Of a DNA stretch of 64,000 nucleotides, positions 1 through 64,000 are shown piece after piece; the first letter of the stretch is position 1; every line of letters begins with the position of its first letter. The position numbers were made by a program, and so were the translations under genes. This DNA comes from Alicyclobacillus sp. SP_1 (lineage in GTDB: Bacteria; Bacillota; Bacilli; Alicyclobacillales; Alicyclobacillaceae), in assembly GCF_024706985.1 (NCBI RefSeq), contig NZ_JAMCCX010000061.1, forward strand, positions 1 to 64,000, written 5' to 3'. The notes beneath the pieces were generated by a model. The model searched no databases. It was not told the DNA's origin and saw only the letters and a list, made by a program, of their open reading frames with translations.

Positions 1-267
1 AGACTCGTGTCGAAAATCGCGGAAGAACTGTATCAAGAAGGGCTTCAGGAAGGATTGCAGAAAGGACTGCAGGAAGGATTGCAGAAAGGACTTCAGGAAG
101 GACGGCAGAAAGGACTTCAGGAAGGACTGCAGGAAGGCCGTCAAGAAGGACTGGCCACGGTAGCCGAGAGGATGTTCCGAAAAGGGGCTAGCCTCGCAGA
201 CGTCGTGGACATGACCGGGCTGAGCCCAGCCGAAGCGAAAGCTATCCAAGACAAACTCGTTCATTGA
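1..267 (+). CDS. C-terminal end of an Rpn-family recombination-promoting nuclease/putative transposase (5' truncated by window)
   Basis: The frame is open from base 1, so the gene begins upstream of the window and only about 88 C-terminal residues are seen. They consist of a hydrophilic run of four-residue LQEG/LQKG/RQEG units (12-bp DNA periodicity, roughly bases 46-150) followed by a short helical end with the pattern GLATVAERMF...MTGLSPAEAKAI. A repetitive QEG tail followed by 'hxxhTGLSxEEhxxL' is typical of the tail of Rpn/YhgA-like PD-(D/E)XK proteins (family knowledge). The catalytic domain is outside the window, so activity cannot be judged. A hairpin terminator follows directly. Confidence 0.7.
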   Translation, partial: RLVSKIAEELYQEGLQEGLQKGLQEGLQKGLQEGRQKGLQEGLQEGRQEGLATVAERMFRKGASLADVVDMTGLSPAEAKAIQDKLVH

Positions 268-276
268 ATCGAGCGA

Positions 277-312
277 AACCGCTAAGGGCCACAAGGCCTT
301 CGGCGGTTTTTT
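277..312 (+). terminator. Rho-independent terminator after the Rpn-like gene
   Basis: AACCGC...GCGGTT outer arms and an AAGGGCC/GGCCTT inner arm surround an ACAA loop, followed by a run of T. It starts about 10 bases after the stop codon. Confidence 0.8.
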
Positions 313-441
313 GTGCCGTTGGCTGGGTGTCGGTTCAAGTGGTCCATCCTGTCAGTAAAGGCATCGATTCCATCCGCTGTCACATAACCTATACCTATCC
401 TAATCCAGCTGGGTTCGTCCACAGTCACGCTCATGGGTGTT

Positions 442-906
442 CTAATATTGTCCCTTAATCACAAAAAACGAGCCACGTATCGTTCCGGCTAGTTTGGACT
501 TTTGTCGAGCAAATTTAAACTTTCCTTCCAATTCCTTCGGTACCTCCATGCCTTCAGACAACTTTAGACCAACAGCTCGCTTCTTCGGGTCATCTATCGT
601 ATATAAGACGTTGACCGCAAGACCATCTTCATAAAAGACGTACGCCCATTTGACATTTTCTATTTGAAATTGCGACGTCTGCAAAGGCTTAGCCTCAAAC
701 TGCAGGTTTCGTTCTTCTTTTAAAATGCGGTTTACATAACCCACTGTGTCTTGGCTCTCGCCAGCGGGAAGAACCTGAAACTCATGTTTGTACTTGTTCA
801 TGAAATAACGAGCCTCATTAGCGCGTAACCCTGCAAGCTTCTCTGCGACGGGGGAAGACTCTAGTCCATATGTGGATACGCTTTTAAAGTCGACAATATA
901 GGGCAC
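442..906 (-). CDS. Hypothetical protein, ~154 aa
   Basis: I do not recognise this protein. It is soluble and charged, with no signal peptide or membrane segment, and ends in a beta-rich stretch (GTIRGSFFVIKGQY). Two adjacent GTG codons could start it: the first (912) lies only 2 bases from the GAGGGG Shine-Dalgarno site, the second (906) about 8 bases, so 906 is preferred. It lies between a terminator and a methyltransferase gene on the same strand, with a gap of about 180 bases to the latter. That the frame is open over its whole length with a ribosome site suggests a real gene. Confidence 0.55.
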   Translation of the reverse strand: MPYIVDFKSVSTYGLESSPVAEKLAGLRANEARYFMNKYKHEFQVLPAGESQDTVGYVNRILKEERNLQFEAKPLQTSQFQIENVKWAYVFYEDGLAVNVLYTIDDPKKRAVGLKLSEGMEVPKELEGKFKFARQKSKLAGTIRGSFFVIKGQY

Positions 907-1089
907 TTTCACGACCCCTCTTGTGTCTCGCCCCAGATCAATCTTTCTTCACACGATGGGTCTGGGACGTTTCAGATTGATTCCATACATGAACTGTTCC
1001 CGAAACTCTTTTGAAGGACTGCTTCAATAAGATGGTTTCACATATTCCTAAACATTTTCAAGAGCCTCTTAGGCCCGCCAAACGTCCGT

Positions 1090-1860
1090 TTACGGGTGCG
1101 AAGCAAAAGAAATCACTGCGGCGCGGTGGTCTCTAGGTTGCGTAAACTGTTCTTGTCGGTCTTGTAGCACTTCTTTTAGACGCTCCATCGATGTGGGATT
1201 GTCCAGAATTCCGAGTCTTCTCGCAATCATGGGTGCGGCGTCCATCGGATTCGACCATCTCGGTCCGAGAGATTCCGAGAAAATGCGTACGTCCGCGACG
1301 ACATCTGCTGCGAGAAGTTGTGGATAAATGTCTGCAAAATTCAGCATGTGTGGAGCGGGTTCATTTGGCCGAAACATCGTCCACAGCGGCTCCATAAACC
1401 CCATCAATGGATCTACATGGACTGCGAGGATGCATCGCCTGGTCGCTGCTCTCTTCATGGCCAAGGCAAATTCGGCAATACTATTAGAAAACTGGATGAC
1501 ATATGCGGCCAGCGCAATCTCGGCATGGATAGGTTCATCAAGTGGCCATGCGCCGTGAATAAAAGTTACTCGGTCGGCCACGCCCTGCTTAGTCACCGTC
1601 TCCTGGAGATGAGGAAGCATTTCGTCGGAGGGTTCAATGGCCGTCACATGACACCCTGCTTTGGCAAGTGGGCCAGTAAATCTCCCGACGCCAGCACCGA
1701 TGTCGAGAACGGTTCGTTCGTCTCCTATGTAGGCCATCACTTCCTCATAGATGGGTGACTTTGTGACATCCATCCTTTCGCTAGAACGCTTCAGTCCCTC
1801 TGCCATCATAGAGACATCGTTTGGCGTCTGCCCAAACCGACCAGTTTCTTCTCCAGTCAT
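1090..1860 (-). CDS. Class I SAM-dependent methyltransferase
   Basis: A Rossmann-type methyltransferase is shown by motif I VLDIGAGVGRFTGPLAKAG followed by the acidic ribose-binding strand VTAIEPSDEML, and by a motif IV region (ALAAYVIQFSNSIAEFALAMKRA). The substrate cannot be read from the sequence. The frame is open further upstream to 1953, but AAGGAGA sits about 7 bases before the ATG at 1860 (MTGEETGRF), which gives a 256-residue protein of normal size for the family. It is transcribed away from the repeat block at 2004-2071 and appears monocistronic. Confidence 0.75.
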   Translation of the reverse strand: MTGEETGRFGQTPNDVSMMAEGLKRSSERMDVTKSPIYEEVMAYIGDERTVLDIGAGVGRFTGPLAKAGCHVTAIEPSDEMLPHLQETVTKQGVADRVTFIHGAWPLDEPIHAEIALAAYVIQFSNSIAEFALAMKRAATRRCILAVHVDPLMGFMEPLWTMFRPNEPAPHMLNFADIYPQLLAADVVADVRIFSESLGPRWSNPMDAAPMIARRLGILDNPTSMERLKEVLQDRQEQFTQPRDHRAAVISFASHP

Positions 1861-2003
1861 CCGCTCATCTCCTTGGCTTGTCATGTTTCGACCGATGAAG
1901 AGTCTTATGGCTCTATGATACTGCTCGGGCACTAGAATTTCCAAAGAGGCCATGCGTGCCTATGATTTTTTACGACCTTGGGCAGGACGCAGGGAGGACC
2001 TTC

Positions 2004-2071
2004 GCGAACTAAATTCTGCCGCGAACTAAATTTTGCTGCGCACTAAAGTTTGCTGCGCACTAAATTCCGTG
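2004..2071. repeat. Four tandem copies of a 17-bp unit
   Basis: Units start at 2004, 2021, 2038 and 2055 with consensus GCGMACTAAATTYTGCT. Copies 1 and 2 begin GCGAACTAAA, copies 3 and 4 GCGCACTAAA. The block lies between the divergently transcribed methyltransferase and DUF488 genes. It could be a protein-binding array or a neutral tandem duplication; there are no spacers, so it is not a CRISPR. Confidence 0.85.
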
Positions 2072-2105
2072 GAGTGCGGTGAGACAGCGGAAGGGGAATG
2101 CCGGA

Positions 2106-2573
2106 TTGGACAAAAACATGGACCAGTTGCAGTCGGTGACGATAGCGACTATCGGTTTTACCCGCAAATCGCTGCGCGACTTCATCAGCCGTCTTCGCGC
2201 TGCGGACGTTTCGCACGTCCTCGACACGCGCCTGCACAATACGTCTCAGTTGTCGGGTTTTGCGAAGAGGTCCGATCTCGAATATATCCTCGAAGTTCAC
2301 CAAATTTCCTATACGCATGACATTCAACTGGCTCCAACAGAAGAGTTGTTGCATGCATGGCAGCGACGTCATTGCACTTGGGAAGAATACGCCAGTGCAT
2401 ACCGTCATTTGTTGGTAGAGCGACAAGTCGAGCGATTCGTTGAACCGGTTCTTCAAGCGGAATCCGCCATTTGCCTCCTTTGTAGCGAAGATAAACCCCA
2501 TCACTGCCACCGCCGTGTGCTCGCAGAATATCTGCAATCGGTGCGGGGTCAGGTGGTTGTGCGCCATCTGTAA
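2106..2573 (+). CDS. DUF488 family protein
   Basis: The protein has the DUF488 pattern: N-terminal TIGFTRKSLRDFISRL, then LDTR...SGF, and a C-terminal ICLLCSEDKPHHCHRRVLAEYL with the family's Cys and His residues. The molecular role of DUF488 is not established. Start choice is open: AAGGGG at 2090-2095 is 10 bases before a TTG at 2106, whereas the ATG at 2118 (MDQLQSV) is 22 bases away. The frame is also open upstream to a GTG at 2079. It sits directly downstream of the 17-bp repeat block. Confidence 0.75.
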   Translation: MDKNMDQLQSVTIATIGFTRKSLRDFISRLRAADVSHVLDTRLHNTSQLSGFAKRSDLEYILEVHQISYTHDIQLAPTEELLHAWQRRHCTWEEYASAYRHLLVERQVERFVEPVLQAESAICLLCSEDKPHHCHRRVLAEYLQSVRGQVVVRHL

Positions 2574-2620
2574 ACGTGCCTAGATGGCCAAATAAATTTT
2601 GCAATAGCTCACAAAACTAA

Positions 2621-2649
2621 TTGACTACACAAAATAGTCAGACTAAAAT
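2621..2649 (+). promoter_or_regulatory. Sigma-A-type promoter of the gntR operon
   Basis: TTGACT (2621-2626), a 17-bp spacer and TAAAAT (2644-2649). The element is overlapped by an inverted repeat, TGACTA-N7-TAGTCA (2622-2640), which could be an operator. Confidence 0.7.
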
Positions 2650-2668
2650 TCAAGCACAATCCGTGCGG

Positions 2669-2690
2669 GGTCGACGGTCGACCGTCGACC
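2669..2690. promoter_or_regulatory. Perfect 22-bp palindrome, candidate operator
   Basis: The half-site GGTCGACGGTC is followed without spacer by its exact reverse complement. It lies about 20 bp after the -10 element and some 105 bp before the GntR-family start, in the position of a repressor site. Assignment to that regulator is inference. Confidence 0.55.
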
Positions 2691-2794
2691 AAGTGGAGAC
2701 ATGCTGGAGCGACTGGCCGAATCTGCCGCCTGTTCGACAACCTTCTGCACGGTGAGCAACAATCGAGCTGCAAAGCGCACCAATCGACACGGGG

Positions 2795-3478
2795 GTGATG
2801 GTTCTGGGCAGGAAACCTGTGCTTTCGCGGGCCGACGTGTTGTCCGCGCAGGTTCATCGGCACTTAAAAAACGAGATTTTGGCAGGACATATCGCTCCGG
2901 GAGAGCGCCTGATAGAGTCGCGTTTGGCGGAACAATTGCAAACAAGTCGCAGTCCAGTCCGAGAGGCGCTGCGGATGTTGCAGATGGAGCAGTTAGTTTT
3001 GGCTGACAATGGAGCCGTTCGCGTGTTTGAACCGTCGTATCGAGATTTTGCCGAGATTTATGAAATGCGTCTGTCGATTGAACCCTTTGCCGCAGGTCTA
3101 GCTGCGGAGCGATGGACGGATGTAGACTCCGACAAAGTCGCGGCGAACTTAGAGAAGACTGAGGAAGTGTTAACGAGAACCGATAGAACAGAGGTTGTGG
3201 CGCTCAACACGGAGTTTCACCAGTTGGTCTGGACGGCAGCGCGAAATGAGAGAATACGCCACACACTCGAAGACATCTCGGCGCTCATGCAGTATTATTG
3301 CCTGCTCGTTTTTCAAATCATTCAGCAACAAACGAACCTCCTGGAGGAACATCGGGCCATCTTTGAAGCGTTGAAAGCGCGGGATGGAGAGAAGGCTCGC
3401 AGGGAGATGTCGAAGCACGTCATGCAAGACCTGCGCATATTGGACGCAGCTTATCTGGAAGAGGCCATGCGAGAGTAG
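2795..3478 (+). CDS. GntR-family transcriptional regulator, FCD subfamily
   Basis: The 227-residue protein has a winged helix at about residues 20-75, with the GntR pattern GERLIESRLAEQLQTSRSPVREALRML, followed by an all-helical FCD ligand domain carrying the metal/ligand-site pattern EMRLSIEPFAAGLAA and FHQLVW. FCD regulators usually bind carboxylates or amino-acid-derived ligands. It heads the row of peptide transporter, gamma-glutamyltransferase and chromate genes with only about 50 bases to the next gene, so it is the likely local regulator and may be autoregulated through the palindrome at 2669-2690. GTG 2795 and ATG 2798 are adjacent starts. Confidence 0.85.
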   Translation: MMVLGRKPVLSRADVLSAQVHRHLKNEILAGHIAPGERLIESRLAEQLQTSRSPVREALRMLQMEQLVLADNGAVRVFEPSYRDFAEIYEMRLSIEPFAAGLAAERWTDVDSDKVAANLEKTEEVLTRTDRTEVVALNTEFHQLVWTAARNERIRHTLEDISALMQYYCLLVFQIIQQQTNLLEEHRAIFEALKARDGEKARREMSKHVMQDLRILDAAYLEEAMRE

Positions 3479-3529
3479 TCGATGGTTTGGTGCATCATTA
3501 CACAGGCGCGAAATGAAGGAGGACGTGTT

Positions 3530-5146
3530 GTGGGCAAAAGAAAATGGCTTGGTGCCGTGTCGATTTTGGCGGCTGCGGGACTCGTGACCGCGTGTGGAAC
3601 CAGTGGGACTGCGTCTTCGAGCAATGGGACGGCCAACGCAACGGCCAACGCAACGGCCAACGCAACGAATACGACAGCGAATGCGAGCACGAATGCAAGT
3701 GGGGCGAGCACGGGCGGATCGACCAGCGTACTCTATGTCGGACTGAGCGCAGACCCGCCAAGCCTCGACCCATCTACCTCGAGCGCATTGGTGGATCGCC
3801 AGATTATGATGAACATCTATGACACGCTCTTTCAACTCACGCCACAGAAAACGGTCACGCCAGATTTGGTGAAGTCGTATGTAGTTTCGCCGAATGGTCT
3901 GACCTACACGCTCACGCTGCACAAGAACATTCAGTTTCAGGATGGGACTCCGTTCAATGCGGCGGCCGTGAAGTTCAACTTAGTTCGAGATATGGCCAAA
4001 TCGTCGCCGCGTCGAAGTTCACTCATTGACATCTCCTCCATTGATACACCGAATGACACGACCGTCGTGCTACATCTCAAGAAGCCGTTCAGCCCGTTGA
4101 TTGCCGTCCTTGCCGGACGTGCCGGGATGATGGTGTCGCCAACTGCCGTGCAAAAAGAAGGGAGCAACTTTGTCAATGACCCGGTGGGCAGCGGCCCGTT
4201 TATGTTCAAGAGCCGCATCAAAGGGGACAATTTGATTTTGGTGCGCAATCCTCACTATTGGAACGGTGAGCCGGCATTGAAGAAGGTTGTTTATCGTATT
4301 TTTACCGATCCGAACGTGGAATTGGCCAATCTGCAGAGCGGAGCCGTGCAAATTGTTGACACTGTTCCACCACAGCAGTTGAGTTCCATGGAGCAAAATT
4401 CACAATATGTCGTGTCGAATACGCCGGGGCTTGGTTACGGCGGGTTCTACTTAAACTGTCAAACGGCACCGTTTAACAACGTAGATTTGCGCGAAGCAGT
4501 CAATCTCGCCATCAACCGGACGACGCTGGTCAATGCCATGTTGAAAGGGTCGGCTGTTCCCGGCTATAGCCCATTCTCGCCCGCTTCACCCGTCTACTCA
4601 GCCAGTGAAGATGCGCCGCCAACGCCAAATCCCGCAACCATTAAGTCGCTGCTCGCAAAAGCGGGAGACCCGAATGGATTTTCCTTCACCATGCAGTCGC
4701 CGAATGACTCGGTCGACGAACAGATGGCGACCATCCTTCAGAGCATGCTCAGCCAATATGGAATCAAAATGAACATTGAACAACTCGAGTTTGGCACGCT
4801 GCTTGGCAATGCAGACAATCACAATTTTCAAGCCTCGCTCCTCGGGTGGTCAGGACGATTAGACCCCGACCAGGATATTTATGCGTTCCTGTACACGAAC
4901 GGATCGCTCAACGATTCGGGCTATTCCAACATACAGGTAGATGCGCTCCTGAACAAAGCGCGCGAGACGTCCAGCATGTCTGCTCGCAAAGTCCTCTACA
5001 AACAGGCGATGAACATCATTCATCAGCAAGCACCCTATGTCTATCTGGACCATCCTGATAATATTTACGCTTATAGCAAACAACTTCAGGGCTTCCAAGC
5101 CTACGCAGATGGAGTGTTGCGCTTAAAGAATCTGTCACTTTCCTGA
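3530..5146 (+). CDS. Family 5 extracellular solute-binding lipoprotein (dipeptide/oligopeptide type)
   Basis: Substrate-binding lipoprotein for a peptide or related solute ABC importer. The GTG at 3530 follows AAGGAGG by 7 bases and begins a 538-residue product with a K/R N-terminus, a hydrophobic stretch and a lipobox ending at Cys22 (LVTAC). A Ser/Thr/Asn/Ala-rich linker with repeated NATA follows before the SBP_bac_5 domain, which shows LYVGLSADPPSLDP, MNIYDTL, FQDGTPFNAAAVKFN and NPHYWNGEP. A longer open frame exists to 3482 but lacks a ribosome site. Permeases follow at once; no ATPase gene is in the operon. Confidence 0.9.
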   Translation: MGKRKWLGAVSILAAAGLVTACGTSGTASSSNGTANATANATANATNTTANASTNASGASTGGSTSVLYVGLSADPPSLDPSTSSALVDRQIMMNIYDTLFQLTPQKTVTPDLVKSYVVSPNGLTYTLTLHKNIQFQDGTPFNAAAVKFNLVRDMAKSSPRRSSLIDISSIDTPNDTTVVLHLKKPFSPLIAVLAGRAGMMVSPTAVQKEGSNFVNDPVGSGPFMFKSRIKGDNLILVRNPHYWNGEPALKKVVYRIFTDPNVELANLQSGAVQIVDTVPPQQLSSMEQNSQYVVSNTPGLGYGGFYLNCQTAPFNNVDLREAVNLAINRTTLVNAMLKGSAVPGYSPFSPASPVYSASEDAPPTPNPATIKSLLAKAGDPNGFSFTMQSPNDSVDEQMATILQSMLSQYGIKMNIEQLEFGTLLGNADNHNFQASLLGWSGRLDPDQDIYAFLYTNGSLNDSGYSNIQVDALLNKARETSSMSARKVLYKQAMNIIHQQAPYVYLDHPDNIYAYSKQLQGFQAYADGVLRLKNLSLS

Positions 5147-5169
5147 TGGACTGACTGGGAGGGAACTCC

Positions 5170-6123
5170 GTGACCTACGTATTGAGGCGCATTCTGACGA
5201 CCGTTCCTGTGCTCTTTCTCGTCACGGTCATGGTGTTTTTACTCATCCACCTCATACCGGGGAATCCAGCACAGGTGATTCTTGGCCAAGACGCCACCCC
5301 ATCTTCCATTCGTGCGCTCACCGTGCAACTCGGATTGAACAAGCCGATGCCAGTTCAGTACGCGGACTGGCTCGGCAAGGTGCTTCACGGCAACCTAGGC
5401 AAGTCGCTGCTCGATGGTCAACCCGTCAACCAAATTATTGCACAAAGGCTCCCAGTCACCGTGGAACTCGCGTTTTTGACCCTGTTTGTAGCGCTGGTCA
5501 TCGCGTTCCCGTTAGGCATCATGGCGGCCGTGTTTCGTGGAAAGTGGCAGGACGCAGTGGCCATGTTTAGCGCTACGATTGGCATCGCCGTACCGCCGTT
5601 TTGGGTGGGAATTCTATTTTTGCTACTGTTCACCGTAAGGATTCACCTCTTCCCATCGTCCGGGTACGCGCCGCTCTGGGTCAGTCCACTTAAGAACCTG
5701 TCCGTCATGGTTCTGCCCGCGGTGGCCACAGGCATCCGTGAAGCCGCCGTGTTGCTGCGCATGCTGCGCGCGTCCCTGTTGGACGTACTCGACCAAGACT
5801 TCATCCGGACCGCGCGCGCAAAAGGTATGTCCGGGTACCGGATCATCATGCATCATGCACTGAAGAACGCGCTCATCCCGGTTATTACCATGGGTGGGCT
5901 GCAAGTGGCCGGCTTGCTCGGCGGACTCGTGATTACCGAAACCATCTTCTCTCTGCCGGGTCTCGGCAGTTTGCTCGTGCAGAGCGTGTTCAGCCGCGAC
6001 TACACAACCGTCCAAGGCACCGCGTTAGTCGCCGCGGTCGCAGTCGTACTCGTCAATGTGGCGGTCGATGTGTTGTACAGTTTGGCGGATCCGCGGATAC
6101 AACTGGGGGGTAGGGCAACATGA
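5170..6123 (+). CDS. dppB: ABC peptide transporter permease, DppB/OppB type
   Basis: 317 residues with an N-terminal membrane anchor (RRILTTVPVLFLVTVMVFLLIHLIPGNP, here split: RRILTTVPVL then VFLLIHLIPGNP), an NLGKSL segment and a BPD_transp_1 domain. The EAA loop that contacts the ATPase is seen as DFIRTARAKGMSGYRIIMHHALKNA. The GTG start is preceded by GGGAGGG. It overlaps the next permease gene by 4 bases, which indicates translational coupling. The exact substrate (dipeptide, glutathione or nickel) cannot be told from the permease. Confidence 0.88.
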   Translation: MTYVLRRILTTVPVLFLVTVMVFLLIHLIPGNPAQVILGQDATPSSIRALTVQLGLNKPMPVQYADWLGKVLHGNLGKSLLDGQPVNQIIAQRLPVTVELAFLTLFVALVIAFPLGIMAAVFRGKWQDAVAMFSATIGIAVPPFWVGILFLLLFTVRIHLFPSSGYAPLWVSPLKNLSVMVLPAVATGIREAAVLLRMLRASLLDVLDQDFIRTARAKGMSGYRIIMHHALKNALIPVITMGGLQVAGLLGGLVITETIFSLPGLGSLLVQSVFSRDYTTVQGTALVAAVAVVLVNVAVDVLYSLADPRIQLGGRAT

Positions 6124-7010
6124 CGATGTCTCCGCTCGAAGTGGTAGCCTCTGCTACCGCAACGGAAACACCCCGCCGCGTCCGCTGGCGGAGCGTGCGC
6201 AAAAACGTCTCGCTGTGGCTGGGGGCAGCCATCGTCTTTGCCGTTCTCTTTATCGCCGTGTTCGCGCCGCTCATCTCCCCGTATTCGCCCGTCAAGCTCG
6301 ACTACACCGCCATTCTCCAACCCCCGAGCGCTGCGCACTGGCTTGGTACGGACGATCTCGGTCGAGACATCCTCACTCGCATCTTCTATGGGGCTCGCAC
6401 CTCGATGGAAGTGGCCATTGGCTCCGTCGCCTTGGCTACCATCGTAGGCGTCCCGATTGGTCTCGTCTCCGGTTTCTATCGCGGGGTGGTCGATGAATGG
6501 CTGGTCATGCGCGTGGTCGATGCCATTCAGGCGTTCCCGTTCCTCATTTTGGCTCTGGTACTGGCCGCTGTGCTCGGACCCGGTATTCGCAATGTTACAA
6601 TAGCCATTGCGGTCGGATATCTGCCCGTCTTCATCCGCACGGTTCGCGCGCAGGTCATGGCCGAGAGGCAGAAAGAGTACGTGCAAGCCGCGCGGATGGT
6701 AGGCGCCAGTGACGTTCGACTCATGTTTCGGCACATCTTCCCGAACACTCTGACGCCGCTCATCGTACAAGTCACGCTCGGGGTAGCGTCCGGCATTGTG
6801 GCAGAAGCCAGTCTGTCGTACCTAGGCCTCGGAGCACAGCCGCCCACGCCCAGTTGGGGGTCGATGTTGCACACCGCCCAAGGCTACATGACACAGGCGC
6901 CGTGGATGGCCATTGTTCCGGGGATTGCCATCGCCATCGCCGTCCTCGGCTTTAATCTGCTCGGCGACGGCCTCCAAATCCGCTTTGATCCGCGGAAAAA
7001 CCGCGCCTGA
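6120..7010 (+). CDS. dppC: ABC peptide transporter permease, DppC/OppC type
   Basis: 296-residue second permease with an OppC-type N-terminal membrane segment, then APLISPYSP and HWLGTDDLGRDILTRIFYGARTS, which are hallmark motifs of this family. The EAA loop is EYVQAARMVGASDVRLMFRHIFPN. The start overlaps the stop of the preceding permease. The operon continues into a gamma-glutamyltransferase gene rather than the usual DppD/DppF ATPases, so the energising subunits must be encoded elsewhere. Confidence 0.88.
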   Translation: MTMSPLEVVASATATETPRRVRWRSVRKNVSLWLGAAIVFAVLFIAVFAPLISPYSPVKLDYTAILQPPSAAHWLGTDDLGRDILTRIFYGARTSMEVAIGSVALATIVGVPIGLVSGFYRGVVDEWLVMRVVDAIQAFPFLILALVLAAVLGPGIRNVTIAIAVGYLPVFIRTVRAQVMAERQKEYVQAARMVGASDVRLMFRHIFPNTLTPLIVQVTLGVASGIVAEASLSYLGLGAQPPTPSWGSMLHTAQGYMTQAPWMAIVPGIAIAIAVLGFNLLGDGLQIRFDPRKNRA

Positions 7011-7042
7011 ACACCATTCCCGTCGACAAGGAGGCGTTTCCT

Positions 7043-8788
7043 ATGCCGTCTACCCAGCCCTCGTCTCAGCCCGGCGGTGCATTCCAGCCCGGCGGTGCAT
7101 CTGCGCCGCCCCATCTTCCGTTCGATCCCGCTCTTCACCCGCACCCTTCCCGCCGCAGCGTGGTCTTTGCACAGCGCGGCATGGTCGCCACCTCGCACCC
7201 GCTCGCGGCAGACGCGGGGCTTGGCATCCTCAAAGCGGGCGGCAACGCCATTGACGCAGCCATCGCCACCGCCGCCGCGCTGACCGTCGTCGAGCCGACC
7301 GCCAACGGCATCGGCAGCGATGCCTTTGCGCTCGTCTGGACGGGCGGCCGCCTGCACGGCTTGAATGCGTCCGGTCCCGCGCCGATGGCGCTGTCGCTCG
7401 AGAAGGTGCGCGCCCTCGGGCATACGGCGATGCCTGCGTTCGGCTGGCTCCCCGTCACCGTACCCGGCACCCCAGCCGCATGGGCAGAGTTGTCGCGCCG
7501 CTTCGGTCGCCTGCCGCTCAAGCAAGTGCTCGCGCCCGCCATCGAACTCGCCCGCTACGGCCATCCGCTCGCGCCGGTCACCGGGCGGGGGTGGCAAGCC
7601 GCCGCGCGTCGCTATGCCGCGTTGCAGCCGCGCGAGTTGTTCCAGCCTTGGCTGGACACCTTCGCGCCGCTCTCCAGCTCCGGCCACTCGGCCGCCGCTA
7701 ATTCTGGCCACTCGGCCTCCGTCAGCCCGGCCCAACAAGCTGCAGCGGCTCCAGGCCCAGGTCAGATGTGGTCGTCGGTGCATCACGCAGAGACCCTTGA
7801 AGATATTGCCGAGACCGGCGCCGAGTCGTTTTATCGCGGCCGCCTCGCGCGCATCATGGCGGAGCATGCCGCGGCCACCGGGGGCTTTTTAACGGAGGAC
7901 GATCTCGCTGCATTCCACCCGGAATGGGTCGACCCGATTTCGGTCCGTTACCGGGGCTATGATGTCTGGGAGATTCCTCCGAACGGTCAGGGCATTGTGG
8001 CGCTCATGGCGCTCGGCATGCTCGCAGGGGACACATTTCCCGCCCGCGAATCGGCCGACTTTCTGCACCTCTCCATCGAGGCCATCAAGCGCGCCTTTGC
8101 CGTCGCCAAGGCAGAGGTGACGGATGCCCGTGCTATGCAGGTGACAGCACAGGACTTGCTCCGTCCCAGTTACCTCGCCGAACTGCGAGCGCAGATTGCG
8201 CCCCGTGCAACCGACCCCAATCTCACCCCGGATGCCGGCGGAACCGTCTATCTCGCGACGGCCGACGGCGAGGGCAACATGGTTTCGTTCATCCAGAGCA
8301 ACTACATGGGTTTTGGCAGCGGCATCGTCGTACCAGGGACGGGCATCGCCCTCCAAAATCGCGGTCACACGTTTTCGTTGGAGGCGGGCCATATCAACGC
8401 GATCGCCCCCGGGAAACGCACGTACCATACCATCATTCCCGGATTTTTAACGAGAGACGGGCATCCGATTGGCCCGTTTGGCGTGATGGGCGGGTTCATG
8501 CAGCCGCAAGGGCACCTTCAGGTGATGCAGCATCTGCTCGACTTTCACGACAACCCGCAGGCTGCACTAGACGCCCCCAGGTGGCAGTGGATGGAAGGCA
8601 ATCGCGTTCACGTCGAGCGCGGCATCCCAGCCCATCTCATCGACCAACTGCAAAGCCGCGGCCACGACATCACCGTCACCCACAGCGGCGGCAGTTACGG
8701 GCGCGGGCAAGTCCTTTGGCGGCTCGATAACGGGGTCTATGCGGGGGGCACGGAGCCGAGAACGGATGGGAGCATCAGCGCATGGTGA
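7043..8788 (+). CDS. Gamma-glutamyltransferase family protein
   Basis: An N-terminal nucleophile hydrolase of the GGT family (581 residues), expected to cleave or transfer gamma-glutamyl groups. It shows GMVATSHPLAADAGLGILKAGGNA, ANGIGSDAF and the GGTVYLATADGEGNMVSF segment in which the Thr is the probable autoprocessing nucleophile, as in YwrD-like members. No signal peptide is evident; the N-terminus is Pro/Gly/Ser-rich with a tandem FQPGGA duplication. A low-complexity Ser/Ala/Gly insert lies near residues 212-242. Coding here is clearly more GC-rich than in the surroundings. AAGGAGG lies 8 bases before ATG 7043. It overlaps the next gene by 7 bases. Confidence 0.87.
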   Translation: MPSTQPSSQPGGAFQPGGASAPPHLPFDPALHPHPSRRSVVFAQRGMVATSHPLAADAGLGILKAGGNAIDAAIATAAALTVVEPTANGIGSDAFALVWTGGRLHGLNASGPAPMALSLEKVRALGHTAMPAFGWLPVTVPGTPAAWAELSRRFGRLPLKQVLAPAIELARYGHPLAPVTGRGWQAAARRYAALQPRELFQPWLDTFAPLSSSGHSAAANSGHSASVSPAQQAAAAPGPGQMWSSVHHAETLEDIAETGAESFYRGRLARIMAEHAAATGGFLTEDDLAAFHPEWVDPISVRYRGYDVWEIPPNGQGIVALMALGMLAGDTFPARESADFLHLSIEAIKRAFAVAKAEVTDARAMQVTAQDLLRPSYLAELRAQIAPRATDPNLTPDAGGTVYLATADGEGNMVSFIQSNYMGFGSGIVVPGTGIALQNRGHTFSLEAGHINAIAPGKRTYHTIIPGFLTRDGHPIGPFGVMGGFMQPQGHLQVMQHLLDFHDNPQAALDAPRWQWMEGNRVHVERGIPAHLIDQLQSRGHDITVTHSGGSYGRGQVLWRLDNGVYAGGTEPRTDGSISAW

Positions 8789-9519
8789 AGAACGAAGCCG
8801 GGCCGAGTTCCGGAGGGGGCTCGTACCGCGAAATCATCACCGCCATGTTCCGCACGGGGCTCGTTGGCTATGGTGGCGGTCCGGCCATCATGACCCTGTT
8901 TCGGCATGAGGCCGTCGTTCGTTACCGATGGATGGACAACGATGAGTTTGGCGAAATTCTGGCCCTCGCCAACACCCTGCCAGGCCCCATTGCCACCAAG
9001 ATGGCCGCGTACATGGGGTACCGACTGAAGGGCACCCTTGGCGCGCTGGTGGCGGTGCTGTCGCACATTCTCCCGTCCACCGTGCTCGTGGTGGTGCTGT
9101 TTGGGATTCTCTACCGCTACCGCGATTCACCCGTCGCTCAGTCGATGGTTCACGCGGTCGATCCGGTCATCGTCGTCCTCCTCGGCCTCCTCGCCTACGA
9201 GTTTGCCGCTCGGACGAAGCAAGGGCTTGGCTGGGTTCTGGCGATGGTCACATGGGCCGTTGCCTTTGCGCTGCTCGTTCTGCTTAAAGCGCCGGATGCC
9301 GTGGTGGTGCTCGCTTTCCTCGTCTACGGCCTCTTTCACTTCCGGGTGGTGCGTTGGTGGAAACGCGCCGCCCGCGGAGGCGGCCCAGGCGGACCCGGCA
9401 ACTCAGCTGACCCGGGGCCAGGTGGTTCAGGCGGTCGAGGCAACGGATCGGCCCCAGGTGACGGAGACGACCAGCGGCCCAATCACGCCGATAACGGAGA
9501 CGGAGGCCGGGCGCCATGA
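8782..9519 (+). CDS. Chromate transporter, half-size CHR domain protein (first of pair)
   Basis: 245 residues with one CHR domain: the pattern FRTGLVGYGGGPAIMTLFRHEAV, then FGEILALANTLPGPIATKMAAYMGY, is characteristic. About five hydrophobic segments follow. The C-terminal tail of about 50 residues is Gly/Pro/Asp-rich and looks disordered. Full-size ChrA has two CHR domains; here they are encoded by two adjacent genes overlapping by 4 bases, which fits the short-chain CHR pairs that work together (family knowledge). A role in chromate efflux is the usual assumption, not proven here. Confidence 0.83.
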   Translation: MVKNEAGPSSGGGSYREIITAMFRTGLVGYGGGPAIMTLFRHEAVVRYRWMDNDEFGEILALANTLPGPIATKMAAYMGYRLKGTLGALVAVLSHILPSTVLVVVLFGILYRYRDSPVAQSMVHAVDPVIVVLLGLLAYEFAARTKQGLGWVLAMVTWAVAFALLVLLKAPDAVVVLAFLVYGLFHFRVVRWWKRAARGGGPGGPGNSADPGPGGSGGRGNGSAPGDGDDQRPNHADNGDGGRAP

Positions 9520-10058
9520 TGATTTTTTCGCTGTTTCTTGGGTTCTTCATTGCCAATTTGCTCGGCTACGGTGGTGGCCCCTCCACCATTCCGCTCATGG
9601 AAGCGCAGGCGGTCACTCACTATCACTGGTTGACGGCGAGCCAGTTTGCGAACGTGCTCGCGGTTGCCAATTCCTTGCCCGGACCTGTCGCCACGAAAAT
9701 TGCCACGGCCATCGCCTATAGCAAAGCCGGACCCATTGGCGCGCTCGCGGCACTCATTGGCACGGTGGTACCGTCAGCGCTGATGCTCATTGCGCTTATG
9801 AAATTCCTGCAGAAGTTTCGTAAATCGGCAGCGGTTCAAGGCATGACGAAATTCATCCAGCCCGTGATTGCCGTCCTGATGGCGGTGCTCACGTTCAGCA
9901 TCCTACAGGATGGCGCGCGCGGCATTGGCTGGATTCAATCGCTCATCATTGCGGCGGTCGCACTCGTGCTCATTCGCTTTCTCAAAATTCACCCAGCGTT
10001 CGTCATTGCGGGCGCGTTTCTCTACGGAGGCCTCATTTTACCGCATCTCGGCGGATGA
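9516..10058 (+). CDS. Chromate transporter, half-size CHR domain protein (second of pair)
   Basis: 180-residue partner of the preceding gene with the same motifs: NLLGYGGGPSTIPLMEAQAV and FANVLAVANSLPGPVATKIATA. Five or six membrane segments are evident and there is no disordered tail. The ATG overlaps the stop of the first half by 4 bases. It is the last gene of the gntR operon; a short GC hairpin follows. The link between peptide uptake, gamma-glutamyl hydrolysis and a CHR pair suggests thiol or oxyanion stress, which is inference. Confidence 0.83.
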   Translation: MMIFSLFLGFFIANLLGYGGGPSTIPLMEAQAVTHYHWLTASQFANVLAVANSLPGPVATKIATAIAYSKAGPIGALAALIGTVVPSALMLIALMKFLQKFRKSAAVQGMTKFIQPVIAVLMAVLTFSILQDGARGIGWIQSLIIAAVALVLIRFLKIHPAFVIAGAFLYGGLILPHLGG

Positions 10059-10081
10059 AAGGATAGTGCGGATGACGTTGA

Positions 10082-10106
10082 CAGCGCCTTTGGCGCTGCT
10101 TTCTTG
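10082..10106 (+). terminator. Probable terminator of the gntR-dpp-ggt-chr operon
   Basis: CAGCGCC-TTT-GGCGCTG forms a 7-bp stem with a 3-base loop, followed by the imperfect T-tract CTTTCTTG. It begins 24 bases after the last stop codon. Confidence 0.5.
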
Positions 10107-10217
10107 ACGCATCACACTCTTGGGTCGCGTGCCGCATTGGTGTACACTGACCATCGGACAACCTTTCGGGGTGGCATCCCAGACTATGCATGCTTGAGGT
10201 GACGGAGAAACGTGGCA

Positions 10218-10679
10218 ATGACGGAACAGGACGTGCAGCAAGAAGAGGCAGACGTGGTGCGCTTGAAGCTCGAAGAAAAAGTGCTTCGCTACTTTCAGAA
10301 CAAAGAGATTGCCAAGGAGCGCAACGAAGAAAATAAGTTGATATATGAGGAGTTGGCCGAACTCTTCGCGAAGAGTGGCGAGGAAGAAATCACGGTCTCG
10401 TTGCCTAGCGGGGAATATGCGGTGCTCAGTCCTCGCTACGTAGAGCGGGAAGTCCTTGACAAAGATTTGCTCGCGGATGAAATGCAAGTGCCGAAGGATG
10501 AACTGAAAACGCCGTTTGATTTCAGCATGTTCACGGCGCAAGGCAAGTTGACTCCGGACATGATTACGAAACACACGAGCATCGAGCGAGAAGCCAAGAT
10601 GAAAATTGGCAAGCGCAAACGGCTAGCTAAGCGGCGCTCGAAGAAGAGTGCGGGGTCGACCGACGGCATGGACAGCTAG
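10218..10679 (+). CDS. Hypothetical protein, ~153 aa, charged
   Basis: I do not recognise a family. The N-terminal third is a Glu/Lys-rich amphipathic helix likely to form a coiled coil (EEADVVRLKLEEKVLRYFQNK). The middle holds a predicted beta segment (EEITVSLPSGEYAVLSPRYVER) and the C-terminus is very basic (KRKRLAKRRSKKS). No membrane or signal segment is present. ATG 10218 lies about 10 bases from GGAG; a GTG at 10212 is also possible. It stands alone between two hairpins. A nucleic-acid-binding tail is conceivable from the charge, but there is no further evidence. Confidence 0.6.
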   Translation: MTEQDVQQEEADVVRLKLEEKVLRYFQNKEIAKERNEENKLIYEELAELFAKSGEEEITVSLPSGEYAVLSPRYVEREVLDKDLLADEMQVPKDELKTPFDFSMFTAQGKLTPDMITKHTSIEREAKMKIGKRKRLAKRRSKKSAGSTDGMDS

Positions 10680-10750
10680 ACCATCTGTACCCTATTGGCC
10701 TGTCCGGGCTTCGCATGTCTGCACATTCCATTTGAAGACGGAGCAGAAAG

Positions 10751-10785
10751 GAGCGAGGCTTTCCAAGTTTGCGGATGCCTCGCTC
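10751..10785. terminator. Hairpin between convergent genes
   Basis: GAGCGAGGC and GCCTCGCTC form a perfect 9-bp stem with a 17-base loop. T-rich sequence follows on the plus side (TTGACCTGTTTTT) and a short CTTTC on the minus side. It can serve both convergent genes. Confidence 0.6.
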
Positions 10786-10803
10786 TTGACCTGTTTTTCT
10801 CGT

Positions 10804-11490
10804 CTATTCGCGCAGGCCCTCAATGAATTTCTGGATATTTTCAATCTCCCGGAGCAGAAGCGTCACGGGTAACTCGTCGATTTCTCCGCGATAACGCAAT
10901 TCCAAAAATCCTTGGAGTGTGGTCAAAGGGTTGAGAATGCCGTCGCGCAAACGGTCTTTCGCGGTCACTTTTCTCTCGTCGAAACGCTCTTCTGCCGCGA
11001 CGTCGGGGATGTTACCCAGTGGCTTGATGGTAGCTAAGACAACTTTATGGCCGAGGAACTCCGTCGCGCGAGCTTTCACAGCGGCTTCAAAGACATATCC
11101 GTTTCTGGTCCGAAACGGCAGAACCAGTTCTTGTACAGTATCGCCCTTCTTTTCAAGCTGCTCCACAAACGAAGCAATCGACAGACTGTCCTCAAGGTTG
11201 AGCACGTCCGTTAATAAGAGAGATTGTGCTTCGTTCCAGCATTCATATCCTAAAAGATGAGCTGCGGCATGATTTAAGTATAGGACGGTCGTCCGGTCAT
11301 GCAGAATCAAAGCATTGGGATTAAAATCGAGACGAGCCTGTCTCTGCATGGCGAGTGACATCAATCGTTCGCGAGCCTTCTTGGATACGAGGATTACTCT
11401 CAACGTTGAATTCGGCTCCTGTCTGTTGTTGTCGAAACGTGGCGAATCTGTGGCGAATCTAATGTATCGAAATTTTCGCTTCATGTCCAC
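10804..11490 (-). CDS. PAS-domain protein with a degenerate DHp (histidine-kinase-like) C-terminus
   Basis: A PAS domain occupies the middle (NPNALILHDRTTVLYLNHAAAHLLGY through FRTRNGYVFEAAVKA). The last 50 residues resemble the dimerisation helix of sporulation-type sensor kinases: RDGILNPLTTLQGFLEL aligns with the family pattern HEIRNPLTSIKGFLQL. In this alignment the phospho-accepting His is replaced by Asp, and no ATPase domain follows. The product could bind Spo0B/Spo0F-like partners or act as a dominant sensor without phosphorylation (inference). The start is uncertain: GTG 11490 has a weak ribosome site, while TTG 11364/ATG 11361 lies 11-14 bases after AAGAAGG and immediately precedes the PAS domain. 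Confidence 0.7.
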   Translation of the reverse strand: MDMKRKFRYIRFATDSPRFDNNRQEPNSTLRVILVSKKARERLMSLAMQRQARLDFNPNALILHDRTTVLYLNHAAAHLLGYECWNEAQSLLLTDVLNLEDSLSIASFVEQLEKKGDTVQELVLPFRTRNGYVFEAAVKARATEFLGHKVVLATIKPLGNIPDVAAEERFDERKVTAKDRLRDGILNPLTTLQGFLELRYRGEIDELPVTLLLREIENIQKFIEGLRE

Positions 11491-11770
11491 TGATGTCCAC
11501 TACCATGCATCGACAGACCTTGGCACCCGTTGACACGCTCGCTCATGGTCAGCGCAGGCGAAAAGTTGCGACATCCAGGTTTCGCCCGCTTGGTGTGCCA
11601 GCAGTCCGGCAGACTCACCGTCAGCATCGAAAGGCGCTCCCGTGCGACCGAATGGCGAAGTTTGTCATGTGGTCGGATCTCACGGTTGAACCAATGGGCA
11701 CTTTGCCCCTCCTTGTCCTCCGGATTTTGGTCAATTCTTCAAATTCTTTCGCTTGAGGAACACATTTCAC

Positions 11771-11799
11771 TTCAAACTTGCGGGAGCTTTCGCTATACT
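11771..11799 (+). promoter_or_regulatory. Promoter of the surface-polysaccharide cluster
   Basis: TTCAAA, a 17-bp spacer and TATACT (11794-11799) lie about 100 bases before the first glycan gene. The rest of the 410-base gap (11491-11900) holds no gene I can support. Confidence 0.6.
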
Positions 11800-11900
11800 A
11801 AGACTATCTGAATTCCTATGAGACGAATGACTATCAGACATAGACATGATGCAACGAGATGTTTCCAACGAGGCAGAGGGCTGGCGCAGGAGGGAAAACC

Positions 11901-13400
11901 GTGTTTCGCACGTATCAAGTGTTCTGGAATCGCTTGTTCCAGGTGTTCGATGCATGCATCGTGGTCGTGTCTTTTCTGGTTGCCTGGTGGCTGAAGTTCG
12001 ACTCAGGCTGGCTTCCTTACGGCGGCAACAGCCCGCTTCGCGTTTACATGCCCGCCATTCTCATCAGTGTGCCGCTCTTCCTTGTGGCCAACTGGGTAGC
12101 TGGCATGTATAAACCCATGCGCTCCCGAGGCTTTCTGCAAGAAACTTCGGCCATCGTCCGCAGCTTGGTCGTAGGTCTCTTGCTGGTCATGAGCTTGCTC
12201 TATTTCCTCCACCTAGCCCAGTTCCCGCGTTCAGTTTTGGTGCTTTTCGCCGTCATTTATGCACTGCTTGTATACGCCGAGCATATGGCCATTCGCGGTA
12301 CTTTGCGTATGCTCCGCACGCGCGGATTTAATAAGAAGTTTGTCGTCGTGGTCGGGTGGTCCTCTGCCGTGCAGCGGTTTGTGCGAAGTTTGGAAGAACA
12401 TCCGTGGTTCGGCTATCACGTGCTCGGTTGCGTGCTACCAGAGGATGCAACGGAGGAGACGGTGGAGTCCCTGACGGCAAGCATGCCTTTGCTGAGTCGT
12501 ATTGGCGAGTTGGACCAGGTTCTCTCCAATCAATTGGTCGATCACGTTCTTATCTCTCTCCCTCGCTCGGACTCGATGGTTTTGCCGCATGTGCTGGGGA
12601 CGTGCGAGGCGCATGGCGTACAGTCGCTCATTGTTCCGGATTATTTTGACATGCTTCCGGCTCGTCCGCGCTTTGAAACGTTTGCTGGCATGCCACTCAT
12701 CGATACGCGCTACGTGCCTCTGGATGACGCCGTCAACGCCACCCTCAAACGCGTGTTTGATGTCGTCTTTTCGGCACTCGTGCTCCTCTTCTTGTCTCCG
12801 CTCTACCTGGCTATCGCCGTCGCCGTCAAAGCGTCGTCGCGCGGACCCATTTTCTTTCGGCAGGAGCGGATTGGCAAGAATCGGCGGGCGTTCACCATGT
12901 ACAAGTTTCGCACCATGTACGTGGAGCAGACCGCTGAAATCCCGCCAGCCGCAACCGTTCTGACCGAGACCAAGGGCGGATTGAACCCATCTTCTCCTGC
13001 CGAGGCGCTCCCTCCTGCGGTGCCAGCAGGTCTAGGCTGGACCAGACCGGATGACCCACGGCGCACGCGCATCGGTCGCTTTCTTCGCCGGACCAGTCTG
13101 GATGAGTTGCCGCAGTTTTGGAATGTCTTCATCGGTGACATGAGCGTCATTGGGCCGCGCCCGGAGCGCCCGCAATTTGTGGACATCTTCAAAGATGAGG
13201 TGCCTAAATACATGGTCAAGCATCGCGTGCGGCCGGGCATCACGGGCTGGGCGCAAGTGCATGGCTGGCGGGGGGACACGTCTATCGCCGAGCGCATCAA
13301 ATTTGATATTGACTACATCGAGAATTGGTCGTGGTCCCTGGACGCGCGCATCTTCGCTCGGACTCTGGCAAAGGGGTTTGTGGATGAAAATGCTTATTGA
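11901..13400 (+). CDS. Polyprenyl-phosphate hexose-1-phosphate transferase (WbaP/WsaP-like glycan initiator)
   Basis: 499-residue bacterial sugar transferase that would load the first sugar phosphate onto undecaprenyl phosphate. It has four to five N-terminal membrane helices, a CoA-binding-like domain (KFVVVVGWSSAVQRFV), one more helix, and the catalytic domain from about residue 282 (KRVFDVVFSALVLLFLSP, FFRQERIGKNRRAFTMYKFRTM, RTSLDELPQFWNVFIGDMSV, IGPRPERPQFV). An unusual Pro/Ala-rich insert of about 40 residues sits between YKFRTMYVEQ and DPRRTRIGR. GTG 11901 follows AGGAGGG by 6-7 bases. It opens a seven-gene cluster running to 22044. Confidence 0.88.
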   Translation: MFRTYQVFWNRLFQVFDACIVVVSFLVAWWLKFDSGWLPYGGNSPLRVYMPAILISVPLFLVANWVAGMYKPMRSRGFLQETSAIVRSLVVGLLLVMSLLYFLHLAQFPRSVLVLFAVIYALLVYAEHMAIRGTLRMLRTRGFNKKFVVVVGWSSAVQRFVRSLEEHPWFGYHVLGCVLPEDATEETVESLTASMPLLSRIGELDQVLSNQLVDHVLISLPRSDSMVLPHVLGTCEAHGVQSLIVPDYFDMLPARPRFETFAGMPLIDTRYVPLDDAVNATLKRVFDVVFSALVLLFLSPLYLAIAVAVKASSRGPIFFRQERIGKNRRAFTMYKFRTMYVEQTAEIPPAATVLTETKGGLNPSSPAEALPPAVPAGLGWTRPDDPRRTRIGRFLRRTSLDELPQFWNVFIGDMSVIGPRPERPQFVDIFKDEVPKYMVKHRVRPGITGWAQVHGWRGDTSIAERIKFDIDYIENWSWSLDARIFARTLAKGFVDENAY

Positions 13401-14388
13401 CGTTGTTACGGGCACGCAGCGCGTTCAAGTCCAAGTGGTCTCCTACAATAGTGGAGAAAAACTCCGCGAGGTACTCCAGTCCATCTTGCAACAGACATAC
13501 CCTTTGCATCGCATTCTCGTTATCGACAACGCTTCTTCAGACAACTCTTTCGAAGTTTGTCGCGAAATGAGCGACCGCATTGAGGTCATCTCTCTCCCTG
13601 AAAACAAAGGATACGCTTTCGCCCACAACCTAGGATTTAGAATGGCTCTTAGTGACGGGTGCCATGCCGTATTGACGGTCAATCCAGATGTCATTTTGAG
13701 TCCCAGTTACGTGGCAGAATTGATGGAAAGTGAAAGTGGCCCCGTTCACTCGAGGCGAATTGGCGGGTGGACTGGAAAGCTGTTGCGGCAGGAGGAACCA
13801 AGCCAAGCCGCAGGGATGACAACGTCATCCGCAGGGCCGATTCTCGACAGTGCTGGTCTCGAAGAAGGCGCCTTTTATCACGTGGTGGATCGCGGCTCGA
13901 AACAGCCGGATGGGGACGAGTATGCCGAGGCTTGCACCGTCTGGGGGGTTTGCGGCGCTGCCGCTCTGTACTCCACGCAGATGCTCCGGGACGTGGAGTG
14001 GAACGGCCAATTTCTCGATGAGTCTTTTTTTCTCTATAAGGAAGATGTCGATCTCGCTTGGCGCGCTAACCTCAAGGGTTGGACGTTTTTTTACCAACCG
14101 AAGGCGCTGGCGTGGCATCGCCGTGGGTGGAGGCGAGGGCAGCCTCCGTCTCCAAAGGCGGTGGCACATTCTTTCGCCAATCAAGTGAGTATGGTCGTGT
14201 CGTATGCACCGATTGCGCCGCACACGTTTGTCTCTATCTTGGTTGAATGTGTTCGCTGGTTGATGATTCGACTGCGTGCGCCGGAGGCAGCGAAAATGGC
14301 GAGAAAACTCATTCGGCAGCACTGGCGAATAAGTCTCCAGAAGCGTGCGGCGTACCGGGATGTCAGGCCGCGCTGGGGAGGTGCCTGA
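13384..14388 (+). CDS. Glycosyltransferase family 2 (rhamnosyltransferase-like)
   Basis: 334-residue GT-A enzyme: VQVVSYNSGEKLREVLQSIL, VIDNASSDNS, NKGYAFAHNLGFRMAL, VNPDVIL as the DXD-equivalent, and a C-terminal FFLYKEDVDLAWRANLKGW followed by WHRRG. These are the features of rhamnosyl- and related transferases of O-antigen and S-layer glycan clusters. ATG 13384 follows AAGGGG by 7 bases and overlaps the upstream gene by 17 bases. The neighbouring residues VDRGSKQPDGDEYAEACTVWG suggest a lid region. The transferred sugar is inferred to be rhamnose from rmlA in the cluster. Confidence 0.82.
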   Translation: MKMLIDVVTGTQRVQVQVVSYNSGEKLREVLQSILQQTYPLHRILVIDNASSDNSFEVCREMSDRIEVISLPENKGYAFAHNLGFRMALSDGCHAVLTVNPDVILSPSYVAELMESESGPVHSRRIGGWTGKLLRQEEPSQAAGMTTSSAGPILDSAGLEEGAFYHVVDRGSKQPDGDEYAEACTVWGVCGAAALYSTQMLRDVEWNGQFLDESFFLYKEDVDLAWRANLKGWTFFYQPKALAWHRRGWRRGQPPSPKAVAHSFANQVSMVVSYAPIAPHTFVSILVECVRWLMIRLRAPEAAKMARKLIRQHWRISLQKRAAYRDVRPRWGGA

Positions 14389-14389
14389 G

Positions 14390-15292
14390 ATGATTTCAGT
14401 GGTCTTGGTGACCTACCAATCTCATGGGGTTCTGGAACCATGTGTCGAACATCTGGCCTCCTGTACCAGTGCGCATCGAATGGAACTGATTGTAATAGAC
14501 AATGCGTCCGCTGAGCCCAGTTGGGAGAAAACAAAGCGGATTCTCTCGTCTTATGAATCTCGTTTTCAGAGCATCAAAGTGCAGAGGCTCGCGGAAAATC
14601 GCGGTTACGCGCATGCAAACAATCGTGGGGCGGAGCTGGCAGCAGGTGAATTTCTTCTCCTGCTCAATCCAGACGTGTTCGTCGAGCCAGAAACTGTGCA
14701 AAGATCTCTTTCGGTTTTGCAGCAACGAGACGACTTAGGCGCCGTGGGTTGTCGACTGGAGCTTCCAAATGGTAGTCTGGATAAAGCTTGTCGGCGCTCC
14801 CTACCGACACTATGGAACTCTTTCACACGCTTTACTCGGCTCGCTCACGTCTTTCCCAAATCGCCATGGTTTGCCGGGTATAACCTGACCCACTTACCAG
14901 ACCGAGGGAGTTACGCAGTTGGTTGTCTTTGCGGGGCGTTTCTCTTGATGCAGCGCGACCTTTACCAAAACGTCGGCGGTTTGGACGAAGACTATTTCAT
15001 GTATGGCGAGGACATTGCGCTGTGCCAGCGAATTCAAGACTTCGGTTATCTGCTCTGGTACGAAGGAACAGCGAATGCAGTCCACTTGAAAGGTGGAAAC
15101 GGCGGAAAGAAGTCGAGTCAGAGTCTCAAGGCATTCTACGAAGCGATGGATATCTACTACCGAAAGACTCATCCCAACAGCATACTTGGTGCGTGGATAG
15201 TGAAATTTGCAACGAGATTGCTTTGCCAAGTGCATGTTCGGAAAAGCAATAGTACTATCGGCGTTCCTGCGGAGGAACGATTGGCACAATAG
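14390..15292 (+). CDS. Glycosyltransferase family 2 (rhamnosyltransferase-like)
   Basis: 300 residues, with VVLVTYQSHGVLEPCVEHLAS, VIDNASAEPSWEKT, AENRGYAHANNRGAELA, LLLNPDVFVEP and GEDIALCQRIQDFGYLLWYEG. ATG 14390 is preceded by GGGGAGG and starts one base after the stop of the previous transferase. It is paralogous to its neighbour and most likely adds a different linkage of the same glycan. No membrane segment is seen, so it should act at the inner face of the membrane. Confidence 0.82.
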   Translation: MISVVLVTYQSHGVLEPCVEHLASCTSAHRMELIVIDNASAEPSWEKTKRILSSYESRFQSIKVQRLAENRGYAHANNRGAELAAGEFLLLLNPDVFVEPETVQRSLSVLQQRDDLGAVGCRLELPNGSLDKACRRSLPTLWNSFTRFTRLAHVFPKSPWFAGYNLTHLPDRGSYAVGCLCGAFLLMQRDLYQNVGGLDEDYFMYGEDIALCQRIQDFGYLLWYEGTANAVHLKGGNGGKKSSQSLKAFYEAMDIYYRKTHPNSILGAWIVKFATRLLCQVHVRKSNSTIGVPAEERLAQ

Positions 15293-15319
15293 TGTACATC
15301 CTGAGCGAGGAGTTGCACG

Positions 15320-16381
15320 ATGAAAGCATTGATACTGAGCGGTGGGACAGGGTCTCGCCTGCGTCCACTCACCTACACAAGTGCTAAACAATTGATTCCA
15401 GTTGCCAATAAACCAATTCTGTTTTACGCGATCGAGGCTATTATCGCTTCTGGTATACGAGATATTGGTATCATTGTGGGAGAGACTCGCGACGAAGTCA
15501 TGGCAGCGGTTGGAGACGGAAGTAGATGGGGTGCCAAGGTAACGTATATTCCCCAGGAGGCACCGCTCGGCTTGGCACACGCCGTGAAAATATCTGAGGA
15601 ATTTGTCGGAACGGACGACTTTTTGATGTTTCTCGGTGATAATTTGGTGCGCGATGGCGTGACCGAATTTGTACAGCAGTTTGAGAGAGACAAGCCGAAT
15701 ACCCTCATTCTGCTGAGCCGAGTAAACGAGCCAGAAAGGTTTGGAGTAGCCGAACTGCAGGGGGGCCGAGTCATCCGGCTGATTGAAAAGCCGAAAGTGC
15801 CACCGAGTAATTTGGCGTTGGTTGGAGTCTACTTATTTGGCCCATCCATATTCGAAGCTGTCAATTCGATTCAACCGTCTTGGCGCAACGAACTAGAAAT
15901 CACCGATGCCATTCAGTTTTTGGTAGACACTCAAAAAGTGGTCGACGCTCACGTCATCGATGGCTGGTGGAAGGATACTGGTAAACCTGAGGACGTGTTG
16001 GAAGCGAACCGCATGATGCTAGAGTCTATCGAGCACCGCATTGACGGAGAAGTTTCGGCAGATACGCAGGTCATTGGCCGTGTGGTTGTCGAGGCTGGCG
16101 CAATCGTAACCAACAGTGTCCTTCGCGGACCTCTTGTCATTGGAGCCGGAAGCCACATTCACAACTCATACATCGGGCCGTTCACTGCTATCTCGTCCGG
16201 TGTGAAAGTTACAGACAGCGAAATAGAGCATAGCATCCTGCTTGAGGAAACAGTGGTTGACGGCATTTCCGCTCGTATTGATTTCAGTCTCATCGGCAGA
16301 AACGTTCATATCCGAAAGGCGAACAATAAGCCCCGAGCTCACAATTTCGTCATCGGGGACAATAGCAAGGTGGATATTTAG
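15320..16381 (+). CDS. rmlA: Glucose-1-phosphate thymidylyltransferase, long form (first copy)
   Basis: Makes dTDP-glucose, first step of dTDP-L-rhamnose synthesis. The nucleotidyltransferase motif LSGGTGSRLRPLTYTSAKQLIPV is at the N-terminus and FLGDNL, RLIEKP, GWWKDTGKPEDVLEANR follow. At 353 residues it exceeds short RmlA (about 290) because of a C-terminal left-handed beta-helix of hexapeptide type (VIGRVVVEAGAIVTNS, RGPLVIGAGSHIHNS), as in StrD-like long forms. The start follows GAGGAG by 7 bases. The rest of the rml set is not here but at 57.9-62.6 kb, and a second long copy lies at 46315. Confidence 0.87.
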   Translation: MKALILSGGTGSRLRPLTYTSAKQLIPVANKPILFYAIEAIIASGIRDIGIIVGETRDEVMAAVGDGSRWGAKVTYIPQEAPLGLAHAVKISEEFVGTDDFLMFLGDNLVRDGVTEFVQQFERDKPNTLILLSRVNEPERFGVAELQGGRVIRLIEKPKVPPSNLALVGVYLFGPSIFEAVNSIQPSWRNELEITDAIQFLVDTQKVVDAHVIDGWWKDTGKPEDVLEANRMMLESIEHRIDGEVSADTQVIGRVVVEAGAIVTNSVLRGPLVIGAGSHIHNSYIGPFTAISSGVKVTDSEIEHSILLEETVVDGISARIDFSLIGRNVHIRKANNKPRAHNFVIGDNSKVDI

Positions 16382-16398
16382 GAGTTGTGGGGGATACC

Positions 16399-17175
16399 AT
16401 GTTTTCCAGGATAAAAGAAGTCTATGAATACAGGACGATGTTTTGGGGCATGGTGACATCGGATCTTCGGACACGCTATAAAGGCTCTGTGCTCGGATTT
16501 TTATGGACCTTTTTGAACCCGCTGCTCATGCTGGTTGTTTACTCGGTTGTTTTCTCAACCATCATGCGAGTCACCATACCGCACTACCCAGCGTTCATGT
16601 TCATTGGGCTTCTGGCTTGGAACTTGTTTGGCATGTCGGTGCAATCTGCAGTAGGGGTCGTAAATCGACAGGGTTCTATGGTTAAAAAAATATATTTCCC
16701 TAGAGAGATACTCCCTCTTGCCATCGTTGTGTCCAGCGCAATCAATTACATTTTTTCCTTAGCTATTTTGATTCCCTTTCTCATCATTTCCGGTCTCTAT
16801 CCTTCCTGGACCTGGCTGTTCGTACCGCTCATTTTAGTCGTGGAGTGTATCGCCACAGCGGGTTTTGCTTTGTTTTTCTCCGCGGTGAACGTTTTTTTGC
16901 GAGATGTAGAACACGTCCTTGGGATTTTTTTGATGGCGTGGTTTTACGTGACCCCGGTTGTCTATTCCCTAAAGATGATACCTCACAAATATGCTGAGTT
17001 CTTCAAGATAAATCCTGTTACCGATTTTGTTGTCTCTTTTCAGGATGCACTCTATTATCACGATCCACTTCGGTGGAAAATGTTTCTCTATGGGGTTGTA
17101 GTTAGCCTAGTGGTCTTGTACTTGGGCTGGAAGGTCTTTGACAGGCTCAGTCGACGGTTTGCAGAGGAGGTCTGA
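16399..17175 (+). CDS. wzm: ABC-2 type polysaccharide export permease (Wzm-like)
   Basis: 258 residues with six hydrophobic segments. The family signature appears as SDLRTRYKGSVLGFLWTFLNPLLMLVVYSVVFS (seen in parts: LRTRYKGSVLGFLW and NPLLMLVVYSVVF), followed by VNRQGSMVKKIYFPREILP. With the next gene it forms an exporter of lipid-linked glycan across the membrane. ATG 16399 has GGGGGA just before; an in-frame GTG at 16387 is too close to its GGAG. The gene starts directly after rmlA and ends two bases before the ATPase gene. Confidence 0.87.
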   Translation: MFSRIKEVYEYRTMFWGMVTSDLRTRYKGSVLGFLWTFLNPLLMLVVYSVVFSTIMRVTIPHYPAFMFIGLLAWNLFGMSVQSAVGVVNRQGSMVKKIYFPREILPLAIVVSSAINYIFSLAILIPFLIISGLYPSWTWLFVPLILVVECIATAGFALFFSAVNVFLRDVEHVLGIFLMAWFYVTPVVYSLKMIPHKYAEFFKINPVTDFVVSFQDALYYHDPLRWKMFLYGVVVSLVVLYLGWKVFDRLSRRFAEEV

Positions 17176-17177
17176 GC

Positions 17178-18419
17178 ATGGTTATGTCTTCCTATGCCGT
17201 GAGGGCACAAAATGTCACTAAAGCCTTTCGCATTCATGGCGAAAGGAACCGAACATTAAAAGACAAGTTCATTTACGCAGGGCGAGCGAAGTTCAAAGAC
17301 TTCGTGGCGCTCGACAACGTTTCAGTGGATATTCCTAGGGGTGCCACCGTGGGGCTCATTGGGGTCAATGGCTCCGGCAAAAGCACGTTACTGAAGTTGA
17401 TGTCGCGAATCCTCTATCCAGATAAGGGCACCATCGAAGTGAATGGCCGCGTTTCCAGTCTTCTGGAACTCGGTGCTGGCTTTCATCCGGATTTCACTGG
17501 ATTGGAGAACGTCTTCCTGAATGGTTCCTTAATGGGCTTATCGAAGAAGGAGTTGAACCGAAAGCTCGACGCCATTGTGGACTTTTCGGAGCTCGGCGAC
17601 TTCATTCGAGAGCCCATACGCGGATATTCTTCGGGTATGTACATGCGCCTAGCCTTTTCTATAGCAACCGCAGTTGATCCAGACATACTGCTCATTGACG
17701 AGATTCTTGCGGTTGGCGACGCACCATTTCAGGCAAAGTGTATGTCTCGATTAAAGGAACTGCAGCAAGCGAACAAGACAATCGTTATCGTCACTCACGA
17801 TTCTGGTACAGTGGAACGTTTTTGCGACACAGCGGTTTGGCTCGACAGCTCGAGGGTGCGCTCCTATGGTTCCCCAAAGGAAGTGGTGCGGGGGTATCTA
17901 TCGGAGACATTCGTTCGCTCACATGAGGGTGGCTCAGTGATGAGTTTCGACAGGAATAAGGCGAGTCACGAGAACGCTAAAGCACACGAGGCTGTCAGTG
18001 AAACGAATCCCGGCACCGATTGCGCTCAAATTGCCTTAAAGGCGACCTCGGGTCTGGGGGAGGGTATGGTAGAAGTAGGAGGGAGACTCTCCTTGAACGT
18101 CAACATCCTACCCATGAAGGATTTTAAAGCTGTGACGCCCAGAATTCGCGTTTCTTCTGAAGATGGAGTCAACCTGTTGGAAGCCGAACTTTTTCAAGAC
18201 GAGAACAAGACAGTCGTGCTGTCTGAAGGACTCGAGAGGGCATTTAGTGTCGATTTTCCAAACGTGACTCTAATGCCAGGAGAATACAACGTTGCCTTGG
18301 AACTGTGGACGGACGACGGCGAGCCATTGGACGTACCAGAGGCGAAAGCCAAGGTGAGCGTCATCGGAGAAGAGAAGGCGCACGGATATGTCAGCCTGCT
18401 GCGCGTGTGGAAGATATAA
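17178..18419 (+). CDS. wzt: ABC polysaccharide export ATPase with C-terminal carbohydrate-binding domain (Wzt-like)
   Basis: 413 residues. Walker A GVNGSGKST is at 62-70, the Q-loop region follows, the signature is IRGYSSGMYMRLAF, and Walker B is DILLIDEILAVGD. After about residue 250 comes a beta-rich extension ending in LPGGYN-like MPGEYNVALELWTDDGEPLD and VSLLRVWKI, matching the Wzt C-terminal domain that in other systems recognises the modified end of the O-chain. This fits a chain capped by a methyl group, which the next gene could supply. GAGGAGG lies 7 bases before ATG 17178. Confidence 0.88.
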   Translation: MVMSSYAVRAQNVTKAFRIHGERNRTLKDKFIYAGRAKFKDFVALDNVSVDIPRGATVGLIGVNGSGKSTLLKLMSRILYPDKGTIEVNGRVSSLLELGAGFHPDFTGLENVFLNGSLMGLSKKELNRKLDAIVDFSELGDFIREPIRGYSSGMYMRLAFSIATAVDPDILLIDEILAVGDAPFQAKCMSRLKELQQANKTIVIVTHDSGTVERFCDTAVWLDSSRVRSYGSPKEVVRGYLSETFVRSHEGGSVMSFDRNKASHENAKAHEAVSETNPGTDCAQIALKATSGLGEGMVEVGGRLSLNVNILPMKDFKAVTPRIRVSSEDGVNLLEAELFQDENKTVVLSEGLERAFSVDFPNVTLMPGEYNVALELWTDDGEPLDVPEAKAKVSVIGEEKAHGYVSLLRVWKI

Positions 18420-18486
18420 ACCGGGGACACTAGCGGCTGGGCGTGGCGCGTACCTGTTTGGTGAGACAAAGGGGGTAGCGATTCTA

Positions 18487-21400
18487 ATGGACACGCAAAT
18501 TCTAAGATGGTTGGAAAGTGCACATTTCCCACAATACCGTTCCAAGGTGAGTTCTTGGCATGGGTTGACACCCTTCGCGTTCGTGGCTATGGACATTTTG
18601 AGACCTAGAGTATTCGTGGAGCTCGGAACCCATAAAGGGGACTCATACTTCGCATTTTGCCAAGCTGTCAAGGAGTTCAGCCTAAACATGACACGCTGCT
18701 ATGCGGTAGACACTTGGAACGGAGATCCTCAAGCAGGGATATATGGGGAAAAGGTGTTTTCAGAATTTAGAGAGCACCACGATGAAAATTATGCGACGTT
18801 CTCCACATATATGAAGATGACGTTCAACCAAGCGGCGTCTCATTTCGTCGACTCGTCCATAGACCTACTGCACATCGATGGCCTCCACACTTATGATGCC
18901 GTGAAAGAAGATTTCATGACGTGGTTGCCTAAAATGTCGCCATCAGGCGTGATACTCCTTCACGACACCCAGGTCAAGCGCAGCGACTTCGGCGTTGGAA
19001 AACTACTAGAGGAGTTGTCTGAAACCTACGCTACTTCGGAGCTGAAGAATTCTAATGGGCTAGGCATAGTCTTGGTCGGGACCGAGGTACCCGAGGCATT
19101 CAAGGCGCTGTGCTCAGAGGCGTCAGCGCATAGCTTGGTCCAAATTTTTAGTCATCTGGGGAGGATTGTCCAAGAGGCACCGTTGGTCACTCGTGACAAG
19201 GACGAAGGGAATCTGCCATATGTTCAACTCTACTTTGGTAGAGATGGCGAATTTGATGAAGTCCGTTCGGAGCGATTCATATTACCCGTCGAAGAAGAAA
19301 ATAAAGGACAAGCGTCCGTTTCCTGGACTGCCATTGCTCCTTATTCTGTCCAGGGACTGCGCGTTGACCCAATCAATGTACCTGCAGAGATAGACGATTT
19401 GTCGGTGCACATTCGCAGACAATCGGGGGTGGACACGACGCTTCGGGCAGGCAGTCCGGGTGCTCGCTTTGAGGACGCAGTTGTAATACAAAATAATAAG
19501 GTCTTGCTCGTCAGCGACGATGGGCGGGTCTCTTTTGTAGATGAGGAACTGTCCGAAGGAGATGAGGTAGACGTCATTTTTCGCTATGTCAAGAAAACCG
19601 AAAATGACATAACGGAGGGCCTACTGACAGCACTCCGCGACTTTCAAACGGATAACGGAGTTCTATCAGACAACTTCAATGCTATGAAAGCCGAGTTGGA
19701 GAGTGCCTGCGCTTCACTCGAAAATTTCCGCAAAAAAATTGAAGAGCTCAGTCTAGAAGCTCAACGTGCAGCAGAAATTGACCAAGAGTTAGGATTATTG
19801 CGGACGGAATTAAAAGTGCTAACCATGAGTTATGAGGAAATGCGGCGCACCAAAGAATCAATTGAGAAGACGAGTGAAAGCCTCAATGAAGAACTTAAGA
19901 GGCTCAAAGGGACGAAAGGCTGGCGGGCTCTCGAGGTGCTTCGCACGGTGAGGAATCAATCGAGAAATCCGCGAACCTTGGCAAAGAAGATATACACTAA
20001 GGCGCGAAAAGAGGGCATCCGAGCAACCGCTCAGACGGTCCGACAGAAGATGGCCGGAGCAGCTCAACTCGCTGAACAAGATTACAACTTTTGGCAACAC
20101 GAGAACGAACGGGTGTTTCTCACGTCGGCTCACGAAATTGTCGAGGCTATGAATTTATGGGAAAATGCACCCTTAATCTCGGTGATTATACCGACATATA
20201 ACTCCAAACCCGAGTGGCTCGATGAGGCGATTAACTCAATTCTTAGGCAACCGTACCCGCATTTCGAAATACTTATCTCAGATGACTGCTCTTCAAACTT
20301 GGAAACTAGGGAGAAGCTCGGTTCTCTCTGTCAGGTTGACGATAGAATACACGTGCATCTAAACGAAAAAAATCGCGGTATTAGCGGAAACTCGAATGTT
20401 GCGATGGAAAACGCGCGAGGCGACGTCATCACCTTCTTGGATCACGATGATGTTTTTGCACCGAATGCCCTTTATGAAATCGTCCGTTCGTGGGTGGACG
20501 ATGGCCCATTCGACATTCTATACTCCGATGAGGATAAATTGGATTTTGATGGGACGTATACGCAGCCATTCTTTAAGCCTGACTTTTCTCCAGATTATTT
20601 GCTGTCCAATAACTACATCAATCACATCACTGCCTACAATCGCGAATTACTCGAGAGGGTAGGGCACTTCCGCTCAGAATTTGATGGATCGCAAGATCAC
20701 GACCTGCTTCTTCGAGCGAGTGAGGTAGCGAAGGAGATCCGTCATATCCCTCAGGTGCTCTACCATTGGCGACTGGTAGAGGGCTCAACGTCAGTTTCAG
20801 CGGGGTTTAAATCGTATGCCCACGAAGCAGGGAAAGCTGCTGTTTTGGCGGCCCTAGAGCGCCGCGGCGAATTTGGCGAGGTGTTGGACGGACCATACCC
20901 CGGTCATTACTATGCCAAACGCCATCTCCATTCGATGCCCCTTGTATCCATCATTATACCGATGAAAGACCAATGGCGTCTTACAAAGCAATGCCTGGAT
21001 AGCCTTAAGAAAAGCACTTATAGCAACATTGAAATCATTGTGGTGGACAACGGAAGTGTTGAACAGGAGTCCTTGTCGAATTTATCGAAACTGAATGCTA
21101 GCGGCTTCGCCAAGGTATTTCGCTATGAGATTCCATTCAACTACTCTAGGCTTAATAATATGGCTGTTTCAGAGGCGAATGGCGAATATCTGTTATTCCT
21201 GAACAACGATATAGAAGTCATTTCCCCCGGTTGGATTGAGGAGATGCTGCAGCATGCCATGAGACGATCGGTGGGGGTTGTTGGGGCAAAGTTACTCTAC
21301 CCCGATGGTCGGATACAGCACGCTGGCGTCGTTTTGGGAATTGGTGGGGTAGCCAACCATATATACTGCGGAGCTCACCCAAAAACGCCGGGATATTTTG

Positions 21401-22044
21401 GTATGTTGGCTGACATCAGGGATTTTTCAGCGGTTACAGGTGCATGCATGATGGTTCCGCGAAAGGTCTTTGAGGAAACAGGTGGCTTCGACGAGGATTT
21501 GGCGGTATCGTTCAACGATGTGGATCTGTGCCTGAGAATTGGCGCATTAGGTTATTTTTGCGTCTTCACTCCTTACGCGGAGTTACATCATCACGAATCC
21601 GCCTCCCGGTCAAAGGAGGTGGACTTCCACGAAATAGCGTTGATGCAGGACCGCTGGTTCACCAAAATTCGGGACGACCCATTTTATAATCGACATCTGT
21701 CTTTAGTCAGAGAAGATATGTGTCCCGATCTCTCTAGAACGGCGACGACACAAGGAAGTCCGGACGGCTCTCCGGTAGCTTGGAAGAGAAGGCTTGCGGA
21801 GCTTATGCTCTCATCAGGCTTGGACAAGACACGAGCGGAAGAGATTGCATCCGATTTATGGACTGTTTATTGTGCTAGATTTGATCTCCAAAAAGCATTT
21901 ACTCTTGATGCTAGTTTTCCGCGGAAAATTCTTGCGTGGGCAGCGTACGCAGAGGACGGACATGTTAAGACACAGGAATTGCTGTCAAGATACAGGGACG
22001 AGTTCCAATCTGCAACGTCAGTTGTGGCAAACGAAGTGGATTGA
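18487..22044 (+). CDS. Multidomain methyltransferase / double GT2 glycosyltransferase (WsaE-like)
   Basis: 1185 residues. Residues about 30-230 form a class I methyltransferase (VFVELGTHKGDSYFAF, DLLHIDGLHTYDAVKEDF, SGVILLHDTQ). A beta-rich region follows to about 390, a coiled coil at 397-484, then two GT2 domains starting near 563 (LISVIIPTYNSKPEWLDEA, FLDHDDVF, LYSDEDKLDF) and 817 (LVSIIIPMKDQWRLT, FLNNDIEVIS, FNDVDLCLRIG). The order methyltransferase, GT2, GT2 is that of WsaE, which builds and caps the Geobacillus rhamnan S-layer glycan (family knowledge). ATG 18487 is about 11 bases after AAAGGGGG; an upstream extension to 18388 overlaps wzt and looks non-coding. Base composition is more AT-rich than at 5-10 kb. 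Confidence 0.85.
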   Translation: MDTQILRWLESAHFPQYRSKVSSWHGLTPFAFVAMDILRPRVFVELGTHKGDSYFAFCQAVKEFSLNMTRCYAVDTWNGDPQAGIYGEKVFSEFREHHDENYATFSTYMKMTFNQAASHFVDSSIDLLHIDGLHTYDAVKEDFMTWLPKMSPSGVILLHDTQVKRSDFGVGKLLEELSETYATSELKNSNGLGIVLVGTEVPEAFKALCSEASAHSLVQIFSHLGRIVQEAPLVTRDKDEGNLPYVQLYFGRDGEFDEVRSERFILPVEEENKGQASVSWTAIAPYSVQGLRVDPINVPAEIDDLSVHIRRQSGVDTTLRAGSPGARFEDAVVIQNNKVLLVSDDGRVSFVDEELSEGDEVDVIFRYVKKTENDITEGLLTALRDFQTDNGVLSDNFNAMKAELESACASLENFRKKIEELSLEAQRAAEIDQELGLLRTELKVLTMSYEEMRRTKESIEKTSESLNEELKRLKGTKGWRALEVLRTVRNQSRNPRTLAKKIYTKARKEGIRATAQTVRQKMAGAAQLAEQDYNFWQHENERVFLTSAHEIVEAMNLWENAPLISVIIPTYNSKPEWLDEAINSILRQPYPHFEILISDDCSSNLETREKLGSLCQVDDRIHVHLNEKNRGISGNSNVAMENARGDVITFLDHDDVFAPNALYEIVRSWVDDGPFDILYSDEDKLDFDGTYTQPFFKPDFSPDYLLSNNYINHITAYNRELLERVGHFRSEFDGSQDHDLLLRASEVAKEIRHIPQVLYHWRLVEGSTSVSAGFKSYAHEAGKAAVLAALERRGEFGEVLDGPYPGHYYAKRHLHSMPLVSIIIPMKDQWRLTKQCLDSLKKSTYSNIEIIVVDNGSVEQESLSNLSKLNASGFAKVFRYEIPFNYSRLNNMAVSEANGEYLLFLNNDIEVISPGWIEEMLQHAMRRSVGVVGAKLLYPDGRIQHAGVVLGIGGVANHIYCGAHPKTPGYFGMLADIRDFSAVTGACMMVPRKVFEETGGFDEDLAVSFNDVDLCLRIGALGYFCVFTPYAELHHHESASRSKEVDFHEIALMQDRWFTKIRDDPFYNRHLSLVREDMCPDLSRTATTQGSPDGSPVAWKRRLAELMLSSGLDKTRAEEIASDLWTVYCARFDLQKAFTLDASFPRKILAWAAYAEDGHVKTQELLSRYRDEFQSATSVVANEVD

Positions 22045-22739
22045 CACCTGTCAGCTGGATGGAGCATCTGGTTGCTATCGTTATCTCAAACGTTCACATT
22101 TAACTTGGGCTTCAATTCTGGTCCAAGATGTTTCTGGTGAAACAAGACTGGCTGGACGCAGGCGGGTTAAAATAAAGCTGGTGGTTGTTGCAGTAGGCTA
22201 TAAACCCGACGATCGCTTCAGGCCTATACACACGTTTTAATCCGTGCTGTGACAAACAGTTATCTTCCGTTATCCTGTGGAAATATTTAATGTGCACGTT
22301 CGTGTTGGTGGTTCTCGGCAGAATCCGTTCATGTGATAGCATCTGCACTTTTACGTTGCAAAACCGTGTACTTCTATTTTGAAATAGACAAGCGTTGGAC
22401 CACTTTTGCATTGAGGTCACGTTTTCTGATGACTAGCGACAAACCCCAGTCTTCTGACACTCACGGATGATCTGCTGCCTAAACAGTGCTGAAAATTCTG
22501 TCGTACATTCTTCTCATTCTCTCACTTCGTCTAGTATGCTACCCAGCAAGGAGTCTCTCCAACGTGACCTCGGGGTTTAAGAGCTAAATTCCAAAAGATA
22601 CTCGGCCCATACTGTATAGCTTGAAGCTTTCATGTAGTTGAGACTGGGCGTCACGGCGATTAAGAGATTACCATCTTTCCGCGACACTGGTGCCGAGAAC
22701 CTCATTTATAGTGCATGTTTAAACGGGAGGCCCGATTCC
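22045..22739. other. Gene-free stretch after the glycan cluster
   Basis: About 695 bases, AT-richer than the flanks, with no open frame carrying a ribosome site or a recognisable motif in six frames. A 102-codon minus-strand frame at 22112-22420 has no family features. It may contain the decayed end of something transferred with the glycan cluster; no terminator or inverted-repeat pair was evident. Confidence 0.5.
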
Positions 22740-23513
22740 ATGACAAACACATTCCCTCAAGTCGTCCTCGTGACAGGCGGGGCACAAGGCATTGGCAAAG
22801 CGATTGTCGCAGCGTTCCTCGGCAAAGGTGCTCACGTTGCAGCTGTCGATCGAGACGGAGAGGCGCTGGCTGAGCTCGAGGCGGAATATCGCGACCTTGG
22901 CGAACTGGGCAAGCTCTGGACACGCTGCGTGGATGTGGCGAATGAGAGCGAGATCGCCGCGGCTATGACTGCGCTCCGGCGGGACTTCGGTCGGCTGGAT
23001 GTACTCGTTAACAATGCCGGGGTTGGAGACACGAGACCTATGGCCGAGCGGCCCACGGAGGTTTGGGACAGGGTTTTGGCCGTCAACTTGCGGGCGCCGT
23101 ATTTGTTTGTGCGCTACGGGGAAGAGTTGCTGCGGCGAGAGGGTGGCGGGGTGGTGGTCAACATCGCGTCCACGCGCGCGTTGATGTCGGAAGCCAACAC
23201 GGAGCCGTATGCTGCGTCTAAGGGTGGTTTGCTGGCCTTGACGCACGCGCTGGCCGTCAGTTTAGGCCCGGATGTGCGTGTGAATGCCATCAGCCCAGGT
23301 TGGATTGAGACGGGTGAGTGGCAGAAGGTGTCGCGTCGGTCTGTACCGAATCACAGCGAGGCAGATAAGGCGCAACATCCGGTCGGGCGTGTGGGTGTAC
23401 CGGAAGATATCGCGGCGGCCTGCGTGTTTTTGGCGAGTGCGGAAGCCGGGTTTGTGACCGGGCAGAATTTCGTCATCGATGGCGGCATGACGGTCAAGAT
23501 GATTTACGAGTGA
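22740..23513 (+). CDS. Short-chain dehydrogenase/reductase (SDR), classical type
   Basis: 257 residues. It shows the cofactor motif VTGGAQGIGK at 11-20, acidic AVDRDGE after strand 2 (preference for NAD(H) is likely), VNNAGVG, catalytic Ser in NIAST, YAASK as the YxxxK pair, and ISPGWIETG. GGGAGG lies 9 bases before ATG 22740; the open frame upstream to 22638 has no ribosome site. It converges on lutC. Position beside a rhamnose operon makes a sugar dehydrogenase (for example rhamnose or lactaldehyde related) possible, but the sequence alone does not decide the substrate. Confidence 0.82.
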   Translation: MTNTFPQVVLVTGGAQGIGKAIVAAFLGKGAHVAAVDRDGEALAELEAEYRDLGELGKLWTRCVDVANESEIAAAMTALRRDFGRLDVLVNNAGVGDTRPMAERPTEVWDRVLAVNLRAPYLFVRYGEELLRREGGGVVVNIASTRALMSEANTEPYAASKGGLLALTHALAVSLGPDVRVNAISPGWIETGEWQKVSRRSVPNHSEADKAQHPVGRVGVPEDIAAACVFLASAEAGFVTGQNFVIDGGMTVKMIYE

Positions 23514-23630
23514 ACCACTGGCGAGAGCGGTGGAGAAGGTTGCAAGCGGGATCGACCCGATGCATTCTGCACGTGCCAGAAGACTTGTGACGAGCAGTGG
23601 AGACGGATGGGTGCCACGGGCAACAGCCTC

Positions 23631-24350
23631 TCAACAGACCACATAGAACGCTTGCAGTGGGCCGTGAACGCCGACCACTAAGTCCATTTCAATGTCCGCC
23701 GAGTTGCTCGGGCCGGTGATGAAATGAATGCTTGCCGGGACATCGCTGCCGCTCTCGACGGCGTGTTCTAGGGCTTCCACGGCCTCTGTCATGCGCGGGA
23801 AGAGTGTCTCTTTGGGAACGATGACCAAGGCGTTTGTGGGCAGGTAGTGGATGGAGCGCCCTTGTCCGGGGCGCGTGGTGAGGACCACGGTGCCTGACTC
23901 GGCGAGGGCGTAATCGCACACGACGACGGCAAAATTGGCCGCGGCTGCATGGGCGATGTTGTCGCGCTTCGAGGTTTCGGACCAGACGGAGACGGCCACG
24001 CCTTCCCGCGGCCAGGCCTCTTCCAGCAGCGGCAACAGGCCGAGCTCTGCAAAGCGCGGATGGGCAGACGTGAGCACAGGACCACCGCCATGCGCTGCCA
24101 CGACTTGGCGAAGGACGGCGGACAGTTGGTCGCGCGAGGTCTCGATGACCGTGGTGTGGATGCGTTCGCATTGTTCCTTGAAGACGGCGAGAAGTTCCTC
24201 TGCGGAGGGATGGTTCTGGCCAGCCTGGACTAAGTCGTGAACGCTGTGCTTCCACGTGGGCCGAGTCACACCCGCCGAGCGCCGCTCTCGCCCCAGCTTG
24301 GCTGCCACATGGTTTAAGAAGCGGTCTCTGTTCTCGATGTCCCCGCTCAT
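23631..24350 (-). CDS. lutC: LutC-like LUD-domain protein of L-lactate utilisation
   Basis: 239-residue LUD-domain protein, last gene of a lutABC set. It shows [42 protein letters not shown], and near the end [24 protein letters not shown], which is the diagnostic LUD motif. In Bacillus LutA, LutB and LutC together are needed to oxidise L-lactate to pyruvate. It overlaps lutB by 4 bases. In this operon it stands downstream of the rhamnose regulator, which points to lactate made from rhamnose. Confidence 0.88.
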
Positions 24351-25774
24351 CGTCCGTCCTCCTCTTTGGCGCGCTTCTCAAACCAGTCCCGGAAACGCTC
24401 CTTGCTAGGAGCGGGAAACTCGCGCACAGCGGTCCAGTGTTTGAGCGGGCCGAGTCCTTTCGAGATGTGGTCGTCTTTGGTGTATGGGCGCAGGGCGGTC
24501 GGGGCCAATTTGGAGCCCATGCGATAGGCGGCCGCAGAGGATGCGCCCATGGCGAACATCTTCATCGCCAGTTTTTCCGTGAACGGCGCACGTCCTTCCT
24601 TCTCCACGATGACCTGCCGATGCTTAAGCAGTAACTGGTGCAGTGGAATTTTGACGGGACAGGCATCCGTGCAGGCGGCGCAGAGGCTCGAAGCATATGG
24701 GAGTTCCTTGAAGTCGTCATAGCCACCGAGGAGGGGCGAAAGGACAGCGCCAATCGGACCGGAATAAATCGATCCGTAAGAATGCCCTCCCACATGCCGA
24801 TACACGGGGCAGACGTTGACGCAGGCTGCGCAGCGGATGCATTGGAGGACGGATCGAAATTCGGAGGCCAAAATGTCGGCTCTCCCGTTGTCCACGACCA
24901 CTAGATGAAATTCCTCTGGGCCATCGCCGTCTCTGTCCTGGCTCGGGCCTGCCACGGTGACGTAGCTGGTGAGTCGCTGGCCGACCGCGCTTCGGCACAA
25001 GAGCCCCACCAACACGTCGAGTTCCTCCATCGTGGGCACCAACCGTTCCATGCCCATCACCACGATGTGTGTGTTGGGCAGGGCCATCGTCAGGTCTGCG
25101 TTGCCTTCGTTTGTCACGAGGCACACTTGGCCGGTATTCGCGACGGCAAAGTTGCAACCCGTAATGCCTATGTCTGCCTGCAAAAATTTTTCGCGCAAGA
25201 TGCCGCGCACATAGTTCGTCATCTCTGTTGGCTGGTCAGACCCTTTGTAGCCAAACTTGTCTCGAAATACGTCGCGAATTTGCGACCGATTTTTGTGAAG
25301 CGCCGGAGCTACAATGTGGGACGGAGGGTCATGGTCGTCCACCTGCAGAATGTACTCTCCAAGGTCACTCTCAATCACGTCGCAGCCGATGCTCTCGAGC
25401 GCCGAATTCAAGTGGATTTCTTCCGTCACCATCGATTTAGACTTGACAATGGTTTTTGCCTGCTTCTGCCGCGCCACTTCTTGGATGTAGCGCGTGGCCT
25501 CTTCTTTCGTGCTCGCAAAATAGACATGCCCGCCGCGCCTGGCCACGTTGTCACTCAATTGTTCTAAGTAGTAATCTAAGTTCTCCAGCGTGTGTTGACG
25601 GATGTGCTCCGCGAGCTCACGCCATTTTTGCCACTCGCCTAATTCTTCTTCGGCCATGGCTTTTCTGCTCTGCAGCCGCTCTTGCGCCGCACTCACGTTG
25701 CCTCTCATGACAGCATCGTGAATGCCGTCTTCGACTCGCGTCTTAAACTTGTCTTGACTCGTTTTCATCGGCAT
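24347..25774 (-). CDS. lutB: LutB-like iron-sulfur oxidoreductase subunit of L-lactate utilisation
   Basis: 475 residues: an N-terminal LUD domain ([65 protein letters not shown]), then two 4Fe-4S clusters ([19 protein letters not shown] and [18 protein letters not shown]) and a C-terminal tail. This is the full LutB/LldF architecture. It starts 14 bases after lutA and overlaps lutC, so the three are co-translated. Membrane helices are absent, as in the soluble complex known from Bacillus. Confidence 0.9.
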
Positions 25775-25788
25775 GACGTCCGCGCTCC

Positions 25789-26505
25789 TTATTTGCTGTT
25801 GAGAACCTCGGCAATGTGGAGGACTTTGACTTGGTGCCCCAATCGCTCCATCCGTCCACGGATGTTCATCAGGCAGCCGCAGTCTCCGCCGATTAAATAG
25901 TCGGATCCGGTCTGGACCACGGCATCTACTTTCTCATCCACCATCTGTTCGGAGATGCGCGCCATCTTGACGGCGAACGTTCCGCCGAAACCGCAGCAGT
26001 TTTCTGCATGCGGGAGTGGGATGACGTTGAGGCCGCGCACGTTCGATAACAATTGGAACGGCGCTTCGCGCACGCCGAGCAGTCGCATCATGTGACACGA
26101 GGTGTGGTACGTTGCGGTTCCTGGCAAAGTCGCTTGAACGTCGGTGATGCCGAGCTGTTCGACAATAAATTGAGTGAGTTCATAGGTGTGTGCGGCGAGT
26201 TCTTGCGCTGCCCGCTCCCACTCTTCGTCCCCTGCAAACAGATGTGGGTATTCTTTAAACATAGTGCAGCACGAGCCGGACGGGGTGACGACGAACTCAT
26301 ATCCCGCAAACGCGCGAATCATCTGCTTGGCGGCTTCCTTTGCTTCGCTGACGTAGCCGCTGTTGAATGCGGGTTGACCGCAGCAAACTTGGGAGGCGGG
26401 AAATTCGACCTCGCACCCGAGCCGCTCCAGCAACTCTACCGTTGCCCGGCCCACGCTCGGCTGAAACACATCGACGAGGCATGTGACGAATAAGGCGACT
26501 TTCAT
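25789..26505 (-). CDS. lutA: LutA-like cysteine-rich (CCG domain) oxidoreductase subunit of L-lactate utilisation
   Basis: 238 residues with two CCG-type domains binding iron-sulfur: [42 protein letters not shown], then [27 protein letters not shown] and [15 protein letters not shown] 26505 follows AAGGAGG by 8 bases; the frame is open further upstream but begins in the leader. It follows the DeoR-family gene after 88 bases that contain a GGCGTC/GACGCC hairpin, so lutABC may be expressed as a distal part of the rhamnose operon or from its own start. Confidence 0.9.
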
Positions 26506-26564
26506 AGTGACGTCCTCCTTGGGGGGGTGAGGAAGGGCCACCTTTCGATGGCTGTGCACGATTC

Positions 26565-26580
26565 GGCGTCTGTTGACGCC
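26565..26580 (-). promoter_or_regulatory. Short perfect hairpin between the regulator and lutA
   Basis: GGCGTC-4 bases-GACGCC with no T-run after it. It could limit read-through or act as a binding site; no more can be said. Confidence 0.3.
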
Positions 26581-26593
26581 TTTCGAGTTTCTG

Positions 26594-27352
26594 TTACGCC
26601 TGGATAATCTCAATGTTGAACTTGCGAATGCTCTCCAAATGGCCCGGATTGGCCCCTGCATCGGTAATTAAGGCGTCCACCTCATCGAGCGAGGCCACGC
26701 TGGTAAAATCGCGCACTTGCATCTTGCTGTGGTCCGCTAATAAATAGAGTTTGTCCGAGATGTCCATCATTTTTCGTTTGACCAGCGCCTGCAAGGCATT
26801 CGATTCGCTCACACCGTATTCGGTATGAAATCCTTTGCAGGACAAGAACGCCTTGTTGACGTGAAATTGATTCAACGTCTCTTCGGCCAGTGGGCCAACG
26901 TAAGACAGCGAGCTTGCCCGCACAATGCCACCCGTTGAGATAACTTCCAACTTGTCGCGACTCGCCAACTCCATGGACACTCGCAGCGAGTTGGTCAAAA
27001 CTGTGAGCGGAATGTTGGGCAATACCAACGCCACATGCCAAGCGGTGGTGCTGGCGTCTAGGACAATGCGGTCCCCTGGCGCAATGTGCCGCACCGCTTC
27101 TAAAGCGATAGCCTCTTTTTCTGAAATGTGTTCCGACTCGCGTTGCAGATAAGGAATTTCGCTATGGTCTTCCTCAATGCGCACGGCTCCGCCATGACTT
27201 CTGCGAATTTTCCCATCGCCTTCTAGATTGTCCAGGTCGCGCCGCACCGTTTCCTCGGTCACATCAAAGAGTTGGCTGAGCTCTTTGACACGCATGCTTC
27301 CCTTGGTGTTGATGAGTTGTAATATTGCCTTGTGTCGTTCGGCTGGAAGCAT
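26594..27352 (-). CDS. rhaR: DeoR-family regulator, probable L-rhamnose operon repressor (RhaR/YulB-like)
   Basis: 252 residues. An N-terminal winged helix ([52 protein letters not shown]) is followed by the DeoR sensor domain ([48 protein letters not shown]). DeoR regulators respond to phosphorylated sugars. In Bacillus the rhamnose genes are controlled by a DeoR-type protein encoded beside them, and here the gene lies between rhaM and lutABC. ATG 27352 is preceded by AAAGGACGGG; the open frame to 27400 begins with a TTG without a site. The symbol is assigned from family plus context. Confidence 0.82.
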
Positions 27353-27495
27353 CCACACATCCCGTCCTTTAGCAGTGAAACCTTTCTCAATATCTATCAA
27401 TACGCGGTAGACATCCGTCCGTCAAGAATCAAACCGCCATGTGTGGGGACAACCATCACGCGGCGGTTCGGGACAAACTTGCTAGTCCATGATGT

Positions 27496-27819
27496 TCATG
27501 CCCGTTGTGTTGGGTGAAAATAGAAGACTTCCTCTAAGGGACAGAGTGTCACTCCGCGTTCGTCTGCTAATAGTATATCGGACATATACTGTTGCCACCT
27601 ACGATTGGCTAAATTTTCATCGAGTGCACGGAGAGCGGCTTCGGTGTCATCCGCCTCGATATAGCCAAAGAGAGTGGTTCCATCCATGAATATGCTGTAG
27701 CTTTGGATGCCGTAATCTTCGAAGGCGGAAAGTAATTCGGGATGCACGGCCTTGTGCCGTTCCTTATACTCCGCTTCTGCACCTGGGCGAATTCTCAGCT
27801 TAAATCCAATCCGTTTCAC
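27496..27819 (-). CDS. rhaM: L-rhamnose mutarotase
   Basis: 107 residues, normal length for RhaM, which interconverts alpha and beta L-rhamnopyranose before isomerisation. The family pattern is clear: YKERHKAVHPELLSAFEDYGI with the active-site His, YSIFMDGTTLFGYIEADD, NRRWQQYMSDIL and LEEVFYF. It follows the transporter gene by 12 bases and precedes the DeoR-family regulator. It anchors the assignment of the whole region to rhamnose use. Confidence 0.93.
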   Translation of the reverse strand: MKRIGFKLRIRPGAEAEYKERHKAVHPELLSAFEDYGIQSYSIFMDGTTLFGYIEADDTEAALRALDENLANRRWQQYMSDILLADERGVTLCPLEEVFYFHPTQRA

Positions 27820-27831
27820 GGAGAGTTCCTC

Positions 27832-29169
27832 CTAGACGTTAATTTCCTCGAGTGATTTTCCGCCCGTTCTCGGGCCAAAGAGACCGCCTACGACAAAGTT
27901 ATACGCGAACAAAATCACCATCAACAGGGCCACCGCTTTGAAGCCGCCAATAGCTCCCAGGATGATGGGGGTCCACAGGCTCCAAAGACCGAGAACGACG
28001 CGCATGACTCCCCACAGAATCCCCTGAGAAGTGTTTCTGATTTCTGTCGGGAAAAGTTCGACGGACCAGATGCGTTGTAGCGGCCACAAACCAATCCCTT
28101 GGCCCAATCCGAATAAGACCACATTAGCAAATGCAACGTATGGGTTGGAAATGGGAGCGAAAATAGGAATCAAGAAGGCCAACCCACAGAGAAAAGCGCT
28201 AATTGCATATAAGATGCGTCGGTCAACTTTGTCGTTCAGTGGCATGAAGATGAACAGGACACTGATAATTGCAAGTGCGAAGTAGAGTATTTCCATGAGG
28301 TCTGAAGTGGTTGCACTCGTGGCTCCCACGGTTTTGAAGATGTAAGGGAAGAAAAATCCGTAGGTCCCTGCCGGGATACCCCAAAACACATAAATCGGCA
28401 TCAGAAACAGGAATCTTCTGAGGTTTTTTCCGTGGAACAAGTCCCTTAATTTTGCGCTATTCTCCGAATTCTGCGTGGGTGCAGAACCTGCCCCAACTTG
28501 CTCTTCCATTTTCTTGACTTCCTCGGCTTTTCCGTGCAATGCCGACCAACGTGGTGATTCGACCATGCTTCTGCGAAAAAGATAAGTAATCAATGCAGCT
28601 AATAACAGCACAACGAACAGTAGGCGCATTCCCAAAACGCCCATATGAGTAAATGCCAACGCGAGAAAGAGCATGACGATGGGGCCGATATACCAGAAGA
28701 TATTTGTTATACCCATCAGTCGCCCGCGACTCTTTTTGGGTGCAAATTCGGCAATGAGAGACCACGAAGTGGGTACGTCAGCCCCCACGGCAAAGCCTAG
28801 TACCATGTATCCAATAATAAGCATTGGCGCGTTGACCGAGAAAATGATGACCAGTGCACCAATCATATAGAGCAAAAGGTCAACGTTGTATATGAACTTT
28901 CTTCCAAGTTTGTCGCCAAGAAACCCAGCAACAATGGCACCAACCGCAGTCGAAATACCGTTGGAGCTAAACGCGGAAATGAGCCCGGTAATGGAGGTAT
29001 TCATGTGAAATATGTGTACCCATGTGACGAGAGCGACGCCGCCCGCCACGATAGATCCAGCGTCGAGAAAGTCGCCCATCCCAGAAAGGATGGTCCATTT
29101 CCAATGTGTTTTCGACAGTCGGACGTCGTCAATACTCGGCCCGGTTGGCTCAATTCCTGACAATGCCAT
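27832..29169 (-). CDS. MFS transporter, sugar-porter-like; candidate L-rhamnose transporter
   Basis: 445 residues with 12 predicted membrane helices. MFS signatures are GFLGDKLGRKFIY between helices 2 and 3, KSRGRLMGI, SMVESPRW after helix 6, LFPTEIRNTSQG, and GKSLEEI at the C-terminus, as in the sugar-porter family. GGGAGG lies 7 bases before ATG 29169. It heads the minus-strand operon that continues with rhaM, the DeoR-family gene and lutABC. Rhamnose as substrate is inferred from context; a loop of about 50 residues after helix 6 is predicted cytoplasmic. Confidence 0.85.
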   Translation of the reverse strand: MALSGIEPTGPSIDDVRLSKTHWKWTILSGMGDFLDAGSIVAGGVALVTWVHIFHMNTSITGLISAFSSNGISTAVGAIVAGFLGDKLGRKFIYNVDLLLYMIGALVIIFSVNAPMLIIGYMVLGFAVGADVPTSWSLIAEFAPKKSRGRLMGITNIFWYIGPIVMLFLALAFTHMGVLGMRLLFVVLLLAALITYLFRRSMVESPRWSALHGKAEEVKKMEEQVGAGSAPTQNSENSAKLRDLFHGKNLRRFLFLMPIYVFWGIPAGTYGFFFPYIFKTVGATSATTSDLMEILYFALAIISVLFIFMPLNDKVDRRILYAISAFLCGLAFLIPIFAPISNPYVAFANVVLFGLGQGIGLWPLQRIWSVELFPTEIRNTSQGILWGVMRVVLGLWSLWTPIILGAIGGFKAVALLMVILFAYNFVVGGLFGPRTGGKSLEEINV

Positions 29170-29252
29170 ATCTATACCTCCCTGAATGTTGTGTTATTTC
29201 ATCTCAATTCCGTTTAATCGACAGTCCTCCTTTCTTTGACGGGTGTGTTGAC

Positions 29253-29264
29253 GTAAGGGCTTAC
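29253..29264. promoter_or_regulatory. Dyad in the divergent rhamnose intergenic region
   Basis: GTAAG-GG-CTTAC lies just downstream of the predicted minus-strand -10 element, and a direct repeat of TTGACG lies 2-18 bases beyond. A binding site for the DeoR-family regulator is possible but unproven. Confidence 0.35.
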
Positions 29265-29272
29265 ATGGAGAA

Positions 29273-29301
29273 ATATTATGACAAAACAACAATTGTGTCT
29301 A
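29273..29301 (-). promoter_or_regulatory. Candidate promoter for transporter-rhaM-rhaR-lutABC operon
   Basis: Reading the minus strand: TAGACA, 17-bp spacer, TAATAT, about 100 bases before the transporter start. The match is moderate. Confidence 0.45.
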
Positions 29302-29350
29302 TATCAAAAGTGAATTTACCTGTGATTTTCTTTTTATAGCTGTTTACTCG

Positions 29351-29379
29351 TTGATTTTGTGAATTAGTCGGAATATATT
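29351..29379 (+). promoter_or_regulatory. Promoter for the isomerase-rhaB-rhaEW-rhaI operon
   Basis: TTGATT, 17-bp spacer, TATATT (29374-29379), 100 bases before the isomerase-like gene. It lies in the 309-base divergent gap 29170-29478, which otherwise holds no gene. Confidence 0.65.
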
Positions 29380-29478
29380 CTTGCTATGGCGTTGAGTTCA
29401 GTAAATCCTAAAAGTTGGCCAAAACGAAGAAAGTAAGCGGATATCCTGAACCGTGATTTGTGAGAGTGGGGTGAGTAG

Positions 29479-30978
29479 ATGACGCGGAGTCCAGTTAAGC
29501 CAACGAGTAGGGCCCGAGTTGGTTTATACAGCATTGGACTGAGAACCTACTGGAACCAGTTTGACGGGTTGCGTGAACGCCTAGTCGGATATGGTCGCTT
29601 TATTGAACAGGAGATGGGTTCTGCGGCAGACGTCTATAACTTCGGGCTAATAGACTCGCCGGAAAAGGCTCGTGAAGCAGGGGAGTGGTTCAACGCTCAG
29701 GATGTCGATATTGTTTTTTGCCACTCTGCAACCTATGCGACGAGTTCCATAGTACTGCCCATTCACCAAATCTGTCCGAAACCAGTTGTGGTGTTAAATC
29801 TGCAACCTACACCTCAAGTGAATTACCGTCAGACGACAACTGGAGAGTGGTTAGCTCACTGCGGTGCATGTCCAGTACCCGAAATTTCATATGCGTTTCA
29901 TCGCGCAAATATTCCGTTTCGAGTGGTTAATGGACTGCTTGGTATGGACGATACACCGGACATCTCCTTAACGAATGAGGTGACACGCCGGAGGCCGGAG
30001 GCGCAGAGCGCGTGGCTACAAATCCGCGAGTGGATAAAGGCTGCTTCGGTAGTTCGCAATTTCAGGCGTGGAAACTTCGGCTTTCTCGGCAACACCTACA
30101 ACGGGATGCTGGATATGTATAGTGACTTCACGTTGATTCAAGCAAAACTCGGCATTCACGTTGAAATCTTGGAAATGTGTGATTTGAACGAATTGCTAAG
30201 AACGGTAACTGACACAGAAGTGCGCTTGAAATTGGAGGAAACACAAGAACTGTTTGAAATCAGTGAAGAGGTACCTGTTGACCCAATTGCCAAAAAGCCC
30301 AGCGCAGAACAATTGCGATGGTCGGCTAAAATTGCTGTGGCTCAGGAAAAGCTAGTCGTCTCCCGCAACCTCGACGCGCTCGCGTACTATTATCACGGAA
30401 CTACGGGTAGTGACTACGAGGCGCTTCAAGCAGGGTTTATTTTGGGCCATTCTCTGCTCACGGCGCGCGGCATTCCTTGCGCCGGAGAAGGAGACTTGAA
30501 GACTGCGATTGCGATGAAAATCTGCGACATTTTGGGTGCGGGCGGCAGTTTTTCAGAGATTGTCGTGGTGGATTACGAGAATCAGACAATTCTTCTTGGG
30601 CATGATGGCCCGTTTCATGTAGGTATTGCCCGAGGAAAACCCATTCTCCGCGGAATGAGCCTTTACCATGGGAAACAAGGCACGGGTATTTCCGTCGAGG
30701 CGAAAATACAGGAAGGCCCCATTACGACCCTACAGATCACACAGACTCGCAACGGAGACCTGAAGTTGATTATCGGCGAGGGAGAGGCAACGGACGGTTC
30801 CATCATGCATATTGGAAATACGCAGACTGCGGTGCGCTTCCGAGAACATCCAGACATCTATATGGAACGTTGGTTTGCAGAAGGACCTACACATCATTTT
30901 GCCATGTCCATTGGACACAATGCAGCCCTATTCAAAAAAGTCGGGGATTTGTTGGGTTGTCCAACCGTTGTACTCTAA
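29479..30978 (+). CDS. L-fucose/L-arabinose isomerase-like protein
   Basis: 499 residues with the layered architecture of the FucI/AraA family: an N-terminal Rossmann-like domain (VDIVFCHSATYATSSIVLPIHQ, KPVVVLNLQPTPQVNYR), a second domain (NFGFLGNTYNGMLDMYSDFTLIQAK with the conserved Asp/Met region), and a C-terminal part with metal-site-like EGDLKTAIAMKI and HHFAMSIGHNAALF. It is the first gene of the plus rhamnose operon. Because a standard RhaI isomerase is encoded three genes on, this protein may act on another deoxy- or pentose sugar, or be a second isomerase with different specificity. ATG 29479 is preceded by GGGGTGA. Confidence 0.75.
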   Translation: MTRSPVKPTSRARVGLYSIGLRTYWNQFDGLRERLVGYGRFIEQEMGSAADVYNFGLIDSPEKAREAGEWFNAQDVDIVFCHSATYATSSIVLPIHQICPKPVVVLNLQPTPQVNYRQTTTGEWLAHCGACPVPEISYAFHRANIPFRVVNGLLGMDDTPDISLTNEVTRRRPEAQSAWLQIREWIKAASVVRNFRRGNFGFLGNTYNGMLDMYSDFTLIQAKLGIHVEILEMCDLNELLRTVTDTEVRLKLEETQELFEISEEVPVDPIAKKPSAEQLRWSAKIAVAQEKLVVSRNLDALAYYYHGTTGSDYEALQAGFILGHSLLTARGIPCAGEGDLKTAIAMKICDILGAGGSFSEIVVVDYENQTILLGHDGPFHVGIARGKPILRGMSLYHGKQGTGISVEAKIQEGPITTLQITQTRNGDLKLIIGEGEATDGSIMHIGNTQTAVRFREHPDIYMERWFAEGPTHHFAMSIGHNAALFKKVGDLLGCPTVVL

Positions 30979-31103
30979 TTTTTAAAGATGGCGACGGTAA
31001 AACGCAAGAAAGAAACGGACATAAAAACAGACATATGTAGAGCGAATACAACAGAAGTGTATAATTTAGCCTGTGATGTTTTTGTCGAAGGAGGTGACAC
31101 GAG

Positions 31104-32597
31104 ATGTTGAACTTGCTCGCTGTGGATTTAGGTGCCTCCTCCGGAAGAGTCATGCATGCCGCGTTCGATGGGCATTCTGTGACACTGCATGAAGTTCGCC
31201 GATTTCCCAACCATCCTCTGAGACTAGGGCATCGCATCTATTGGAACATCTATTCTCTGTATCAAGAAATGAAGTGGGGCATTCAGTCGGTAGCTCGGGA
31301 CGAACGGAGCATTGCGTCACTCGCCATGGACAGTTGGGCAGTAGACTTCGCACTGCTGGACGCGTCGAATCATCTGTTGGATTTGCCGCGCCATTACCGC
31401 GACCCTCGCAACCTTTTGGCGATGAACCAAGTCGTCGAGCGCGTGGGGCGAGACGAACTGTTCCGGCGCTCGGGTATTCAAATCAATCCTATCAATTCGC
31501 TCTACCAACTGTACAGTTTGCACACAGAAGATACTTCACTATTAAAAAACGCCAACACTTTCTTGATGGTACCTGATTTGCTCAATTTCTTTCTCTGCGG
31601 GGAACACGCTGCAGAGTTCACCAATGCAACCACCACGCAATTTCTACAACCTAGTGGTCGATGGGACGTGGAACTGCTCGAGAAGTTGGGCATGCCGAGT
31701 CACATCTTTCCGCAAGTTGTCCAACCTGCCACCCGCCTCTCTCGAGTGCGTGACGAAGAATTGCTGCAGACGTTCCCGTCTTTGCGGGACACAAGCGTGA
31801 TTCACACCGCCTCGCATGACACAGCGGCAGCCGTGCTCTCGGTGCCTGCAAAGAGTCCGCACTTTGTTTACATCAGTTCGGGTACATGGTCTTTGATGGG
31901 GACGTTGGTGGAAGAGCCCGTCATTCATCCACGGACGCAAAAGTTCAACTTGACAAACGAAGGTGGTCTCGGGAATTATCGGCTGTTGAAAAACGTCATG
32001 GGTCTCTGGCTCTTGCAGGAGACACAGCGGGCTTTGCAGTCGGACGGGGAAGTTGCTCAAACCGAGACTCTGTTAGACCTGGCGCAATCTGCTCCTGCGC
32101 TGACCTGTCTGTTTCACCCGGACGATACTCGGTTGTTGCAACCGTCTCATATGCCGGAAACCATTCGTGCGATATGTCGGGAAACGGGGCAACATGCCCC
32201 GGACGATACGGGCGCATTAGTTCGTTCCATTCTGGAATCGCTAGCGCTGAGATATCGACAGGTTCTCGAAGAACTAGAGAGTGTCACTGGAAAGCGCTAT
32301 GACGTCCTTCACATCGTCGGCGGCGGCGTGAAAAATCGGTTGCTCTGTCAGTGGACGGCCAATGCGACGAAACGTCCCGTCGTTGCCGGTCCGGTGGAGG
32401 CGAGCGCTATGGGCAATGCGGCCGTGCAACTGCTGGCGCTCGGGCAAGTTGCCTCCACCGAAGAGTTGTCGCAGTTGATATTGCGGTCCGTTCACACCGT
32501 AACCTATCTTCCGCACGATGCGGACGCATGGGATGCCGCGTTTCAGCGCTTTCAAACCATCGGTCAGCATCAGATGGAATGCAGTACGATGATTTGA
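31104..32597 (+). CDS. rhaB: Rhamnulokinase
   Basis: 497-residue FGGY-family sugar kinase that phosphorylates L-rhamnulose. It begins LLAVDLGASSGRVMHAAFDG (phosphate-binding loop 1), with IYWNIYSLY, MDSWAVDFALLD, SHDTAAAVLSVPA, YISSGTWSLMGTLVEEP and the C-terminal HIVGGGVKNRLLCQWTANAT, all typical of RhaB. AAGGAGGTGA lies 6 bases before ATG 31104. The 125-base gap to the upstream gene includes a TATAAT at about 31060 without a convincing -35 partner, so a local start is possible. Confidence 0.92.
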   Translation: MLNLLAVDLGASSGRVMHAAFDGHSVTLHEVRRFPNHPLRLGHRIYWNIYSLYQEMKWGIQSVARDERSIASLAMDSWAVDFALLDASNHLLDLPRHYRDPRNLLAMNQVVERVGRDELFRRSGIQINPINSLYQLYSLHTEDTSLLKNANTFLMVPDLLNFFLCGEHAAEFTNATTTQFLQPSGRWDVELLEKLGMPSHIFPQVVQPATRLSRVRDEELLQTFPSLRDTSVIHTASHDTAAAVLSVPAKSPHFVYISSGTWSLMGTLVEEPVIHPRTQKFNLTNEGGLGNYRLLKNVMGLWLLQETQRALQSDGEVAQTETLLDLAQSAPALTCLFHPDDTRLLQPSHMPETIRAICRETGQHAPDDTGALVRSILESLALRYRQVLEELESVTGKRYDVLHIVGGGVKNRLLCQWTANATKRPVVAGPVEASAMGNAAVQLLALGQVASTEELSQLILRSVHTVTYLPHDADAWDAAFQRFQTIGQHQMECSTMI

Positions 32598-32625
32598 TTT
32601 TTATGAACAAGAGGAGTGGATGAAC

Positions 32626-34671
32626 ATGAGTATGATGGTGGAGACTTCCGCATTACAAGAATTGGTTGCGCGTTCCAATCGAATTGGAGCCGACCGAAGC
32701 GTTTGCAATTGGGGCGGAGGCAATACCTCCGTCAAGTCGACGACGGTCGACCACCTCGGCCGCGAAGTGGATATCTTGTGGGTGAAAGGCAGCGGATCGG
32801 ACCTTGCCGAAGCAACCGACAAAAGTTTCACGGCCCTTCGCTTAGAAGAGATTCTTCCGCTCATGGATAGGGAGTCTCTCTCTGATGAGGAGATGGTCGA
32901 GTATCTCTCCCATTGCATGGTTCAGAGCAAGCATCCCCGCTCCTCCATCGAGACGCTTCTTCATGCGTTCATCCCGCATCGTCACATTGACCATACGCAT
33001 CCGGACAGCATCATCTCTCTCTGTTGCACTGACCGAGGACGGTCGATTGCCAAAGAGATTTTTGGAGACCGGGCCGTCTGGGTGCCGTACATCCGACCGG
33101 GGTTTGCACTGTCCAAGCTCATTGGCGAGGCTGTGCGAGATAATCCCCAGTGCGAACTGGTTCTGATGGAGAAACACGGACTCATCACTTGGGGTGACAC
33201 GTCCGACGAATGTTACGCGAACACCCTTCGCATTGTGCAAGAAGCGGCAGCGTTCATTCAAAAGCATGAGCGAGGAGAACACGTCTTTGGTGGATCCCGC
33301 TACGCTCCTCTCTCTCAACCGACGCGCGATGCTTTGGTGGTGGACGTTCTACCGATGATTCGTGGTGTTGTTTCGGAGTATCATGGGGCCATCTTGACCT
33401 ATGATGCGGGCGAAGATTTTCTCCAGTTTGTGAATAGTCGCGACTGTGCCACGCTGTCCCAGGTTGGCGCGGCCTGCCCCGACCATCTTGTGCACACCAA
33501 ACGGACTCCGCTCTACATCAATTGGAACCCCGAGCACCAAGACGCGGCGCAGTTAAAGGAAGCGTTGCAAGCGGGCCTCCAACAATACCGAGAAGATTAT
33601 GCCGCGTACTATGAGCGCCACGTGGATTTCGACGTGCCGATGCACGACCCGTTTCCGCGCGTGATTCTGATTCCCGGCCTCGGCGTAATTGGCACTGGGA
33701 AGAGTAAAAAAATGGCCAATGTGGCGGTAGGCTTATATCGCCGTGCCGTGGCCGTCATGAAGGGCGCCACCGCCCTTGGACAGTTCGTCTCTCTCGATGA
33801 AAAGGAATCGTTTGATGTCGAATATTGGCCACTGGAGCTTTACAAGTTGTCGTTAGCGCCTGCTGAGAAAGAGTTGGCTCGAAAAGTAGCGTATATCACA
33901 GGCGGCGCCGGAGGTATCGGCAGTGCGACGGCGCGGAGAATGGCAATGGAGGGTGCCCATATTGTCGTGGCAGATTTGGCGGAAGACGCGGCAAAGAGCC
34001 TAGCGGACGACTTGAACGCGAAGTTTGGCGAAGGTACAGCCGTCGGAGTTGCCGTTGACGTGACCGACGAAGCCAAGGTCGTCGCGTCGTTTCAGCAAGC
34101 TGTGCGTGATTATGGCGGGATTGACCTCTTTGTCTCGAACGCTGGACTGGCCAGTTCTGCTCCGTTTGTGGAGACGACGCTTCGAGACTGGAACCGGAAT
34201 GTCAGTGTTCTCGGCACGGGCTACTTTCTGACCACGCGCGAAGCTTTTCGCATCCTGGTGGCACAGGGCCGTGGGGGATCCATTGTCTTTGTGACCTCAA
34301 AGAATGCTATCTATGCGGGGAAAGATGCTGCTGCGTACAGTGCGACGAAAGCGATGGAAGAGCATTTAGCTCGGTGCCTGGCAGTCGAGGGTGGTCCGTT
34401 TGGGATTCGCGTCAACTCAGTTCTCCCAGATGCGGTCCTGCAAGGGTCGAACATCTGGAATTCCGCGTGGCGCGAAGAGCGGGCGAGAGCCTACGGCATC
34501 CACCCGGACGAACTCGAGGAGCACTACCGCAAGAGGACTTTGCTGCATGTGAATATTTCCACGGAGGACATTGCGGAAGGCATTCTCTTCTTTGCATCGA
34601 AGCGCTCCGACAAGACGACGGGATGCATGCTCACGGTGGATGGCGGAGTGTCTGCGGCCTTTCCGCGGTGA
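32626..34671 (+). CDS. rhaEW: Fused L-rhamnulose-1-phosphate aldolase / L-lactaldehyde dehydrogenase
   Basis: 681 residues. The first about 420 form a class II aldolase (NWGGGNTSVKS, LWVKGSGSDLA, FIPHRHIDHTHPDSIISL with the zinc His pair, EKHGLITWGDTSDECY). The remainder is an SDR (VAYITGGAGGIGSATARRMA, VADLAED, VSNAGLA, YSATKAMEEH). In Bacillaceae this fusion splits rhamnulose-1-P to dihydroxyacetone phosphate and L-lactaldehyde and oxidises the latter to L-lactate. Two ATGs fit: 32620 is 3 bases from AGAGGAG, 32626 about 9 bases, so the second is preferred. The neighbouring lutABC would then use the lactate. Confidence 0.92.
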   Translation: MSMMVETSALQELVARSNRIGADRSVCNWGGGNTSVKSTTVDHLGREVDILWVKGSGSDLAEATDKSFTALRLEEILPLMDRESLSDEEMVEYLSHCMVQSKHPRSSIETLLHAFIPHRHIDHTHPDSIISLCCTDRGRSIAKEIFGDRAVWVPYIRPGFALSKLIGEAVRDNPQCELVLMEKHGLITWGDTSDECYANTLRIVQEAAAFIQKHERGEHVFGGSRYAPLSQPTRDALVVDVLPMIRGVVSEYHGAILTYDAGEDFLQFVNSRDCATLSQVGAACPDHLVHTKRTPLYINWNPEHQDAAQLKEALQAGLQQYREDYAAYYERHVDFDVPMHDPFPRVILIPGLGVIGTGKSKKMANVAVGLYRRAVAVMKGATALGQFVSLDEKESFDVEYWPLELYKLSLAPAEKELARKVAYITGGAGGIGSATARRMAMEGAHIVVADLAEDAAKSLADDLNAKFGEGTAVGVAVDVTDEAKVVASFQQAVRDYGGIDLFVSNAGLASSAPFVETTLRDWNRNVSVLGTGYFLTTREAFRILVAQGRGGSIVFVTSKNAIYAGKDAAAYSATKAMEEHLARCLAVEGGPFGIRVNSVLPDAVLQGSNIWNSAWREERARAYGIHPDELEEHYRKRTLLHVNISTEDIAEGILFFASKRSDKTTGCMLTVDGGVSAAFPR

Positions 34672-34722
34672 CGCAGTCCGTCGTTTTGTAGTGGTGCCGA
34701 GTGATTTTGGAAAGGTGGCTGA

Positions 34723-35958
34723 ATGCGCATGAATCGGTGGAGTGACAGGGCGTACGCTCTGTTTGAAGAGCAGCAGGAAGACCGTGGAATCTCGGTCGCT
34801 TCTGTCAAGCAGAAGTTGTCTGCGCTTTGCATAGAGACACCGTCCTGGGGTTATGGAGACTCTGGGACTCGGTTTCAAGTTTTCAAAAAGGTTGGCGTGC
34901 CGCGCAATCCGTTTGAGAAGCTGGACGATGCGGCTGAAGTCCACCGACTCACAGGCGCCTGCCCGTCGGTCGCCATCCATATTCCTTGGGACAAAGTGGA
35001 CGACTACGGCAAGCTGGCCGCACACGCCAGTTCCCTCGGTTTACGCATTGGTGCAGTGAATCCCAACTTATTTCAAGATGACGACTACATGCTCGGGAGT
35101 GTCACGAATGCCAATGCGTCCGTTCGCAAAAAAGCCGTGGAGCACCTCTTGGAATGCGTGGACATCATGGGGAAGGTTCAGTCGAACCTGCTCAGCTTGT
35201 GGTTCGCCGACGGCACCAATTATCCGGGGCAGGGCCATCTTCGCGACCGCAAGCGCTGGATGCACGAAGCGCTCGAGGAAACCTATGAGGCGCTTCAACC
35301 TGGCATGAAAATGTTGATTGAGTACAAATTCTTCGAGCCCGGCTTTTATCATACAGATCTCGCCGATTGGGGAATGGCCTTTCAGGCAGCCACCAAACTT
35401 GGTCCGAAAGCCGAGGTGTTGGTAGACACCGGGCATCATGCGCAGGGTACCAACGTGGAGCACCTTGTGGCGTATCTCTTGGACGAGGCGAAGCTGGGTG
35501 GCTTCCATTTTAACAGTCGAAAATATGCGGATGATGATTTAATCGTCGGATCGATCAACCCGTACGAGCTCTTCCTCATCTTCTACCAAATTCTCGATGC
35601 TGCACAGGACGCCCGACAAGAAGTTCGCCAGACGGCCGAAAACATTGCCTACATGATTGACCAGAGCCATGCGATTGAGCCCAAAATTCCAGCGATGATC
35701 CGGTCGGTCACCAACATTCAGACGCAATACGCGAAAGCGCTGCTGATTCGTCACGGAGAGGTTCAAAAATTGCAGGAGTCCAACGACGTGCTCGGTGCTG
35801 AGCAGGAACTCCGCAGTGCCTATGAAATCGATGTCACGCCGCTCCTCATGGCCATGCGCGAAGAACGCGGTCTCCCAGCGGATCCGATGCAGGCGTACAC
35901 GCAAAGTGGCTATGCCGACAAAATTGCCGCGCGCGGAATAGGCGGCAGTAGCTGGTAA
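34723..35958 (+). CDS. rhaI: L-rhamnose isomerase, RhaI type
   Basis: 411-residue TIM-barrel isomerase of the xylose-isomerase-like superfamily converting L-rhamnose to L-rhamnulose. Motifs include VAIHIPWDKVDDY, SLWFADGTNYPGQG, MLIEYKFFEPGFYHTD (metal-binding Glu), VLVDTGHHAQGTNVEH and GGFHFNSRKYADDDLIVGS (metal-binding His/Asp). It is closer to the RhaI group of Pseudomonas and Bacillus than to E. coli RhaA by length and motif order (family knowledge). AAAGGTGG precedes ATG 34723. It is the last gene of the plus rhamnose operon. Confidence 0.9.
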   Translation: MRMNRWSDRAYALFEEQQEDRGISVASVKQKLSALCIETPSWGYGDSGTRFQVFKKVGVPRNPFEKLDDAAEVHRLTGACPSVAIHIPWDKVDDYGKLAAHASSLGLRIGAVNPNLFQDDDYMLGSVTNANASVRKKAVEHLLECVDIMGKVQSNLLSLWFADGTNYPGQGHLRDRKRWMHEALEETYEALQPGMKMLIEYKFFEPGFYHTDLADWGMAFQAATKLGPKAEVLVDTGHHAQGTNVEHLVAYLLDEAKLGGFHFNSRKYADDDLIVGSINPYELFLIFYQILDAAQDARQEVRQTAENIAYMIDQSHAIEPKIPAMIRSVTNIQTQYAKALLIRHGEVQKLQESNDVLGAEQELRSAYEIDVTPLLMAMREERGLPADPMQAYTQSGYADKIAARGIGGSSW

Positions 35959-36095
35959 ACGGCAGCCTGAAGGTGAGCCAGCCGTGCCTGAAGGTGAGCC
36001 GTGCCTGTGCTGAGAGAAAGGCGCGATGGTCTTGACAATTTGCGTGATTGGGGATGAGCTGTTTTGCGCCATCCCCATCCCCATGCCTCTCGCGC

Positions 36096-36713
36096 TCAGC
36101 CCTTAAACACTTTTACGCGCTGTTCGATGGGCTGAAACTGTTTCTCTTGCGGCTGGCCGCTAGGAACGCCAAACGGCATTTGGGCAATCAATTGCCAGTG
36201 TGCAGGAAGTTTCCATTCAGCCTTCACTCTTTCGTCAATGAGTGGATTGTAGTGTTGCAAGCTGGCTCCGAGGCCTTCGCTTTCAAGAGCCATCCACACC
36301 ATCAGTTGGTGCATGGCACTCGTATGTTGTGCCCACACCGGAAAGCGGTCTTGGTACAAGGCGAACTTTTTCTGAAGGTCTTCCACGATGGATTCGTCTT
36401 CAAAGAACAAAACGGTACCGTACGCGTTTTTGAAGCCGTTCATTTTTGCTTGGGTCGGTTCGAACTGGTCTGCCGGAACGACTGCCTTCAACACGTCGGT
36501 GGTTATGTCCCACAGTTCTTCGTGTTGTTTGCCGAGCAACAGTACGATGCGCGTGGTTTGCGAATTAAAAGCGGACGGAGTGTGAAGGACAATCTCCTCG
36601 AGCATTTGCTGCAAGTCTTCGTCGGCAATCGGAGATTGTTTTGTCAAGCTATAGTGCGAGCGGCGCTCCCGCAGGGCTGTCCAGAAGTCGGTGGTTGTAC
36701 GAGTATTCGGCAT
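36096..36713 (-). CDS. Nitroreductase family protein
   Basis: 205-residue FMN-dependent nitroreductase-like enzyme: DFWTALRERRSHYSLTKQSPIADEDLQQMLEEIVLHTPSAFNSQTTRIVLL at the N-terminus (seen in parts, RERRSHYSL and PSAFNSQTTR being the FMN-binding motifs) and QLMVWMALESEGLGASLQHYNPLID in the C-terminal half. GGAGA lies about 6 bases before ATG 36713; a longer frame to 36749 starts inside the leader. It is similar to stress-induced oxidoreductases of the YodC/HBN1 type. It is monocistronic with its own promoter. Confidence 0.85.
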   Translation of the reverse strand: MPNTRTTTDFWTALRERRSHYSLTKQSPIADEDLQQMLEEIVLHTPSAFNSQTTRIVLLLGKQHEELWDITTDVLKAVVPADQFEPTQAKMNGFKNAYGTVLFFEDESIVEDLQKKFALYQDRFPVWAQHTSAMHQLMVWMALESEGLGASLQHYNPLIDERVKAEWKLPAHWQLIAQMPFGVPSGQPQEKQFQPIEQRVKVFKG

Positions 36714-36760
36714 ATAAACTCTCCTTAATAACTTATTTTTAAGATGCAACGCACTTATTT

Positions 36761-36789
36761 ATCATACAACATGGATTGCCTTATGGCAA
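36761..36789 (-). promoter_or_regulatory. Promoter of the nitroreductase gene
   Basis: On the minus strand: TTGCCA, 17-bp spacer, TATGAT, about 50 bases before the start codon. Confidence 0.65.
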
Positions 36790-36799
36790 ACGCTTTGCC
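36785..36799. promoter_or_regulatory. Inverted repeat over the nitroreductase -35 element
   Basis: GGCAAA-CGC-TTTGCC, a perfect 6+3+6 dyad covering the -35 hexamer. Its position fits a repressor or redox-regulator site. Confidence 0.45.
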
Positions 36800-36979
36800 T
36801 AATATGCTCGTCCTCCTGAGTGGTATTCCTAGGGGATTGTCGCCGCCTGACCCAGGGGAGCATGAACAGGTTGTTCCATCGGTGTGCATCTGTGGCGTAT
36901 AATTGAGACGTAGATATCTGAGCCAAGGTTAAGGCGGCTTTCCCACCGGCTGGAGCTACCGAGTCGGAGGGTGCTAAGC

Positions 36980-37084
36980 ATGGTGAATTCATCTCTCATG
37001 CCGCTGCGTAACGTCGTTTCTCGCAATCTGCTGAAAAAGGAGGTGCGCGCACGTGGCCAAAAATGTACAGTCAGCCTTTGCTGA
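36980..37084 (+). other. Possible 34-codon leader ORF overlapping the thioredoxin-like gene
   Basis: ATG 36980 follows GGAGGG by 8 bases and the frame runs to a TGA at 37082-37084, about 30 bases inside the next gene in another frame. It could be a leader peptide coupling translation, or chance. The rest of the 339-base gap 36714-37052 holds the nitroreductase promoter and a TATAAT at 36898-36903 whose best -35 is poorly spaced. Confidence 0.3.
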
Positions 37085-37631
37085 CGGAATCACACCGCAA
37101 GCTTTTGTCGCCTCTATGACCAAAAATCGCGAAAAATTCGAAGAGTGGGGCGAGCGCTTTGCATGGAAAAATGCTGCGGACGAATCGTTTTTTCGCTCCT
37201 TCGCAGGCCAGGCAGAGCCACTTCGCTGTCTGATTATCGCTGCAGACTGGTGCGGAGATGTGGTTCGTAACGTACCGGTCGTGCTGAATGTGATGAAGAC
37301 TGCGGGCATAGAGACACGAATGTTGCCCATGGAAGAACATTTCAACGTGATCGACCAATTTTTAGTCATGGGTGGCCGCTCCATACCTGTCGTACTTCTC
37401 ATCGACTCTGCGGGCGATGTGCGTGCGCAGTGGGGACCACGGTCAGCCTACGTGCAAGAGCCGATGGTCGAATTCAAGCAGCGCGGACTGGAGCGAGGCA
37501 GTGCCGAATATGACGAGGCGATGAAGGCGACGCGCGCCGAAATCATGCGGCGCTACGGGGATGGAACGGAGTATCAGCGATGGATTGTGGAAGAACTTCG
37601 CGAGACCATGGCAGCTTTGTTGACCGTTTAA
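37053..37631 (+). CDS. Thioredoxin-fold family protein
   Basis: 192 residues with a thioredoxin-like core: LRCLIIAADWCGDVVRNVPVV, then the cis-Pro segment GGRSIPVVLLIDSAGDVRAQWGPR. The usual CxxC is replaced by WCGDV, so only one Cys remains at the active-site position and ordinary disulfide exchange is unlikely. The C-terminal third is helical and charged. GTG 37053 is 10 bases after AAAAAGGAGG. It is followed after 23 bases by a flavin reductase gene and then proBA, so it may lead a longer operon. Confidence 0.75.
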   Translation: MAKNVQSAFADGITPQAFVASMTKNREKFEEWGERFAWKNAADESFFRSFAGQAEPLRCLIIAADWCGDVVRNVPVVLNVMKTAGIETRMLPMEEHFNVIDQFLVMGGRSIPVVLLIDSAGDVRAQWGPRSAYVQEPMVEFKQRGLERGSAEYDEAMKATRAEIMRRYGDGTEYQRWIVEELRETMAALLTV

Positions 37632-37654
37632 AACTGGAGAAGGAGTGTTGAAGC

Positions 37655-38137
37655 ATGGCGATGGATGCACAAGCAAAGAAAACTGCCTTGCGGGGGATTA
37701 CATACGGGCTCTACGTGATTGGAACGAAGGTGGGAGACGATGTCAATGCGTTTACCGGCAACTGGGTGACGCAGGCGTCGTTCACGCCACCCCTCGTGGC
37801 CATTGGAGTGAAAAAAGATACGACTTCCTTTGAAGGCATTCGGGACAGCAAGGTCTTTTCCGTGAATGTCCTCGAGTCTGGCCAGAAAGACTTGGCTTTC
37901 GCGTTCTTCAAGCCCGTCTCGCGTGTGGGGAACAAGTTTGGCGATGTGGAATTCTACACATCCACCACGGGTAGCCCCATTTTGCGGGACGCGCTGTCCT
38001 GGTTTGAGTGTCAAGTGACGGACGTCATAGACCGGGGCGATCACGCTCTTATCCTTGGCGAAGTCATCGATGCGGGTGTGCATCGAGAAGGTCAGCCGCT
38101 GACGCTTGCTGAGACGGGGCTGTTTTACGGCGGTTGA
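37655..38137 (+). CDS. Flavin reductase family protein (FMN-binding split barrel)
   Basis: 160-residue protein with the flavin reductase domain: YGLYVIGTKVGDDVNAFTGNWVTQASFTPPLVAIGVKKDT, seen in the parts NWVTQASFTPPLVAIGV, then FSVNVLESGQ, FFKPVSRVGNKFGDVEF, and ALILGEVIDAG near the end. These proteins bind FMN and pass electrons from NAD(P)H or act in one-enzyme redox steps. AAGGAG is 9 bases before ATG 37655. Neighbours are a thioredoxin-fold protein and proB. Confidence 0.85.
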   Translation: MAMDAQAKKTALRGITYGLYVIGTKVGDDVNAFTGNWVTQASFTPPLVAIGVKKDTTSFEGIRDSKVFSVNVLESGQKDLAFAFFKPVSRVGNKFGDVEFYTSTTGSPILRDALSWFECQVTDVIDRGDHALILGEVIDAGVHREGQPLTLAETGLFYGG

Positions 38138-38238
38138 ATGCGCATAGCTGTGGGCTCATGATGCGAGACTGGCCGGACTGATGGGTGGCCGCAGCTGGCA
38201 GCTGGTGATGGATGAGAGAGGATGGAAGGCGCAAGCAG

Positions 38239-39396
38239 ATGGGTGCAGAGCGGGTGGTTGTCAAAATCGGATCGAGCAGCTTAACCGACGCCACGGGCAA
38301 AATTTCGAATGCCAAGATGGAAAACTTGGTGGACCAGATGGCGCATCTGCACGCGAGTGGGGTGCGCCAGTTGGTGCTGGTGTCCTCAGGCGCGATTGCC
38401 GCAGGCATTGGGAAGCTCGGTTGGATGCGCGGGCGTTATACGCTGCCGGAAAAACAGGCTGCCTCTGCAGTCGGTCAAGGACTGTTGATGAGCGCGTATG
38501 AGCGCCTGTTTGCGAAACACGGCATTCTTGTTGGACAGATTCTTCTGACGCGCACGGACATTGAAGACCGCAAGCGATTTCTCAACATTCGAAACACGAT
38601 GTCGACTTTGCTGCACCACGGTATTTTGCCGATTGTGAATGAGAACGACACGGTCGCGGTCGATGAAATTCGCTTTGGCGACAATGACGCCCTCGCCAGT
38701 CTGGTGGCGTTGACGGTCGGAGCGGACTGGCTGCTTCTGTTGACCGACATCGATGGTCTCTATACGGCCAATCCGCAACGAGACACAGGTGCAAAGCGCA
38801 TCTCAGAGGTATGGGAGATTACTGAAGAGATGGAGCGCATGGCTGGTCAACCTACTTCGTCCGTTGGCACGGGTGGGATGCGCACTAAGCTGGCGGCCGC
38901 GAAAATCGCAACTCAGGCGGGGGCGAACGTGTTCATTGCCGCAAGTCATACGGACGATGTCCTCTGCCGCGCACTTGGTGGTGAGTCCGTCGGCACGCTG
39001 TTTCATGCAGCTCCCAAATCGCTTGCTGCGAAGAAGTCGTGGCTCGCCTTTGGGGCGAAGGCTACGGGAAAAATCTTTGTCGATCCCGGTGCCTCACAAG
39101 CCATCGGCCACCGCAGCAGTTTGCTGCTACCGGGTGTCACGGCGGTCGAGGGTGACTTTGCCGAGGGGGACACGGTGGATTTGTGCGAAGCTGAGGGGCG
39201 CCTGCTGGGTCGAGGAATTACGAATTTTTCGAGCCGTGACCTGTCTCTGCTGCTCGACCGGCGCCGAGAGTGGCGGGATCCAAACCGGGATGGCGTAAAA
39301 AGTGACGTGGCGAATCCAATGACCGGGACGGCTGTGGACTGGCTGAGAGGGCTCGAGGAAGTGGTGCATCGCAATGATTTGTCGCTGTACCGTTGA
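38239..39396 (+). CDS. proB: Glutamate 5-kinase
   Basis: First enzyme of proline synthesis; 385 residues with an amino-acid kinase domain (RVVVKIGSSSLTD, QLVLVSSGAIAAGIGKLGW, NENDTVAVDEIRFGDNDALASLVA, LLTDIDGLYTANP, VGTGGMRTKLAAAKIA) and a C-terminal PUA domain (GKIFVDPGASQAIGHRSSLLLPGV, GDTVDLCEAEGRLLGRGITNFSS). GGAAGG lies 9 bases before ATG 38239; an upstream ATG at 38212 lacks a proper site. proA follows after 123 bases. Confidence 0.95.
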   Translation: MGAERVVVKIGSSSLTDATGKISNAKMENLVDQMAHLHASGVRQLVLVSSGAIAAGIGKLGWMRGRYTLPEKQAASAVGQGLLMSAYERLFAKHGILVGQILLTRTDIEDRKRFLNIRNTMSTLLHHGILPIVNENDTVAVDEIRFGDNDALASLVALTVGADWLLLLTDIDGLYTANPQRDTGAKRISEVWEITEEMERMAGQPTSSVGTGGMRTKLAAAKIATQAGANVFIAASHTDDVLCRALGGESVGTLFHAAPKSLAAKKSWLAFGAKATGKIFVDPGASQAIGHRSSLLLPGVTAVEGDFAEGDTVDLCEAEGRLLGRGITNFSSRDLSLLLDRRREWRDPNRDGVKSDVANPMTGTAVDWLRGLEEVVHRNDLSLYR

Positions 39397-39424
39397 AGGA
39401 TTGCGGGGTGTTTCGGCGACGGCT

Positions 39425-39461
39425 CTTCAACCTACAGACTACCTAAAGACTTCAACCTACA
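39425..39461. repeat. 12-bp direct repeat in the proA leader
   Basis: CTTCAACCTACA occurs at 39425-39436 and 39450-39461, a 25-bp (about 2.4 helical turns) interval. It could be an activator or repressor site; no proline-responsive RNA element was recognised. Confidence 0.5.
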
Positions 39462-39519
39462 ACCGAGTTCTATCAAATTTAACGAAATATTCAATTGAAT
39501 CACCAGAGAGAGGCGGACG

Positions 39520-40863
39520 ATGATGGCGCACAGGGAGGACCTGAAAGACGGCCTGGAAGCGTATGTGTTAGGCAAGGCGCGCCTGGCGAGGCAAGCGGCA
39601 GCGAAACTCGCCGCACAGTCCGCAGAAGACAAGGATGAAGCGCTCCGCTGGATGGCGGATGCGCTCTGGGACGAGCGCAGGGCGATTCTGGCTGCGAACG
39701 AACGCGATGTGGAGGCTGCCCTTCGTGGGGGCAGTTCGCCTGAGCGGGCGGATCGACTACAACTCAGTGAAGGCCGCGTGGAGGCGATGGTGGAGGGGCT
39801 TCACCAAGTGTCTCAGTTGCCCTGCCCAATCGGAGACATACTGGAGCAACGCACGCTGCAAAATGGGCTTCGACTGGAGAGATGTCGAGTGCCTATCGGC
39901 GTGCTGGCAATCATTTATGAATCCCGGCCGAACGTGACGGTCGATGCAAGCGGACTGGCCATCAAGACGGGGAATGCGGTTGTGCTGCGGGGAGGCAGTG
40001 AAGCGCTCGGTTCCAATCGGGCGATTGTGGCGGCGCTTCATGCCGGACTTCGTCGCAGTCCGGTGAGCGAGGATGTCGTGCAACTTGTGGAGAGTGTAGA
40101 AAGGCATAGTGTCGACGTTCTTCTTCGTGCCCGCGGCTTGGTGCAGCTTGCCATTCCGCGAGGTGGTGCGGGACTCATCCGCCATGTGGTGGACACAGCG
40201 ACGGTTCCGGTCATCGAAACGGGCGTAGGGAACTGCCACATTTATGTCGATCGCGATGCAAACCCAGACATGGCGCTGTCGATTCTGCTGAATGCGAAGA
40301 CCTCGCGTCCTTCGGTGTGCAATGCGGCAGAGACGTTGTTGGTGGATGCGGCCATCGCGCAAAAGTGGTTGCCGATGGCACTGCGGGGATTAGCGGCGAC
40401 AGGCGTGGAGGTGCGTGGCTGCGAGCAGACCCTGGCCATTGCCGCGAGCGATGAGGGGTCCGGGTGCGCCGCAGCGGATGGGCCCATGGAGGCTGTCCGT
40501 CAACCGCGGATTTGTGCTGCCACGGAAAGTGACTATGAAACCGAGTTTCTTGGTCTCACCTTAGCGGTCAAGGTGGTCGACGACGTGCGGGCCGCGCTAA
40601 GTCACATTGAGCGTTACGGGACTCAGCATTCGGAGGCGATTGTCACGGAGAACGAGAAGACGGCGGAGTACTTTTTGTCGCATGTGGATGCCGCCGTCGT
40701 CTATCACAATGCATCGACTCGATTCACGGATGGTTTTGAGTTCGGTTTTGGTGCGGAAATTGGTATATCTACGCAAAAATTGCATGCCCGTGGGCCAATG
40801 GGCATGGAGCAACTGACCAGTTATCAGTATCGCGTGCGCGGAACCGGCCAAGTGAGAGTGTGA
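39520..40863 (+). CDS. proA: Gamma-glutamyl phosphate reductase (glutamate-5-semialdehyde dehydrogenase)
   Basis: 447 residues, slightly longer than the usual 415-420 because of an insert around residues 295-325 (ALRGLAATGVEVRGCEQT to AADGPMEAVRQPRICAA). Family motifs are IYESRPNVTVDASGLAIKTGNAVVLRGG, IPRGGAGLIRHVV, ETGVGNCHIYVD, and catalytic Cys in SRPSVCNAAETLLV. It reduces glutamyl phosphate to the semialdehyde that cyclises toward proline. GAGAGGCGG precedes the ATG-ATG start. It forms the proBA pair with the gene upstream. Confidence 0.94.
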   Translation: MMAHREDLKDGLEAYVLGKARLARQAAAKLAAQSAEDKDEALRWMADALWDERRAILAANERDVEAALRGGSSPERADRLQLSEGRVEAMVEGLHQVSQLPCPIGDILEQRTLQNGLRLERCRVPIGVLAIIYESRPNVTVDASGLAIKTGNAVVLRGGSEALGSNRAIVAALHAGLRRSPVSEDVVQLVESVERHSVDVLLRARGLVQLAIPRGGAGLIRHVVDTATVPVIETGVGNCHIYVDRDANPDMALSILLNAKTSRPSVCNAAETLLVDAAIAQKWLPMALRGLAATGVEVRGCEQTLAIAASDEGSGCAAADGPMEAVRQPRICAATESDYETEFLGLTLAVKVVDDVRAALSHIERYGTQHSEAIVTENEKTAEYFLSHVDAAVVYHNASTRFTDGFEFGFGAEIGISTQKLHARGPMGMEQLTSYQYRVRGTGQVRV

Positions 40864-40959
40864 CTGGCTCACGGAAGACGAGATCTTCGAGTTGCAAACC
40901 AAGTAGTCCCGCTGGCGGGCGAAATCAGTCCGCCCACGCAGAGGGAAGATGATTGGGTG

Positions 40960-41115
40960 TTATGGACGTGGAGATTCATCCACGCCCTCTTGTTGGACAT
41001 TCTGCTTGGCGTATGGCTGTGGCTTTCGCTTGGCAACGCGTGAACTGTGCCCAGCCTGGGAACTCGTTTGCGTGGAATTCGTCTTGGGATAATTAAAGGT
41101 TTTGCTGTTGCCCAT
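40960..41115 (-). CDS. 51-residue basic protein, SASP-like (probable forespore protein)
   Basis: A small gene read by eye: ATG at 41115, stop TAA at 40960-40962, with GGGGAGTGA 6 bases upstream. The product is hydrophilic and rich in Gln, Ser, Lys, Asn and Pro with no hydrophobic core; it begins MGNSKTFNYPKTNSTQTSSQ and later has YAKQNVQQEG. The KTN...Q...KQNxQ pattern recalls gamma-type small acid-soluble spore proteins, but similarity is short. The strongest argument is a promoter matching the sigma-G consensus directly upstream. It lies opposite proA and an MFS gene, in a region that otherwise looks empty. Confidence 0.6.
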   Translation of the reverse strand: MGNSKTFNYPKTNSTQTSSQAGHSSRVAKRKPQPYAKQNVQQEGVDESPRP

Positions 41116-41149
41116 GTCCGCTCACTCCCCTTCGCGTCCGAATGATACG

Positions 41150-41179
41150 TAGAATGTCACTTCTCCTCTGGGGGCATAC
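41150..41179 (-). promoter_or_regulatory. Candidate sigma-G (forespore) promoter
   Basis: On the minus strand: -35 GTATG, 18-bp spacer, -10 CATTCTA, fitting the GHATR-N17/18-CATNHTA consensus at every defined position. The expected transcript start is about 28 bases before the SASP-like ATG. Confidence 0.55.
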
Positions 41180-41231
41180 CTATGATGCGATGGGTCCGGT
41201 TCACGCATGAAGGACACGTGTGAAATTCTTA

Positions 41232-41260
41232 TTGACAGATTGTCAAGCACACTGTAAAGT
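41232..41260 (+). promoter_or_regulatory. Promoter of the Fsr-like MFS gene
   Basis: TTGACA, 17-bp spacer, TAAAGT (41255-41260), about 65 bases before the start codon. Both hexamers lie within inverted repeats (41232-41246 and 41251-41265). Confidence 0.75.
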
Positions 41261-41265
41261 ACAGT
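41232..41265. promoter_or_regulatory. Twin operator-like dyads over both promoter hexamers
   Basis: TTGACA-GAT-TGTCAA covers the -35 and ACTGTA-AAG-TACAGT covers the -10, each a perfect 6+3+6 inverted repeat, with centres 19 bp apart. Such placement suggests repression by a dimeric regulator (TetR or MarR type) encoded elsewhere. Confidence 0.6.
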
Positions 41266-41326
41266 AAGCTTTTCGCTTCACGGTGCGAAATGGCGACAGA
41301 ATAGAAATTCGAGGAGGGCAGTCACC

Positions 41327-42517
41327 ATGCCAAACGATATCGCAGTCGATACACCAATGGCGACTGAGAAGTCCAGAAATCAACAGGGCTCCTCGGGTCT
41401 GGTACTGTTGAGTTGGGCGCACTTTCTTAATGACGGGTCGGCCAATTACTTGCCGGGCGTTCTTCCAGCGATATTAATCAGCCTTCATGAACCCGTGGCT
41501 TGGGCGGGCGTCTTGATGACGGCACTTCTCATTGGTCAGACCCTGCAGCCGTTCACCGGTATTATGTCGGACCGCTTTGGTGGAAAGTCTATTTTTATCC
41601 TCGGGCTCCTGGGTAGCGCGGTGGGTGGCGGACTCTTGGCGTTTACTCACTCGCTGTGGTTGCTCATTCTCTTCCTGCTGATGATTGGTGTCGGCAACTC
41701 GATGTTTCATCCGCAGGCTTTGACCCTTGCCCGTAACGCATCAAAAGCTGGCCGTCAGGGGACGGGAATGTCTTTCTTTCTAGTCGGTGGAGAGCTTGGC
41801 CGTGGACTATTTCCTTTTTTAACAAGCTGGATTGTTGTCTCCATTGGACTGCACAACCTGTGGCTGACAGCCGTTCCGGCTCTGATCAGCGTGCCATTCT
41901 TATTTCGCAAATCACCCAGTTTACCCCCGAAAACCGCAGACCGGCCAAAGATTCACTGGAGAAGTCATGCACGCGGTATGGCGTATCTCATCAGTTTCAC
42001 CAGTCTGCGCTCCGTCATGATGTACGGAGTGGTCACGTTCATCCCTCTGTTGTGGCATGAGCGCGGGGGCAGCTTGCTTGCGGGGGCTTCCATCATTACA
42101 ACCACATTGGTTGTCGGTATTGTCGGAAATATGGCAGGAGGTCACGTGGCGGACCGATTCGGGCGTAAAATGCCCCTGATATTGTCCAGTATTGTGACGG
42201 CGCTTCTCATCCCTGTCATGACGATGGCCAGTGGATTTTGGCTGTGGGTCGTGGCTGGACTTGTGGGTATTATTTTGTTCTCTTCCTTACCCATCACTCT
42301 GCTTATCGGTCAAGACATGTTTCCTGAAAATCGGGCGCTCGGGTCCGGGATTGCCCTCGGCTTGGCGAACGGCATCGGTGCACTTTTGATGCTTGCTGTC
42401 ACCCCGTTGGTCTCTCATTTTGGCCTAACCTCGACTCTTGATGTCATTGCCGTGCTCGGGGCGGTGGCAACGGTTATTGCCATCGTGATGCCGAAGTCGA
42501 TGATGGAGGCTTCGTGA
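41327..42517 (+). CDS. MFS exporter, fosmidomycin-resistance (Fsr)-like
   Basis: 396 residues with 12 membrane helices. The start of helix 1, SWAHFLNDGSANYLPGVLPAIL, is the signature of Fsr-type exporters; GIMSDRFGGKS, FHPQALTLARNAS and GHVADRFGRKMPL follow. Family members export fosmidomycin or other small toxic compounds; the natural substrate here is unknown. The promoter is covered by two dyads, consistent with inducible export. A strong terminator follows. Confidence 0.83.
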   Translation: MPNDIAVDTPMATEKSRNQQGSSGLVLLSWAHFLNDGSANYLPGVLPAILISLHEPVAWAGVLMTALLIGQTLQPFTGIMSDRFGGKSIFILGLLGSAVGGGLLAFTHSLWLLILFLLMIGVGNSMFHPQALTLARNASKAGRQGTGMSFFLVGGELGRGLFPFLTSWIVVSIGLHNLWLTAVPALISVPFLFRKSPSLPPKTADRPKIHWRSHARGMAYLISFTSLRSVMMYGVVTFIPLLWHERGGSLLAGASIITTTLVVGIVGNMAGGHVADRFGRKMPLILSSIVTALLIPVMTMASGFWLWVVAGLVGIILFSSLPITLLIGQDMFPENRALGSGIALGLANGIGALLMLAVTPLVSHFGLTSTLDVIAVLGAVATVIAIVMPKSMMEAS

Positions 42518-42581
42518 CAAGAGTTCCCTATCATGAAAAGTCATGGTGTTACGAGGTGACAACTGGCTTTTATGCAGTGGA

Positions 42582-42622
42582 AAAAGAGCCAAGAGAGGCA
42601 AGTATGCCCTCTTGGCTCTTTT
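42582..42622. terminator. Bidirectional terminator between convergent genes
   Basis: AAAAGAGCCAAGAG and CTCTTGGCTCTTTT form a perfect 14-bp stem with a 13-base loop; A and T tracts flank both sides, so it serves the MFS gene and the minus-strand gene at 42769. Confidence 0.8.
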
Positions 42623-42768
42623 GGCTGAGTAGGTGGCTGTACGAAGGTCTTTCACGGAATTCATGAGTCGTGGAAGCATTGGACACTCACACTTTGAGCT
42701 CTTGTTCTGCTTAAGCACCGCAAGATGCTTTTGGCACTGCATGTCTCTGGTGGTTGTCACGGCCTCGC

Positions 42769-42951
42769 TTAACCCAGAGTCACAGCCTGCAATTTGTTGC
42801 ACGGGACATAGGTGACTGCACCAGCAATCAGAAATACTGCGGTGCCGTTGTTGAGTCCGAGGAACGTTGCAGCCACGTCTTTTTGGGAGTCAAAGTAGAC
42901 GTGAACCGGTGTTCCAACGCCAATCGTGTAGAGAATGGTTGGGCAACACAT
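42769..42951 (-). CDS. Small hypothetical protein, 60 aa
   Basis: Preceded by the very strong site AAGGAGGTGA, 6 bases before ATG 42951. The protein starts MCCPTILYTIGVGTPVHVYF and ends in a beta-rich part (GTAVFLIAGAVTYVPCNKLQAVTL). Cys residues lie at positions 2, 3 and near the end. Alternating hydrophobic residues suggest a small beta-barrel, somewhat like DUF2642/YuzF-type spore-associated proteins, but I could not establish membership. It lies between an MFS gene and a STAND ATPase gene, transcribed away from the latter. Confidence 0.6.
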   Translation of the reverse strand: MCCPTILYTIGVGTPVHVYFDSQKDVAATFLGLNNGTAVFLIAGAVTYVPCNKLQAVTLG

Positions 42952-43072
42952 GATGTCTCACCTCCTTCATTCAGGAACAAGTTGTGCACGCGGCCGAATG
43001 CTTCTACGTTTTTCGCCTCGTTCATCCACTTGTGTGACTTCGCGTATCTGATGGCGTCTCTCGCGGAATCAC

Positions 43073-43081
43073 TGATATAAT
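43073..43081 (+). promoter_or_regulatory. Extended -10 promoter upstream of the STAND gene
   Basis: TGA-TATAAT, a perfect extended -10 element (TGn + TATAAT), with no good -35. It predicts a 5' leader of about 145 bases before ATG 43233. Confidence 0.5.
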
Positions 43082-43232
43082 GTATGCGCAGTCGATTTTC
43101 TCTGTTGGGACAGATTGTGGAGGAGAATCGCGGAATTTTGGACAGAACTCGTGATGAGTGGATACTAATTCGCAGAATTGGTGACGTTCTCAGGGTGTGT
43201 GTTGACTCTTTGTCGGGTGGCGGTAATAAAAT

Positions 43233-45302
43233 ATGAGTTTTCAGAGAGTTTTTGATAGTGCCTGTGCATATGTCGTGGAGCGGACGGAGGAATTGCGCGA
43301 TTTTGAGGCATGGCTGGCGAACGAATCTCCGTCACCGACGTTGGTCTGGTCCGTTCAAGGGATAGGTGGGATTGGGAAAACATCTTTCTTGCATCAAATT
43401 GAGAAAAAGGCGCGTGATTATGGTGTTTCGGTAGCTTGTCTTGACGGGTATACCGGCTTGTCAGGTGCCAATGAACTAATGAATTATCTCTGCGAATTAT
43501 TAGGAGTGAAATTTCCGTCTTTATTTTTAAGTGTGCAGGAAAAGATACAGATTTTTGTCGAGGTTCTGAAGGGACAAAAAACCATCCTCCTCTTTGACCA
43601 CTTCGATGAGATGCTCTTTCTAGAGTCGTTTCTTCGTCGTGAACTGATTGCAAATCTGCCCAGTGACGATGTGTTGATGGTGTTGGCCTCCCGAACAGAG
43701 TTGTCCATAGGTTGGAAGATAGACCGAGGATTGCTGCACAGAACGCGCAAGTTGATATTAGGAAACTTCTCCTGGAGGCAGGCAGTGACCTTTATTCAAG
43801 CTGCCGGCATTGAAAATCGCCTGGTTCAAGACCGCCTCAGCCGCGAGACATCCGGTTATCCGCTGGCGCTCGCCTTGGCCGTGCAATCTGCGCTCTATTA
43901 CCCGCTCCGAGAATCGGAGGCGGACTCTATACCGCTTCAAGTGTCGGCAGATTTATTGCGGGGAATAGCGCCTCACTTAAATCGATGGGTCGAGTGTTTG
44001 GCGTTTCTCAGGACCGGGACACAAGATGTTCTTGAAGAAGTCCTTGGAGAGAGCGTTTCGGCGAAAAACTTTCGCGAACTCAGTAGGCTCTCTTTTATTC
44101 GTCTCACCGACAAAGGTCTTGTGCTTCATGATGTCGCGCGGACGTACTTGCTGAGCGATTTGAAGCTTCGAAATCCGCAACAGTTCGCCGCGATGTTTGA
44201 ACGGACCGTGCACATTTTGGGAGCAAAACTTGAAAACTCAACGGACAGTGTCGCCTACGATTTATCGCACAATCTCGTCACGCTTTGTACCTTTGTAGCT
44301 CCCGTTCTAGAGTTTCCGGAGACGGCGTTTCCTATGAAACTCTCGGCGCGGAGTTTGCCGCGTTGTGAACCGGTCCGAGAGAGTGATGTTCTGTCATTAC
44401 ATCACCTTCTCGATAGCGGTATTTCTGCAGGTATCGTGGACAGTCGTCTGATAGATGTTCATGCTCTCCTCGACGATATCCTGTATATTTTTCCGGAGAG
44501 TTTGCGGGTTATTCATCGCAGTGATGGGCGTCCTATTGCCTTTGCCACGCTGCTCCCCATGGACGCGATGAGCCTGGCACATCTACCATCTCTGATTACA
44601 GAAGAGTTGCAGGACAGGCTCGCAGATGAATGGGAAGTCTATCAACAGACGCCACATGGAGAGTCAGACACCACGCTCAGTCTTCTCAGCTGCGTTGCGC
44701 CGGAGGCAGAGACTGAAGAATATACTTTTTTCGATCTTCTTCTTGCCCTGAAAGTCACTGGCTGGTCAGAACTTGCACAGGGGCAGCGTTGCCTCCTGTT
44801 GAATACTTCTCCTCAAGTCGACGTGTTCTACTCTCAACTGGGGTATCACCGATTGCCCTCGAGGGCAGGCAACTCCTCGTTGGTCCGCGTCTATGCTTTG
44901 GATTTTCGCAAAGAATCGATGGCAAAGTGGCTCATTCCATTGCTCTTAAATTCATCGGCAGACGGTGTTTCGTCTCGAAAGTCAGCTTTGGTCTTATCCA
45001 AAGAGGCCGTTCGAAAATGTCTAAAAAACATTCACAGCATCCAAAAGTTAGATGAGTCTGAGATAGCGAAAAAGTTGGGGCGGTCTGGCCGACAATTGCA
45101 AACTGAGTTGCGAGAAGCGCTGCTGGAGAGTCCGCCGCGACCGCCACTGACGGAAGAGTTTCAATGGGTTTTAGAAAAAACGTACCTACATGGGAGGCCT
45201 AATATTGTATCCATCACCCACAGCTTGAATGTGGGGCGAGCGACTTACTATCGCAGGCTCGACCATGCCCTGTCTGCTCTGGCCCAGGTCTTGCAATGCT
45301 AG
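43233..45302 (+). CDS. STAND/NB-ARC-like ATPase with GNAT-like middle region and C-terminal HTH
   Basis: 689 residues. Walker A GIGGIGKTS is at 43-51 and Walker B ILLFDHFDE at 118-126, followed by ASRTEL (sensor 1) and a SGYPLALALA helical module as in STAND ATPases. Residues about 380-575 resemble a GNAT acetyltransferase (VRESDVLSLHHLL, GRPIAFATLLPM, VDVFYSQLGYHRL). The end (ITHSLNVGRATYYRRLDHALSALAQVL) is a helix-turn-helix of the type found at the C-terminus of bacterial STAND regulators. No signal or membrane segment is present. The likely role is an ATP-driven signalling switch; partner and ligand are unknown. The ribosome site is weak (GGGTGG). Confidence 0.75.
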   Translation: MSFQRVFDSACAYVVERTEELRDFEAWLANESPSPTLVWSVQGIGGIGKTSFLHQIEKKARDYGVSVACLDGYTGLSGANELMNYLCELLGVKFPSLFLSVQEKIQIFVEVLKGQKTILLFDHFDEMLFLESFLRRELIANLPSDDVLMVLASRTELSIGWKIDRGLLHRTRKLILGNFSWRQAVTFIQAAGIENRLVQDRLSRETSGYPLALALAVQSALYYPLRESEADSIPLQVSADLLRGIAPHLNRWVECLAFLRTGTQDVLEEVLGESVSAKNFRELSRLSFIRLTDKGLVLHDVARTYLLSDLKLRNPQQFAAMFERTVHILGAKLENSTDSVAYDLSHNLVTLCTFVAPVLEFPETAFPMKLSARSLPRCEPVRESDVLSLHHLLDSGISAGIVDSRLIDVHALLDDILYIFPESLRVIHRSDGRPIAFATLLPMDAMSLAHLPSLITEELQDRLADEWEVYQQTPHGESDTTLSLLSCVAPEAETEEYTFFDLLLALKVTGWSELAQGQRCLLLNTSPQVDVFYSQLGYHRLPSRAGNSSLVRVYALDFRKESMAKWLIPLLLNSSADGVSSRKSALVLSKEAVRKCLKNIHSIQKLDESEIAKKLGRSGRQLQTELREALLESPPRPPLTEEFQWVLEKTYLHGRPNIVSITHSLNVGRATYYRRLDHALSALAQVLQC

Positions 45303-45399
45303 AGCGAAGAAGGTGTTTTGTCCAAATTTTGAACGTCATCATAAAACGGAGGTCTCTCCGCAATAATACGCCTGTCCCACAATTTCATGTGAAGGGGAA

Positions 45400-45984
45400 A
45401 TGACGTTGGATCAGGAGTTGCGCAAAGAACTACGAGGCATCCAATCTGCATTGAGGATGGAGCTTGGCGAAGAAATTCACTCTCTACAGAGCCAGTTGAC
45501 ACAGATGCAACAGACACTCGGACAATTGAACACTCCGTCACAGGGTGCATCGAGCGGGTCATCCGTGTCGACCACGGGCACTGGTACGACGGGTAGTGGT
45601 GGACTTACCAACCAGGTGGGTTCCGGCTCTAACTCTGCGGGGCACGGTGGTGCCAACGCGCAGTCCAGTGCTTCATCCCAACAAAATCAGGGTCAGCAGC
45701 AGTTGATGCAGCAGATGCAACAATTTCAGCAACAGGCGGCGCAGCAGCAACAGCAGTCGCAGCAAAAACTCCAACAGTCTATCCAACAGGCCATGCAACA
45801 ATTGAATCAGGCTCAGCAGCTGTTGCAAACCAATCAGGTGCTCGGACAGATGAATCAACTGATAAACCAGTCTCAGCAACAGCTTCAACAGATGCCGTCC
45901 AATTCCGGTCAAGGTCAAGGCCAATCCACGTCTTCGAATTCAAATCAAGGACAAGGATTTTCGCAAAATCAACCCTTGCAGTAA
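45400..45984 (+). CDS. Gln-rich low-complexity protein with N-terminal coiled coil
   Basis: 194 residues and no recognised family. Residues 1-48 form a coiled coil (LRKELRGIQSALRMELGEEIHSL). A Gly/Ser/Thr-rich linker follows, then about 90 residues that are largely Gln with Met, Leu and Ala (QQLMQQMQQFQQQ and similar), and a Gly/Gln/Ser/Asn tail. There is no signal peptide. ATG 45400 is very close (2-3 bases) to GAAGGGG, while TTG 45406 is 8 bases away and may be the real start. Neighbouring GerPF-like genes make a spore coat or crust role conceivable, but this is only context. Confidence 0.6.
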   Translation: MTLDQELRKELRGIQSALRMELGEEIHSLQSQLTQMQQTLGQLNTPSQGASSGSSVSTTGTGTTGSGGLTNQVGSGSNSAGHGGANAQSSASSQQNQGQQQLMQQMQQFQQQAAQQQQQSQQKLQQSIQQAMQQLNQAQQLLQTNQVLGQMNQLINQSQQQLQQMPSNSGQGQGQSTSSNSNQGQGFSQNQPLQ

Positions 45985-46094
45985 TCAGATAGACGGTTGC
46001 TGCCACGGAGTTCAACCTTAGAATCGAAATATGTCACGAGTTGGCGGGAGAGGGAAGCAGTGCGACAGGCTCTCGCACAATACCTCATCAGATG

Positions 46095-46136
46095 CAGGGT
46101 GTGGATTTGCTAAGCGAATCCACACCCTGTTTTTTG
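46095..46136 (+). terminator. Strong terminator after the Gln-rich gene
   Basis: CAGGGTGTGGATT and AATCCACACCCTG form a perfect 13-bp stem with a 9-base loop and a run of T. Confidence 0.88.
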
Positions 46137-46314
46137 TAGGGCAAAAATGACCGTGACCAGTGTGGACGGTGTTGCATTTGTTGACGTGTAAGGCCTGCTG
46201 ATGGTCGATGGACTGGACTCTGCGATGGCAGCACCGATGTCCAGTCTATGCACTTTGGCTCAGCGTCGGTCAATTCTGTGACGAAGGGACCATGGGAAGC
46301 TGGGAGGTTGGGCA

Positions 46315-47511
46315 ATGAAAGCGTTGGTTTTGGCTGGCGGAACGGGGTCCCGTTTGAGGCCACTCACTCATACGTCAGCAAAGCAGCTCATTCCGGTAGG
46401 CAATAAGCCAATTTTGTTTTATGCTCTGGAATCTATCGCTGAGGCAGGGATAGTCGACGTTGTGGTGGTCGTCGGTGATACCGCGGATGAAGTGATGACT
46501 GCTGTTGGGGACGGAGTCGACTTCGGCATTCGCGTCACCTATCTTCGTCAGGAGCAGCCCTTGGGTCTGGCACACGCGGTTCAAATGGCTGAGGAGTATT
46601 TGGGGAAAGACGATTTTTTGATGTTTCTTGGGGACAATTTACTGCGAGACGGAGTTGGAGAATTCGTTCGAGATTTTAGCACACAAGTCGATGCTGCAGG
46701 GGTCATGAAGGCTGGGCATTCGCGACCACTGTCGGCCTCCATTTTACTGAGTCGCGTCGAGGAGCCTCAGTACTTTGGTGTGGCCGAACTGGAGAACGGG
46801 CGTGTGGCTCGTCTTGTTGAAAAACCAGCGCAACCCCGTAGTCATTTTGCATTGGTCGGAGCGTACTTGTTTCGACCAGCCATCTTTGCGGCGGTACGCG
46901 CAATTCAACCTTCGCTTCGCGGAGAGTTAGAAATAACCGATGCCATTCAATGGTTGTTAGACCATGGTCACGACGTTGCGTGGCGTGAAGTTTCCGGCTG
47001 GTGGAAAGACACGGGAAAGCCGGAGGACGTTCTGGATGCGAATCGGCTCGTTTTGGACGGCATGGTCAGCGGAAGGTCCGGTGCAATGCCGGATAGAGGG
47101 CATGCAGAGAATCTGGCCATAGGTGCGGGAGGCATCTCGCCGAAGTCCCCATCGCAACCGATGCGAGATGCCGAGCGCAGACCTTCCTTGGCGTCATCCC
47201 GTGTCTTTGGCAGAGCGTTCGTGCACCCTACGGCACAACTTATCCGAAGCGTCATCCGTGGCCCCGTGGTCATTGGAGAAGGTGCGCGGATTGAGGACGC
47301 CTACGTTGGACCCTATACGTCCATTCAGGGTGGTGTCACGGTGCGGCGCACTGAAATTGAAAATAGCATTGTACTCGCGGGGAGCATTGTGGAAGACATC
47401 AGCCGTTTGGACGGTTGTCTGATTGGCAAGCGGGCCAAGATAACGGCGGCATCCGCAAGACCCAAAGGAATGCGTCTCATCGTGGGAGACGATAGTCGCT
47501 GTGAACTTTGA
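46315..47511 (+). CDS. rmlA: Glucose-1-phosphate thymidylyltransferase, long form (second copy)
   Basis: 398-residue paralogue of the rmlA at 15320, with the same N-terminus (LAGGTGSRLRPLTHTSAKQLIPVG), FLGDNLLRDGVGEFV, RLVEKP and GWWKDTGKPEDVLDANR, and the C-terminal left-handed beta-helix. It carries two inserts relative to the first copy: about 13 residues before SILLSRVEEP, and about 40 residues rich in Gly, Pro and Arg between the catalytic and beta-helix parts. GGGAGG lies 7 bases before ATG 46315. It is followed by GerPF-like genes, so a spore-surface glycan role (compare the B. subtilis sps/rml genes) is a reasonable guess. Confidence 0.85.
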   Translation: MKALVLAGGTGSRLRPLTHTSAKQLIPVGNKPILFYALESIAEAGIVDVVVVVGDTADEVMTAVGDGVDFGIRVTYLRQEQPLGLAHAVQMAEEYLGKDDFLMFLGDNLLRDGVGEFVRDFSTQVDAAGVMKAGHSRPLSASILLSRVEEPQYFGVAELENGRVARLVEKPAQPRSHFALVGAYLFRPAIFAAVRAIQPSLRGELEITDAIQWLLDHGHDVAWREVSGWWKDTGKPEDVLDANRLVLDGMVSGRSGAMPDRGHAENLAIGAGGISPKSPSQPMRDAERRPSLASSRVFGRAFVHPTAQLIRSVIRGPVVIGEGARIEDAYVGPYTSIQGGVTVRRTEIENSIVLAGSIVEDISRLDGCLIGKRAKITAASARPKGMRLIVGDDSRCEL

Positions 47512-47690
47512 TAGAAGTTGGTTCACGGGCGCTTAGACGGTCGAGGACTAAGACAAGACGGTGGAAACATACCTTCTGGCGAGACCATCATTTCTTCGGA
47601 GGAGGGGTCTCTCGCCACTCTGCGGGTGGTCGCTCGTGTCGCAGTGGGAGTGGCCCTGCCGATGTCTGGTCGGAAAGGATGGATGATTCC

Positions 47691-47939
47691 GTGCCGTGCT
47701 TCATCACATTTCGCACCATCAACATCAACGCACCGTCCCAAAACGCGGGTGCCTTTGTTGGAGAGGTGACCATTCCTGGATGGGATGCGAATAGTAAGTC
47801 GAACTACGGCCATGCTGCCATTCACGGATTCTCTAACTTTGAAGCCGCGACCGTCAATGTGACGATGGACGGGCAAGAATTTGTAGACAGCGCCATTGCG
47901 GACAGCGACTTCAAACCGGTTTGGGGCAAGAATCTATGA
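47691..47939 (+). CDS. GerPF-like (spore germination protein P family) small protein, copy 1
   Basis: 82 residues when started at GTG 47691. This start is chosen because residues 1-25 then align without a gap to the paralogues at 48482 and 48849, and all three have exactly 82 residues; an ATG at 47679 would add four. The pattern is P..I...(I/V)N(I/V)(N)xPxQNxGxFxGE, then GWDANSKSNYGHA, and FVDSAIADSDFKP. GerPA/GerPF proteins sit in the spore coat and affect passage of germinants (family knowledge). Membership is inferred from length, the NxG and W/DxxxK patterns and tandem organisation. Confidence 0.6.
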   Translation: MPCFITFRTININAPSQNAGAFVGEVTIPGWDANSKSNYGHAAIHGFSNFEAATVNVTMDGQEFVDSAIADSDFKPVWGKNL

Positions 47940-48439
47940 GCGACACCATTTTGAAGAGGCCGATTTATGTCTATGTTGGATCCATCTCTGACAACTCAGG
48001 GGTCTACATTTCCGAAAAAAACGTGGTGATGGGAGTGAGCAGTCACTCCAAATCCAACAGCGGCTTTGGTTCGATTGAGTCCAAAAACTTGGTTCACGGG
48101 AATGTCAGCATCGTCTACGATGGCGACTGGATTGACACGCCGATTGACGACAGAGACGTGAAAATATACCAAGAGGTTTACCAAACACCTGCGCCAAAGA
48201 TTTCTCAGGTGGCATTTGACAGCATTAACGTGGCGACCATTTCTCAAAATTCCGGGGTGTTTGTGGGAGACGTTGCGATTACGGGAATAGACGGTCACTC
48301 GAAAGAGAACAGTGCCCAGGGAAGCACGGATGGTCATCAGAATATTGAGATGAAGAATTTTAATTACGTGTACGATCCCGATTTCATAGACACGCCCATT
48401 CAAGATGGGGACGTGAAACTGTCGATGCGCCGCTCCTAA
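47936..48439 (+). CDS. Two-domain GerPF-like protein, copies 2 and 3
   Basis: 167 residues containing the same domain twice in tandem: residues about 8-75 (YVGSISDNSGVYISEKNV, SSHSKSNSGFGS, WIDTPIDDRDVK) and about 92-165 (FDSINVATISQNSGVFVGD, GHSKENSAQGS, FIDTPIQDGDVK). The ATG overlaps the stop of the previous gene by 4 bases. The conserved DTPIxDxDVK end differs from the single-domain copies, which end in DQDFKP. A tandem fusion of this domain is unusual. Confidence 0.6.
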   Translation: MSDTILKRPIYVYVGSISDNSGVYISEKNVVMGVSSHSKSNSGFGSIESKNLVHGNVSIVYDGDWIDTPIDDRDVKIYQEVYQTPAPKISQVAFDSINVATISQNSGVFVGDVAITGIDGHSKENSAQGSTDGHQNIEMKNFNYVYDPDFIDTPIQDGDVKLSMRRS

Positions 48440-48481
48440 AGCCGCGTTTGCGATGGGGTTTCAGTGGAATGGGGGAATTTC

Positions 48482-48730
48482 GTGCCAACAGTCATTTGTA
48501 TTGGTGCCGTCAATGTCAATAGCCCTCAACAAAATTGCGGAGTTTTTATCGGCGAAATCAACTGCGGGGGGTGGGACGCGAACGAAAAACAAAATCTGGG
48601 GCATGGAGCGTTATACGGCTTTTTCAACACCGTACTTTATCAACAATCCTATGTGTGGGACAATATGGAGATTTTTGACTCGTGGATCAATGATCAAGAT
48701 TTTAAGCCGATGATGGGTGTCAACGTATAG
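48482..48730 (+). CDS. GerPF-like small protein, copy 4
   Basis: 82 residues from GTG 48482, 5 bases after GGGGGA; the frame is open to an ATG at 48464, but the GTG matches the N-termini of the paralogues. Pattern: PTVICIGAVNVNSPQQNCGVF, GWDANEKQNLGHGALYG, INDQDFKP. Hydrophilic, no signal peptide. It follows the two-domain gene by 42 bases. Confidence 0.6.
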   Translation: MPTVICIGAVNVNSPQQNCGVFIGEINCGGWDANEKQNLGHGALYGFFNTVLYQQSYVWDNMEIFDSWINDQDFKPMMGVNV

Positions 48731-48848
48731 GACGAAGCGATGAGAAGCGGCCCGTGGTGCAATCGGTCACCCCACTCGGGCGTATCCGGCACACCAGAAC
48801 AATCCTTCAGCGAATACAATAGGCCATTCACAGTGAGGAGGGATTCCA

Positions 48849-49097
48849 ATTCCTGTATTTGCGATGATTGGAGCAATCAATGCGAGTACGCCGCAGCAGA
48901 ATTCACTCGGAGTAGTCGTCGGGCAATTCAATTCCAGCGGATGGGATGCGAATATGAAGTACAATGCAGCGAATGCCGGAAACTACGGCGTATTCAACGT
49001 GGACATTACGGGCAGTTGGCTTGCGGATGGACTGGAATATTTTGATGGAGTCATCAATGACCAAGACTTCAAGCCTGCCGCAGACGCAAACATCTAA
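48849..49097 (+). CDS. GerPF-like small protein, copy 5, probable ATT start
   Basis: The first canonical start is ATG 48864 (MIGAINASTPQQN), but that would remove five residues conserved in position among the paralogues and leave GGAGG 22 bases away. Starting at ATT 48849 gives GGAGG with a 7-base spacer, a Pro at residue 2 as in the other copies, and exactly 82 residues. Pattern: INASTPQQNSLGVVVGQFNSSG, GWDANMKYNAA, INDQDFKP. ATT starts are rare (infC is the known case). Confidence 0.55.
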   Translation: MPVFAMIGAINASTPQQNSLGVVVGQFNSSGWDANMKYNAANAGNYGVFNVDITGSWLADGLEYFDGVINDQDFKPAADANI

Positions 49098-49220
49098 CGG
49101 CCACAGAACAAAGTGGCAAGGGCTACAAAGGAAGCGTCATGGCCTTCCTCGGTGCCTTCCTTATTCGTAATTTGCAATGGCGACCATATCATGCTCGAAT
49201 GGCATGCAGCTAAAAGACTG

Positions 49221-49253
49221 CGAAGCGAGAGCCTCCTCGGGCTACTCGCTTCG
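49221..49253 (-). terminator. Strong hairpin downstream of the amidotransferase-like gene
   Basis: CGAAGCGAG plus AGCC pair with GGCT plus CTCGCTTCG around a short loop. On the minus strand a weak T-rich stretch (CAGTCTTTTA) follows, so it may end the minus transcript. Confidence 0.45.
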
Positions 49254-49296
49254 ACAGGCTTACTCTTACCTCTTCGCTCCAGTTTTGCCAGGTGAC

Positions 49297-50040
49297 CTAG
49301 GCCAAGACTCGCTTGGTGCTGGCCTCGACGAGACCACGAAACAGGCCAACGAACTCCGGCTGGGTTCTCCACAAGTTCTCCGGATGACATTGGATGGCGA
49401 CAACAAATTCGTCGTCTCCCGGCATCTCCGCCCCCTCGATTAAGCCCTCTTCATCCCATGCCACAGGCACCAGGCCGTCGGCGAGGACTTTGACCGCCTG
49501 ATGGTGGAAAGAGTTTGTTCGCACTTCCGTTGCCCCCAGCAAGCTCGCCATTCGACTCCCCGGCTCAACTCGAACGCTGTGCGAAGCGTGTGCTCTTGGT
49601 GCCTGCTGAGAGTGTTGAATTTTACCGCGCCATTCCCTTGGCAGGTCTTGATACAAGGTACCGCCGAGCGCTGCATTCAACACCTGCATGCCACGACAAA
49701 TGCCGAGTATGGGTTTGTTTTGCGCGCGCATGGCTCGAATCAGTTCTAGCTCCAGCCAGTCACGATGCGGCATGACATTCCCCAGGCCGAGACGAGGTTG
49801 GTCGTTGTACAAAGCGGGATCGACATCTTCCCCACCGCTCAATAACAGTCCATCGACCCGCTCCGCAATCGCGTGCACGGTGGCTGCATCCTCGAGAAAA
49901 GGTATGACCAACGGGAGCCCGCCAGCATGCTCCACACCATGGGCGTAGTCGTCCGTCAGCGAGACGGTCAAAAGTTGTGGTCCCGGCAATTTCATGTCTA
50001 GAAGCCTGCGAGTTCCAGTGATAGCGATGAGTGGTTTCAA
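49297..50040 (-). CDS. Class I glutamine amidotransferase-like peptidase C26 (gamma-glutamyl-GABA hydrolase family)
   Basis: 247 residues. The nucleophile elbow GICRGMQVLNAALGG carries the catalytic Cys, and FVVAIQCHPENLW carries the His-x-Glu pair; GLLLSGGEDVDPALY forms the oxyanion region. PuuD-like members hydrolyse gamma-glutamyl compounds. AAGGAG directly abuts ATG 50049 (no spacer), but is 9 bases from a TTG at 50040, so TTG is the likely start. It is transcribed divergently from the TasA-like gene. Confidence 0.82.
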   Translation of the reverse strand: MKPLIAITGTRRLLDMKLPGPQLLTVSLTDDYAHGVEHAGGLPLVIPFLEDAATVHAIAERVDGLLLSGGEDVDPALYNDQPRLGLGNVMPHRDWLELELIRAMRAQNKPILGICRGMQVLNAALGGTLYQDLPREWRGKIQHSQQAPRAHASHSVRVEPGSRMASLLGATEVRTNSFHHQAVKVLADGLVPVAWDEEGLIEGAEMPGDDEFVVAIQCHPENLWRTQPEFVGLFRGLVEASTKRVLA

Positions 50041-50344
50041 TGTATCCATCTCCTTCGCGAGCGCGAATGTAGGTCTTCCGTTGTTGGGTCGATCCCGCTG
50101 TCCTCGCACGCACTCTGCCTTCTTTGCAAAGGTGCGCGACAGAGGTGAGAGCCATGCGGAATACGGCTCGACGTCTTCCACAATAACGCGAACTGCGAGC
50201 AGAAGCAAAGACTGCTTGCCCTTTCAGCACCTGGCTGTCGACCTTGCGGCCTAGGGAAGAGTTGTGGCAAGGCGCAGGCGTATTGCTACTGTCTGGGCAG
50301 TTCGGAGAATGCATGCAAGGATCTGTTCATTAAAAAGTACACTA

Positions 50345-50374
50345 TTGACCATTCTTTTATATTTGTTCTATTAT
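50345..50374 (+). promoter_or_regulatory. Promoter of the TasA-like gene
   Basis: TTGACC, 18-bp spacer, TATTAT (50369-50374). It lies in the gap 50041-50520, which has no other supported gene; the leader is about 140 bases. Confidence 0.6.
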
Positions 50375-50383
50375 AAGAACAAA
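50362..50383. promoter_or_regulatory. Inverted repeat over the -10 element, SinR-box-like
   Basis: TTTGTTCT-ATTATA-AGAACAAA is a perfect 8+6+8 dyad that covers the -10 hexamer. Each arm holds GTTCTxx close to the SinR box GTTCTYT (6 of 7 each strand). Identity of the regulator is inference. Confidence 0.55.
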
Positions 50384-50520
50384 GAGCTGAGTAGTAGACG
50401 AGATATAGAAATCGAGATCTTCCGTGAAGTGCAGACGATAGTTCGCTCCATTGGGAGCGCTGCTCTGCGGACTTGTTCTCGAAGCGAATTCAAAATCTCA
50501 AGACTCATGGAGGGGTAAAG

Positions 50521-52308
50521 GTGAAGGTAACGTCAAAGTTAGGTATGGCAGGAATGACAGCGATGGCTGGCATTGCCATGATGGGCGCAGGGAGCTTTGC
50601 GCTGTTCACAGCGCACGCAGCGTCAAAGACGCAGTCGTTTGCGTCGGGTGTGGTCGATATTGCGATAAATCACCCAGGGTTTGCGACTTTTTCGGACAAT
50701 CATCCCATTGAGTATTACAACATGGTACCAGGGGATTACGCCACCGGATCGGCCGTTATTCGCAACACCGGAACGGTCAATGAAATTATTGACGTCGATA
50801 CCATGGCGAAGGGCCCAATTTTCTTGAACGATGGATTGAATAACGGGACCTTTCAGCAGGCGCATGGGTCGTCCAGTGCGGCTTTGGAGAAGCTTTCTCC
50901 AGTCGCTTCGACTGCGACCAGTACTTATAGCGGCTACTGGCATCCTGACCTGATGACCGCCTCAAAAGCTCATGACGGAGACGGGTGGCTGTCTTACGAC
51001 TATGCAGCGACAGGAAACAATGTGAAGTATGAAACAGACAATCACCCAGCCTTTTACAACGTAAACTATGCCATCTACTCAAGCCAGTCGCAGCCCGTTG
51101 TAACGGAGGATGCGAACGGCGAGCTGACCATTACGGGCGGGGTTGCGCCAACGCATGTCGTACCGAATACGCCTGCGGTTACGTTTAGTTATTACCAAGA
51201 TGCGACGTATGGAGCTTCTGGTCATCCGAGTGGTAAATCGACCACAACGTGGAGCGGAGGGACGCTCGGGGCCTATGCGCCAGGCACTTCGACATTGTGG
51301 AATGCTGGAACGAATACGCCCGGTATTGACGTGAACGGAAACTCAAAAATCAAAGGTATTGTCCTTGCACCCGGCCAGTACTTGGTGGTGACCTACAGCG
51401 GACAGCTGCCACTCAAGGCCAGCAATGATTACCAAGATGCGTGGGGGAAACTGCAAGTTTCCTTTGATGCCGCACAGTATGAAAACAATCACGGTGGTCA
51501 CGAAAGTCCCGTGGATATCAACAGTCCGAACAACAATTTACCAACTCCAACGCCGCCTCCGGCTACCACGCCGAAGTTGACGTTCACTAGTGCCGTTCCG
51601 CAAGGTGGGTATCAGCAGGGGAAATCGTATGAAATTCAGGGAATTTTGACCGATGCAGGCCAGGGAGTCGGTGGTCAGCAGATTCATATCGATGCGTCGG
51701 TAGGAAGTCCGACTTCGTCTCAAGTGACGTCCAATCCCAATGGGGATTTTCAGTTCCTGTGGACGGCACCCGATACGTCGGGGAATGTGACCTTTACCGC
51801 TTCCGGAGATGGCGCGACGGGTACGCTTGCCGGTGCCATAGCGCATGTGAACCAGCCTACCGTGTCGGGAGTATACTTCTTTAACAACGAGAATGATCCG
51901 ACCATCCTCGTCCTCGGTAGTGGGTTTGGGACCCACGCTCTCTACAGCGGTGACGGATATCATCTTGGGTTTCAAGATTTGCCGTCTTACTGGAACGAAT
52001 CGGGTTACGGTTGGATGATGGGGGATTCAAATAACGGTAAAATTGACTACGACCGGAATGATTTGCCAAATTACATTGGCGTAAACGTCGAAAAATGGAC
52101 CAATACCGTGGTGGAGTTTACTCCGTCCACCTCGGTGAAAGATACGTCGCCATTGTATGGCTCTGGAGAATTCTTCATCCAGCCGGGAAGCCCGTATCAC
52201 CTAGGGATAGAAAATCCTCAGTCTACTCAATACCATATTTTCACGGGGAATGTAACGTATCTGCCGCTTTCCGATCTTGATAACTACTTGCCGGGCGGCC
52301 AGAACTAG
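50521..52308 (+). CDS. TasA/camelysin-like secreted protein with C-terminal Ig-like domains
   Basis: 595 residues from GTG 50521, 5 bases after GGAGGGG. Residues 1-32 are a signal peptide ending near TAHAAS. The N-terminal half has the TasA/CalY (M73) pattern: SFASGVVDI, FSDNHPIEYYNMVPGDYATGSAVIRNTGTVNEIIDV, and later VLAPGQYLVVTYSGQLPL. A Pro/Thr linker (PTPTPPPATTP) leads to an Ig-like/bacterial adhesin type repeat (GQGVGGQQIHIDAS, TSNPNGDFQFLWTAP, GNVTFTASG) and a last domain of about 140 residues rich in Tyr and Asn. TasA forms biofilm fibres; the added domains are unlike the short Bacillus proteins. No sipW-like signal peptidase gene is adjacent. Confidence 0.72.
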   Translation: MKVTSKLGMAGMTAMAGIAMMGAGSFALFTAHAASKTQSFASGVVDIAINHPGFATFSDNHPIEYYNMVPGDYATGSAVIRNTGTVNEIIDVDTMAKGPIFLNDGLNNGTFQQAHGSSSAALEKLSPVASTATSTYSGYWHPDLMTASKAHDGDGWLSYDYAATGNNVKYETDNHPAFYNVNYAIYSSQSQPVVTEDANGELTITGGVAPTHVVPNTPAVTFSYYQDATYGASGHPSGKSTTTWSGGTLGAYAPGTSTLWNAGTNTPGIDVNGNSKIKGIVLAPGQYLVVTYSGQLPLKASNDYQDAWGKLQVSFDAAQYENNHGGHESPVDINSPNNNLPTPTPPPATTPKLTFTSAVPQGGYQQGKSYEIQGILTDAGQGVGGQQIHIDASVGSPTSSQVTSNPNGDFQFLWTAPDTSGNVTFTASGDGATGTLAGAIAHVNQPTVSGVYFFNNENDPTILVLGSGFGTHALYSGDGYHLGFQDLPSYWNESGYGWMMGDSNNGKIDYDRNDLPNYIGVNVEKWTNTVVEFTPSTSVKDTSPLYGSGEFFIQPGSPYHLGIENPQSTQYHIFTGNVTYLPLSDLDNYLPGGQN

Positions 52309-52383
52309 GCCTAGTGTTCTGCGCTTGATTGGCATCGTTTAGAGTGTCAACGTTGCCTCTCGAAAAGAAGGAGAGCTGCACGA

Positions 52384-52424
52384 AAAAGGAGCAAGTGCCA
52401 GTTATCTTGGCACTTGCTCCTTTT
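52384..52424. terminator. Bidirectional terminator between convergent genes
   Basis: AAAAGGAGCAAGTGCCA and TGGCACTTGCTCCTTTT form a perfect 17-bp stem with a 7-base loop. Confidence 0.88.
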
Positions 52425-52472
52425 GTCGAGCGTCCTTGAAGTCATCCGGCAGACCGTTCCTGCTTCCGGCTA

Positions 52473-54125
52473 TTACGCCTTTTGGAGCGTCAGCATTAGA
52501 GAACTGCCGTTCCACTGCAAATTGATGTGCAAGTCAGCCATGACTTGTTGGAGTTGGTTAAAAGCTACGTAAGTGGTGTTCTTACCACTGTACCAATCGG
52601 TTGCGACCAGCTTGGGAACGGAGGCGACCGTCTTTCCATTCACCTGGACCATCGCCATCGAACTGCCAGTGGACATCGGCATATTGCTGCTCGACGCCAT
52701 CGTCATGTTGCCCGGAATGGTCAAATTGAGCGCCATGCCGTTCCACATGCTGTGGATGCCCAGTTGTTTGAGAGCCTGCTGGATGTAATACAGCGGAACC
52801 ACGGATTTCATTTGATGGGTCAGACTATCCGTCGCCGTCCAGTAGGGAAATCCTGAGATAGGCAAGCCGCCCGCGTACAAAAAACCACCTGTCTTCTTCT
52901 GCCAAGCGCCATAGGTTGGCTGGTAGCTGAGTTCGTTCACCGTGTTCGTGTTGTCGTCCGTGTAGTACACCACCAGGTTTCCAGCCGAGTCGGTTGTCGC
53001 CGTCACGCCAAACAGGGCAGAACCCGCGCCAGTCTTCGGATTGACGGGGGTCTTATCGAGCACTACCTGCCCCACCACATGGGCTGACGGCTTGTTTCCA
53101 GACCAGTCGACGCGAAGTTGCACGAGATGATTGTTCCCCTGGTTGACCACTAGGAGGTTGCCGTTGACCGGATCGACCGTCAATCCTGCGGGCTGTTTCA
53201 GAGCCCCCCCTTGATAGACCAGTTGACCTTTACCTTGGTTCGGCGTATTGGCTCCGTACCACTGATAAGCGTAAATGGCATTGTCCGCCGTATCCGCCAC
53301 GTACAGTGTGTGCGACATAGCGTCCCACGCCATGCCCTGCGGGCCTTGGATGTTGTTGGCGTTGGTACCCATGGTCGGCAGTCCGCTACCAATGACGAGG
53401 AATTTGGTCGTTGTGTCAAAATGCGGCGGGGAGAATCCGTACATCGCAGCTACCGTGCCGTTTTCGGCCCCTGTGACGAAGAAAGTGGGTGGAACTTTGA
53501 CCCCGCTCGACGTGGCGTACGGCGCAGCAAATGCCTGCCCCCAGGGGCCCTTGACGGCGCTGTTGACAATCGTTCCGGCCGACCCAAACGAGGCTCCGTT
53601 TGGCTTGGTAACCTGCACGTTTCCATCGGTGCCGTCCTTGCCAAAGTTGGCAATCCAGAGTGGTCCGAGGGGCGAGAAGGCCATTGCAGCGGGTCCCATA
53701 GCTGTCGTTGTGAAAGGCACCGGTTTGCCATTGACAATGCGAACAATGGTCGATCCCGCTCCATTCACCCCGGCCTTGTTCGAAAAGTCGGAGACGAACA
53801 CTTGTCCGAAGAACTTGGAACCTTTGACCATGTTCACCGTCACCGCATACGGATTGTTGTCTCCGTTGGCAGACACCGTACTCGAGAGGACTTTGTTCAC
53901 GTTCAAGTTGGCTATGTCCCCAACCGGGTGCAGGGCCATCATCGCCATCGAATGAGCAGACATCCCCGAGGCAGTCGACGTGCTGCTGGATTGACTTGTC
54001 GAAGCAGTTCCGCTGTTTTGCATACTGCTACCGGAGTTCGTCGACGCTAGTGCGACTTGTGTGCTGATGCCAGCCACAGATGCGGCGGCGACGGCGATGG
54101 ACGTCCATTTGCGTGCTCTACTCAA
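52473..54125 (-). CDS. Secreted NHL/beta-propeller protein with C-terminal paired WNG domain
   Basis: About 550 residues. An N-terminal signal peptide (SIAVAAASVAGISTQVALAS) is followed by a Ser/Thr/Met-rich linker, then a six-bladed propeller-like region with NHL-type strands (GPAAMAFSPLGPLWIANFG, GPQGMAWDAMSHTLYVADTADNAIYAY, QPAGLTVDPVNGNLLVVNQGNNHLVQL). The C-terminus has two motifs of the copper-amine-oxidase-N-like type: VPLYYIQQALKQLGIHSMWNG and FNQLQQVMADLHINLQWNG. TTG 54125 is about 8 bases after GGGAG; GTG 54134 is an alternative. One of four such proteins in the window. Function unknown; surface location likely. Confidence 0.72.
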   Translation of the reverse strand: MSRARKWTSIAVAAASVAGISTQVALASTNSGSSMQNSGTASTSQSSSTSTASGMSAHSMAMMALHPVGDIANLNVNKVLSSTVSANGDNNPYAVTVNMVKGSKFFGQVFVSDFSNKAGVNGAGSTIVRIVNGKPVPFTTTAMGPAAMAFSPLGPLWIANFGKDGTDGNVQVTKPNGASFGSAGTIVNSAVKGPWGQAFAAPYATSSGVKVPPTFFVTGAENGTVAAMYGFSPPHFDTTTKFLVIGSGLPTMGTNANNIQGPQGMAWDAMSHTLYVADTADNAIYAYQWYGANTPNQGKGQLVYQGGALKQPAGLTVDPVNGNLLVVNQGNNHLVQLRVDWSGNKPSAHVVGQVVLDKTPVNPKTGAGSALFGVTATTDSAGNLVVYYTDDNTNTVNELSYQPTYGAWQKKTGGFLYAGGLPISGFPYWTATDSLTHQMKSVVPLYYIQQALKQLGIHSMWNGMALNLTIPGNMTMASSSNMPMSTGSSMAMVQVNGKTVASVPKLVATDWYSGKNTTYVAFNQLQQVMADLHINLQWNGSSLMLTLQKA

Positions 54126-54248
54126 CCCAACCACTCCCGAGATATGTTGTTTTCTCTATCACTCTAGAAAACGCACTAAGTGGGCAGACGGTTTTCGGAG
54201 TTTCCAAAGCGTGCGTCGCGGCTGTTATGGGGAACATGGGCTTGCTCG

Positions 54249-55349
54249 TCAGTTGAGTTCATTCCCGAACACAAAAGTGGCTTCGATGTGCTGCCAGATG
54301 CTCGCATCGCGCTTCGCGAGCCGAAGCGGCACGGTGAAGGTCAAGGATTCGTTCCAAGAGAGGGTGGTGTATTGAAGAACATATCTCAAGGCAGTGTGCT
54401 TGATTTCGCGCTCCGAAGTCGTCACGACATATTTTCTATCGGCGATTCTCGTGTGAATGTACCGATAGCCCGGTTTTGTTCGCAACGACCGATTAAATGC
54501 CTGTATCTCCTCTGCCATTTCAATGAAAGAAATTCCTTGCCCAATTCCGATGGTGTCGTTCGAATTTCCACTTGCCACTAGGCTTGGAGTGGCCAGGTCA
54601 GACTCGTTCGAAATCCCCAGGTCTGGTACCTCTAGTGCGGACCGATTCGGTGCAAACATCCGACCGCCGCCATTTGTCGCGCCTGGTCCTTCCAACCAGG
54701 TGGCAGGGTACTGCACGGTGTAGTTATAGAGCTGATTGTGATAGACATCGTAGGTTAGACCGTTTGAGTGAACAGGAACATTCAACCAAAGGGTGTTGTC
54801 ATTGCCATTCCACGAACAGGACAGCCCGCGGGTGCGAGCCAATGCTTGTTGAAGGTAGTAGGTTGGCATGAAGGTCGTTTCGGCGCCACCAAAACCGATG
54901 TTGGGTGAGACGATACGCGGCGCGTAGTAGACCGTGACACCGTCGTAGCGAATGGCCATGCGCGACTTACTAGTAGACTCTGCTGCGGCGAGACTGCTAA
55001 GCGGCACACTGCCGAGTCCCAGACCTTGCGGCGGCCCAATGCCCCAAGTATGCGTCTGCCCGTTCCACGCGGCACTCCAACCAGCGCGGTGGAGAAGCGA
55101 GTCGACCGAGAAGAGCGGGATCCAACTCGTGAAATGGTGCGACCAGGGGTCCTTGCCAATCCTGCCCTCGACGCGTTCGACAACGCGGCCGTTGAGGGCG
55201 ATGCGAACGGGTATCGGGCGAAGCGAAGGGGTTATCGTGATTTTGGCTGCAGAGGCGGTGTTGGTCGCGACAGCGAGCGTGACGGCTGCTGGCAGGGTTG
55301 CGAGAACACAGACGAACGCCATGCGACCCAGGTGGCTTTTGGGCTGCAA
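54249..55349 (-). CDS. Secreted protein with paired WNG domain and PsbP-like C-terminus
   Basis: 366 residues from TTG 55349, which follows AAGGAGGT by 6 bases. Signal peptide near residues 10-35 (AFVCVLATLPAAVTLAVATN). Two repeated motifs follow: IPLFSVDSLLHRAGWSAAWNG and MPTYYLQQALARTRGLSCSWNG. The C-terminal part, YNYTVQYPATWLEGPG then GRMFAPNRSALEV, resembles the start of PsbP/DUF1795-like folds. It is transcribed in the same direction as the propeller gene, 124 bases upstream of it. Function is unknown; the shared domain suggests a common surface role. Confidence 0.7.
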   Translation of the reverse strand: MQPKSHLGRMAFVCVLATLPAAVTLAVATNTASAAKITITPSLRPIPVRIALNGRVVERVEGRIGKDPWSHHFTSWIPLFSVDSLLHRAGWSAAWNGQTHTWGIGPPQGLGLGSVPLSSLAAAESTSKSRMAIRYDGVTVYYAPRIVSPNIGFGGAETTFMPTYYLQQALARTRGLSCSWNGNDNTLWLNVPVHSNGLTYDVYHNQLYNYTVQYPATWLEGPGATNGGGRMFAPNRSALEVPDLGISNESDLATPSLVASGNSNDTIGIGQGISFIEMAEEIQAFNRSLRTKPGYRYIHTRIADRKYVVTTSEREIKHTALRYVLQYTTLSWNESLTFTVPLRLAKRDASIWQHIEATFVFGNELN

Positions 55350-55606
55350 AGAGCAGACCTCCTTGCGTTGGAATGACACGTCAGTATTCTGCGGCGTTCT
55401 TGATGTCGATACTTTTGTGCAATTTAGATGCTGGGTTGTTGCTAACTCGCTTCTATTGTCTCTCTGGACGACGGCGAACGCAACGAGCCGCGCATGGCAA
55501 GCGTGGGCGGTGTTGTGAGACGTATCACGTGCGTGGGGAGAAGTGAAAGTGGGATGCTGTGGCGCATGCGGGATCTGTCAAGCGCTGGCCACAGACCCCG
55601 CCGCAG

Positions 55607-55798
55607 TCATACGTTGAGAATTCCCAAGACGAGCAGTATCACGCCTACCACAATGACGAAAACGACGCCAAAGCGAATCATCGCCTTGCTTGCATCTCCA
55701 TCTTCGGTTTTGGGAAGAGGTCTCTCGACGTTGACGTCGACCTGGTTTTCGGCGTTTTGGGTGTCTTGATACATATCTGTATCCTCTTTCTCGTTCAT
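55607..55798 (-). CDS. Small single-pass membrane protein, 63 aa
   Basis: ATG 55798 follows GAGGGA by 5 bases. The first 40 residues are hydrophilic and acidic (MNEKEDTDMYQDTQNAENQV) and the last 22 form one membrane helix (FGVVFVIVVGVILLVLGILNV), so the N-terminus is probably cytoplasmic. No family recognised. The reading frame extends upstream to 55900, but that part overlaps a perfect dyad (GAATGGAG-3-CTCCATTC at 55861-55879) and looks like leader. Confidence 0.65.
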   Translation of the reverse strand: MNEKEDTDMYQDTQNAENQVDVNVERPLPKTEDGDASKAMIRFGVVFVIVVGVILLVLGILNV

Positions 55799-55860
55799 GA
55801 TGTTCCCTCGCGGGGAATGTCGCCTCCTGGTTGCAGGTGGCTCCTCAGGTGAAACGGCCT

Positions 55861-55879
55861 GAATGGAGGTGCTCCATTC
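55861..55879. repeat. Perfect dyad in the leader of the small membrane protein gene
   Basis: GAATGGAG-GTG-CTCCATTC, 8+3+8. It may be an operator or an RNA hairpin 63 bases before the ATG. The remainder of the gap to 56377 shows only the 14-bp repeat at 56320-56352 and a TTGACA at 56164 without a good -10. Confidence 0.5.
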
Positions 55880-56319
55880 GCGCTTCCATCCCGGAGACAT
55901 CTGTCGACTGCGTCCGAAACATCCCCATCATAGCACCGGAAATCCACCGTTGGTACTGGCAATTGATGAACGGAAATGAAATTTCAATGGAGATCATCGA
56001 TGGATGCCGTGGATAAAACTCTGACCTCCATGCGAGCCATGACGAGAAAAGAGCACGCGCCTCCGCGAAACGGAAGGCTTCTTTGTCATTCCAGCTTCGA
56101 TTTTGCAAACGTATACGGAGCGCATGGAGAAAATGCACAGAATGGGCTCCGCGCTGGCTTGCTTTGACAGTGCGGAGTCTATACCATAGTAGGTACAGCA
56201 TGTGAGAGTTTACATAGTGTGTGGCTGTTTCCGTTGCTGGTCTACGGCGAACAGTCCTCGCAGTCCTAACGGTATCATTCTCCCATTTATGGGTCATGTA
56301 TTCGTTTGAGCCGTCGGAG

Positions 56320-56352
56320 AAGGTACAATCTATTAGTAAAGGTACAATCTAT
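56320..56352. repeat. 14-bp direct repeat upstream of the Met-rich secreted protein gene
   Basis: AAGGTACAATCTAT occurs at 56320-56333 and 56339-56352, 19 bp apart. Each copy contains TACAAT, a near -10 hexamer, but neither has a clear -35. Confidence 0.6.
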
Positions 56353-56377
56353 GAAAATGAGAAGGAGGAAACAGTAG

Positions 56378-57742
56378 ATGGCGATGAACTGGAAGTCTCC
56401 GTGGAAAAAAGTCGGTGCTGGTGCACTGGCGATGATGATGGTCGGCGCGTTCACACCGGCGACTGCATTTGCTGCGACCAACTCCTCGTCCACTTCGATG
56501 TCTCCCTACATGGTGACATCTGTCGGGGTGAATGGGAAGGTGGTCGAATCCATGCCAGTCTGGATGAAGTCAGGCATGACCAAGTTGCCGCTCTGGTATG
56601 TGATGCGAGCGCTTCATCAGGCGGGTATCATGAGCAGTTGGAATGGCATGGCATGGAAAATTACCACACCGAAGTCGATGACGATCCGTCCGGTCATGCT
56701 GTCTTCTTCTTCCGGGAAAGCAGAAATTTATATCAACGGGAAGTCGATTGGTATGGTTGAGTCGACGGTCGCGAAAGATCCATTCTCCGGCCACATGACC
56801 ACTTTCCTCCCACAGTCGGTTGTGACGCAGGTTTTGGCGGCAATCGGCGTGGACAATGGTATGAAAAATGGCATGTGGTGGCTGAAGACGATGGAAAAGT
56901 CTACGACAACAAGCACCACCACTTCGACCAGCACAACCTTGGCAACTGTGGCAACGATTGATGCGAACAAAACGGGTCAGACCTTGCAGGGGGCGCCAGG
57001 TGCGATGTCGAAATCGGATGAGGCGACCTTTGTCCTCACTGCGCTCACAGCCAATGGCAAGCCAGCTGCTAACGAGCCTGTCCATGTCTTTATTGGGCCG
57101 ATGAAGCCGCTGAGTGGGATTCCACCCAAAGACTGGTATGAGTCCGGTAGCAAAGGGGCCTCTGCGTACGTCGCCAGCCTGAGTAAAATGACCAATGCCA
57201 AGGGTCAAGCCACGCTCGTGCTCTATGGAGAGCCAGCTGATTCGATGGATATGGTCGGGGTTCAAATTGGCAATCTCAGTACGTACAATCCCACGGCGAT
57301 GAAAGCGATGGGTGCATTGGATGCTTGGTGGACGTCCACGACCTCTAAGCCAACGGCTCCTATCGGAGACTACGTCAAGGTTTGGCCATTCGCCACCACG
57401 GTGGATTCTTCTTCGAAAATCAACTATACCATCGAAGTGGAGAGTCCCTCGGGTCCAGTCAAGGGTGCACATGTCGCTATCGGATCGATGATGATGGGTA
57501 AGTCTAGCATGGGCATGGGCACGATGAACGGCTCCAGCATGTCTTCGACGAGTTCCATGAATTCGATGATGAGTGGTAAGATGACCACGTTGACCACGAA
57601 CTCCAAAGGGATGGCGATGTCCACGGTTCAGGTGCCAAAAGGGGCCAAGATGTTGCCGGTCCGAGTGGTGGTTACGCAACCGACCAACTCGTCGCGCATT
57701 ACTGGTGGCATGAATTTACTCTGGCTGGCAGGGATGAACTGA
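56378..57742 (+). CDS. Secreted Met-rich protein with N-terminal paired WNG domain
   Basis: 454 residues. Signal peptide 1-33 ([18 protein letters not shown]). Two WNG-type motifs: [21 protein letters not shown] and [23 protein letters not shown] Thr/Ser linker precedes an Ig-like region ([26 protein letters not shown]). Residues about 369-403 are very Met-rich (about one third Met with Gly and Ser), reminiscent of Cu(I)-binding Met motifs in copper-handling proteins. AAGGAGG is 9 bases before ATG. A copper-related or redox role at the surface is a hypothesis only. rmlB follows after 130 bases. Confidence 0.72.
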
Positions 57743-57769
57743 GCATCCGAAACTACTTTGGCTTGACGT

Positions 57770-57793
57770 GGGAGCGCATGGTGATGCGCTCCC
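57770..57793 (+). terminator. Hairpin terminator after the Met-rich protein gene
   Basis: GGGAGCGCAT and ATGCGCTCCC form a perfect 10-bp stem with a 4-base loop; the T-tract (ATTGTATGTCTATT) is weak. Confidence 0.55.
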
Positions 57794-57872
57794 ATTGTAT
57801 GTCTATTCGCACATGCCTGGCAGTGGATGGGCTGACGATGAGATGAGGGACATGAGGGAAGGAGAAACCTGT

Positions 57873-58889
57873 GTGCGCGTGCTCGTAACTGGCGGTGCCG
57901 GCTTTATCGGTAGTAATTTTATACTCTACTATTTGAATGCTTTTAAAGAGCACAGCGTGCTCAATGTGGATGCGTTGACCTATGCGGGCCATCTCGACAA
58001 TTTGCAAGAAATCACCAGCACAACGACTGGGTCGGGTATGGCTTCTCGCTATGAATTTGAGCAAGCCGATATCTGTGACGGCGTTGCCATGGACCGAATC
58101 TTCGCGCGAGGCATTGACGCGGTCGTGCATTTTGCGGCAGAGTCGCATGTTGACCGCAGCATTGTGCAACCGGACGCATTCGTGCGGACTAACGTACTTG
58201 GTACGCAAATTCTGTTGGATGCGGCGCGTCGCCATGGGGTACAAAAGTTTGTGCATGTGTCGACGGACGAAGTCTATGGGTCGCTTGGAGCTACAGGCTA
58301 CTTTACCGAGGAAACGCCGCTCGCGCCAAACAGTCCTTATTCGGCCAGTAAAGCTGGGTCGGATTTGCTCGTTCGCGCTTACTACGAGACGTATGGACTT
58401 CCAGTGAACATCACGCGCTGTTCCAACAACTACGGACCGTACCAGTTTCCGGAGAAACTCATCCCGCGAATGATTCTTCAGGCTCTCGCGGACCAGCCGC
58501 TGCCTGTCTATGGAGATGGCTTAAATGTCCGCGACTGGCTCCATGTATCTGACCACGCACGCGCTGTCGCCCTCGTCCTTCACCGCGGTCAGCCTGGCGA
58601 AGTCTACAATATTGGCGGGCACAACGAGCGGACGAATCTGGAGATTGTCCGGACGATTTTGCAGGAACTCGGCAAACCAGAGTCCTTGATTGAGTTTGTC
58701 ACCGACCGCCTCGGCCACGACCGTCGCTACGCCATCGACCCGGCGAAGATAGAGCGAGAATTAGGCTGGAAGCCCGCCTATACGTTTGACACCGGAATTC
58801 ACGAGACCATTCACTGGTATCTCAATCACCGGGAGTGGTGTCGTGCGGTGGAGTCGAAGCTCTCGGAAAGCGAGGGGGAGGCGCCATGA
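57873..58889 (+). CDS. rmlB: dTDP-glucose 4,6-dehydratase
   Basis: 338 residues from GTG 57873, 8 bases after GGAAGGAG. Extended SDR with [55 protein letters not shown], and [20 protein letters not shown] (catalytic Tyr/Lys), ending in the RmlB-typical [17 protein letters not shown]. It converts dTDP-glucose to the 4-keto-6-deoxy sugar. The frame upstream to 57768 runs through the hairpin and is not used. It overlaps rmlD by 4 bases. Confidence 0.93.
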
Positions 58890-59848
58890 CTACTGCCACT
58901 GATGGCACTGATGGAACGTCACACAGTGTTGTACCTGTCCGCCCCGAAGGGAAACCGTTGCGACTGCTCATCACAGGTGCCAGCGGACAACTCGGCCATC
59001 ACCTCAAGTTGCTCGCCGTGGCCGCCGGTCATACCGTGCTGGCGACGGATCGAACCAAGCTCGACTTCACGAACTTCTCAGACGTACGCGAGGTTCTCGG
59101 CAGTTTTCGTCCGGATGCTGTCATTCATGCGGGGGCGTATACGCAGGTCGATCTCGCTGAGTCCAACGCGACCGAAGCGTTCCGCGTCAATGCCTATGGT
59201 AGCCGCAATTTGGCGGTGGTGGCAGAAGAGTTGTCCGCTAAAATGTGCTATCTGAGCACGGATTACGTCTTCGCCGGAGACGCGGGGGAGCCTTACCCGG
59301 AACACGCCAGTCCGCAGCCGCGAACGGTCTACGGGCAGTCCAAGCGTGCGGGAGAAGAACTCGTTCTCGCCTGCACGCGCCGCGCGTTTGTTGTGCGCAC
59401 ATCGTGGGTATACGGCTTGGTGGGTAGCAACTTTGTGCGAACGATGCTGCGCTTGGGGCAGGAGGCCAAAGAGAAGAGAGACGCGGGAGAGGATGCACAC
59501 AGGCCGTTGCGCGTGGTGGCCGACCAGTTTGGCAGCCCGACCTACACGGGTCACTTGGCGGCCTTTCTGCTCCAACTTATCGGCACGGAATTGTACGGGG
59601 TCTACCATGCGACCAACCAGGGCGTATGCACGTGGTACGATTTTGCCGCTGCTATTTTCGAGATGGCGAAGTTGGATGTGACTGTCGAACCGTGCACCAC
59701 GGAAGAGTTTCCTCGGCCAGCACCCCGACCGAGGTATTCCGCACTCTCCCCAATGGCCATGATGGCCAACGGATTTTCGCCGTTGCCCACATGGCGCGAA
59801 GGGCTCCGTGATTGGTTTGAACAAGTCAGTCCGCTTGGTTTGGCATAA
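58886..59848 (+). CDS. rmlD: dTDP-4-dehydrorhamnose reductase
   Basis: 320 residues; last step to dTDP-L-rhamnose. Motifs are [62 protein letters not shown] (catalytic Tyr/Lys) and VRTSWVYG. An extra 30 residues, Thr/Asp/Ser-rich, precede the first strand. GGGGGAGG lies 4 bases before ATG 58886, which overlaps the rmlB stop. Its 3' end overlaps the oppositely transcribed oligopeptidase gene by 23 bases, so no terminator fits between them. Confidence 0.92.
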
Positions 59849-61925
59849 GGTGGTCGAGCAAAAACGCGTAGCGCGCGGCCAACTCGCGCAACCGCTGATA
59901 GCGCCCGGACGAACCAAAGTGGCCAGCTCCCATGTGCGTCTTAAGCAACAGCTCATGGGAGTCTGTTTTCTTCTCACGCAGGCGGGCCACCCACTTCGCC
60001 GGCTCCCAGTATGAGACGCGTGGGTCGTTTAGACCGGCGGTCACAAGGAGCGGCGGGTAGTCGCGTGCAGCCACATTGTCGTATGGGCTGTACGACTTCA
60101 TGTAGGCATAAAACTCCGCGTCGTTCGGGTTCCCCCATTCATCCCACTCGAGTGTGGTCAGGGGCAGTGTTTCGTCGACCATGGTGGTCACCACATCGAC
60201 AAAGGGCACGTCCGCTACGGCCGCACCAAACAACTCTGGGGCCATGTTCAAGACGGCACCCATCAGTAGTCCGCCAGCACTTCCTCCGTTGATGCCAAGC
60301 TGCTTCGGCGTGGTGTAGTGGTGTTCAATCAAATGTTTGGCTGCCGCGATGAAATCGGTGAACGTATTTCGCTTTGTCAAGAATTTTCCATCCAAATACC
60401 ATGAGTATCCCATTTCCGATCCGCCGCGTATCTGCGCAATCACATAAATAACGCCGCGTTCGAGCAGGGGAAGCCGGGTCGAAGAAAAGGTTGGGTCCAT
60501 ATTCGCACCGTACGACCCGTAGCCGTAGAGAATGAGCGGCGCGGGGCCGTTTTGAAGCGCGTCTTTGTGGTAAACCACGGCGAGTGGAACTTTCGTGCCG
60601 TCTTCTGCTGTGGCGTATTGCCGCTCTTGGCGAAAATCGGTCGGCTTGTATTCGCCGCCGGGTACGGGGGTCTGGTGCAGTACGGTTCGCTCCGTCGCCG
60701 ATGGACGCGACCACTGTATCGAATAGGTTGTGCGCGGGGTGAGCAGCGATTCGTACTGCAGCAATACCTCGTCTGTCTCGTAGCTGAGATTTCCATGGGC
60801 ACGTACTGTGTACAGAGGTTCGTCCCATTCCATCTGTGTCAGCCGTCCGTCTTGGTACCTCCAGACCTGGGTCAAGCCCATCTCCCGGCCAATCACGATA
60901 AGCCCGCTCGCAAAAGGAAGGACACCTTGCAAATAGCGCTTCTCATCATAAGGAAACAGTTCGGTCGCAGCAGTCAGCGACGGATGACTCACCGGACATG
61001 CGAGCAGTCGAAAGTTGGTGGCTTTTTCGTTGGTCAGTACAACAAACTGGTCTTCCCAATGTTCCACCTCATACAGAACGCCCGTGCGCCGCGCACTGAA
61101 AACCGTCCACTCCCCGAGCGGATGGTCTGTCCGCAGAAAGCGAGTCTCATTCGTCGCTTTGTTGTTGCTTTGTATTAGGAGATATTGGCCGGATCTCGAT
61201 TTGTAAAACTCAATCGAATACGTGGTGTCCGACTCTTCATAGACGAGCGCGTCCTCTGCACAGGAACTGCCAAGTCGATGGCGCCACAGCCGATACGGCC
61301 GCTGACTCTCATCGACCGTCACATAGAATAGATGTTGACCCGTTGCATCCCACTCCAAGCTGCCGTGCAAAAAAACATTGGGTATGGAGTCTTCGAGCAG
61401 TTGCCCACTCTGCAAGTCTTTCACTTTGGCAGTATAGCGATCCGTTCCGTCGCGATTTTCGAGATATGCCAATTGTTTCGCGTCTGGAGAATAGCGCAGG
61501 AGCGTCACGCTCAGATAGCCGTCTTCGGATACCAGCGTGTTTAAGTCCAGTGTGACTTCTTCTGAAGCCTGTTCTAGCTGTTCTCGGTTGGACGCGCGTT
61601 TGCGTGCGTAGATGGTATACTGCTTCCCCTCTTCGGTGCGGGAGTAGTAGTAATACTCTCCGTCCTGAGCGGCAACGTCTGTCTCGGCTGCAGGCGTTCG
61701 CAAAAACATGTCTTGATAGAGTGTTTCGGTCAAGGTAGCGCGTGTCTGCATTTGCTGCTCGTAGTATTGATTCTCTGCTTCGAGATAAGCGATAACCTCT
61801 GCATTGTTCCGGTCCTTCAGCCAATAATAGTCGTCCTCGCGGACGTCTCCGTGAAGCGTGTGGGGGTGAGGGGTGCGTTTGGCTACGGGAGGAGTCAGCA
61901 GTCCGGTCTGAGGATTGGTTGTCAA
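59826..61925 (-). CDS. ptrB: Oligopeptidase B / prolyl oligopeptidase family serine peptidase (S9A)
   Basis: 699 residues, the normal length for oligopeptidase B, which cleaves peptides after Arg or Lys in the cytosol. The N-terminus has PHTLHGDVREDDYYWLKDRNN, then a seven-bladed propeller, and the C-terminal hydrolase domain with catalytic Ser in GINGGSAGGLLMGAV, Asp in AGLNDPRVSYWEPAKW and His in MGAGHFGSSGRY. TTG 61925 is 8 bases after AGGAGG; an ATG in another frame lies within the spacer and is not used. It separates rmlBD from rmlC. Confidence 0.9.
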   Translation of the reverse strand: MTTNPQTGLLTPPVAKRTPHPHTLHGDVREDDYYWLKDRNNAEVIAYLEAENQYYEQQMQTRATLTETLYQDMFLRTPAAETDVAAQDGEYYYYSRTEEGKQYTIYARKRASNREQLEQASEEVTLDLNTLVSEDGYLSVTLLRYSPDAKQLAYLENRDGTDRYTAKVKDLQSGQLLEDSIPNVFLHGSLEWDATGQHLFYVTVDESQRPYRLWRHRLGSSCAEDALVYEESDTTYSIEFYKSRSGQYLLIQSNNKATNETRFLRTDHPLGEWTVFSARRTGVLYEVEHWEDQFVVLTNEKATNFRLLACPVSHPSLTAATELFPYDEKRYLQGVLPFASGLIVIGREMGLTQVWRYQDGRLTQMEWDEPLYTVRAHGNLSYETDEVLLQYESLLTPRTTYSIQWSRPSATERTVLHQTPVPGGEYKPTDFRQERQYATAEDGTKVPLAVVYHKDALQNGPAPLILYGYGSYGANMDPTFSSTRLPLLERGVIYVIAQIRGGSEMGYSWYLDGKFLTKRNTFTDFIAAAKHLIEHHYTTPKQLGINGGSAGGLLMGAVLNMAPELFGAAVADVPFVDVVTTMVDETLPLTTLEWDEWGNPNDAEFYAYMKSYSPYDNVAARDYPPLLVTAGLNDPRVSYWEPAKWVARLREKKTDSHELLLKTHMGAGHFGSSGRYQRLRELAARYAFLLDHLMPNQAD

Positions 61926-62077
61926 CAGTCATGCCTCCTATGTATCGTGCGAGTGGAATACCACCCTTTCAGTGTACCTTATTTTTGTCTCTTTCGCGTC
62001 TCGAAGGAGCGGGTTTCGGCAGGAAACAAACGGGCCGTCGAGAATCCTGATTAAGAGAGCATAAAGGAGGACCTTCG

Positions 62078-62617
62078 TTGAAAGTCGTCAATCAGAAATT
62101 CGACGGTGTTATGTTGCTGGAGCCGGAGGTACACGGGGACCATCGTGGGTTCTTTTTGGAGAGTTACCATGCCGACGAATGGCGAAAAATTGGCATTTCC
62201 AATGAGTTTGTTCAAGACAACCACTCGTTTTCCGCGCAACCTGGAACGCTTCGCGGACTGCACTATCAATTGTCTCCGTACGCTCAGGGAAAATTGGTGC
62301 GCGTGACGGCTGGAGCGGTCTATGACGTGGTCGTGGACATTCGAAAGCAGTCGCCGACGTTTGGGCAGTGGGCCGGATTTTTGCTGACGGCTGCAAATTA
62401 TCGGCAGTTGTGGGTTCCGCGCGGGTTTGCCCATGGATTTTGCACGGTGGTTCCAGATACAGAAGTTCAGTACAAAGTAGACCAGTACTATTCGCCCATT
62501 CACGACCGCGGCATTCTTTGGAATGATGAAGCGCTCGGCATTATTTGGCCATTTTCAGACCCTGTTTTGTCGGAGAAAGACCAACGTCACCCTGTGTTAG
62601 CTAAGGCTGAATTATGA
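62078..62617 (+). CDS. rmlC: dTDP-4-dehydrorhamnose 3,5-epimerase
   Basis: 179-residue cupin: FDGVMLLEPEVHGDHRGFFLESY, FVQDNHSFSAQPGTLRGLHYQL (catalytic His), GAVYDVVVDIRKQSPTFGQW, WVPRGFAHGFCTV and YYSPIHDRGILWNDEALGI. It epimerises the 4-keto sugar before RmlD. TTG start after AAAGGAGG by 7 bases. It lies divergently from the oligopeptidase gene and upstream of another paired-WNG protein. Confidence 0.92.
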   Translation: MKVVNQKFDGVMLLEPEVHGDHRGFFLESYHADEWRKIGISNEFVQDNHSFSAQPGTLRGLHYQLSPYAQGKLVRVTAGAVYDVVVDIRKQSPTFGQWAGFLLTAANYRQLWVPRGFAHGFCTVVPDTEVQYKVDQYYSPIHDRGILWNDEALGIIWPFSDPVLSEKDQRHPVLAKAEL

Positions 62618-62778
62618 TTCATCAGTCGTCCAGTTTTCAGGGGTGAAATCGGTGGATATGGTCTCATAGGGTGTCGCCGTTTGGCCCAAGTGCTGCGCTT
62701 ATGCCCTCGCTTCCGCAGAAACAACTTCCTATAAATACCTTGCTTGAAAAACTTTACGAAGCGCATGTCGCGCTGCTT

Positions 62779-62787
62779 TGCTATCAT
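62779..62787 (+). promoter_or_regulatory. Extended -10 promoter of the last secreted protein gene
   Basis: TGC-TATCAT (TGn plus a 5/6 -10 hexamer), about 39 bases before the ATG. No clear -35. Confidence 0.4.
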
Positions 62788-62825
62788 CTCTATTAAGAAC
62801 ACCCCAATCAGAGGAGGCAAATTAA

Positions 62826-64000
62826 ATGAAGAAGGCAGTGTTTGCAGCAGGTGCAGCCGTAGCCATGACGCTCGGCATGAGCGTTCCGACCGTCATGGCG
62901 GCTACTCCGGCTAAATCGTCCGCCAGTGTTTCGCATGTGGCCATGGTCAATGGCTGGAAGGTGGTGTTTCCGCGCGACGTGATGGTCGATGGCAAGCCAG
63001 CCATGCCCGTTTGGTATGCGATTGAAGCCCTTCACGATGCTGGTTTTGTTTCTCAGTGGAACAAAGGCTCGTGGGATATCACTACCACTGGCAAGGTCAG
63101 CACAGATGCCGGACTTGCGAAATCAGGCGCAGTTGATGTGGTCGTCAACGGATCGTCCATCGGATACATGCCAGGTTCTGTCCATGTCGATCCGTTCTCG
63201 CACAAACCGACACTCTACGTATCGGTAGCGGACATCGGAAAAGTTGCGCAGGCGATTGGTTTGACTTCCAACTGGAAGTCTGGCGAGTGGAGCGCCGTAG
63301 GTCCGAAGGTTGCGGCGCTAGGACAGGCGATGACAAACACAGTGAAATCGCCTGCGTATCAGATGAGTGGCACATCCAATCTCACATTGTCCGTAGTTCG
63401 CGCCGCTGGGGGTTCGGCAAAGCTGTCGACGCACGCGGTTCAAGTGCCGTTGGTGATGCACATGGTCGAATCGCTGATGGGTGAGGTCGGCATAGTGGAC
63501 GGCATGCGTGCAGAGCGGATGACCGAAACGATGACGTCTTCTTCACTGATGGCGAGTGGTAAAGCGATGACCATCACCGCAGAGCAGTACGTGATTGGCT
63601 CTCATCTGTACATGAAACTGGTGGGGCCAGGACAGAGTGGTAAGTGGCAGACGGTTCCGCTCAATGCATCATTGAGTCAACTGCTGCAATCTCCTGCGTC
63701 GAGTGTGCCGCTTTCTTTGTCACTGCTTCGCGACATCACGGTATCGACGTCAGGAAAAGCGACTGTTTATCATGCTGCGCTCAATTCCAAAGGTTTGACG
63801 AACTACATTGAAGAGTTGGAGAGTTCGCTCCAGTCGTCCATGCCTTCGTCTTCCGTGTCCCCCAAAGAACTTGCTTCCGTACTTGGCGTGTTGCTTCATG
63901 AGATTCATGCAAGCACGACGATGACGGTGGAGAATATTGGAGGGGAGCCGCGCCTCCATGCCGAGACGGCTCATGTCGATTTGACCATCGATGCGAAAGA
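62826..64000 (+). CDS. Secreted protein with paired WNG domain (3' end outside window)
   Basis: Open from ATG 62826 to the window end, at least 391 residues. GAGGAGG lies 8 bases upstream. Signal peptide MKKAVFAAGAAVAMTLGMSV then VMAA. Two repeated motifs: MPVWYAIEALHDAGFVSQWN and LYVSVADIGKVAQAIGLTSNW, both followed by W.(I/V). The region after residue about 170 (NTVKSPAYQMSGTSNLTLSV, LMASGKAMTITAEQYVIGSHLYMKLVGPGQ) resembles LppX/DUF6612-type lipid- or ligand-binding domains in the run of short strands. Fourth member of the paired-WNG family here; function unknown. Confidence 0.72.
   Translation, partial: MKKAVFAAGAAVAMTLGMSVPTVMAATPAKSSASVSHVAMVNGWKVVFPRDVMVDGKPAMPVWYAIEALHDAGFVSQWNKGSWDITTTGKVSTDAGLAKSGAVDVVVNGSSIGYMPGSVHVDPFSHKPTLYVSVADIGKVAQAIGLTSNWKSGEWSAVGPKVAALGQAMTNTVKSPAYQMSGTSNLTLSVVRAAGGSAKLSTHAVQVPLVMHMVESLMGEVGIVDGMRAERMTETMTSSSLMASGKAMTITAEQYVIGSHLYMKLVGPGQSGKWQTVPLNASLSQLLQSPASSVPLSLSLLRDITVSTSGKATVYHAALNSKGLTNYIEELESSLQSSMPSSSVSPKELASVLGVLLHEIHASTTMTVENIGGEPRLHAETAHVDLTIDAK

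Follow-up and report, generated by a model that had tools for sequence, protein, structure and literature searches.

The analysed window spans 64,000 nucleotides of a contig of Alicyclobacillus sp. SP_1, and its last part holds four open reading frames (ORFs), each of which opens with a signal-like hydrophobic stretch, as read from the sequence, and carries a tandem pair of units of about 60 residues (Table 1). An earlier note on this DNA had described four secreted proteins with two copies each of a shared motif. We examined the eight copies with hidden Markov models (HMMs) built from three of the proteins and searched against the fourth, using 200 shuffles per protein as the control, and both copies were recovered in every protein at 18.8 to 44.1 bits versus 5.4 bits or less in the shuffles, which bore out this description. 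When copies were compared one against another, pairwise scores reached z 17, and some pairs fell near z 0-1. The motif itself was upheld in part: the W preceding NG is retained in seven of the eight copies, but the W/Y-Y helix start is kept in only four (PLYY, PTYY, PLWY, and PVWY), the other four reading AFNQ, PLFS, PQSV, and SVAD.

Table 1. Module proteins and module units in the window (positions of the window; bits are scores of held-out HMMs)
Feature	Position	Strand	Description
Protein 1	52473..54134	-	Secreted; NHL/SGL propeller, then C-terminal module pair
Unit 1a	52710..52877	-	First hairpin diverged; 2.7e-24 (training copy); 34.6 bits
Unit 1b	52479..52664	-	Very C-terminus of protein 1; 3.1e-27 (training copy); 37.2 bits
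Protein 2	54249..55379	-	Secreted; N-terminal module pair, then region earlier dubbed PsbP-like (without database support)
Unit 2a	55026..55214	-	31.7 bits
Unit 2b	54771..54965	-	19.8 bits
Protein 3	56378..57742	+	Secreted; N-terminal module pair, then Met-rich domain with module-less homologues
Unit 3a	56507..56674	+	44.1 bits; AlphaFold2 model
Unit 3b	56711..56899	+	41.0 bits; AlphaFold2 model
Protein 4	62826..64000 (ORF continues to contig position 64175)	+	Secreted; 449 aa; N-terminal module pair, then region earlier dubbed LppX-like (without database support)
Unit 4a	62931..63095	+	18.8 bits
Unit 4b	63123..63308	+	27.0 bits

The partners that had been assigned to these pairs fared differently. 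The propeller of protein 1 was confirmed by NHL (4.1e-6) and SGL (1.3e-6) matches, both above the Pfam cut-off, and the methionine-rich part of protein 3 proved to be a genuine family with homologues, but the Ig-like assignment in the same protein received no Pfam call. The labels PsbP-like (protein 2) and LppX-like (protein 4) found no support in Pfam, NCBIfam, or PDB sequences and are unproven, the Pfam and NCBIfam scans of protein 4 covering all but its last 58 residues. Weak matches of proteins 3 and 4 to TcaA_3rd_4th (0.0094), gpW (0.058), and others in Pfam, and to gutA (0.0087) in NCBIfam, were taken as chance.

Located between the module genes are rmlD, rmlC, and an rmlB-like dehydratase gene, the name rmlB being an interpretation of a GDP_Man_Dehyd/Epimerase match. 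While the interleaving with rhamnose genes noted earlier is thus present, a link to the module was not supported, since tblastn with RmlB, RmlD, and RmlC found none of them in 158 module loci of relatives (1.17 Mb, a few kb on each side; the loci are partly dependent, as 38 of the 80 in one set share a centre with a locus of the other set). The same search also came back empty for 13 further own-genome loci, with all three returned from the window locus as the positive control, and the module-bearing relative of protein 3 in genome G009 has no rml neighbour, as judged from ORF starts with neighbours named by eye. The rhamnose genes thus seem to sit among the module genes by chance. Also beside the module genes, a large protein encoded at 50473-52308 has a camelysin-type N-terminus (PF12389, 1.2e-8). 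Elsewhere in the window, a small ORF at 47921-48439 shows by eye an apparent internal duplication with two NSGV...SHSK halves.

Extent, pairing, and placement of the module family

A profile built from the eight copies was run on genomes and revealed a large family with few matches beyond the Alicyclobacillus order. Its 37 copies at E<=0.1 (36 at E<=0.001) in the own genome lie in 18 proteins, so that a family of four was too small an estimate, and PF07833, the copper amine oxidase N-terminal domain, matches this genome once, within one of the 18. Among the own genome and 60 relatives, 52 of 61 genomes had matches, up to 74 in a single genome, and the six of these 61 that belong to the class but lie outside the order had none. 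In genus g4 of the own family (G004, G019, and G025), there were 0-2 matches per genome.

Wider samples were also searched, with at most 13 to 20 candidates scored per genome, such that copy counts from them are lower bounds. Eighteen of 200 genomes from the class matched. The own family, counting the own genome, accounts for 15 of these; outside it, G087 (1e-57) and G143 (1.5e-41) were clear, while G066 was weak and showed the canonical PxR on reading. Across 299 genomes of the phylum, the own genome alone matched. A scan of named genomes, which used patterns such as TTYMPIWY and is biased towards typical members, gave 127 confirmed stretches, and the best 80 of these collapsed into 78 loci, all from Alicyclobacillus, Alicyclobacillaceae, Sulfoacidibacillus, or metagenome-assembled genomes (MAGs) labelled Bacillota or Bacilli; when started from protein 3, the scan gave no match. 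Full-text literature searches, covering few subscription journals and judged by titles, abstract openings, and selected passages, listed no paper on the module in Alicyclobacillus.

The family is strongly paired. Exactly two copies were present in 103 of 112 module ORFs from the own genome and relatives, with four copies in 4, three in 2, and one in 3 ORFs, and among the 106 module ORFs whose start is intact, a crude test found a hydrophobic 12-mer there in 105. With ORF starts called mechanically, 85 of 113 pairs begin no more than 130 residues after the ORF start and 13 end within 20 residues of the C-terminus, one pair falling in both groups. The remaining 16 lie near neither end; in four cases this is the second pair of a protein with four copies, and for some of the others, start codons may have been set too early. 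By these counts, the pair is the form in which the module usually occurs.

Relation to PF07833 and predicted fold

The module had been called either related to or distinct from the copper amine oxidase N-terminal domain, and both terms apply: it is homologous by hhalign, yet different as a family. A profile of 76 variant pairs, drawn from 81 representatives of the 113, aligned with a profile of 20 canonical PF07833 pairs at P 97.0 and E 9.7e-11 over 110 columns, with both units in register, and its score of 62.8 compared with a mean of 11.8 and a maximum of 22.5 for 60 column-shuffled controls. Taken singly, 40 of the 76 pairs matched PF07833 at E<=0.01, the best at 8e-8. The window proteins as wholes gave no PF07833 match at E<=1 (curated cut-off, 24.2 bits), the protein 3 pair alone scored 16.8 bits, below this cut-off, and one other pair of the own genome reached 26.4 bits in the genome scan and 22.5 bits as a protein. 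Judged by these sequence comparisons, the module is related to the PF07833 copper-amine-oxidase N-terminal (stalk) domain but has diverged strongly from it.

The canonical pairs found in other Bacilli resemble the variant in having two units, each of strands, a helix, and two strands, within secreted multi-domain proteins, but they carry R and F/A where the Alicyclobacillus variant mostly has WY or YY. The helix start is accordingly P-I-W-Y in most of the family versus P-L-R-F in PF07833, W or Y replacing the R of PxR in 74 (unit 1) and 69 (unit 2) of 76 pairs; PxR is found at the helix start in none of the eight window copies, while the 20 canonical pairs mostly have R there in a rough motif scan. 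Four-residue spacing is seen along both helices (residues numbered as in the modelled pair), with W33 in 60 and Q37 in 45 of 76 pairs in unit 1, and W107, Q111, and R115 in 52, 56, and 49 of 76 in unit 2; in place of W and Q, the canonical consensus shows R and E. The variant is also poorer in charge (K+R, 6.2 versus 10.4%; D+E, 5.3 versus 8.9%) and richer in W and Y. The W-Q helix positions and the smaller number of charged residues may represent an adaptation to acid. Other Bacilli have large secreted proteins with a canonical-looking pair at their C-terminus (L269:4843-7194 and L270:3326-5668).

Structure prediction yielded a confident, compact pair with the same order of elements per unit as the canonical PF07833 model. 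The variant pair was modelled as one compact domain with a pLDDT of 93.6 and a pTM of 0.87 (canonical pair, 94.1 and 0.85), and DSSP assigned strands-helix-two strands to each unit of both models. The variant helices are 10 residues long versus 7 in the canonical model, and the strand ahead of the second unit is a loop in the variant, leaving one inter-unit strand fewer. In Foldseek, the canonical model retrieved copper amine oxidases from E 4.2e-6 (about 72 columns, mostly 1.2-1.3 A) and, as a weak match, 8IMD (E 0.15), while neither was listed for the variant model (best E 0.39), whose best VIA-align Z was 5.5; this missing match may reflect large divergence of the modelled fold, or it may stem solely from the limits of the search. 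Against solved structures, a 20-residue match of the eight-copy profile to L,D-transpeptidases (E 0.06) and the single match of the pair profile (E 0.48) were taken as chance.

In a tree of 119 rows and 144 columns, a long branch with support of 100/100 separated the 113 variant pairs from the canonical ones, of which 6 out of 20 were included; the midpoint root served for drawing only, many forks are unresolved, and the bootstrap had not settled. A recent tandem duplication of all four window proteins was not supported, since the tree places them in three parts. Proteins 3 and 4 fell into one weak group of 14 rows (80/81), among other proteins, and as they are the most alike pairwise of the four, these two may derive from a local duplication of greater age.

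Partner domains and a candidate role at the cell wall

Partners in the own genome include the propeller, two glucosaminidases, a GH18 protein, a YCF48/BNR-type repeat protein, Ig-like repeats under the Pfam cut-offs, and several proteins without a Pfam match, the scan covering 10 of the 14 module proteins outside the window. Among 76 of 94 module proteins scanned in relatives, we recorded PG_binding_1 (19), Glucosaminidase (16), PF07833 (15), PG_binding_3 (9), NLPC_P60, GH18, and Peptidase_C92 (5 each), SLH (4), CHAP and Peptidase_M14 (2 each), and others; these loci were picked by match score and include some orthologues, which means that the counts do not represent independent events, and the scan covered module proteins only. 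In many partners, no domain was recognised.

Looked at from the enzyme side, 18 of 29 glucosaminidases carry the module, namely, 2 of 2 in the own genome and 16 of 27 in 15 relatives (G001, 2/2; G002, 2/3; G004, 0/2; G005, 1/1; G014, 3/4; G019, 0/2; G020, 1/1; G025, 0/4; G026, 1/2; G029 to G034, 6/6). The 27 are matches over the cut-off, one weaker match being left out, and were paired with modules by hand through contig, strand, and length of the frame. Seven of the 11 enzymes that showed no module were read and gave none even at E<=10, while the other 4 rest on the class-sample search; in the 7, PG_binding_1 repeats precede the enzyme (5 cases), or Big_1 precedes and PG_binding_1 follows it (2 cases). 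Genus g4 contributed 0 of 8 glucosaminidases with a module, and the 6 that were read all have PG_binding_1. In the own genome, SLH (PF00395) gave no match at E<=0.001, and none of SLH, LysM, and PG_binding_1 was called on the window copies. Since 11 of the 27 relatives' enzymes showed no module and LysM is present (11 matches), the module is not the sole wall module, and module proteins can bear PG_binding_1 as well. The likeness to SLH, LysM, and PG_binding_1 would lie in exchangeable wall targeting.

This analysis established the homology, the pairing, the usual position, a distribution nearly restricted to the order, the wall-enzyme fusions, and the predicted fold, and we consider it likely that the paired module is one compact, diverged PF07833-type domain that serves as a non-covalent wall anchor for secreted proteins of the Alicyclobacillus order. 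The tandem units would fold into one compact domain, appended near one end of the secreted protein, and would hold the carrier non-covalently on the cell wall, as the fusions and the published OlpC precedent suggest. An excerpt of PMC4582956 credits Pinheiro et al. with binding of secondary cell wall polymers by the copper-amine-oxidase-like domain of OlpC, a result that concerns canonical PF07833 in a lineage other than that of the Alicyclobacillus variant, and a passage of PMC12811415 treats OlpC as cell-wall-attached. From excerpts, the surface-binding module of the cellulosome scaffoldins OlpC and ScaG is a PF07833-type domain on a secreted protein, with reported binding to secondary cell wall polymers (PMC4582956, PMC3413522), like ours by description but clostridial and with a cohesin partner, and cell wall hydrolases of Desulfotomaculum reducens contain PF07833 (PMC4137172). 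The ligand would most likely be peptidoglycan or a wall polysaccharide, the choice of polymer being a guess; a further guess is that contact might be made through the W/Y, Q, and R helix positions where present, and a binding role of W/Y-Y is doubtful for the window proteins, as only four of their eight copies keep it.

A passive stalk or spacer without a ligand would agree with the high diversity of the partners, with the loss of the W/Y-Y helix start in half of the window copies, and with the E. coli copper amine oxidase, whose homologous domain is called the stalk. It appears quite improbable given the conservation of W33, Y34, W48, and W53 (each kept in 60-75 of the 76 pairs) and of D94-P95 (71 and 68 of 75), the frequency of wall enzymes as partners, and the fact that a spacer has no need of pairing or of a position near an end. 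Sugar binding typically involves aromatic residues, the hosts are acidophiles, and one of them is named for iron oxidation, all of which would suit an adhesin-type module for an outside surface or substrate (minerals, or plant or microbial polysaccharide) rather than the own wall; such a role is highly improbable given the fusions to peptidoglycan hydrolases, enzymes that act on the wall.

The units could also pair between chains and dimerise the secreted proteins, as in the Paenibacillus lautus superoxide dismutase (PaSOD; 8IMD), in which each chain contributes one PF07833-type unit to the dimer contact (PMC10432803), and an excerpt of another paper terms PF07833 a dimerisation domain of flavinylated proteins. 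The two systems share PF07833-related units packed two together, but in 8IMD these sit on separate chains, unlike the exactly two units in 103 of 112 ORFs. This count and the compact pair model indicate that the unit-unit contact is probably satisfied inside one chain, and dimerisation is in our view improbable, although dimers between pairs may form. The simplest view would be that the tandem pair makes within one chain the contact that PaSOD makes between chains.

A bolder version of the wall-anchor proposal, which we hold to be rather unlikely, would have an acid-proof anchor arise from an old stalk or wall-binding fold. The charged R...E helix pair would have become W...Q (in unit 2 with R eight residues after W), creating an aromatic, charge-poor face for an order-specific wall polymer, and in copy-rich species, dozens of surface proteins would have acquired the domain, making it the order's SLH counterpart. 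Despite up to 74 profile matches per genome, the module almost entirely escapes Pfam and NCBIfam, and a name for it would allow many 'hypothetical' surface proteins in Alicyclobacillus and relatives to be annotated. It could serve as a surface-display tag in acid, and it raises the question of which wall polymer these bacteria use.

The methionine-rich part of protein 3 has a module-bearing homologue in G009 (62%) and module-less homologues in the own genome, G051, and G041 (48-49%). This cargo thus occurs with and without the module, which indicates that the module is an add-on and speaks for the anchor reading. The module-less homologue of the own genome (L263:6023-7012, G000:C105) has a lipobox-like VTGC, and the other two do not clearly have one; perhaps the module substitutes for a lipid anchor in one case. 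That a single one of the three resembles a lipoprotein weighs against the wall-anchor proposal. Protein 3 and the linker joining the two units of protein 1 contain methionine-rich stretches, possibly metal (copper) related, and another protein of the own genome (L039:6097-7665) has a linker similar to that of protein 1.
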